Source of the DNA: Tannerella sp.
Lineage (GTDB): Bacteria > Bacteroidota > Bacteroidia > Bacteroidales > Tannerellaceae
Length of the DNA stretch: 37,639 nt
NCBI GenBank assembly: GCA_031265585.1
Contig: JAISCL010000329.1
Coordinates: 1 to 37,639, forward strand
Reading direction: 5' to 3'
Shown here: positions 1 to 37,639 of the stretch, piece by piece
How positions within the stretch are numbered: position 1 is the stretch's first letter
Layout: each line of letters starts with the position of its first letter
The notes under the pieces: model-generated
Told to the model about the DNA's origin: nothing
The model's input: the letters and a program-made list of their open reading frames with translations, nothing else
Databases searched by the model: none
Translations under genes and position numbers: made by a program

Positions 1-461
1 ATGATGATACAGGCTTGAGGAAGAACTGCTGCACAGATATTTTTCATCGAATGGCTCATGTCGGCGGTAATATATTTAACTTTATTGAGCAACTCCCTGC
101 CAAAAAGCAACAAGGCTTCTTTTACCAGCACCGGACGAATACTTTCTATCATTAAGGCGATGTAACCGCTTTGATGATTACTGAAAACCGTGTAATAACG
201 TTTCCCGATCATCTTTTCATCTATGCACATGCGCTCGCCCAGGTGTCCCGGCTGAAAGATATGAACCACCTGTTCCTTCCGTATTTCGCCTGTTTCTCTG
301 TCCACTTCATATACCGTTTGTCCGGCAAAACGGCCGGAGGCCCTGTCCACATAATAATCGCTTATATCATTTTTGTACCATTCAAACAGGCTGCGGGGCT
401 TAAGATCGTAACAGCGGGCTATTGTGCTGATATTGACAGGATGAGATTCGATCAACTGCTT
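1..461 (-). CDS. ISAon1/ISL3-family transposase, C-terminal (catalytic) ORF, partial, runs off the left window edge
   Basis: Manual reverse translation from 461 downward: KQLIESHPVNISTIARCYDLKPRSLFEWYKNDISDYYVDRASGRFAGQTVYEVDRETGEIRKEQVVHIFQPGHLGERMCIDEKMIGKRYYTVFSNHQSGYIALMIESIRPVLVKEALLLF... Open to base 1. Typical of the second ORF of ISAon1-like elements. Confidence 0.75.
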
Positions 462-825
462 TTAAAAAAGCCGCAAAATGCGGCGTCATTTTTATCCCCT
501 CTGTCTGCAAATCGTAATCATTGCTGTAATGCTTATTGCTCTCCGCTTCTTTCCATCTCCTGCGCTTAATAATCAAATAAATACGCTTGAGTGAGAAACT
601 GTGAGTAAGAATATTTAACGGATTGCAAAAACCGTCTAATACCGCACGTCTCCCTTCCTGTGCACCGGGTATTAACTCCTCTTTTTCATGCAGAACCAGT
701 TCGTAACAGTCGCTTTTCTCAATCAATTCGTATAAATCAAAATAACTCAAATAACTCGACGGTACATGAATCCGCAGTAAGGAGTGTAGCAGTTGTTCTG
801 CCTGGGGTGTTGCTTTTTTGGACAT
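400..825 (-). CDS. ISAon1-family transposase N-terminal region protein
   Basis: 141-aa ORF MSKKATPQAEQLLHSLLRIHVPSSYLSYFDLYELIEKSDCYELVLHEKEELIP...; overlaps the second ORF in the +1 frame, as expected for a two-frame IS transposase. Confidence 0.75.
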   Translation of the reverse strand: MSKKATPQAEQLLHSLLRIHVPSSYLSYFDLYELIEKSDCYELVLHEKEELIPGAQEGRRAVLDGFCNPLNILTHSFSLKRIYLIIKRRRWKEAESNKHYSNDYDLQTEGIKMTPHFAAFLKAVDRISSCQYQHNSPLLRS

Positions 826-886
826 AACTTTTTCCGGCGAAGGTAGTAATTTTTCTCCAGCACCTCAAAAAAAGATTTAACCAAAA

Positions 887-911
887 GGCCGCATCCGTGA
901 TGGAAGCGGCC
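887..911 (-). terminator. Intrinsic terminator of rpsO
   Basis: Minus strand GGCCGCTTCC-atcac-GGATGCGGCC (10-bp stem, one mismatch) followed by TTTTGGTTAAATCTTTTTTT, about 45 nt after the rpsO stop. Confidence 0.75.
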
Positions 912-955
912 ATTTCTGTATCCGATAAAAATAATTTCCCGTCGTCGTGTGGAAA

Positions 956-1231
956 TTACTTTCTGATACCCAATTCTTTGATTATCGCACGATAGCGCTC
1001 TATATCAATACGTGTCAGGTAATCCAGTAAACGGCGACGTTTACCGACCAGCATTTTCAATGCGCGTGACGTGTTATAATCCTTGTGATTTTTTTTCAGA
1101 TGTCCCGTAAGATGGTTGATCCGAAATGTAAACAGTGCAATCTGACTTTCCGGCGAACCGGTGTCTTTTGCAGACTTTGCTCTTCCGTGTTTACTGAAAA
1201 GCTCTTCTTTCTTTGCTGAATCCAAATACAT
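956..1231 (-). CDS. rpsO: 30S ribosomal protein S15
   Basis: 91 aa; MYLDSAKKEELFSKHGRAKSAKDTGSPESQIALFTFRINHLTGHLKKNHKDYNTSRALKMLVGKRRRLLDYLTRIDIERY is a clear S15 signature. Confidence 0.98.
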   Translation of the reverse strand: MYLDSAKKEELFSKHGRAKSAKDTGSPESQIALFTFRINHLTGHLKKNHKDYNTSRALKMLVGKRRRLLDYLTRIDIERYRAIIKELGIRK

Positions 1232-1277
1232 AAAAATTTTACTTTAATAAATTAATACCATATTATTTAAGCGCCCG

Positions 1278-1307
1278 CAAAGATAGGTATTTTTTTTTAT
1301 CCGCAAA
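1278..1307 (-). promoter_or_regulatory. Bacteroidetes-type promoter of rpsO
   Basis: Minus strand TTTG-N18-TATCTTTG, matching the Bacteroides -33 TTTG / -7 TAnnTTTG consensus, about 45 nt upstream of the rpsO ATG. Confidence 0.6.
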
Positions 1308-1395
1308 TCTTTTTTGAAAAATATCCGGCATCCGGCGAAAAAAATCGCGTATTGCTTATGCTGTTTCCGGATGACTTTTTTATGCATTGCCCGTG

Positions 1396-1638
1396 CTAAT
1401 CCTGATGATAAAGTGTGAGAGGGTCATGATCTTCCCATGTAAAACTCTCAAAACTGATATCTTCGTCAATATCTTCCCAATGAAGTCCGAAATGCGATTG
1501 TGTCCATTGGGAGCGTTGCCTGTCCGTAGCTTTTCGCAAACGGGGGAAATACTGCATGGGCTGGCTTTGCATCCCTCCTTCAACAGTTTCTATATAGATG
1601 CGTTCGTTATCGAACCAAAGTCTTTTAATCGTATTCAT
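1396..1638 (-). CDS. DUF2442-like domain protein
   Basis: MNTIKRLWFDNERIYIETVEGGMQSQPMQYFPRLRKATDRQRSQWTQSHFGLHWEDIDEDISFESF resembles DUF2442; the internal ATG at 1638 overlaps the TGA of the upstream frame as ATGA, so the longer ORF call (1668) is probably over-extended. Confidence 0.65.
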   Translation of the reverse strand: MNTIKRLWFDNERIYIETVEGGMQSQPMQYFPRLRKATDRQRSQWTQSHFGLHWEDIDEDISFESFTWEDHDPLTLYHQD

Positions 1639-1881
1639 GACTTGTTTTTTTTGAAAAATAAATTCCAATGCTCTATCATATATTCGCGATTGTCTTTGAT
1701 AACTTCTTCGGCAATTGCTAATTCGTGAGGTTTAAAACCCAATGTTAACAGTGAGTTCTATTTGAGGCTCAATGTCGAAACGGGCTTCGGCGTCACCTTT
1801 TTTCACATGGACGTGAATGGGTTCGTGTTCGCGCGCCCAATAGAAAAATCGTATTCCTAAAAGAGTTAGTACTGTAGGCAT
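1635..1881 (-). pseudogene. DUF4160-like gene split by a single-base frameshift
   Basis: Frame A from 1881: MPTVLTLLGIRFFYWAREHEPIHVHVKKGDAEARFDIEPQIELTVNIGF* (stop 1732-1734). Frame +1 continues GFKPHELAIAEEVIKDNREYMIEHWNLFFKKNKS* to 1635. Together they give one DUF4160-length protein. Confidence 0.65.
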
Positions 1882-1987
1882 ATTCTTTATATTTAATGTC
1901 ACAAAGATAATATGTCTGTGTAGAAAAACAGATATTTAAAAAGAAAAAAATCATTATCCATAGAAGAATAAAGGCTCTATAACGTTT

Positions 1988-2055
1988 TGTGTGGGTAATC
2001 CAAAATCCTGAAAGGATTAGATTTTCATAACCACAGGTCAGCAACCTGCGGTTAA
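1988..2055. repeat. REP-like hairpin region
   Basis: ATCCTgaaAGGAT followed by AACCaCAGGT-cagca-ACCTGcGGTT (10-bp inverted repeat, one mismatch); noncoding, next to a tandem repeat. Confidence 0.5.
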
Positions 2056-2067
2056 GAGTATCTGCTT

Positions 2068-2165
2068 ACTAACGTATGTAGTAGATGATTACTAACGTAT
2101 GTAGCACATGGCTACTAACGTATGTAGCATATGACTACTAACGTATGTAGCACATGCTTACTAAC
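2068..2165. repeat. Tandem direct repeat, four 23-bp units plus a 6-bp partial unit
   Basis: Units at 2068-2090, 2091-2113, 2114-2136 and 2137-2159, each starting ACTAACGTATGTAG with a variable 3' part ((T/C)A(G/C/T)ATG(A/G/C)(T/C)T); 2160-2165 is ACTAAC. Confidence 0.95.
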
Positions 2166-2206
2166 AATATTATATTATATATTATATTATATTATATTTT
2201 ATTTTA
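2166..2206. repeat. AT-only ATATT-type low-complexity tract
   Basis: aatattatattatatattatattatattatattttatttta; it overlaps the 3' end of the MFS ORF. Confidence 0.8.
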
Positions 2207-3396
2207 TCTGTTTTACGAATCACAAAAAGCAGGAGAAGGGCAATCAATGCGCTTCCGATCATTGTACAGGCTGTTGAATGTAAAATATTCCCCAAACCCG
2301 ACAGGGGCATCACGATACCGCCGACAAAAAACGTGCCCGCACCAAGAACGGCTGAAGCCGTACCCTTGTATTTTTCCTCCAAATCGAGCGCCAGATTGGT
2401 GGAAATGGGAAACGTCGCCCCAGCGAAAAACAGGGACAGAAAAAGCGTAAGGCAAAAATAAACAATGGAGGCGTCCGACAACAGCGAAACGCCCGTCAAT
2501 AAACTGCAAACAAAAAGCCCGGTTACGCTGCGTTTCAATGTCCGGCGAGGTTTTTTCAGCTTTGCCGACAGGATGTTGCCGACCATCAGCGCCAGCGCAT
2601 TGACGGCAAAAAAGAGGCTGTACGCAACAGGCGAAACACCGTAATGTTCCTGGAAAATAAAAGGAGACGACGCAATATATGCAAACATAACGGCCATGGA
2701 AAACGAAAGCAGGGCGATATAAAGCATTAACAGCTTATTCCTCATGACGGGAACAAAAAACCGGAAGATGTGAATTACCGGAACCTTCGCGCGTTTGTGG
2801 GGCGGGTGTGATTCTTTCAGGTATGTGCTTGCTCCGAAGACGGCCAGTCCAAGAAGGCCGAGAAAAAAGAATATGCCTTTCCAGTTGGTAAACAGCAGCA
2901 ATACGCCTCCGGCCACAGGCGCAACTATCGGCGCAATTCCCTGTACGGCGGCAATCAGCGCAAGAAACGCCAGCAAGTCTTTCCCCTTGAACAAATCGGT
3001 AGCCACCGACCTTGAAATGACAATACTGCCGGCAGCCCCCAGCCCCTGCAATAACCGGAATCCGATCAGCAGGTAAATATTTTGAGCGAAAAGGCACCCG
3101 GCAGTTGACAGCAGATAAAGGATAAAGGAAACGAAAAGCGGCCGGCGACGCCCCGTTTTGTCGCTGACAGGGCCAAAAAACAGCTGCCCGACAGCAATTC
3201 CAAGCATACTCGTTGAAACGGTGAGCTGCACCAGCGAGGCCGATGTGTCGAAACAGGCGGTTAATGCGGGCAGACATGGCAGATACATATCTGTAACCAA
3301 AGGTGCGAATGCCGTCATTGCAGACAGCGTGAAGAGCAAATAGAGCTTACTGTTTTTTAACTGTAAATCACTTGAAATCCGATTTTTAACTTTCAT
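2182..3396 (-). CDS. Bcr/CflA-type multidrug efflux MFS transporter
   Basis: 404 aa with about 12 hydrophobic segments; LVTDMYLPCLPAL..., GQLFFGPVSDKTGRRRPL and RLLQGLGAAGSIVISRSVATDLF are typical of Bcr/CflA. Confidence 0.88.
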   Translation of the reverse strand: MKVKNRISSDLQLKNSKLYLLFTLSAMTAFAPLVTDMYLPCLPALTACFDTSASLVQLTVSTSMLGIAVGQLFFGPVSDKTGRRRPLFVSFILYLLSTAGCLFAQNIYLLIGFRLLQGLGAAGSIVISRSVATDLFKGKDLLAFLALIAAVQGIAPIVAPVAGGVLLLFTNWKGIFFFLGLLGLAVFGASTYLKESHPPHKRAKVPVIHIFRFFVPVMRNKLLMLYIALLSFSMAVMFAYIASSPFIFQEHYGVSPVAYSLFFAVNALALMVGNILSAKLKKPRRTLKRSVTGLFVCSLLTGVSLLSDASIVYFCLTLFLSLFFAGATFPISTNLALDLEEKYKGTASAVLGAGTFFVGGIVMPLSGLGNILHSTACTMIGSALIALLLLFVIRKTDKIKYNII

Positions 3397-3703
3397 AATA
3401 CAGGAGGCTGTATGACCTCAACCGGCGGCAAAAGTACGAAAAAAAGCAGTTGGTTGTAACCCGAAAAATCAGGAGAAAAGTTTTTTTGTGCCGTCAGGCA
3501 TAAGAAGCCGGCAGAAAAGATGTCCCGCTACAGCGGCAGGTCACGGGGTGCAGCGCCATTTTTAACGGGAAAGGAAGTATTTCAAAGAACTTTTTTTAAC
3601 GGGCGTAAAAATACAGCTTTCCGTTTGAATATCCTGCAAATTTTCCGGTATTTTTTCTGTTAAAAATTTTTACTGCCGGTCAGCCGGCTGTCTGCGCACG
3701 CTT

Positions 3704-3754
3704 ACAGGGCTTTCAACCTGTAGCCCGTGACGGCGCTGCGCCCGCTGCGCGGGC
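3704..3754. repeat. GC-rich inverted-repeat cluster (REP-like)
   Basis: ACAGG-gctttcaa-CCTGT and GCCCGC-tgc-GCGGGC in a noncoding stretch. Confidence 0.4.
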
Positions 3755-3871
3755 CAGAGTTCCGGCGCGGAAGGAAGTGCGGTTCGCCTTTTTGCGTAAT
3801 GTTTTTTGCCGTTTTACGGTTTTTGTTGTAACTTGCCGCCGTTTTTAATTAATTATAAATTTAACAGGATC

Positions 3872-4996
3872 ATGAGAACTATTACTTTCCTCCTTTTACT
3901 GGCGGCTGTGTGTCCCGTTTTTTCCCGGAATGCTTTTCGTCCCGGCGCTGTCTGGCCGGACGATAGCGGCCTGCATATCAATGCGCACGGCGGCGGCATA
4001 CTTTTTCATGAGGGCCGGTATTACTGGTTCGGCGAACACTGGGGCGAACGGTGGAACGAGACCCAGGAGGGCGTTACGTGCTACTCGTCGGATAATCTGT
4101 ATGACTGGCGCTGCGAGGGGATCGCACTGCCGTTCGATACGGTGGACGGACGGTCGGATATTACGAAAGGGAGCGTCATTGAGCGTCCCAAGGTGATTTA
4201 TAATGCAAAAACGCGACAGTTTGTCATGTATTTTCATCTTGAACTGAAAGGCCGGGGGTATGCGGCGGCGCGTGTGGGCGTGGCCGTGAGCGACAGTCCG
4301 GCGGGCGGCTACCGGTACGTGAAGTCATACCGCCCGAATGCCGGTGCTTTCCCCGAAAATATGACGGAGGCGCAACGGACGTCGACCGTTGCGGCAGGAG
4401 ACTTTCCGGAGTGGTGGACGCCGGAGTGGCGCAGGGCCGTCGACGACGGGATGTTCGTGCGCCGCGATCTGGCCGGCGGACAGATGTCGCGCGATATGAC
4501 GCTCTTCGTCGATGACGACGGGAAGGCATATCATCTTTACGCCTCGGAAGAAAACCTGACGCTGCACCTGGCCGAATTGTCGGACGATTACCTGAGCCAT
4601 ACGGGCCGGTATATCCGCATCGCCCCCGGCGGGCACAACGAGGCGCCGGCTATTTTCAGGAAAGACGGGCGGTATTTCCTCATCACGTCGGGCTGTACGG
4701 GCTGGGACCCGAATGCCGCCCGCCTCTTCACGGCCGGTCACATCCGGGGGCCGTGGACGGAGCATCCTAATCCCTGCACCGGCGACGATGCCGGCCTTAC
4801 GTTCCGTTCACAAGGCACGTTCGTCCTGCCCGTCGAGGGAAGGAAGGACGCCTTTATCTTCATGGCCGACCGCTGGACGCCCCGCAATCCGGTTGACGGG
4901 CGCTACGTCTGGCTGCCCGTGCGTTTCGAGAACGGGCTGCCCGTGCTGGAATGGCAGGATGAATGGGATCTGGGCGTTTTCGACGGGGAGGAGTAA
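3872..4996 (+). CDS. Secreted family 43-type glycoside hydrolase
   Basis: Signal peptide MRTITFLLLLAAVCPVFS, then INAHGGGILFHEGRYYWFGEHWGERW...VIERPKVIYNAKTRQFVMYFH, a GH43-like five-blade pattern. The ATG at 3872 is preferred over 3806. Confidence 0.8.
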   Translation: MRTITFLLLLAAVCPVFSRNAFRPGAVWPDDSGLHINAHGGGILFHEGRYYWFGEHWGERWNETQEGVTCYSSDNLYDWRCEGIALPFDTVDGRSDITKGSVIERPKVIYNAKTRQFVMYFHLELKGRGYAAARVGVAVSDSPAGGYRYVKSYRPNAGAFPENMTEAQRTSTVAAGDFPEWWTPEWRRAVDDGMFVRRDLAGGQMSRDMTLFVDDDGKAYHLYASEENLTLHLAELSDDYLSHTGRYIRIAPGGHNEAPAIFRKDGRYFLITSGCTGWDPNAARLFTAGHIRGPWTEHPNPCTGDDAGLTFRSQGTFVLPVEGRKDAFIFMADRWTPRNPVDGRYVWLPVRFENGLPVLEWQDEWDLGVFDGEE

Positions 4997-7342
4997 ATGA
5001 TGCGGACTGTCCTTATTTTTATGCTGCTGCTGCCCGCCGCTTCGTTTGCCCGGCAGGAGGGATGTCTTTTTGAGAAGGCGTATCTTCATCTTGACAGGCA
5101 TTTCTACTTGTCGGGAGACGACATTTGGTTCAGGGCTTACCTCATGAATGCGCAAACGAACGAACCGGCGTCCGGAAGCAGCAGGATACTTTATGCCGAA
5201 CTGATTTCGCCGGATGCGCGGATACTGGACCGCAAGATCCTGCATGTCGACGGGTATGGCTGCTCGACGGGCGATTTCAGGCTGAAAAAGTCGGCTCCAC
5301 CGGGGAGGTACCGTATCCGTGCCTATACCGGGTGGATGCTGAACTTCGGCGACGTCTTCGTCTTTGAGAAGGAAATCGAAGTGCAGGGCATCCCCGATGG
5401 GCCTGAAGTGGCAGATACAAAAAAGAAACGGAAAGACGGCAGGCGGAACGTGACCGTGACCGGGCCTGAAGATGTGGATATCGAGTTTTTCCCCGAAAGC
5501 GGCTCCCTGGTTTCGGGAATCGAAAACACCGTAGCGTTCAGGGCGGCAGACCGGTCGGGCAAGGGCGTGAATGTAAGCGGAGGAGTCCTCAATTCGAGGG
5601 GAGATACGCTTGCCTTATTTACGGGCGAATATCTCGGGATGGGCAAATTTGCTTTCACTCCGCAGGCAGGAGAGTCTTATTACGCTTTTTTCAGGCCCGA
5701 CGGTATCCCGTACCCGTTTTTTGAAGAACTGCCGGAACCGCTGGAAAAAGGCTTTACGATCAGCATCCTGGATCAGGATACCGTTTTCCGGCTCAACATA
5801 CAGACCAATCCCGGAACTTACGGGGAATTTGCAGGAAAAAAAATGCAGCTTGCTTTCAAGCGCTCCGAAATGCCCCTGTTCGGTTATACGACCGTATTGC
5901 CGGAAGGCGGTTCCCAATTCCTGGATCTTCCGAAACGGCTGCTGCCTGCGGGAATTACCCGCATCATTCTGTACGACGAACAGGAACGGCCCTGGTGTGA
6001 ACGCCTGGTCTATATCGAAAGCAGGGAGGAAATCAGCGTGCGGATGACTTCGGTCAACGACACGGCGGCCGTCCTGAGACTGACCGCCGGCGACGGCCGT
6101 CCGGTACGGGCCTGTCTTTCGATGTCCGTTACGGGACAGGCCGTTCCCGATGAAACTTTCGACATGGAATCATACGTATGGCTCGAATCCGAAGTGAGGG
6201 GGAAGATCGAACGTCCGGGCGCCTATTTCGATACCGCTAACGCAGACAGGCTGAAACAGATGGACCTGCTCCTGCTTACACAGGGCTGGCGCGACTATGT
6301 CTGGATACATACGGAAAAGGGCCTTCCCGGATTTTCCGGATACCGGCAGGAACAGGGACTGGCAATAGCGGGGCGCGTCAAAAAGCTGTGGGGGAAAAAA
6401 CCCTATCCGGATGCAAACATTTACCTCTTTTTTCCCCACATGGGACTGGAAAAGGGCGTAAGATACACGCAAACGGATTCCCTGGGCCGGTACGATTTCG
6501 GACATGTGGATTTTTGGGGCAACCAGGGCATCTTTATTAACTCCAGGTCATGGAAACAGAAGGAGGCCGGAGAGATCTTCCTCTATCCGTTATGTATGCC
6601 GGAAGAAATGTTTCCCGTAAAGGCACGGCCGCATTACGAGGCAGACAGCATCTATAAATTTCCCGCGGAGCATTATGAGAAAAAAGACTGGAAAGTAACC
6701 GACACGATCCGGCTGGATCTGGTAACCGTTGTCGGCAGGAACCCCAAAGGATGGTTAATGTCCGATCATGAGATTACCGAAAAGGATGATAAACGCTGGC
6801 AGTCGCTGCTTTTCTATTTAGGAGGCGAGGCGTTTTGCCTGGCGTTCGGCGGCTGTCCTGCCACTTACAATTATTTTGACATGGACGGCAAGCGGATATA
6901 CAACCGCGTTCCCCCCTCAAAGATATCAATGAAAGAAGTAGACAGGGTGATCGTGCACAGGAAAGATAAATTCCGGGGCCCGTTTTATACAATTGACGTC
7001 TATGCGAAAAACGGCGCGTTCTCAACGATGAATTATGCGACAATAAAACTTGTTGCGAATGGAAGCGGCGGGGGATTTCACGTTGAAAAAATCGATAACC
7101 CCCAACTTAGCGTTCTCAAGCCGGTAGTCATCGGATATTACGAAGCGCGTAAATTTTACAGGCCCGAATACGTCGAAACTTCCGCCGGTTACTATGGAAC
7201 CCTTTTCTGGAAACCCGATATCCGTACGGATGCCAACGGGGAAGCGGCGCTGGATTATAACCCCGGAAAACAGGTTCCCGGTAAAGCCCGGATAGAAGGA
7301 CTGACAGACAGGGGAATTCCGTTTACCGTGAAGTTAAACTGA
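4997..7342 (+). CDS. Large secreted MG2/TonB-plug-like Bacteroidetes protein
   Basis: 781 aa; signal peptide followed by FEKAYLHLDRHFYLSGDDIWFRAYLMNAQTNEPA (MG2-like N-terminus), and a C-terminal TLFWKPDIRTDANGEAALDY...ARIEGLTDRG segment typical of this group. Confidence 0.65.
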   Translation: MMRTVLIFMLLLPAASFARQEGCLFEKAYLHLDRHFYLSGDDIWFRAYLMNAQTNEPASGSSRILYAELISPDARILDRKILHVDGYGCSTGDFRLKKSAPPGRYRIRAYTGWMLNFGDVFVFEKEIEVQGIPDGPEVADTKKKRKDGRRNVTVTGPEDVDIEFFPESGSLVSGIENTVAFRAADRSGKGVNVSGGVLNSRGDTLALFTGEYLGMGKFAFTPQAGESYYAFFRPDGIPYPFFEELPEPLEKGFTISILDQDTVFRLNIQTNPGTYGEFAGKKMQLAFKRSEMPLFGYTTVLPEGGSQFLDLPKRLLPAGITRIILYDEQERPWCERLVYIESREEISVRMTSVNDTAAVLRLTAGDGRPVRACLSMSVTGQAVPDETFDMESYVWLESEVRGKIERPGAYFDTANADRLKQMDLLLLTQGWRDYVWIHTEKGLPGFSGYRQEQGLAIAGRVKKLWGKKPYPDANIYLFFPHMGLEKGVRYTQTDSLGRYDFGHVDFWGNQGIFINSRSWKQKEAGEIFLYPLCMPEEMFPVKARPHYEADSIYKFPAEHYEKKDWKVTDTIRLDLVTVVGRNPKGWLMSDHEITEKDDKRWQSLLFYLGGEAFCLAFGGCPATYNYFDMDGKRIYNRVPPSKISMKEVDRVIVHRKDKFRGPFYTIDVYAKNGAFSTMNYATIKLVANGSGGGFHVEKIDNPQLSVLKPVVIGYYEARKFYRPEYVETSAGYYGTLFWKPDIRTDANGEAALDYNPGKQVPGKARIEGLTDRGIPFTVKLN

Positions 7343-7361
7343 CCGGCGCTGTCCGGCAGGC

Positions 7362-8312
7362 TTATTTCAAGGGGTTGCAGGAGAGGAATCTTTCGGCTTC
7401 GATGGCGGCCTTGCATCCGCTTGCGGCGGCTGTTATGGCCTGGCGGTAGTCCGGGTCTGCCACGTCGCCGGCGGCGAATACGCCTTCCAGACCGGTCAGG
7501 GGTTTTCCGTTTTTGGTGACGAGGTATCCGTGCCGGTCGACTGTCAGCCATTTTTTGAACAGGGCGGTGTTGGGCGTGTGGCCGATCGCCAGGAAAAAGC
7601 CGTCGACGGGCAGGTCGTATCTTTCTTCATCCGGTTCGCCCGCGCGCTTTACGAGGTGTACGCCTTCCACGCCGTTTTCTCCAAACAGCCCTGTGGCGTT
7701 ATGCTCGAACAGGACTTTAATGTTAGGGGTTTGGAATACTTTCTCCTGCATGATTACGGAGGCCCGGAGCGAGGGTTTCCTGACGATCAGGTAGACCTGC
7801 GCGGCAAGGGTGGAGAGGTAGGCGGCGTCTTCGCAGGCGGTATCGCCTCCGCCGACTACGGCCACCGTCTTTTTCCGGTAGAAAAAGCCGTCGCACGTTG
7901 CACAGGCGGAGACTCCCATGCCGGCGTATTTTTTTTCATCCGGCAGGCCCAGGTATTTTGCCGTTGCCCCGGTTGCAATGATAAGCGCTTCCGCCTTTAT
8001 GACCTTTTCGCCGTCGACCGTTATTTTGAAAGGGCGGGATGACAGGTCCGCACCGGTTGCGATGCCTCCCCGTATATCGGCGCCGAACCGCGCCGCCTGT
8101 TTCCGGAAATCTTCCATCATGGTGACGCCGTCGACTCCGTCCGGATATCCGGGGAAGTTTTCCACACCGGTGGTAGTCGTAAGCTGTCCGCCCGGTTCTA
8201 TTCCTTCGTATAAAACGGGTTTCAGATTTGCGCGTGACGCGTAGATCGCTGCGGTATAGCCCGCAGGGCCCGAGCCTATGATCAGGCATCTTACATTTTC
8301 AGCATTGTCCAT
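7362..8312 (-). CDS. trxB: Thioredoxin-disulfide reductase
   Basis: 316 aa; FAD motif GSGPAGYTAAIYASRA, redox motif CATCDGFFYRKK, NADPH motif GGGDTACEDA, C-terminal FAAGDVADPDYRQAITAAASGCKAAIEAERFL. Confidence 0.95.
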   Translation of the reverse strand: MDNAENVRCLIIGSGPAGYTAAIYASRANLKPVLYEGIEPGGQLTTTTGVENFPGYPDGVDGVTMMEDFRKQAARFGADIRGGIATGADLSSRPFKITVDGEKVIKAEALIIATGATAKYLGLPDEKKYAGMGVSACATCDGFFYRKKTVAVVGGGDTACEDAAYLSTLAAQVYLIVRKPSLRASVIMQEKVFQTPNIKVLFEHNATGLFGENGVEGVHLVKRAGEPDEERYDLPVDGFFLAIGHTPNTALFKKWLTVDRHGYLVTKNGKPLTGLEGVFAAGDVADPDYRQAITAAASGCKAAIEAERFLSCNPLK

Positions 8313-8399
8313 TATGATATAATTAAATTCCGGGCCAAAAGTACGGAATTATCCGGAACTTTTGTCTACTTTCGTGGCGTTTTTTGATTCAATCATCGT

Positions 8400-9032
8400 A
8401 TGCAAAGTAAAGGAAACGAACTGATAACGCTTGCACAGCGTATACGGGCGCTGAACCGGACGGCCCTGGCATATTCAACAAACGAGTATGAGATAGACCG
8501 CAGCAAGGAACTGATCGAAATAAGCGACCGGATAACGTCGATCGTGAGCGGCGTGGAGGAAGAGGAAATCCGCGCCTGTTATCATCCGGCGAAAGAGTAT
8601 GTAACGCCGAAAGTGGATATACGCGCCGTTATTTTCAACCGGAAGGAGGAAATCCTGCTTGTCCGGGAAAAGTCGGACGGACGCTGGGCGCTGCCGGGCG
8701 GATGGTCTGATGTGGGATACACGCCGACCGAAGTAGCCGTCAAGGAAACAAAGGAAGAGACCGGGCTGGATGTACGCGTTGTGAGGCTACTGGCCGTTTT
8801 GGACAAACGCTGTTACAGTCATCCTTCAAGCCCGTTCTATGTCTATAAGTTTTGCTTCTTATGCGAGGCTACCGGAGGCAATGACGAACTGACGTTCGAT
8901 ATCCTTGATAAAGGCTTTTTCGCCCCCGATAACCTGCCTCCACTGTCGCTTGACCGCATCCTTCCGGAACAGATCGCATTGCTGGACAAACTGCGGCGTG
9001 ACCCGGACGGCAGCAGGGTCTACTGCGATTAA
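8400..9032 (+). CDS. NUDIX hydrolase with N-terminal helical domain
   Basis: 210 aa; NUDIX box [26 protein letters not shown]. Confidence 0.9.
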
Positions 9033-9078
9033 AACACAGCTTCACAGCCGGGAAAACAAATAAAATCGGCCCGTTTAT

Positions 9079-9109
9079 TTTGTACAGCACCCGACTTGTA
9101 TTATCTTTG
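9079..9109 (+). promoter_or_regulatory. Promoter of the biotin operon leader
   Basis: TTTG (9079-9082), exactly 19 bp, TATCTTTG (9102-9109): full match to the Bacteroidetes -33/-7 consensus. Predicted start about 9115. Confidence 0.7.
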
Positions 9110-9131
9110 CGGCCACATTCAAAAAGAACAG

Positions 9132-9515
9132 ATGAGAAAAACGACGAAAATACAACAGCCGGTTATTTACTTCCGCCGATGGTCGCGGAAGGCGTATGCT
9201 GCGTTTTGCAGTATCGGACGCTGTGTTTCGATCGGGCGGCTTCGGAAGAATGTCGCCGAGGCTTCTTTGAAGAAACAGAAAGCCGGCTGTTCCTTCACCC
9301 GGGAATTGACCGGAAGAACGAATGCCGGAGAGGAGGCGGAGGAACCGGATCCCCTCACGCAACGGCTGACGGTCGTGATTCATTCGCCGGCGGCGGTCGA
9401 GGCCGGGGGCGGGAGCGGCGAGGTAGCTTTAGTTGGAGTAAACCGGAAAAGTATTATGGAACCGGTTGGATGCAGCGTGCTGTATCCGGCCGGTTTTTTT
9501 TATTTATATCACTAA
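9132..9515 (+). CDS. Small leader ORF with TonB-receptor-extension-like N-terminus
   Basis: [49 protein letters not shown]... starts about 17 nt after the predicted transcription start. The first ~48 aa look coding; the C-terminal part, which runs into the terminator, is less convincing. Confidence 0.4.
9460..9501 (+). terminator. Strong intrinsic terminator/attenuator upstream of bioB
   Basis: ACCGGTTGGATGCAGC-gt-GCTGTATCCGGCCGGT, about 15-bp stem with three G-U pairs, then TTTTTTTT. Confidence 0.8.
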
Positions 9516-9529
9516 AAAACAGTAACTGT

Positions 9530-10480
9530 ATGATTAACGGGATGAAAAATCGGATCCTGGCAGGGGGCGCAATATCGCCTGAAGAGGCGTTGCAAGTGGC
9601 TCTAAGCCCGGATAAAGAGAAAGTGTATGAAGCGTCGCACGAAATAACCGTCCGGATGGCTTCGATGAAATTTGACATGTGTTCCATCCTCAATGCCAGG
9701 TCGGGGCGCTGTCCCGAAAACTGCAAATGGTGTGCGCAGTCGGCTCATTACAAGACCACGGCCGATGTTTACGGCGTAGTGGAAAAAGAGGAATGTCTCC
9801 ACCGGGCGCAACACAGCGAACAACAGGGCGTGCACCGTTTCGGACTGGTGACAAGCGGACGGAAGCCCGGTCCGCGGAGCATGGAAAAACTCTGCGAAAA
9901 TCTGCGGTATATAAAAGGCCGTTCATCCATTCAGCTGTGCGCGTCCCTGGGCCTCCTGAACGGGGAAGAACTCCGGCAGGTCAAGGAAGCGGGCGTGAAC
10001 CGCTATCACTGCAACCTGGAGACGGCGCCGTCCTTCTTTCCCCGATTATGCTCCACGCATACCATAGAGGAAAAGATTGAAACGATCAAAGCCGCCCGCA
10101 GAGCAGGACTGCAGGTTTGCAGCGGAGGCATCATCGGCATGGGGGAAACGCTGGAGCAGCGCATCGAATTTGCCTTTGCCCTTAAATCGCTCGACATTCA
10201 GTCGATACCCGTCAACATCCTGCAACCGATACCGGGCACGCCGCTCGAAAACGCCACGCCCCTGACCGAAGAAGAAGTGCTGACCGCGATTGCCCTTTTC
10301 CGCTTTATTAACCCGACCGCCTTCCTGCGCTTCGCCGGAGGAAGATCGCAACTGTCGAAACCGGCCGTCGAAAAAGCGCTCTATACCGGCATCAATTCGG
10401 CAACAGTCGGAGACCTGCTGACAACCGTAGGATCCAAAGTGTCGGAAGATAAACGCATGATTGCAAAATACTACCGGTGA
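9530..10480 (+). CDS. bioB: Biotin synthase (radical SAM)
   Basis: [21 protein letters not shown]...[17 protein letters not shown]...; CxxxCxxC motif present. The ATG at 9530 is preferred because the upstream extension to 9080 contains the promoter and the terminator. Confidence 0.95.
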
Positions 10481-11751
10481 TGACCGACACATTCGACAGA
10501 GATCACCTGTGGCATCCCTACACGTCCATAACCCGTCCCCTGCCCGCATACAAGGTAAAACGCGCAGACGGATGCACGATTGAGCTGGAAGACGGCACGC
10601 GCCTGGTCGACGGCATGTCCTCCTGGTGGTGCGCCGTGCACGGATACAATCACCCGGCGCTCAACGAAGCGGCAAAAAGGCAGATTGACCGGATGTCGCA
10701 CGTGATGTTCGGCGGACTGACACACGATCCGGCGATCCGGCTCGGGAAAAGACTGCTGGCAGTCACGCCCCCTTCCCTGCGGAAAATTTTCTATGCCGAT
10801 TCCGGTTCGGTAGCCGTTGAAGTGGCGCTGAAAATGGCCGTCCAGTACGGATACGCCAAGGGAGGTAAAAAAGACGGCTTCCTCACCATCCGTTCCGGCT
10901 ATCACGGCGATACGTGGAACGCCATGTCGGTCTGCGACCCGCAGACCGGCATGCACCGCATTTTCGGCGCGTCACTCCCGGTGCGTCATTTTGTGCCCGC
11001 CCCTTCCACCGGCTTCTACGATACATGGAATGAGGCCGACATCCTGCCGATGAGGGAAATGATCGAATCACATCACGAAAAACTGGTGGCCGTGATACTG
11101 GAACCGGTCGTACAGGGAGCCGGAGGGATGCGCTTCTATCACCCGGAGTACCTGCGGCAGACGGCGGCTCTATGCAAAAAGCACGGTCTGCTGCTGATTC
11201 TGGACGAAATAGCAACCGGATTCGGACGCACCGGCAAACTGTTTGCCTGCGAGCATGCCGACGTGGAACCCGACATTATGTGTATCGGCAAATCCCTGAC
11301 AGGCGGGTATATGACCCTGTCAGCCGTACTGGCGAACGATGAGGTGGCAAATACCCTGTCCGGCGGCGAACCGGGGGTCTTCATGCACGGCCCGACATTT
11401 ATGGCCAATCCGCTGGCCTGCGCTGTGGCCTGCGCTTCAATCGAACTGCTGCTCTCCCGCGATTACGGCTGGGAGCAGAAGGTGCAAAACATAGAGGCGC
11501 AACTGAAAAGGGAACTGGCGCCTGCCTCCGCACTCCCGCAAGTAAAGGAAGTGCGTGTCCTCGGAGCCATCGGAGTGATTGAAATGAATCATCCGGCAGA
11601 TATGGCTTTTATACAACGCCGCTTTATAGAAGAAGGGGTCTGGGTGAGACCCTTCGGACGACTGGTCTACATCATGCCCCCCTTCATCATCACGCCCGGA
11701 GAACTGACCGTACTGACCGGCGCATTACTGAAAATAATAAAAGAATGTTAG
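10480..11751 (+). CDS. bioA: Adenosylmethionine-8-amino-7-oxononanoate aminotransferase
   Basis: [24 protein letters not shown]...[65 protein letters not shown]. Confidence 0.96.
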
Positions 11752-12893
11752 ACGCATACAAAGAAGAATTACGCCGGCTGGAAGAAAAAAGCAACCTGCG
11801 CAGCCTGCCGGAACTGACACACCGGGGCCGGCATGTCATCAGGCAGGGGATGCGGATGTTGAACCTCTCGTCGAACGACTATCTGGGACTTGCCTCCGAC
11901 CTGTCCCTGAGAAAGGCATTCCTCGAAAGCCTGACGCCGGAAAGTTTCCTCCCCTCTTCCTCCTCTTCCCGCCTGCTGACGGGCAACTTTACGGCAAACA
12001 GCCAGCTGGAAGACCGGCTTTGCCGGCTATCCGGGTCGGAAAACAGCCTGGTATTCAACAGCGGCTATCACATGAATACGGGAATACTGCCCGCCGTCAG
12101 CAACCGGAAAACCCTGATCCTGTCGGATAAGCTGGTTCACGCCAGCCTGATAGACGGCATCCGCCTCTCGCCGGCCGCCGGACACATCCGCTACCGTCAC
12201 CGTCATTACGAACAGTTGGAATCCCTGCTCCGCAAAAACCACAGGGATTACGAACGGATCATTATCGTAACGGAAAGTATTTTCAGCATGGACGGCGATG
12301 AAACGGATCTCCGGAAACTGGTCGCACTGAAAAAGTCATATCCGAACGTGATGCTCTACGTAGACGAAGCGCATGCCATCGGGGTGAGAGGGGCGAAAGG
12401 ACTCGGATGCGCCGAAGAACAGGGATGTATGGCCGATATTGATTTCCTTACCGGGACATTCGGCAAGGCGATCGCTTCTGTCGGCGGATACCTCCTCTGC
12501 CGGAAAGTGATACGCAATTACCTGGTGAACAAAATGAGAACCCTCATCTTCACAACGGCGCTCCCACCCGTCAACCTGATGTGGACGCGCTTCGCGCTGG
12601 AAAAGTCGGCAGGCTACGGCGACAGGCGGGAACACCTGCAAACGGTCAGCCGCCGCCTGCGGGAAGGACTGGCCGCCGGGGGATACAGCTCTCCCTCTAC
12701 CGGTCATATTATCCCGCTCATGACCGGCGACAGCCGGAAAGCGGTGCTGAAAGCGGAAGAAATGCAGCGGAAAGGCTTCTACATGCTCCCCGTACGCCCT
12801 CCGACAGTCCCCGAAGGAACGTCGCGTATCCGCATATCACTGACGGCCTCCGTCCGCATGGAAGAAATTGAAAACCTGATCACCTTATTATGA
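11745..12893 (+). CDS. bioF: 8-amino-7-oxononanoate synthase
   Basis: [70 protein letters not shown]. Confidence 0.95.
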
Positions 12894-13540
12894 TAATCAA
12901 AAAACTGAACTCAGCGAAAGCATCTCCGGAACTGCTGCTCTTCTTTGCCGGCTGGGGCATGGACGAATGTCCGTTCCTGGAATACCTTCCGGCCGGCAGG
13001 GATTGCATGATCTGTTATGATTACCGTTCGCTGTCGTTTGACGCCTCATTGCCGGCGTCTTACCGGCGAATCCGGGTTGTAGCCTGGTCAATGGGCGTAT
13101 GGGCGGCATCCCGGGTGCTGTCCGGACGGAACCTGCCGGTTTCGGAAAGCATCGCCGTCAACGGAACACCCTGGCCGGTAGATGATGAAAAAGGCATTGC
13201 CACGGCCATCTTCCGGGGTACGCTGGCAGGACTGGACGAAACCGCGCTGCAGAAATTCAGAAGGAGAATGTGCGGGTCAAAAGAAGCATGGGAGCATTTC
13301 TTGAAACATGCCCCGCAGCGGACACTCGAGGACCTGCGTGAAGAACTCGACCGGATCGGCCGGTCTTCCCGTACACCGGCGCCCGCTTTCGAGTGGGACA
13401 GAATTTACATCGGCCTGCGGGACAGGATTTTCCTCCCGGCCAGTCAGCAAAGGGCCTGGGAAGGGAAAAACGTTACAAAAGTCGACTGTGATCATTACCC
13501 GTCCACGCTTTGGCCGGAATTATTTAATACCTATGGATAA
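12890..13540 (+). CDS. bioG: Pimeloyl-ACP methyl ester esterase, BioG/DUF452 type
   Basis: LLLFFAGWGMDECPFLEYLPAGRDCMICYDYRSL...RVVAWSMGVWAASRVL; located between bioF and bioC. Confidence 0.92.
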   Translation: MIIKKLNSAKASPELLLFFAGWGMDECPFLEYLPAGRDCMICYDYRSLSFDASLPASYRRIRVVAWSMGVWAASRVLSGRNLPVSESIAVNGTPWPVDDEKGIATAIFRGTLAGLDETALQKFRRRMCGSKEAWEHFLKHAPQRTLEDLREELDRIGRSSRTPAPAFEWDRIYIGLRDRIFLPASQQRAWEGKNVTKVDCDHYPSTLWPELFNTYG

Positions 13541-14297
13541 GGAACTGATCGCCAGCCGTTTTGCAAAAGCCGCGGCAAGCTATGAGGAAGAAGCCGGCGT
13601 ACAGCGACAGATCGCCTGTAAAATGGCGGTCCTCCTCGCCTCGCATGTCCGCACGGAAAACAGGCCGAAGGTCCTGGAAATCGGCTGCGGAACAGGCGTT
13701 TTTTCGCGCCTGCTGATCGGCTTGCTGGATCCCGCATACATGCTCCTCAACGATCTTTGTCCCGGGATGCAGGAACAGTTGAAAGACATCGTAAACGACC
13801 GCATCATCTTCCGCCCCGGTGATGCGGAAACGTGTCCGTTCGAACAGATGAACGAACTGTACGACCTCATAGCTTCCTGCTCTGCCATCCAGTGGTTCGG
13901 GGATCCGGACGCTTTTTTTACACGGATGCACCGGCTGCTGGCGGCGGACGGCCTCTTCGCGTTCAGCACATTCGGGAATGATAACATGAAAGAGATTTCG
14001 TCCCTGACCGGACAAAGCCTGCCGTATTTCTCCCCGGAAGAACTGAAAATGAAACTGGCCGGCCGGTATGACCTCCTGTACATCTCCGAAGAAAGGATTC
14101 CCAAACGATTCAATCATCCGAAAGAGATCCTCTATCACCTGAAACGCACCGGAGTAACCGGCATCAGGCAGCAGCCGTGGACGCGGGCACGCTTCACCCG
14201 CTTTTGCGACGAATACCGTACGCGCTACAGCCATCAGGGAGAAGTCATACTGACGTATCATCCGGTTTATATCATTGCACAAAAGAAAAGAATATGA
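13533..14297 (+). CDS. bioC: Malonyl-ACP O-methyltransferase
   Basis: MDKELIASRFAKAAASYEEEAGVQRQIACKMAVLL...VLEIGCGTGVFSRLL; SAM-methyltransferase motif and operon context. Confidence 0.93.
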   Translation: MDKELIASRFAKAAASYEEEAGVQRQIACKMAVLLASHVRTENRPKVLEIGCGTGVFSRLLIGLLDPAYMLLNDLCPGMQEQLKDIVNDRIIFRPGDAETCPFEQMNELYDLIASCSAIQWFGDPDAFFTRMHRLLAADGLFAFSTFGNDNMKEISSLTGQSLPYFSPEELKMKLAGRYDLLYISEERIPKRFNHPKEILYHLKRTGVTGIRQQPWTRARFTRFCDEYRTRYSHQGEVILTYHPVYIIAQKKRI

Positions 14298-14932
14298 ACG
14301 TATATTTTGTAACAGGCATAGACACAAACACAGGAAAGAGCTATGCAACCGGATACATTGCCCGCCGGTGGAACGAAAAAGGCATCCGCACGATCACCCA
14401 GAAACTGGTACAGACCGGAAACAGCGGCTATTCGGAAGATATCAACCTGCACCGGCAACTGATGCATATCGCTCATACGGAAGAAGACCGGGCCGGACTC
14501 ACGATGCCCGAAATCTTTACCTGTCCGGCATCGCCTCACCTGGCGTCAAAACTGGAGCACCGTCCGATTGATTTTGACCGGATTGACCGGGCCACCCGGA
14601 TATTAAGCCAACGCTACGATGCCGTCCTGCTGGAAGGAGCCGGCGGATTAATGGCGCCACTGACGGAAGACTGTCTGACGGTTGACTATATCAGGGAAAA
14701 ACGATATCCCCTGATCCTGGTCACCTCCGGCCGGCTGGGAAGCATCAATCACACGCTGCTTAGCCTCGAAGCCATAGCCCGGAGAAACCTGAACCTCTAC
14801 ATGGTCGCCTATAACCTCTATCCCGAAACGTCGGATCCGGTCATCCGCAACGACACCCGGCAATTCATAACAAACTACCTGCGCCGCCATTTCCCCGGCA
14901 CCTCTTTAATCGAAATCCCCGTAATGAGTTGA
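14294..14932 (+). CDS. bioD: Dethiobiotin synthetase
   Basis: MNVYFVTGIDTNTGKSYATGYIARRWNEKGIRTITQKLVQTGN...VLLEGAGGLMAPL. Confidence 0.95.
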   Translation: MNVYFVTGIDTNTGKSYATGYIARRWNEKGIRTITQKLVQTGNSGYSEDINLHRQLMHIAHTEEDRAGLTMPEIFTCPASPHLASKLEHRPIDFDRIDRATRILSQRYDAVLLEGAGGLMAPLTEDCLTVDYIREKRYPLILVTSGRLGSINHTLLSLEAIARRNLNLYMVAYNLYPETSDPVIRNDTRQFITNYLRRHFPGTSLIEIPVMS

Positions 14933-14965
14933 AAAATGTGTATAGTTTTTTTAGGACGTGACAGT

Positions 14966-17695
14966 TTATTCTTTTACCGTGATTTGGTATGTCCCGGATG
15001 GCAGATGATGAGATGAGGGGCTGTTATCTATGACTACACTGTTCAGTTTTGTTTCTTTTCCGCGAGGAATGATGACCTGTCCGGAGGTATTGGGAGGTAT
15101 TGTAACAGTCCAGTAGAGAGATCCGTTTTCTTTTTTCCAGTCGCTTGATGCCGGCCCGTATGGTGTTTCGATTGTCCCTTTTGCCCATGAGAGGCGGCGG
15201 GTCATGGTGGGTTCGAAACGGATCACTTTATATCCTGCTTTTTCGGGACGTATTCCTGCAATGTCTTCGTAAAACCATGCGTCATAAACACCCTGCATCG
15301 GATGATTGAGGGAGCTTGCACCTTCGACGCATACCTTTTCGCTTGCTTCCGATACCGGGAGGATCTCCCACAGGGTGGTAGCGCCGGCATGCTCCCACAT
15401 ATAGGCAAAACTGTACTCCCCAGTTTTGGTAAAGACCTCAAAGGCCGTTTTATCATTTCCGTATCTTGAGAGGGCCTGTCCGATGCGCCCTAATCCGAAG
15501 ATGCCGGTATGTATGAAATCATGGTGTTTTTTTATTTCTCCTACGGTGGCGTCGGAAATCGCGTTTCCGCTGTTTTCCGGAAACAGTCCGTATGCCAGCG
15601 CCATGGCGTTAGCGGTCTGGCTTCCGAACGTGTTGTTTTCAGTGTCGTAAAATTCCCGGATGAATGCCTTTTTTAATCTGTTTGCCAATGCCTCGTATGT
15701 TGCAGCATCCTCCTTTTTATTCAGGACATCAGCCGCTTTTGACACTGTTTCCGCATCCAGATAATGGAACACAGACGAACTGAGCGGGATGGGACAGTCT
15801 ATTTCCTTATTACCCCCCGGGGGGCACCAGTCTCCCAGCCCGTAGGGTACAATATCATTTTCCGTCAGCGCCTGTATATGTTCCACCCATTGTTTCATTT
15901 CATCATAATATAATTCAAGCGCTTCCTTATTGCCATAATACAAATATACATACCAGGGTAACTGTACAACCGCCGTACCCCAGTCCGGAGAGGCTACACC
16001 GCACAGGCGTTTTCCCGGTGATATCATGAACGGAATGCCGGGCTGTTTATCGGCAAAATAAAATTCGTTGTTATGCAGTTTCTGGTGAAGTGTATTTTCA
16101 AGAAATACGGAAGAACTGGAATGTATATCGGCAAGATATTTCATCCAGAACAGGTTCAGGTCAAAATTAAGATTCTCGAACGGGGCGACGGCATGGGCGT
16201 CGCCAAGCCATCCGCAACGCTCGCGGTGCGGACAGTCGGTCGGTATCCCGTGCGTGTTACCCAGCATGGTACGTATCGCCATTTCATGAAGGCGGTTGAT
16301 CTGTCCGTCCGAACATTCAAACGAACCCTGCCTTTTCACATCATTGTGAACCGGGGCTGTTCCGATCCAGGATAATTCCGGTTTTGTAGCCATTCCCGAT
16401 AATTCAAGATAGCGGTACCCGTGATACGTAAACCGCGGCGTCCATCTTTCCGTACCTTCTCCGGAGCATATATACCCGTCCGTTTGTACGACATTTGTCG
16501 CGAAGACGCCCGTAGTGGCGTAATTTATTGATCTGTCATCATTCAACAGTTCACCCATTCTCATTTTAAGATATGTTCCCCCGGGTTGCCGTACCGTAAG
16601 AACCGGAACGCCCGCCACATTTACCCCGAAATCGAAGATCCAGTTACCTTCCCGATCCTGCCACATGTCAACCGCCTCAATCACCTTTTGCAGGCGTATG
16701 GGAGGCATCAGTTGCGGATACAATTCCTTCGGAATATTCTCGCCCGAAGCCATAACGGCCTTCTTCCAGTTACTGCAATCGGAAGATGCTTCCGACCAGT
16801 TTTTAATTTCCCTGTTTGCATCATACGTTTCACCGGCATATATATTTGTGCCGGTCACCGGGCCTGTCGTCCATTGCCATGAATCATCCGTTGCAATGGT
16901 CTCTCTTGTCCCGTTTTCATACATGATTTCCAGTTGCATCAGGACGATGGGCTTACCGTAGCCAAACCCTTTTCCCCATACAATATCCTGGTTGTACCAG
17001 CCGTTCCCGATCATTATCCCGATACAGTTGTCACCTTTCCGGAGCTGTTGTGTCACGTCAAAAGCGCTGTATAACGCATACTGTTCATAATTCGTCTGCG
17101 CCGGGTCGAGTATGCGGGTCGAGTCAATGCGCGCACCGTTAATAAATAAATCGCTGCATCCCAATCCGGAAAGATAAGCGACCGCCCGCTCTATCCGGTT
17201 CCCGGCATGAAACGTTTTCCTGAAATAAGGCATTGGCATATTATCCTCCCATTCTGCCGTAATCCACCGGGCCTTCCAGTTCTCTTTCGCCGGACCCGGG
17301 CCTACTGAGAAACAGGCCGGTTTACTCCACGGGGTCATCTTCCTTTCTCCATCCCGGATACGTACGCGCCACCAGTATAAATGCCCGGGGTGAAATGCCG
17401 AATTTTCAGGTTCTATGCCCAGTTGCGCCTCACCTTCTTTTTCTCCGGAAGACCAGACGTCGGCCTTCCCCTTTTCGAGCGCCTCCCTGGATGAGGCAAC
17501 CTCTATCTCCCAAGCTGTCTGTATCACGTTTTGAGCATCCGATTTTATTTGCCAGCCGAATGTAGCTTTGTCAACGCATACCGGATTCTCCAGGTTGCGG
17601 CACTGAACAGATGATATGTATGTGTTTGGACTTTTACCGGTACAGGACAAAAAAACGGTCATACAGAATAACATTGCGGAAAAAGAATATTTCAT
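14966..17695 (-). CDS. Lipoprotein alpha-L-rhamnosidase, GH78 family
   Basis: 909 aa; lipobox FLSC; NTHGIPTDCPHRERCGWLGDAHAVAPFENLNFDLNLFWMKYLADI; RWITAEWEDNMPMPYFRKTFH. Confidence 0.93.
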   Translation of the reverse strand: MKYSFSAMLFCMTVFLSCTGKSPNTYISSVQCRNLENPVCVDKATFGWQIKSDAQNVIQTAWEIEVASSREALEKGKADVWSSGEKEGEAQLGIEPENSAFHPGHLYWWRVRIRDGERKMTPWSKPACFSVGPGPAKENWKARWITAEWEDNMPMPYFRKTFHAGNRIERAVAYLSGLGCSDLFINGARIDSTRILDPAQTNYEQYALYSAFDVTQQLRKGDNCIGIMIGNGWYNQDIVWGKGFGYGKPIVLMQLEIMYENGTRETIATDDSWQWTTGPVTGTNIYAGETYDANREIKNWSEASSDCSNWKKAVMASGENIPKELYPQLMPPIRLQKVIEAVDMWQDREGNWIFDFGVNVAGVPVLTVRQPGGTYLKMRMGELLNDDRSINYATTGVFATNVVQTDGYICSGEGTERWTPRFTYHGYRYLELSGMATKPELSWIGTAPVHNDVKRQGSFECSDGQINRLHEMAIRTMLGNTHGIPTDCPHRERCGWLGDAHAVAPFENLNFDLNLFWMKYLADIHSSSSVFLENTLHQKLHNNEFYFADKQPGIPFMISPGKRLCGVASPDWGTAVVQLPWYVYLYYGNKEALELYYDEMKQWVEHIQALTENDIVPYGLGDWCPPGGNKEIDCPIPLSSSVFHYLDAETVSKAADVLNKKEDAATYEALANRLKKAFIREFYDTENNTFGSQTANAMALAYGLFPENSGNAISDATVGEIKKHHDFIHTGIFGLGRIGQALSRYGNDKTAFEVFTKTGEYSFAYMWEHAGATTLWEILPVSEASEKVCVEGASSLNHPMQGVYDAWFYEDIAGIRPEKAGYKVIRFEPTMTRRLSWAKGTIETPYGPASSDWKKENGSLYWTVTIPPNTSGQVIIPRGKETKLNSVVIDNSPSSHHLPSGTYQITVKE

Positions 17696-17723
17696 TGTGT
17701 TATATCAGGTAAAGGGTTTATAA

Positions 17724-19070
17724 TTACTTCATATTTGGTTTTTCCAGTCCATAGCCTTTCGTCTTATCCTCACGTTTGAGCAATAAAGCCGTAAACAGCG
17801 CCAGGATTCCGAAGCAGGTAAAAATGATCATGGGAAGCGTGTAGTCATAGCGGGTCGTACCGCCTTCCGTTATTGTACAATAATGATCCAACACCCAGCC
17901 GATCAGTAACGGCACAAGGCTTAATCCTATATTTTGCACCCAGAATATCAGCGCGTATGCCGTACCCAGTTTATTTTCCGGTATAATTTTAGGAACGGAA
18001 GGCCACATGGCGGAAGGAACCAGCGAAAATGCAATCCCCAGCAATACCATAAGGAGCGAGGCAAACCACCATATATTCAATACCGGCAGGGAGAACAGGG
18101 CATGTATAACAATCAGCAGGGCCGCACCTGTAACCATGATTGTCGCTCCTTTTCCTTTTCTATCATAAAGCCCTCCGAAAAGAGGCGTTAGCAGAATCGT
18201 GCCAAAAGGCAGTATCGCCGGGATATTGCCTGCCAGCTCGGGTGCGACGTTGTATTTATTAATCATTAAAGAGGTTGCATATTTGAGGAACGGGAATACG
18301 GCCGAGTAAAATAAAACACAAAGCATGGCGATCAGCCAAAAACCTTTATTGGTGATAATGAATCTTATATCTTTTAACCGGAAGGGTTCTTCCTTTTCTT
18401 TTTCCGATGCTGAGACCGAAGCATCCAGCCTGCGGTCCATTACGCAAAATACAAGATAGGCAATCAGTCCGATACACAAAGCTCCCAGTCCGAATAAGAT
18501 CGGAGCGGACAGGCTATGAAAATGTTTGGCCAAAGGGATTGTGGTCGACATGGCAAGGGCTGTTCCCAACCGGGCCACGGCGACCTGGATGCCCATTGCC
18601 AGCGCCATTTCATGTCCCTTGAACCAGCGTGCAATTACTTTCGTAACTGTGATGCCGGCCGATTCAATACCCAGGGCAAAGATTGCAAATCCGATACTGG
18701 CGAAGAACACCTGCGTCCTCAGCCCGAAAATTTCTCCGTCAAAAGGTTGTGAGACGGCATAATACTTTAATCCGCATCCGGCAATCATCAGCAGGCAGGC
18801 GCCTGTTCCTGTCATGCGCGCTCCCAGTTTATCCAGGATCATACCACTGAAAATCAACATAAAAAGGAAGACGTTGAGCCAGCCGTATGCCATATTGAAG
18901 ATACCGTATTCGGTCGGTGTCCAGCTAAATTCGTCTTTTAACAGTTCCATCAGCGGCGCCATCACGTCGGTTATGAAATAACCGCAAAACATCGTAAAGG
19001 CAACAACAATTAATACGGTCCACCGTGCAGCCGGTGAATCGTTCAGTTTCTTTTGTAAAGCTTTTGTCAT
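17724..19070 (-). CDS. MFS transporter
   Basis: 448 aa, about 12 TM segments; immediately upstream of the GH78 gene on the same strand. Confidence 0.85.
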   Translation of the reverse strand: MTKALQKKLNDSPAARWTVLIVVAFTMFCGYFITDVMAPLMELLKDEFSWTPTEYGIFNMAYGWLNVFLFMLIFSGMILDKLGARMTGTGACLLMIAGCGLKYYAVSQPFDGEIFGLRTQVFFASIGFAIFALGIESAGITVTKVIARWFKGHEMALAMGIQVAVARLGTALAMSTTIPLAKHFHSLSAPILFGLGALCIGLIAYLVFCVMDRRLDASVSASEKEKEEPFRLKDIRFIITNKGFWLIAMLCVLFYSAVFPFLKYATSLMINKYNVAPELAGNIPAILPFGTILLTPLFGGLYDRKGKGATIMVTGAALLIVIHALFSLPVLNIWWFASLLMVLLGIAFSLVPSAMWPSVPKIIPENKLGTAYALIFWVQNIGLSLVPLLIGWVLDHYCTITEGGTTRYDYTLPMIIFTCFGILALFTALLLKREDKTKGYGLEKPNMK

Positions 19071-19079
19071 AATGATTAT

Positions 19080-20390
19080 TTATTTGATTGCATCCGGAAA
19101 CAGTGACAGCGCTTCTCCTACAACGAAAGCGCTTCCGCCTACAAATATACAATCTTTTTCCGAAGCCCGTTTCATTGCTTCGGAAACAGCATCTTTTACA
19201 TTATGAAAAATTTTGCCTTTAAGTTCGTGTTTTTCTCCTGTTTTTGCCACTTCTCTGGCAGGCGTGGCCCTTTCTCCGGATGCTTGTGTAAAATAATAGG
19301 TGGCATTGGGGGGCATTAACGCCAAAATACCGTCAACGTCCTTATCTTTGGATATACCGATTACCATGTGCAGCTTTTCATGCAGCCTTGCTTCATTGAG
19401 CAGCATTTTGGAGGTGTTTGTTTTCCACGCACCCGTATTGTGACCTATGTCGCATATTATTTTAGGTGCGGACTGTACTTCCTGCCAGCGTCCCATCAGT
19501 CCGGTCAGCTCCGTTACATGCGAGAATGCATCCCGGATACCTGCAAGCCGTATTTGCGAACCTGCATTCGAAAATATTCTCATGGCGGACAGCACAATCT
19601 GGGCATTCGTTTTTTGTGCCGGCCCCTTCAGTTCACCTTTCAGAACGCCGTAGTTTGCAGATTCGAAAATCCATGAACCGTCGACTTGCATTTCGGCATA
19701 CCGGATTGTATCCGTTTCCGTTGCAAAAGTAATGGGAGCGGATACCTCAAAGGCTTTGGAGATGAAGAACTGCCTCAATTCGTCATTGTCCAGTTCGCCT
19801 ACGATAACCGGGACGCCGCGTTTTATGATTCCGGCCTTCTCCGCAGCTATTTCTACCAGTGAATTTCCGAGATATTGCGTATGGTCAAGGCTGATGCTTG
19901 TTATGATACTCAACATGGGTTGCATAATATTTGTGCTGTCAAGCCTTCCCCCCATCCCGGTTTCTATGATCGCGTAAGCAACTTTTTTATGCCTGAAATA
20001 ATCAAGGGCCAGCGCGGATGTCAATTCAAAAAACGAAGGTTTTTCCCTTTCTATAAATTTGATGTTTTTTCCGACATAGTCGATTACGTACTGTTTTGTT
20101 ATGGGACGTCCATCAACACGTATGCGCTCCCTGAAATCAACAAGATGCGGTGATGTATACAGGCCGACTTTATGTCCCACACCCTGGATTACTGCTGCAA
20201 GCAGATGGGCGACCGAACCTTTGCCGTTTGTTCCCGCAATATGTATGGTCTTATACCTTTTATGCGGATTCCCGGCCAGGTCATCTAACGCAATACTCCG
20301 TTCCAGACCGGGCTTATACGCCCTTGAACCCATCTTGTGAAAAGCAGGAGTTCGGTCATAGAGATAATCTAATGTTTCTTCGTAATTCAT
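19080..20390 (-). CDS. folC: Bifunctional folylpolyglutamate/dihydrofolate synthase
   Basis: HIAGTNGKGSVAHLLAAVIQGVGHKVGLYTSPHLVDFRERIRVDG; ETGMGGRLDSTNI; SLDHTQYLGNSLVEIAAEKAGIIK. Confidence 0.95.
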   Translation of the reverse strand: MNYEETLDYLYDRTPAFHKMGSRAYKPGLERSIALDDLAGNPHKRYKTIHIAGTNGKGSVAHLLAAVIQGVGHKVGLYTSPHLVDFRERIRVDGRPITKQYVIDYVGKNIKFIEREKPSFFELTSALALDYFRHKKVAYAIIETGMGGRLDSTNIMQPMLSIITSISLDHTQYLGNSLVEIAAEKAGIIKRGVPVIVGELDNDELRQFFISKAFEVSAPITFATETDTIRYAEMQVDGSWIFESANYGVLKGELKGPAQKTNAQIVLSAMRIFSNAGSQIRLAGIRDAFSHVTELTGLMGRWQEVQSAPKIICDIGHNTGAWKTNTSKMLLNEARLHEKLHMVIGISKDKDVDGILALMPPNATYYFTQASGERATPAREVAKTGEKHELKGKIFHNVKDAVSEAMKRASEKDCIFVGGSAFVVGEALSLFPDAIK

Positions 20391-20681
20391 AATTTTTTAA
20401 AAAAGCTCGTAAAAAAATAGTTTTTTCATCAGTATTCAACTGTAATTCGCGTGCAAAATTACACTATTAATTCAAATTTGTTTTCACAAAAAAAACTAAA
20501 AAAATGAAATTGCGAAGATTATTGACTAAATCTAACAGTTTTAACATTTTACCCCTCTCTTTTTTAACGGATTTTCAGGCTATTTTTGAATAATACGGTT
20601 TTATTTACCCATTATTTATGATAATTGAAAAGAAAGTCGTTCCTTTGCAACATTGAATGTTTAAATTTAAATGATACGGAT

Positions 20682-22019
20682 ATGGGATTGAAGAAAAATT
20701 TTGTACTTGACACCAATGTGATGCTGCATGATTTTGACTGTTTGTCGAATTTTGAAGACAATGATGTGTATATACCGATTACGGCGCTTGTCGAACTGGA
20801 TAAATTTAAGAAGGGAAGCGAACAGATCAATTACAATGCGCGTGAATTTGTACGCAGGCTGGATGCGTTAACCTCGGCTGATTTCTGTTTAAAAGGAGCC
20901 TCTTTAGGGGAAGGGAAAGGAATACTCTATGTCATCACCGGCACAACGTATCATGAGAAAGTAGCCGCTTCTTTCCCGGAACGTATACCGGATCACCGTA
21001 TTCTTTCGTGTGCCATGACGGTTTCGGATCTGTATCCGGAAATAAAGACAATCCTTGTCACAAAAGACATCAATATGCGTATGAAAGCGCGTTCCCTCGG
21101 CATTCCGGTTGAGGATTACAATAAGGACAAGGTTCAAAATATCAATATCTTTGAGAAGGCGGAAGAAGTATATACAGGTATTGACAGTTCATTTATCGAC
21201 AGTATTTATGCAAAACCGGAAGGAGTGGCGATCGAAACATTCAGAGAAAAATATCCCCGGATAGAACTGACTCCCAATGACTGTTTTGTACTAGAAAGCG
21301 AACGGAACAGCGTACTGGCCCGATACAATCCGTTTGCGGAATCGGTAAGGAAGATAGAGAAAGGAACTTCAAATTACGGCATTCAGGCGCGCAATATCGA
21401 ACAGAAGTTTGCCCTGGAGATCCTGAACGATCCGGCTATAAGATTAGTAGGTATAACCGGAAAAGCCGGGACCGGCAAAACCCTGCTTGCCCTTGCTTCC
21501 GCATTGAAACAGTCCAAACTCTATAAACAGATATTACTTGCCCGTCCGATTGTTGCGCTGGCAAATCAGAGTATCGGTTTTCTCCCCGGAAACGAAAAGG
21601 AGAAGGTGACGCCTTACATGCAGCCGCTGTTTGACAATCTGAACGTGATAAAAGGCCAGTTCCCGGTCAATAGCCTGGAGGCCCGGAATATTGACGAGAT
21701 GCAAAAAAACAACCAGCTGGTTATCGAAGCGCTGGCCTTTATCCGTGGACGGAGCCTGGCGGAAACATTCTGTATCGTTGATGAAGCGCAGAATCTGACG
21801 CCTCACGAAATCAAAACGATCATTACCCGTACGGGCGAAGGTACGAAGATGGTGTTTACAGGAGATATCCAGCAGATTGATTCACCTTATCTTGATATGC
21901 AGAGCAACGGACTCGCTTATATGGTGGATAAAATGAAAGGACAGAAGCTCTTTGCCCATGTTAACCTTGTGAAGGGCGAACGCAGCGAACTGGCCGAACT
22001 GGCTGCTGACCTGCTTTAA
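20682..22019 (+). CDS. PIN domain-PhoH family ATPase
   Basis: N-terminal PIN: KNFVLDTNVMLHDFDCLSNFEDNDVYIPITALVELDKFK; C-terminal PhoH: GITGKAGTGKTLLALASAL, IVDEAQNLTPHEIKTIITRTGEGTKMVFTGDIQQID. Confidence 0.93.
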   Translation: MGLKKNFVLDTNVMLHDFDCLSNFEDNDVYIPITALVELDKFKKGSEQINYNAREFVRRLDALTSADFCLKGASLGEGKGILYVITGTTYHEKVAASFPERIPDHRILSCAMTVSDLYPEIKTILVTKDINMRMKARSLGIPVEDYNKDKVQNINIFEKAEEVYTGIDSSFIDSIYAKPEGVAIETFREKYPRIELTPNDCFVLESERNSVLARYNPFAESVRKIEKGTSNYGIQARNIEQKFALEILNDPAIRLVGITGKAGTGKTLLALASALKQSKLYKQILLARPIVALANQSIGFLPGNEKEKVTPYMQPLFDNLNVIKGQFPVNSLEARNIDEMQKNNQLVIEALAFIRGRSLAETFCIVDEAQNLTPHEIKTIITRTGEGTKMVFTGDIQQIDSPYLDMQSNGLAYMVDKMKGQKLFAHVNLVKGERSELAELAADLL

Positions 22020-22037
22020 TACCAATCAAAAAACAGG

Positions 22038-23027
22038 ATGGAGAAATTGCGTGTAGCCGTCATCGGATTCGGTTTTATGGGAAAAACCCATGCCCGGAAT
22101 ATTCTTAACAGCAACCGGATGGAATTAACCGCTATTGTAGATAACCGGATTGATTCCATCAGTCAGGTCTCCGGAAATATTGACACCGGGGAGATCCCTC
22201 CGGAAATACTGGCCGGGATCAGTAAGTATGACAACGTGGATACCTGCTTTGCCGAAGCGTTGCCAGATGCCGTATTTGTCTGTGTGCATACATTCTCACA
22301 TTATGAAATTGCGATAAAAGCGCTAAAGCAGGGGCTTCATGTATTTATTGAAAAGCCGTTCGTTCTTAACGTGGAAGAAGGCGAGCGGTTGATTGCCGAA
22401 GCAAAGAATCGGAACCTGAAACTGTCCGTAGGACATGTCGTACGCTATATGCCGGCTTACGTAAAACTGCATGAACTGTACCGCAATCAGACATACGGCA
22501 AGCTGAAGTCTGTTTCCATGACCCGTTTTTCAGGCATCCCGGGCTGGGGAGAATGGGACAGGCTCCGGAAGGATTTTGGATCTTCGGGCGGCGGTTTATT
22601 CGACCTGGTAATCCATGATATAGATTTTCTTCACTATATGTTGGGGATGCCTGACAGGGTTGAATCAAAGACTGTTCCCGGCATGTTAAGCAACCATGAT
22701 TACGTGTCCGCCTACTGGTATTATAACCGTCACGATGCTTTTGTAAAAGTAGAAGGCGGGCTTACCTTTCACCGTAAATTTCCATTTGAAGCTGCCTTCA
22801 GGGTTTCTTTTGAAGATGCTTCCGCCGTCTGGTCTTCATCTTCCGGTCGTGAGATGAAAATTGCAGATAACGGGACTCTTCAAACCATAGCATTGGAAGA
22901 TGCAAAAGAGGGATACGTAACAGAGGCCGAGCAGTTTGCCGCTTCAATTATAAATAATGACAACCTCGCATGTACGGCAGAATCCGCTCTCAATACCGTG
23001 AAGTTATGCTATAAACACATCATTTAA
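22038..23027 (+). CDS. Gfo/Idh/MocA family oxidoreductase
   Basis: LRVAVIGFGFMGKTHARNIL; GLHVFIEKPFVLNVEEGERLIAEAKNRNLKLSVGHVVRY. Confidence 0.93.
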   Translation: MEKLRVAVIGFGFMGKTHARNILNSNRMELTAIVDNRIDSISQVSGNIDTGEIPPEILAGISKYDNVDTCFAEALPDAVFVCVHTFSHYEIAIKALKQGLHVFIEKPFVLNVEEGERLIAEAKNRNLKLSVGHVVRYMPAYVKLHELYRNQTYGKLKSVSMTRFSGIPGWGEWDRLRKDFGSSGGGLFDLVIHDIDFLHYMLGMPDRVESKTVPGMLSNHDYVSAYWYYNRHDAFVKVEGGLTFHRKFPFEAAFRVSFEDASAVWSSSSGREMKIADNGTLQTIALEDAKEGYVTEAEQFAASIINNDNLACTAESALNTVKLCYKHII

Positions 23028-24849
23028 AGAGCTTGTCGATGAGGTCGCTGCGTTTTATTTGCCGCAAAAAACGCGTTATTTCAGGGCGGTATTCGGCCAG
23101 GTGCCAAAAGAAAAACTGGCGTTGCGAAAGCTTTTCCCGTTTGCTTCGTGCACAGGGGATTTTTTCCAGGGTATAGGGATGAATGCCTGTATAATATATT
23201 TCGGCAGCTAATGTCATGGGCGTCGGTGTGAAATCTTGTACCTGTTCAAGATGAAAGTTCAGTTTCCTGGTCTTTATCGCAAGTTCGGCCATGTCGATTT
23301 CCGTACAACCGGGATGACTGGATATAAAATAAGGGATTAGCTGCTCTTTCAGATGATGTTCGGAGTTGATTCCGTCAAATATTTTTTTGAATCTTTCAAA
23401 CAGTTCAAACGGGGGCTTTCGCATCAGCTGCAAGACATTTTTTTCCGTATGCTCCGGGGCTACCTTTAGCCTTCCCGACACATGTCCGGTCAGAAGCGTT
23501 TCGATATACTGCCGGGATGCGCGGTTAAAAACTTCATTTTCGTGCCGGTGCAGTAACAGATCGTAACGTATGCCGCTTCCGATGAAGACTTTTTTTATCC
23601 CCGGCATCTTCGCCGATTCACGGTACAGTTCCAGGAGGGGCGTATGATCTGTCAGCAGATTCTTGCAGATGACAGGAAACGTACAGGAAGGCTTTTTACA
23701 TTTTCTGCAGACCGGTTCGTCTTTTCCCTTCATTTGATACATATTTGCCGAGGGGCCACCCAGGTCGCTGATGTATCCTTTAAAACCGGGTGAACGGGAT
23801 ATTTTTTCGACCTCTTTCAGGACAGACTCTTTGCTGCGTGATAAAATCCGTTTCCCCTGGTGCGCTGAAATGGTACAGAAAGCGCATCCGCCGAAACAGC
23901 CCCGGTGAATGTTTACTGAGTACTTTATCATTTCAAACGCAGGAATCACTTTGTCCCTGTATTTGGGGTGCGGCAGGCGGGTATAGGGCAAATCGTACCA
24001 GGAATCAAGCTCTTTTGTCGTAGCCGGCGCATACGGAGGGTTGACCGCAATGATCCTGTCATGCGTGTGCTGCAGTATTCCGGCGGATTCGTATTTATTG
24101 GATTCTTCTTCGATGATCCTGAAATTTTTAGCCTGCTTCCGTTTATCTTTCAGGCACTCTTCGTAGGGAAAGAGGACGATGTCTCCCGGTGAATGTGTGA
24201 TCTTTTCTGCGATACAGGCTGTCTGGGGCAAGTTTTTGATATTTTCGAAAGGGACTCCCTTTTTCAGGAGTTTCACAAGTTCCGTAACCGGTTTTTCTCC
24301 CATGCCGTAGATCAGGAGGTCTGCGGGGCTGTCGGCAAGGATACCCGGACACAGCCTGTCCTGCCAGTAGTCATAATGCGCCAGACGCCGCAGGGAGGCT
24401 TCTATTCCGCCTAAAACGACAGGCGTGCCGGGATAGCGTTCTTTCAGGATTTTTGCATAGACAATGCTCGGGTAATCAGGCCGCATGCCGGGCCGTTTAT
24501 CCGGCGTGTAGGCATCGTCACTGCGAAGGCGTTTGTTGGCTGTGTAACGGTTAATCATTGAATCCATCGCGCCCGGTGCAATCGCGAAAAACAGGCGCGG
24601 GACGCCCAGTTTGGTGAAATCGCGGCAGTCGCCCCGCCAGTCGGGCTGGGGTACAATCGCCACCCGGAGTCCCTGCGCTTCAAGCACCCGGCCGATGACG
24701 GCGGCGCCAAAAGACGGATGGTCGACGTATGCGTCGCCGCTGAAGATGATGACATCCAGATAATCCCAGCCCCGCAGTTTGACTTCCTTTCCGGTCGTGG
24801 GAAGCCAGGCATCCGGCTGATACGTATTTACAGGAGTTTTCCTTTCCAT
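23020..24849 (-). CDS. YgiQ family radical SAM protein
   Basis: WLPTTGKEVKLRGWDYLDVIIFSGDAYVDHPSFGAAVIGRVLEAQGLRVAIVPQPDW; HRGCFGGCAFCTISAHQGK. ATG at 24849 preferred over 24858. Confidence 0.94.
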   Translation of the reverse strand: MERKTPVNTYQPDAWLPTTGKEVKLRGWDYLDVIIFSGDAYVDHPSFGAAVIGRVLEAQGLRVAIVPQPDWRGDCRDFTKLGVPRLFFAIAPGAMDSMINRYTANKRLRSDDAYTPDKRPGMRPDYPSIVYAKILKERYPGTPVVLGGIEASLRRLAHYDYWQDRLCPGILADSPADLLIYGMGEKPVTELVKLLKKGVPFENIKNLPQTACIAEKITHSPGDIVLFPYEECLKDKRKQAKNFRIIEEESNKYESAGILQHTHDRIIAVNPPYAPATTKELDSWYDLPYTRLPHPKYRDKVIPAFEMIKYSVNIHRGCFGGCAFCTISAHQGKRILSRSKESVLKEVEKISRSPGFKGYISDLGGPSANMYQMKGKDEPVCRKCKKPSCTFPVICKNLLTDHTPLLELYRESAKMPGIKKVFIGSGIRYDLLLHRHENEVFNRASRQYIETLLTGHVSGRLKVAPEHTEKNVLQLMRKPPFELFERFKKIFDGINSEHHLKEQLIPYFISSHPGCTEIDMAELAIKTRKLNFHLEQVQDFTPTPMTLAAEIYYTGIHPYTLEKIPCARSKREKLSQRQFFFWHLAEYRPEITRFLRQIKRSDLIDKLFK

Positions 24850-25631
24850 ACGAAACACTTGGGAAAAGCGGACGGGACCGCCTTCGTGAACAGTCCGTAA
24901 ACGGCGGATCCGGAACCGGACATGGATGCGTATTCAGCTCCCAGTGCATACAGCTTGTCTTTTATCTCCCGGATGACGGGATATTTATCGAATACGCTTG
25001 GCTCGAAGTCGTTTCTTAATACGTTTTTCCATTCCGGTACGGGTATGGAGGGCAATTCGTCAAGGGAAAAGGACGGTTTTTGCGGTTTCACCGCCGCGTA
25101 TGCTTCCGGGGTAGAAACGGTGACGGGAGGCTTTACAATATATAATGTATAATCTTTCAGGGAGACCGAAACCGGTTTGAAGACATTGCCCGTCCCTGTG
25201 GCGATGACCGGCATATTCCGGATAAAGAAAGGACAGTCCGCGCCAAGGGTTGCCGCCATCTTTTCCAGCCTGCTGTCCGCTATCCGGAAATTGCACAAAT
25301 CATTAACCAGCCTGAGTGTAAAAGCGGCATCCGAGCTTCCTCCCCCTAATCCGGCTCCCGGTGGAATCGCCTTTTTGAGGTATATTTCCAGCGGCGGAAC
25401 AGCCTGTTTCCGCGCTATCAGGCCGTATGCTTTCATCACCAGGTTCTCTTCGGCGGAAGCAGTCAGTTTCAGTCCCGTCTGCCTGAATGACGCTTCCCGG
25501 GCGACGACGGCTTCCAGGGCATCTTTCAGGGGAACGGGGTAAAAGACCGTTTCGATGTTGTGAAATCCGTCCGGACGTTTTTCTGTTACATGAAGCCCTA
25601 AGTTTATTTTTGCATTGGGGAAACAAAGCAT
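24828..25631 (-). CDS. ispE: 4-diphosphocytidyl-2-C-methyl-D-erythritol kinase
   Basis: FPNAKINLGLHVTEKRPDGFHNIETVFYPV; IPPGAGLGGGSSDAAFTLRLVN (GHMP kinase). Confidence 0.95.
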   Translation of the reverse strand: MLCFPNAKINLGLHVTEKRPDGFHNIETVFYPVPLKDALEAVVAREASFRQTGLKLTASAEENLVMKAYGLIARKQAVPPLEIYLKKAIPPGAGLGGGSSDAAFTLRLVNDLCNFRIADSRLEKMAATLGADCPFFIRNMPVIATGTGNVFKPVSVSLKDYTLYIVKPPVTVSTPEAYAAVKPQKPSFSLDELPSIPVPEWKNVLRNDFEPSVFDKYPVIREIKDKLYALGAEYASMSGSGSAVYGLFTKAVPSAFPKCFVWKGKLL

Positions 25632-25649
25632 GGAGATAATGATTAGCGG

Positions 25650-26939
25650 TTAACTGTTCCTGCCCGGCTTTTTGAACGGTCTTTTGGACTGTTTGCCGTT
25701 TGGTTTCCGTCCTTTCCCGCCGGTTCTTTCATTACTTTCCTTTCCCTTTTTCCTGAAACGGCCTTTACTCTGTTTATGCTTTTCCGGCTCGTAGGGAGGA
25801 GCTTCTCCAAGGGACGGGTCAATGGGGATCTTATAGATTTCTTTGTTGAGAAATGTTTCCATCGCCCTGAAAGCGCCCTGTTCTTTTTCGGAAACGAAGG
25901 TGATGGCCAGTCCGCTTCCGTCCGTTCCGCGCGCTGTACGGCCTATTCGGTGTACATAATCCTCCGGATCTTTCGGCGTATCGTAGTTGATAACGATGCT
26001 GATGTCATTGATGTCAATGCCGCGGGAGACGACGTCGGTGGCCACCAGCACGTCAACATGTCCGTTGCGGAAGTCTTTCATGACCTGTTCCCGGTTACTC
26101 TGTTCCAGGTCCGAATGCATCTCTGCCGCATTGATATTCATCCGCTTGAATGCGGCAGCCAGTTCCTTTACCTTCTGCTTGGACGACGAAAACAGAAGGA
26201 CGCGCTTCGGGCTGCTTTCCTTGAAATGTTTCTCCAGGATACGCATCTTCTGGGCTTCGTAACAGATATAGGCGGTCTGTATGATACTTTCCGGCGGCTT
26301 TGCAATTGCGATTTCCACCTCCTGCGGATCTTTCATGATACTGGCTGCCAGCGTCCGTATTTTGGGAGGCATGGTGGCGGAGAACATGATGATCTGGCAG
26401 TTGCCGGGCAGTTTCCTGTATATCTGAAGGATATCTTCGTAAAAGCCCATGTCGAGCATGCGGTCGGCTTCGTCAAGAATGAAAAAGGACACCCGCGACA
26501 AATCCACGCTGCCCATGTTCATGTGTGCGATGAGGCGTCCGGGCGTAGCAATCACAATATCGGTTCCCATCAGCATCCCTCTTTCCTGCTGTGCGTACGC
26601 GATCCCGTCCGTGCCTCCGTAGACGGCTACGGCGGAAACCGGCAGGTAATAGGAGAAGCCCTCCACCTGCTGGTCGATCTGCTGCGCCAGTTCGCGTGTG
26701 GGAGCCATGATCACGGCATTGATCGCATCTTCGGGATAGGCGCCTTTGCTCAGTTCGTTAATAACCGGCAACACGTAAGCCGCGGTCTTTCCGGTACCCG
26801 TCTGGGCACATGCGATGATATCCTTGCCTTCCAGTATGGGGGGGATTGACATTTCCTGTACAGGCGTCATTTCCTGAAAATTCATGGCATAAAGGCCGTC
26901 TAATACGGAATCTTCAAGATTCAGTTCGTCAAATCTCAT
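25650..26939 (-). CDS. DEAD/DEAH-box RNA helicase with basic C-terminal tail
   Basis: ACAQTGTGKTAAYVLP, APTRELAQQI, FILDEADRMLDMGF, SATMPP, HRIGRTARG; tail KHKQSKGRFRKKGKESNERTGGKGRKPNGKQSKRPFKKPGRNS. Confidence 0.95.
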   Translation of the reverse strand: MRFDELNLEDSVLDGLYAMNFQEMTPVQEMSIPPILEGKDIIACAQTGTGKTAAYVLPVINELSKGAYPEDAINAVIMAPTRELAQQIDQQVEGFSYYLPVSAVAVYGGTDGIAYAQQERGMLMGTDIVIATPGRLIAHMNMGSVDLSRVSFFILDEADRMLDMGFYEDILQIYRKLPGNCQIIMFSATMPPKIRTLAASIMKDPQEVEIAIAKPPESIIQTAYICYEAQKMRILEKHFKESSPKRVLLFSSSKQKVKELAAAFKRMNINAAEMHSDLEQSNREQVMKDFRNGHVDVLVATDVVSRGIDINDISIVINYDTPKDPEDYVHRIGRTARGTDGSGLAITFVSEKEQGAFRAMETFLNKEIYKIPIDPSLGEAPPYEPEKHKQSKGRFRKKGKESNERTGGKGRKPNGKQSKRPFKKPGRNS

Positions 26940-26961
26940 TCTTTTTCAATTAAAAACGTCG

Positions 26962-26993
26962 CAAAAATAGCAGTTATTTCATTATCAGCCAAA
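26962..26993 (-). promoter_or_regulatory. Bacteroidetes-type promoter of the DEAD-box helicase gene
   Basis: Minus strand TTTG-N20-TATTTTTG, about 23 nt upstream of the ATG. Confidence 0.6.
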
Positions 26994-27033
26994 ATTTATC
27001 CGCAAAAAATGCAGTTGCCCCGGTCTCGAACGT

Positions 27034-28182
27034 TCATCCCCTGTTGCGTAACGCGGCACGGGCAGCGGGTAAGGAGGCGATGCGTCGCGTTTCTACATGA
27101 TTTGTTTTTCTTAGGAGGGAGGTTAGGCCGGCGGAACAGATTGCTTTGTAGTTGCTGCCGTCGGAATAGATCAGGTAATATTCTATTTCCGGGATTTTTT
27201 CGGCCATTTTGCAGGCGGCTTCGATACCGAGGGCCATGAATGCGGTGGCGTAAGCGTCTGCTGTCATACAGTCCGGCGCCAGGATGGTAGCGCTCAGGAG
27301 GCTTTGTTCGGAAGGGTAGCCGGTGCGGGGATCGATGGTGTGCGCGTATTTTTTGCCGTCTTTCAAGTAGAAGTTCCGGTAGTTGCCGGATGTGGCGCAT
27401 CCGCGTTTGCCGCACAGGCTGATGATGTTGTCCGGTTCGTATTTCAGGCCGGAGGGGTCGTCTTCCGGTTTGGGGATGCCGACCTGCCAGCATTTGCCGT
27501 GGGGGTTTTTGCCTTTTGCCGCCACTTCGCCGCCGATTTCCACCATATAGTTTTCGACGCCTTCACGTTCGAGCAGGGCGGCGATCACGTCGGAGGCGAA
27601 TCCTTTCGCGATGGCTGAAAAGTTGAGTGTCATGCGCGGATCGTCCTTTATGATCCGTTTGTTTTCCAGGCGGATCTTTTTATAGCCGACGAACGACAGG
27701 ATGCTGTCGATTTTTTCCTGCGAGATACTGTCGCTGTTTTCAAAGCCGAAGCCCCACAGGTTGATTAAGGGGGAGACTGTTACATCGAAGACTCCGTCTG
27801 AGTTTTCCGACACTTCCATGGCCTTGTTGAATACGGTGGCAAACCGGTCGTCCACTTCCACTTCTTCGTTGCGGTTCACTTTGGAGATGATGGAATTGGG
27901 GTTGAATGGGTTCATGGACAGGCTGAAGGCCTGCAGTTCGGCGTCTATTTTGTCGGTGAGCAGTCCGGCGGATTCGTATTTGATATGATATGACGTATGA
28001 AAAACACTGCCGCTCTCTTCGTAATATTTTTTTTCGTGCGTACACGACAGGCACACGCACCACATTATTACTGTCAGTACATTGACGGCTGCCCTGCCGA
28101 CCGCACGGGGATCTCTGTACACGCCGTGTGCAACCTTCCTGCGGGCAAGCCGGGTGAATAACGGTTTTATTATTTTCATCAT
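27034..28182 (-). CDS. apbE: FAD:protein FMN transferase (ApbE), lipoprotein
   Basis: FHTSYHIKYES...SMNPFNPNSIISKVN...FDVTVSPLINLWGFG...LNFSAIAKGFASDVIAALLEREGVENYMVEIGGEVAAKG...HTIDPRTGYP. Start uncertain because the N-terminal region is long and basic. Confidence 0.92.
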   Translation of the reverse strand: MMKIIKPLFTRLARRKVAHGVYRDPRAVGRAAVNVLTVIMWCVCLSCTHEKKYYEESGSVFHTSYHIKYESAGLLTDKIDAELQAFSLSMNPFNPNSIISKVNRNEEVEVDDRFATVFNKAMEVSENSDGVFDVTVSPLINLWGFGFENSDSISQEKIDSILSFVGYKKIRLENKRIIKDDPRMTLNFSAIAKGFASDVIAALLEREGVENYMVEIGGEVAAKGKNPHGKCWQVGIPKPEDDPSGLKYEPDNIISLCGKRGCATSGNYRNFYLKDGKKYAHTIDPRTGYPSEQSLLSATILAPDCMTADAYATAFMALGIEAACKMAEKIPEIEYYLIYSDGSNYKAICSAGLTSLLRKTNHVETRRIASLPAARAALRNRG

Positions 28183-28219
28183 GCTCTAAAGATTAATCTG
28201 TTCCTGACAGGGTCAGTTG

Positions 28220-29101
28220 TTATTTCACCAGTTCGCTGAAGCGTTTCGGTATTGGGGTTTCGAAGCGCATTTCTTCGCCGGTCGCGGGATGCCGGAAAAA
28301 CAGGCGCCGGGCGTGCAGCATCAGCCGTCCGCCGGGGTCGGTTTTTGCTCCGTATTTCGGGTCGCCGGCTACCGGATGGCCGATAAATTCCATCTGGGCG
28401 CGTATCTGGTTTTTGCGTCCGGTTTCGAGTTCGAGTTCTATCAGCGAACAGGCGGCATTGCTTTTCAGCACGCGATAGTGCGAGATCGCTTTCCTGCCCT
28501 GCTGCCTGCCGGTACAGAAGACTTTCATCCGGCTGTTTTCCGTAAGGTAGGTGACGATCGTGTCTTCGCTTTTTTCCGGGACGCCTTCTATCACGGCGAC
28601 GTACGAACGGCGGGTGATCATCGCGTGCCAGTTCGAACGCAGGTATTCCTGTATGCTCCGGTTGCGTGCGAACATCATCAGGCCGGAGGTTCCCTTGTCC
28701 AGGCGGTGCAGTATGAATATCCGGTTCCGCAGGTCTGTTTTTTTCACGTGCCGGGACAGCAGGAAAGAGGCCGTATGCTCCTGTGAAGGAGAGTCCGGGA
28801 CGGACAGCAGGCCTTCCTTTTTGTTCACGACGATCAGTTCGTCATCTTCCCATACGATCTTTAACTGCGGATGGCTAAAGGGAACGGGCGCTTTCTCCAG
28901 GCTGATGAAGACTTCGTCTCCCGGATTCAGCGGCGTATTGAAATGTGTCGAGGGCTTCCCGTTGACCTGTACCTGCCCGCGGCCCAGCAAGCCCTTGACG
29001 GAGGTTCTGCTCTGCCGGCCAAGCCATTCCAGCAGGTAGGGCAGTAGCGTACTGCTTTCTTTCACAATACTTTTTTTGCCTTCTTTTTGAGGATGCCGCA
29101 T
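28220..29101 (-). CDS. RluA family pseudouridine synthase
   Basis: S4-like N-terminus; LIVVNKKEGLLSVP; IFILHRLDKGTSGLMMFAR; GRKNQIRAQMEFIGHPVAGDPKYG. Confidence 0.94.
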   Translation of the reverse strand: MRHPQKEGKKSIVKESSTLLPYLLEWLGRQSRTSVKGLLGRGQVQVNGKPSTHFNTPLNPGDEVFISLEKAPVPFSHPQLKIVWEDDELIVVNKKEGLLSVPDSPSQEHTASFLLSRHVKKTDLRNRIFILHRLDKGTSGLMMFARNRSIQEYLRSNWHAMITRRSYVAVIEGVPEKSEDTIVTYLTENSRMKVFCTGRQQGRKAISHYRVLKSNAACSLIELELETGRKNQIRAQMEFIGHPVAGDPKYGAKTDPGGRLMLHARRLFFRHPATGEEMRFETPIPKRFSELVK

Positions 29102-29103
29102 GG

Positions 29104-30264
29104 TTAGATTTCGTTGGAGAAATAGCTTTCCGGCAGGGCGCGGCAGTTGTACTGCGAGGCCATGATTTCACCGTAGGCGCCGGCGGAACGGAACGCGATC
29201 AGGTCGTTGCGGCATACCCTGTTCAGTTCGACGTCCCGGTTGAAGACGTCCGATGATTCGCAGATCGGGCCTGCGATGTCATACGTTTCGAAAGGCCCGT
29301 CGCCGGTGATGTTTTCCGGATGATGGTAGGCGTCGTACATGGCGGGACGTATCAGGTCGGTAAAGCCCGCATCCAGGATCGCGAACTGTTTCGCTTCCCC
29401 TTTTTTTACGTACAGGACTTTAGAGATCAGGGCGCCACACTGTCCGACCACGGAACGGCCGAGTTCGAAATGTATCCGCTGTCCTTCGCGCCGCTTCACG
29501 AACTGATGGAATACGGCGAAGTAGCTGTCAAATCCGGGTACCGGCCGGAGGTTCGGATGGCGGTAATCAATGCCAAGTCCGCCGCCGAAGTTGAGGTTTT
29601 CAATCCTGAGTCCGCGGGCTTCGAGTTCGTCCTGCAGTTCGTTGGCGCGAATGCAGAGGTTTTGGAATACGGAAAGATCGGTGATCTGTGAGCCGATATG
29701 GAAATGGATCCCCGAAAAACGGACACGGTTCATTTTGGGTAATTCACGGATTACCTCCTCCAGCCGGCGGCCCGGGTTTATACCGAATTTGTTTTCCTGC
29801 AGCCCGGTGGTGATTTTCGCATGTGTATGTGCGTCCACGTCCGGGTTTATGCGCAGGGCTACGGTTGCCGTTTTATCCTTTGCTTCGGCCAGCGCGTTGA
29901 TCACTTCCAGTTCTTCCAGCGATTCTGCGTTGAAGCAGGCAATCTCCCTGTCCAGGCCCAGGTTTATTTCCCGGTCGGTTTTCCCGACGCCTGCAAAAAC
30001 TATTTTGGAGGCAGGGAATCCGGCATCCAGGGCGGCCTGCACCTCTCCTCCGCTTACGCAGTCCGCTCCCAGTCCGTTTTTGGCAATGAGTGCGAGAATC
30101 TTCGGGTTCGCATTCGCCTTGACCGCATAGTGCTGGTGATAACCGTACCTGCCGGTTTCCGTCCGGATGGCATTTAATGTATCCTGCAGCAGCGCCATGT
30201 CATAATAGTAAAACGGCGTTTGCAGGCGTCTGAATTTTTCTACCGGGAAAATACCTTTGCTCAT
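29104..30264 (-). CDS. lysA: Diaminopimelate decarboxylase
   Basis: TPFYYYDMALLQDTL, HYAVKANANPKILALIAKNGLGADCVSGGEVQAAL, GIHFHIGSQI, GPICESSDVFNRDVEL. Confidence 0.95.
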   Translation of the reverse strand: MSKGIFPVEKFRRLQTPFYYYDMALLQDTLNAIRTETGRYGYHQHYAVKANANPKILALIAKNGLGADCVSGGEVQAALDAGFPASKIVFAGVGKTDREINLGLDREIACFNAESLEELEVINALAEAKDKTATVALRINPDVDAHTHAKITTGLQENKFGINPGRRLEEVIRELPKMNRVRFSGIHFHIGSQITDLSVFQNLCIRANELQDELEARGLRIENLNFGGGLGIDYRHPNLRPVPGFDSYFAVFHQFVKRREGQRIHFELGRSVVGQCGALISKVLYVKKGEAKQFAILDAGFTDLIRPAMYDAYHHPENITGDGPFETYDIAGPICESSDVFNRDVELNRVCRNDLIAFRSAGAYGEIMASQYNCRALPESYFSNEI

Positions 30265-30272
30265 ACTGAATA

Positions 30273-31586
30273 TTAATTAAAAAGATGTTTGCTTAAAGCC
30301 TGGAGCGCCCGCTTTTTGTCGGAAGATTTCACCAGCAGGGACACATTATAGTTACTGCCGCCGTAAGAAATCATTCGCACCGGGATGTCTTTCAGTGCGG
30401 ATATGATTTTGGCCTCGAAGCCGATGTTATCCCATTCGAGGTCCCCGACGACGCATACGATGACCATCTCCCGGTCTACCGTCACGGTTCCGTACTGTTT
30501 CAGGTCGTTCACGATCCCGTCTATGTGCTTCGGGTTGTCAATCGTTACGGAGACGCCCACTTCCGACGTGGTCACCATATCAATCGGCGTATGATGCGTT
30601 TCGAATATCTCGAAAACCTTGCGCAGGAAACCCGTTGCAAGCAACATGCGGCCGCTTTTTATTTTGATGGAGACGATGTTGTCCTTCGCGGCAACCGCTT
30701 TGATCCTGCCTTTTTCCATTTCGTTGGAGATCGTCGTGCCCGGCGCCTCCGGCTGCATGGTGTTGAGGAGGCGTACCGGTATATTATTCAGCTTGGCCGG
30801 CAGGATGCACGTCGGGTGAAGGATTTTCGCCCCGAAATAGGCCAGCTCCGCCGCTTCGTCGAAATTCAGGTGGCGTACGGGCGATGTGTTCTCTACCACT
30901 CTCGGATCGTTGTTGTGCATGCCGTCGATATCCGTCCATATCTGTATTTCTTCCGCCTGTATGGCTGCGCCGGCGAGGGATGCCGTATAGTCGCTTCCGC
31001 CGCGTTGCAGGTTGTCGATCTCGCCGTATGCGTTGCGGCAAATAAATCCCTGTGTGATATACAGGGCGGCATCCGGGTTTTTCCCGAGCAGGCCGTTCAG
31101 CTTTTCCTTGATGTAGACGGGATCCGGTTCCGAATTTTTATCGGTGCGCATGTAATCCAGCGCCGGGAGGATCACGGACCGGACGCCCGTTTCCTGCATG
31201 TACAGGTTCATCATGCCGGTAGACATCAGTTCGCCCTGCGCCAGTATGACGCGCTCCTCGAATGGCGTAAAGGGGTCTTTTACCAGCGAACGGATATAGT
31301 CCAGGTACGACCGGATCAGCGCATTCGCCTTCTCCCGGTATTCCTCCGTGGCGTATAACTCGCGGATTACACCGGCATATTTCTCCGCTAAACGGTGGAT
31401 GATTTCGCCGGCGTCATCCGGTTTTTTTTCATACAGATAATTTGAAATCTCGACTAACGAGTTCGTTGTACCCGACATGGCGGACAGTACCACGATTTTC
31501 CGACTGCCGTCATTAATTAACCGGGCGACATCCCTCATCCTCTGCGCCGAGCCTACGGAGGTGCCTCCGAATTTTAAAACTTTCAT
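30273..31586 (-). CDS. lysC: Aspartate kinase
   Basis: MKVLKFGGTSVGSAQRMRDVARLI...VVLSAMSGTTNSLVEI; LQRGGSDYTASLAGAAIQAEEIQIWTDIDGMHNNDPRVV; ACT-domain C-terminus. Confidence 0.94.
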   Translation of the reverse strand: MKVLKFGGTSVGSAQRMRDVARLINDGSRKIVVLSAMSGTTNSLVEISNYLYEKKPDDAGEIIHRLAEKYAGVIRELYATEEYREKANALIRSYLDYIRSLVKDPFTPFEERVILAQGELMSTGMMNLYMQETGVRSVILPALDYMRTDKNSEPDPVYIKEKLNGLLGKNPDAALYITQGFICRNAYGEIDNLQRGGSDYTASLAGAAIQAEEIQIWTDIDGMHNNDPRVVENTSPVRHLNFDEAAELAYFGAKILHPTCILPAKLNNIPVRLLNTMQPEAPGTTISNEMEKGRIKAVAAKDNIVSIKIKSGRMLLATGFLRKVFEIFETHHTPIDMVTTSEVGVSVTIDNPKHIDGIVNDLKQYGTVTVDREMVIVCVVGDLEWDNIGFEAKIISALKDIPVRMISYGGSNYNVSLLVKSSDKKRALQALSKHLFN

Positions 31587-31598
31587 ACGTTTATGTTT

Positions 31599-32312
31599 TT
31601 ATTCATATTCCAATTCTTCGTAAGTGAATGGAGTTCCTTCTTCCATATCAAAGAGCTTGTCGTTTTCGCATTTCACGACGCGTGCCGGGAAGGCTTTTAC
31701 GATGTTGTAATTGTGCGTCGTCATGATGACCGCTGTTCCTCGGTGGCGTATATCGTGCAGTAACTGTACGATCTGGCTGCTTGTCTCCGGGTCTAAATTG
31801 CCGGTCGGCTCGTCGGCCAGTATGATTTCCGGGGTGTTGAGCAGGGCGCGCGCTATGGCGACACGCTGCTGTTCCCCGCCGGACAGTTCATGCGGCATCT
31901 TGTATCCCTTGTTGGGCATTCCGACCTGTTCCAGTACTTCCTCGATACGTTTGCTTATTTCGCTCCGGCTCCTCCAGCCGGTTGCTTTTAAGGCAAATTC
32001 GAGGTTCTTGATGGTGGAGCGGTCGGTAAGCAGCTGGAAATCCTGGAAGACGATGCCTAGCTTACGCCTTAGATAGGGAATCTCCCGGTTTTTTATCTTC
32101 TGCAAGTCATATCCGGCCACGTATGCGCTACCCTGACGGATGGCCACTTCGCAGTACAGGGCTTTCAGCAGGCTGCTTTTCCCGGAGCCGACTCTGCCGA
32201 TTACGTAGATGAACTCTCCCCTGTGCAGCGTGAGGGAGGCATTGCTTAATACGACGTTTTCCTCCTGGCAAACTTCTATGTCTTCCAGTTGAACCAGTAA
32301 ATCACTTTCCAT
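31599..32312 (-). CDS. ftsE: FtsE-like cell division ABC transporter ATP-binding protein
   Basis: 237 aa; GRVGSGKSSLLKALY, LRRKLGIVFQDFQLLTDRSTIKNLEFALKATGW, LSGGEQQRVAIARALLNTPEIILADEPTGNLDPETS. Confidence 0.85.
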   Translation of the reverse strand: MESDLLVQLEDIEVCQEENVVLSNASLTLHRGEFIYVIGRVGSGKSSLLKALYCEVAIRQGSAYVAGYDLQKIKNREIPYLRRKLGIVFQDFQLLTDRSTIKNLEFALKATGWRSRSEISKRIEEVLEQVGMPNKGYKMPHELSGGEQQRVAIARALLNTPEIILADEPTGNLDPETSSQIVQLLHDIRHRGTAVIMTTHNYNIVKAFPARVVKCENDKLFDMEEGTPFTYEELEYE

Positions 32313-32904
32313 CTTTATGTCTTTTCTTAAGTTCTTTTGCCAGGTCTTCGATGCTGAAACCTTTCGCGGTCAGCAGGACAATCAGGTGATAGATCAGGTC
32401 GGATGCTTCATAAATAAAGCCGCCGTCCGTCCCGTTGGTCGCCTCAATGACGGTTTCAACCGCTTCTTCGCCCACTTTTTGCGCCATCCGGTTGATGCCG
32501 TTATTGAAAAGGGAGGTCGTATAGGATCCTTCCGGTTTTTCACGGAAGCGGCGGGTGATGAAATCCTGCAGGTACTGCAGGAAAAAGATCCCTTCCCGGT
32601 TCGATTCCCCGAAACAGGTATCTGCTCCGGTATGGCAGGCCGGCCCGTCCGGGTTTGCCTTGATGAGAAGGGTGTCGCTGTCACAATCGGACAGTATTTT
32701 TACAACGTGCAGGAAATTTCCGCTTGTCTCGCCTTTCGTCCAGAGGCGCTGTTTCGTACGGCTATAAAATGTAACCTTCCCCGATTCGACGGTTACCCGA
32801 TACGCTTCTTCGTTCATAAAACCCAGCATCAGCACTGCATTTGTCTGTGCATCCTGTACAATCGCCGGGACTAAACCGTCCATTTTACCAAAATCCAATT
32901 CCAT
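32302..32904 (-). CDS. hisIE: Bifunctional phosphoribosyl-AMP cyclohydrolase/phosphoribosyl-ATP pyrophosphatase
   Basis: VLMLGFMNEEAYRVTVESGKVTFYSRTKQRLWTKGETSGNFLHV; KVGEEAVETVIEA. Confidence 0.95.
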   Translation of the reverse strand: MELDFGKMDGLVPAIVQDAQTNAVLMLGFMNEEAYRVTVESGKVTFYSRTKQRLWTKGETSGNFLHVVKILSDCDSDTLLIKANPDGPACHTGADTCFGESNREGIFFLQYLQDFITRRFREKPEGSYTTSLFNNGINRMAQKVGEEAVETVIEATNGTDGGFIYEASDLIYHLIVLLTAKGFSIEDLAKELKKRHKDGK

Positions 32905-32925
32905 ATCTGTCTGTATTCAAAACTT

Positions 32926-33690
32926 TCAACTTTCAACTATTCTCACGTTTATGTTTTCATTCCGGAGGTACTGCTTCAGGCCGGATACTGTTATTTCGCC
33001 AAAATGAAAAACGCTTGCGGCTAATGCGGCATCGGCTTTTCCTTCGACAAAAACATCCCGGAAATGCTCCTTCGTTCCGGCGCCTCCCGAAGCGATGACC
33101 GGTATATGGAGTTTGCCGGCCAGCGCGGCCAGCGCATCATTTGCATATCCGTTTTTCACACCGTCATGTCCCATACTGGTGAAGAGGATTTCCCCGGCTC
33201 CGTGGTCTTCCGCTTCGGTGGCCCAGAGGAAGAGGTTCTTTTCCGTGGCGATGCGTCCCCCGTTCAGGTAGCAGATCCAGCGGTCTTCTTCCGGACGGGC
33301 GTCGATTGCCACCACACAGACCTGGCTACCGAAGTTCCGGGCAATCTCGCCGATCAGTTCCGGCCGGCGCAGGGCGGAGGAATTGACCGAAATCTTGTCG
33401 GCGCCGGCGTTCAGCAGCCGTTCGACGTCGGACAGTTCGTTGATGCCTCCTCCTACGGTGAAGGGGATATTGATGTGGGCGGCTACTTTTTTCACCAGTT
33501 CGGTAAAGGTTTTCCGGCCTTCGTGGGAAGCTGTAATGTCGAGGTAGACGAGTTCGTCCGCGCCCTGGCGGCTATATTCAGCGCCCAGTTCGACGGGGTC
33601 GCCCGCTTCCCGGAGATTGACGAAGTGGATGCCTTTCACCGTCATTCCGTCCTTTACATCCAGGCAGGGTATGATGCGTTTTGCCAGCAT
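32926..33690 (-). CDS. hisF: Imidazole glycerol phosphate synthase cyclase subunit
   Basis: [66 protein letters not shown]. Confidence 0.97.
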
Positions 33691-33693
33691 AAT

Positions 33694-34416
33694 TCAGCTA
33701 TTTAATTTTTCCAGTTCCTTCAGGGTGATCCGGCCTTCATAGATGGCTTTGCCGAAGATGACGGCCGGGAGGCCTGCTTCGTCGAGCGCTTCGATGTCTT
33801 TTACCGAGCTGACGCCGCCGCTTGCGATCAGGTAGATGCCGGGCAGCGCTGCGCTGATTTCTTTGTACAGCGCAGTCGACGGTCCCTGAAGCATGCCGTC
33901 GCGACGGATGTCGGTGCAGATTACTTTTGTGACGCCCTTCGCCTGATAGTCTTTGATGAAGGGGATCAGTTCCCTGGCGGTTGTTTCCTGCCATCCGCCG
34001 ACGGCAATTTTTCCGTCTTTCGCGTCGGCGCCCAGGAGGATGCGCTCGTTTCCGAAACGGTTGAGCCATTCCTGAAAGAGTTCCGGCGATTTGACGGCGA
34101 TGCTTCCTCCGGTAACCATCTGCGCCCCGCTGTTGAAGGCGATCTCAAGGTCTTTGCCGGATTTCAGTCCGCCACCGAAGTCGATGACCAGCGGGGTCGC
34201 GGCGGCAATCCGTTCCAGCGTCCGGAAGTTGACGATCCGGCCTTCGCGCGCGCCGTCCAGGTCTACGACATGCAGGCGTCTGATGCCGCAGCCTTCAAAG
34301 GATTTTGCCATTTCCGGCGGGTCTTCGCTGTAGACCGTCCGGGAGGCGTAGTCGCCCTGTGTCAGGCGTACGCATTTTCCGTCGATTATATCAATAGCGG
34401 GTATCAGCTCTATCAT
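33694..34416 (-). CDS. hisA: Phosphoribosylformimino-5-aminoimidazole carboxamide ribotide isomerase
   Basis: [72 protein letters not shown]. Confidence 0.97.
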
Positions 34417-34419
34417 CTA

Positions 34420-35016
34420 TTATTCTGCATTTATAAAATTCCTCAAAATCACTTCGCCTGTGTCTCCGCTTTTTTCGGGATGAAACTGTGTGGCATAGAA
34501 GTTGTCTTTTTGCATGGCTGCGCTGAACGGATGGATGTAGTGGCCCGTTGCCGCCGTATCGTCCGTTACGGAGACATAATAGCTGTGGACAAAATAAACA
34601 TACGGATTTTCCGGAAGTCCCCTGAACAGTCCGCCCCGCATATCCGTCAGTAAATTCCAGCCCATGTGCGGGACTTTATCTTCATGCCGCTGTGGAATAA
34701 AGCGTTTGACCGCTGCATCGAAGATCCCCAGGCAGTCCGTATCACCGCCCTCGTCCGAATGGCTGCACATCAGTTGCATGCCGATGCAAATGCCTAAAAC
34801 GGGCTGTTTCAGTTCGCATATCAGCCGGTCCAGGCGGTGTTCGCGCAGGTAGTTCATCGTCGTGCGGGCTTCTCCCTGGCCGGGAAATACCACCCTGTCC
34901 GCCGCCCGTATGATTTCCGGTTCGTCCGTTATGACGGGGGTGATCCCCAGTCTTTTCAATCCGTAATCTACGGAACGGATATTGCCGGCGTTATATTTTA
35001 TAATAACTGCTTTCAT
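34420..35016 (-). CDS. hisH: Imidazole glycerol phosphate synthase glutaminase subunit
   Basis: IIKYNAGNIRSVDYGLKRLG; VFPGQGEARTTMNYL; VLGICIGMQLMCSHSDEG; VHSYYV; ATQFHPEKSGDTG. Confidence 0.96.
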   Translation of the reverse strand: MKAVIIKYNAGNIRSVDYGLKRLGITPVITDEPEIIRAADRVVFPGQGEARTTMNYLREHRLDRLICELKQPVLGICIGMQLMCSHSDEGGDTDCLGIFDAAVKRFIPQRHEDKVPHMGWNLLTDMRGGLFRGLPENPYVYFVHSYYVSVTDDTAATGHYIHPFSAAMQKDNFYATQFHPEKSGDTGEVILRNFINAE

Positions 35017-35037
35017 TTATTTTCCCTATTCAGCCGG

Positions 35038-35068
35038 CAAAGGTAATACAAGCCGGGAGGAATACAAA
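35038..35068 (-). promoter_or_regulatory. Promoter of the his/lys gene cluster
   Basis: Minus strand TTTG-N19-TACCTTTG, full -33/-7 consensus, about 22 nt upstream of the hisH ATG. Confidence 0.65.
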
Positions 35069-35116
35069 ACAAACCGGTTTGTTTTTATTTCCGGGGCGCC
35101 GTTTATCTTCCGGTTT

Positions 35117-37639
35117 TTATTCTTTTACAGTGACTTCTATACTTTTAAGCGCATTTTCCCCGGACGAGTCGCCATACAGGATGCTGTATTTGCCCGGGCG
35201 GACTTCCAGGAGCTGTTTTGTATCGTTGAACGAAGCGAATGCTTTCGGTTCGAGCGTTATGGAAACAGTTTCCGTACCGCCCGCCTTAACCGCTATCCGG
35301 CGGAAGCCTTTCAGCTCTTTGATCGGGCCTTCGGGATCGTTCGGATTTTTTACGTAGACCTGTACGATTTCATCCCCGTCCATATTTCCGGTGTTTTTGA
35401 CCGGGACCGTCAGGGTGACAGCCCGGTCTTTTCCGATTTCGGAGGATGACAGGGAAGCCTCTTCAACGGCGAACGTTGTATAACTCAATCCGTAGCCGAA
35501 CGGATAAAGCGGTTCTTCCGTCAGATAGCGGTAGGTGCGTCCTTTCATTTCATAATTCTCAAAGTCCGGGAGCTGGGCGATGGATTTGTAGAATGTGACG
35601 GGCAGTTTCCCGGAGGGATTACAGTCTCCGAATAAAATATCCGCTACTGCCGCGCCTCCTGTCTGTCCGCCGTACCATGCGTTCAGGATGGCGTCCACGT
35701 TTTCATCTTCCCACGTAAGAGCGAGGGCGCTTCCCGTGCATACCGCGAAGATCACCGGCTTTCCGGTTTTCTTCAGCGCTTTCAGCATCTCCCGCTGTAT
35801 TTTCGGGAGTTCGATATCCGTACGGTCTCCCTTTTTGAATCCGTCTGTGAATACCGGCATTTCTTCTCCTTCCAGGCGGGGCGACAAGCCTCCCGCAAAG
35901 ATAATAACATCCGCCTCTTTCGCCTTTGCCGCCGTCTCCGTCAGATCGACCGGCCTGTAAAAGCCGATTTCGAAATTCAGATCCGCACTGCCGATTTTCT
36001 GTACATATTCTATCCTGATCCGGTATTTTCCTCCCTTTTCCGCTTTCAGCGTATAGCTCTTTTTTCCCCCGTATTCATTTGTCCACAGTTCCATCACCTT
36101 TTCTTCCTCCACAAACAGGCGGAATCCGTCGTTTCCGGAGAGGTTTAAAATGATATCGCCGGAGACGGGCGATTCGAACACGCCGGTGAAGCGGGCGGTA
36201 AAGTCCGTCAGGTTGACATTGGGTGCAAACTGTGTGTTTCCGCCGGTTGTGTAGTGTATATCCGGCACAACTCCGCTGTAAACAGGCTCGCCTTCAAAGC
36301 CGGTGTTGTTGAAAAATTCGGCGCCCAGTCCGGTATTGCCTCCGGCGGTAATGCAGTTTCCAAGGTTGAAGAACATGATGTTATCCGTATGGTTGCATCC
36401 CGGTTCATAGATGATTTCCGCATCCGGCATTTTGTTCCGTATGCCCTCCAGGATCGTGACCGTATGTGTCGGGAAACCGTTGTAGTTGGCCCATAACATG
36501 GTGGAATCGTTCGCATTGGGGCCGACTACGGCTATTTTTTTGAGGGTTTTGTCCAGCGGCAGGACTTTCCGTTCGCCGGATGTTCCGTTTTTGAGCAGCA
36601 CCATGCTTTTGCGGGCCATATCGAGCGCCTGTGCGACGTGTGCGGGCGATTCAACGACGCTGTACGGTATGGATGCGTACGGAATGCGGCCGTCCGGGTC
36701 GAACATGCCCAGTTTAAAGCGGCCCTTAAACAGGCGGCGCAGTGAGATGTCCAGTTCTTCTTCCTTTATTTTCCCGTTTTTTACCGCCTCCAGCAGCGCT
36801 CTGTAGCTGCCTCCACATTCCACATCCGTTCCCGTGCGCACGGCGTCGACGGATGCGGATTCCTGATCCGGGTGTGTTTCGTGGCGGGGTGTGTGGGGGT
36901 CTTTCCGCCAGAAGTCGTCGATGGCTCCGCAATCCGATACGATAATATTTTCATATCCCCAGTCATTGCGCAGGATGCCGGTGAGCAGTTTGCCGCTGCC
37001 GCAGCAGGGCTGTCCTTCGAAGCGGTTGTATGCGCACATGACTTCCTGCACGTTTCCTTCCCTGACAAGCGTTTCAAAGGCCGGCAGATAGGTCAGGTAA
37101 AGGTCGCGGGGAGAGACGGCGGCGTTAAATTCGTGGCGGTTCCATTCCGGGCCGCTGTGTACGGCGTAGTGCTTGGCGCAGGCGTGCGATTTGAGGTATT
37201 GCGGGTCGTCGCCCTGCAGGCCTTTCACTACGGCCAGGCCCAGGCGTGATGTCAGGTACGGGTCTTCGCCGTAGGTTTCCATGCCGCGTCCCCAGCGCGG
37301 GTCGCGGAAGATGTTGATGTTGGGCGTCCAGAAGGTGAGTCCCTTGTAGCGGTCGTATTCTTTTTCCTTTTGGTAGCGGTGGTATTTGGCGCGGGCTTCG
37401 TCGCTGACCATGGTGAAGGTCCGGAGGAGGGCGTCTTCGTCGAATGTGGCGGCCATGGCGATGGACTGGGGGAAGACGGTGGCGCGTCCGGCGCGGGCGA
37501 CGCCGTGGAGGGCTTCGTTCCACCAGTCGTATTCGGGGATGCCAAGGCGCTCTATGGCGGGGGTTTGGTTCATCATCTGGCTTACTTTTTCTTCGGGGGT
37601 GAGCCTTCCGAGGAGGTCTTCGACGCGTTCGTCCGTGCT
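35117..37639 (-). CDS. Family 3 glycoside hydrolase with PA14-like insert and Fn3-like C-terminus, partial at the 5' end
   Basis: Reading frame stays open to base 37639 (STDERVEDLLGRLTPEEKVSQMMNQTPAIERLGIPEYDWWNEALHGVAR). GVIVSDCGAID-type segment (NIIVSDCGAIDDFW), PA14-like FTGVFESPVSGDIILNLSGNDGFRLFVEEEKV, Fn3-like C-terminus. Confidence 0.95.
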   Translation of the reverse strand, partial: STDERVEDLLGRLTPEEKVSQMMNQTPAIERLGIPEYDWWNEALHGVARAGRATVFPQSIAMAATFDEDALLRTFTMVSDEARAKYHRYQKEKEYDRYKGLTFWTPNINIFRDPRWGRGMETYGEDPYLTSRLGLAVVKGLQGDDPQYLKSHACAKHYAVHSGPEWNRHEFNAAVSPRDLYLTYLPAFETLVREGNVQEVMCAYNRFEGQPCCGSGKLLTGILRNDWGYENIIVSDCGAIDDFWRKDPHTPRHETHPDQESASVDAVRTGTDVECGGSYRALLEAVKNGKIKEEELDISLRRLFKGRFKLGMFDPDGRIPYASIPYSVVESPAHVAQALDMARKSMVLLKNGTSGERKVLPLDKTLKKIAVVGPNANDSTMLWANYNGFPTHTVTILEGIRNKMPDAEIIYEPGCNHTDNIMFFNLGNCITAGGNTGLGAEFFNNTGFEGEPVYSGVVPDIHYTTGGNTQFAPNVNLTDFTARFTGVFESPVSGDIILNLSGNDGFRLFVEEEKVMELWTNEYGGKKSYTLKAEKGGKYRIRIEYVQKIGSADLNFEIGFYRPVDLTETAAKAKEADVIIFAGGLSPRLEGEEMPVFTDGFKKGDRTDIELPKIQREMLKALKKTGKPVIFAVCTGSALALTWEDENVDAILNAWYGGQTGGAAVADILFGDCNPSGKLPVTFYKSIAQLPDFENYEMKGRTYRYLTEEPLYPFGYGLSYTTFAVEEASLSSSEIGKDRAVTLTVPVKNTGNMDGDEIVQVYVKNPNDPEGPIKELKGFRRIAVKAGGTETVSITLEPKAFASFNDTKQLLEVRPGKYSILYGDSSGENALKSIEVTVKE

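Follow-up and report, generated by a model that had tools for sequence, protein, structure and literature searches.

What function is served by an ORF of 127 aa lying directly 5′ of a complete biotin operon is the question raised by a contig of Tannerella sp. (JAISCL010000329.1), which was analysed over its whole length of 37,639 nt and is referred to below as the window. The product of this ORF has no match in Pfam or NCBIfam. The initial annotation had viewed it as an orphaned N-terminal extension of BtuB-like TonB-dependent receptors, which could act as a leader peptide coupling translation to a terminator or could be a small conserved protein in its own right.

The leader ORF and its locus

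The coordinates and reading frame first assigned to the ORF were right, the peptide quoted being in frame, and the predicted transcription start lies at about the distance from the ATG that had been given for it (~17 nt). Likewise, neither a signal peptide nor a receptor body was found 3′ of the ORF in the window, where the ORF is followed by bioB (start at 9530). The features of the locus are as follows.

8400-9032: nudix-family gene, 5′ of the promoter and the leader ORF
9079-9109, + strand: predicted Bacteroidetes-type promoter (TTTG at 9079-9082, 19-nt spacer, TATCTTTG at 9102-9109)
About 9112-9115: predicted transcription start, about 17-20 nt 5′ of the leader ATG
9132-9515, + strand: leader ORF, 127 aa (ATG at 9132, TAA at 9513-9515)
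9132-9278, + strand: conserved core of the leader peptide and its extension, residues 1-49 (ending ASLKKQ), from alignment, codon analysis and the match to the receptor profile
9457-9498, + strand: predicted intrinsic terminator hairpin within the leader ORF (-28.3 kcal/mol; eight Ts at 9494-9501)
9530-10480, + strand: bioB, biotin synthase (TIGR00433, 393.8 bits), the first of the putatively regulated genes
10477-14932, + strand: bioA, bioF, bioG, bioC and bioD, the remaining operon genes

The bioB-A-F-G-C-D operon is thus complete, the leader stop codon and the bioB start are separated by 14 nt, and the terminator falls within the last 20 codons of the leader ORF. A TANNTTTG box was present at most 120 nt 5′ of the leader ATG at 48 of 79 loci, versus 9 of 158 control windows. 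Neither a tRNA nor an Rfam family was detected in the window. An ORF of 102 codons on the opposite strand (9075-9383, - strand) overlaps the leader and seems to be a by-product of the conserved + frame.

Conservation of the leader peptide

The N-terminal ~48 residues of the leader (FRRWSRKxYAxFxSIGRxVxIGxL...SLxKQ) are kept across the Bacteroidales. A tBLASTn search with residues 1-49 against 100 relatives, of the kind that had been suggested for this ORF, returned homologues of two sorts, namely short ORFs of ~120-230 codons, with E-values as low as 2e-22, and a second group made up of the extreme N-termini of TonB receptors of 670-700 aa (1e-5 to 1e-2). Sixteen short forms were aligned, and the alignment was then used for searches of named genomes and of the order as a whole. 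Matches were obtained in Tannerella, Bacteroides, Parabacteroides, Porphyromonas, Phocaeicola, Prevotellaceae, Odoribacter, Butyricimonas, Breznakibacter, Alistipes and others and, with receptors and fusions counted, in 173 of 392 Bacteroidales genomes. The module is essentially restricted to this order, since only 5 of the 297 genomes in a phylum-wide sample gave a match, two of them outside the Bacteroidales, of which one is weak (E = 4e-4) and the other strong. The strong one (locus L188 in genome G720) belongs to another order of the class and could represent a horizontal transfer.

Among 103 distinct sequences, and counting positions from the Trp, residues F(-3), W(0), R(2), F(8), S(10), V(15), I(17) and K(31) each occur in 92-100%, against 83% for G(18); because the named-genome set was collected with the pattern WSRK[GRA]YA[AV]F, the conservation of the nine residues of that pattern is partly imposed, that of the other residues not. 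In the same sequences synonymous codons vary freely at most of the conserved core residues (Trp having one codon), and AGC is the dominant codon at the first Ser. In comparisons of close pairs, dN/dS was typically about 0.06-0.16 over codons 1-50, versus 0.3-0.6 in the tail past codon 50, with a few pairs outside these ranges. That is, the comparison that had been proposed between the two parts of the ORF reveals strong purifying selection on the first and weaker selection on the second. Selection acts on the leader peptide itself and, in turn, suggests that the leader is translated. This selection, the 173 matching genomes and the constant genomic position described below place the motif beyond chance.

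Genomic position and the internal terminator

A survey of genomic neighbours, which had also been called for, shows that the position of the module is constant: all of the 102 distinct loci adjoin either a biotin gene (bioB, bioBA, bioA or bioF) or a member of one TonB-receptor family. The leader is a separate ORF at 86 of the 102, and most of these separate leaders have a bio gene directly 3′, mostly bioB, in some cases bioA and in L068 a bioF-containing gene. An overlap of 4 nt between the leader stop and the bioB start is frequent among the separate-leader loci.

Using a strict search, and with duplicates not yet removed, a hairpin followed by a T-run was found in 64 of 94 separate leaders, with the ORF entering the hairpin in 60 of these 64 and traversing it in 50. 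The frame was then evaluated on de-duplicated loci having terminators with dG <= -12 (n = 56). The leader frame is open up to the hairpin start in 52 of the 56, whereas the two other frames reach this point in 4 and 6; it stays open as far as the hairpin end in 44, versus 1 and 5. Terminator sequences vary among species, the constant feature being that the ribosome has to cross the terminator. The earlier suggestion that the leader couples translation to a terminator is thereby strengthened, the ORF being conserved, under selection and equipped with a terminator inside it. About a third of the separate leaders had no terminator in the strict search, so some leaders may work by coupling or Rho only. 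A leader was not detectable in 7 of 25 genomes with bioB (e.g. G064, G068, G072 and G085), and a single minimum-free-energy fold of the window sequence gave no convincing competing antiterminator.

Separate and fused forms of the module

The module exists in two forms, either as a separate ORF with an internal terminator or as a fusion to BioB/BioBA or to the signal peptide of a receptor. In B. clarus, B. gallinarum, B. salyersiae and others, ~50 leader residues make up the N-terminus of a BioB-BioA fusion of ~800 aa. Single proteins of this kind, with the leader peptide N-terminal to BioB and BioA, exist in many Bacteroides and are encoded at L042, L043, L045, L053, L054, L058, L072, L073 and L080. 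At other loci the leader residues are N-terminal on a BioB that measures about 340-430 aa, and a part of the shorter proteins may have been cut or frame-shifted in assembly. No terminator passed the search in L145, the sole fused 5′ region that was scanned; at the fused loci other than L145 the peptide continues straight into BioB.

On the receptor side, the five separate leaders without a nearby bio gene (L091, L094, L108, L124 and L136) all stand directly 5′ of a signature-bearing receptor, and the receptors at these loci have a plain signal peptide without the core motif. L147 likewise has a separate leader, with a terminator of -28 kcal/mol, 5′ of a motif-less receptor. At L150 and L188 the leader frame crosses the terminator and continues in frame into the receptor, while L142 is an exception in having a separate leader plus a receptor that also bears the motif. 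The separate form with its terminator and the fused form therefore alternate in two unrelated gene families, and this interchange is the strongest evidence that the module acts in cis on the expression of whatever lies 3′ of it, rather than as a protein in trans or as a component of the BioB or receptor proteins.

The motif-bearing receptor and its link to biotin

Profile-profile comparison of the leader with the receptor N-termini gave a probability of 99.5% (E = 3.8e-23, 40 columns). In the receptor class the core stands directly before the signal peptide, and the receptors share the first ~40 residues only, the SLxKQ end being absent. The resemblance to a BtuB-like pre-signal stretch that had been noticed at the outset therefore reflects real homology, but the receptor is no BtuB equivalog: it belongs to the BtuB-like TonB receptors by family, has a Plug domain and a barrel, and is closest among solved structures to BtuB, yet its TIGR01779 scores of 63-144 bits lie far below the cut-off of 599.7. 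A link to B12 through BtuB and a cobalamin riboswitch was rejected on this score and because the riboswitch, which it had been advised to look for, was found at none of 20 receptor/leader loci. An Rfam match to Acido-Lenti-1 RNA (40.4 bits) was seen 3′ of the receptor gene in L152 (4416-4460).

Several observations point instead to biotin. Two species of one genus (L143 and L144) have an operon in the order leader, bioB, SSS symporter, receptor, and the closest solved relative of the symporter is SMVT, the sodium-dependent multivitamin (biotin) transporter. The symporter gene stands between bioB and the receptor gene in both (L143:3726-7196 for the first operon). BioY was found in none of the 101 genomes searched, which removes it as a candidate inner-membrane partner, and the SMVT-like symporter may be the inner-membrane half of biotin uptake in these BioY-less bacteria. 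The SSS symporter was discarded as a marker of biotin uptake, being present in 93 of the 101 genomes, in prototrophs and auxotrophs alike; its distribution is thus uninformative, and only its place in the two operons and its similarity to SMVT count. In genome G075 (L162:1644-4757) a motif-bearing receptor gene is followed by bioB 73 nt later, and this genome may import a biotin precursor.

Furthermore, 25 of the 101 relatives have bioB and 56 have the receptor, but only 3 have both, versus ~14 expected (Fisher p = 4e-7); within the genus of the window the numbers are 8, 24 and 0 (p = 3e-4), and outside it p = 6e-4, all p values being indicative only since species are non-independent and some assemblies incomplete. 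The anticorrelation looks as if uptake through the receptor replaces biotin synthesis. From the shared operons, the G075 gene pair, this anticorrelation and the absence of BioY, the receptor is probably the outer-membrane route for biotin or a precursor in auxotrophs.

Alternative explanations

As the geometry alone yields coupling, the leader could be a translation-coupled attenuator in which the peptide senses no ligand and which reports general translation or the charged-tRNA and amino-acid state, its residues tuning speed, folding or mRNA stability. We consider this unlikely, in that the core is retained on fused proteins without a separate terminator, and the conserved positions are specific residues with free codons and form no run of a single amino acid. 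There is still less to recommend a free-standing small protein that is encoded by the first operon ORF and acts in trans, for example by binding BirA or biotinylated proteins. Such a protein would agree with the purifying selection and with the operon position, but in both gene families the module always stands 5′ of its target or is joined to it, its tail is variable, and the terminator inside the ORF would be left unexplained.

Control through a BirA operator was also rejected. In eight relatives, BirA is a ligase of 243-256 aa with the catalytic domain at its start and no DNA-binding domain, and for this reason repression by BirA is unlikely. Loss of the BirA DNA-binding domain together with the regulon has been described for some lineages (PMC5343134). 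The ligase was not found in the window's own assembly (G000, 91% complete), which is probably a gap, as the relatives tested have one.

Riboswitches commonly govern vitamin genes in bacteria, and together with the AGC dominance at the first Ser this might suggest a riboswitch, or an RNA element bound by a protein, that overlaps the coding sequence and makes the peptide incidental. Such an element is highly improbable: there is no Rfam match, the 5′ UTR of ~20 nt leaves no room for an aptamer upstream of the ATG, synonymous codons are free, dN/dS is well below 1, and RNAalifold on the core of 76 diverse sequences gave 0.0 kcal/mol and no common structure, although the very divergent set weakens this last test. 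Finally, the original view of an orphaned receptor N-terminus is not supported, and an ESPR-like export extension left from a receptor gene, which has in its favour the homology to the stretch 5′ of the receptor signal peptide, is already contradicted and hardly credible, because the separate ORF is widespread, constant in position and under strong selection, the core is kept on cytosolic BioB and BioBA, and receptors behind a separate leader usually have an ordinary signal peptide without the motif.

Proposed mechanism

We propose that the leader works in cis as a nascent-peptide attenuator of the biotin operon. Ribosomes would start on the leader ORF immediately after transcription initiation, and, if the leader is translated in full, would cross the internal terminator and block the hairpin, so that RNA polymerase continues; those reaching the leader stop codon could then restart on bioB. 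The conserved core of ~36 residues would most likely act inside the ribosome exit tunnel. When biotin, biotinyl-AMP or another biotin signal is plentiful, the core would arrest or slow the ribosome at roughly codon 40-50; the terminator, some 180 nt further 3′, could then fold, and the bio genes would be off. Where the module is fused to BioB/BioBA or to a receptor, arrest would simply block synthesis of that protein.

That the leader is a cis-regulatory leader of the biotin regulon, which is the weaker claim, we hold with good confidence; the full proposal as set out above appears to us fairly probable. It is supported by the selection on the peptide, the frame kept open in 52 of 56 cases, the leader stop overlapping or near bioB, and the location of all 102 loci at bio or receptor genes. 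Further support comes from the interchange of forms, the short 5′ UTR, the lack of a common RNA fold and a BirA without a DNA-binding domain, as well as from the ties of the receptor to biotin, namely the operons, the anticorrelation with bioB and the absence of BioY. It is weakened by the leaders without a terminator, the receptors without the SLxKQ end, the bioB genomes without a leader, and the failure to find BirA in the incomplete assembly of the window genome. More tentatively, with the odds a little against so specific a statement, the ~36 residues could be a biotin-sensing nascent-peptide switch that halts its own ribosome at sufficient biotin and governs the Bacteroidales biotin regulon in interchangeable forms, either separate with an internal terminator or built into the N-termini of BioB/BioBA and of a TonB receptor for biotin.

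Relation to known systems

Arrest peptides that sense a small molecule, such as TnaC (PMC8429421), and attenuators are both known kinds of regulators. Like TnaC and SpeFL, the biotin leader is a short ORF with residue-specific conservation, and in those systems downstream metabolic genes are controlled via transcription termination (for TnaC, PMC8429421); it differs from them in sequence, taxon and pathway, in having the terminator inside the ORF, and in occurring also fused to the controlled proteins, and arrest and ligand are here postulated. As in the trp and his attenuators, a translated leader would decide terminator formation 5′ of a biosynthetic operon; unlike them, the biotin leader has no run of regulatory codons, biotin being no amino acid, and shows specific conserved residues instead, nor was a convincing antiterminator seen in the one window fold.

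Feedback control of bio genes and uptake would be a feature shared with BirA and BioR repression (PMC5343134), except that the BirA of the relatives has no DNA-binding domain and control by the leader would act on the transcript. The motif-bearing receptor resembles BtuB-type receptors in its domains and closest solved relative, and departs from them in scoring far under the equivalog cut-off, in having no cobalamin riboswitch nearby and in its biotin context. Like the ESPR of autotransporters, the core is a conserved stretch ahead of a signal peptide, but the leader module can also stand alone as an ORF or be joined to proteins that are not exported.

In B. thetaiotaomicron, most mRNAs have a 5′ UTR of 23 nt, and sORFs in long 5′ UTRs have been noted in general as reminiscent of attenuation leaders (PMC7366714). 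A large survey of vitamin metabolism in the gut lists BioY and YigM as transporters of biotin, and no mention of TonB was found in its text (PMC6593275). The literature searched, which covered few subscription journals and preprints, describes neither the leader nor the N-terminal motif, nor does it report a TonB receptor for biotin from the Bacteroidota, and the control of biotin synthesis in Bacteroidales appears to have been undescribed so far.

Implications

If the leader is such a biotin-sensing switch, it would be the missing biotin regulator of the Bacteroidales and, to our knowledge, the first arrest peptide for a vitamin. Should the peptide sense biotin or a derivative in the ribosome, a vitamin would join the few metabolites that nascent chains are known to detect, and the fused forms would illustrate how a sensor of this sort can pass from gene to gene and end up in an enzyme or in a signal peptide. 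Models of gut communities give a central place to biotin auxotrophy and sharing, so that naming a receptor matters, and the leader and the receptor are concrete, testable candidates for the biotin regulator and the outer-membrane biotin receptor of these bacteria.
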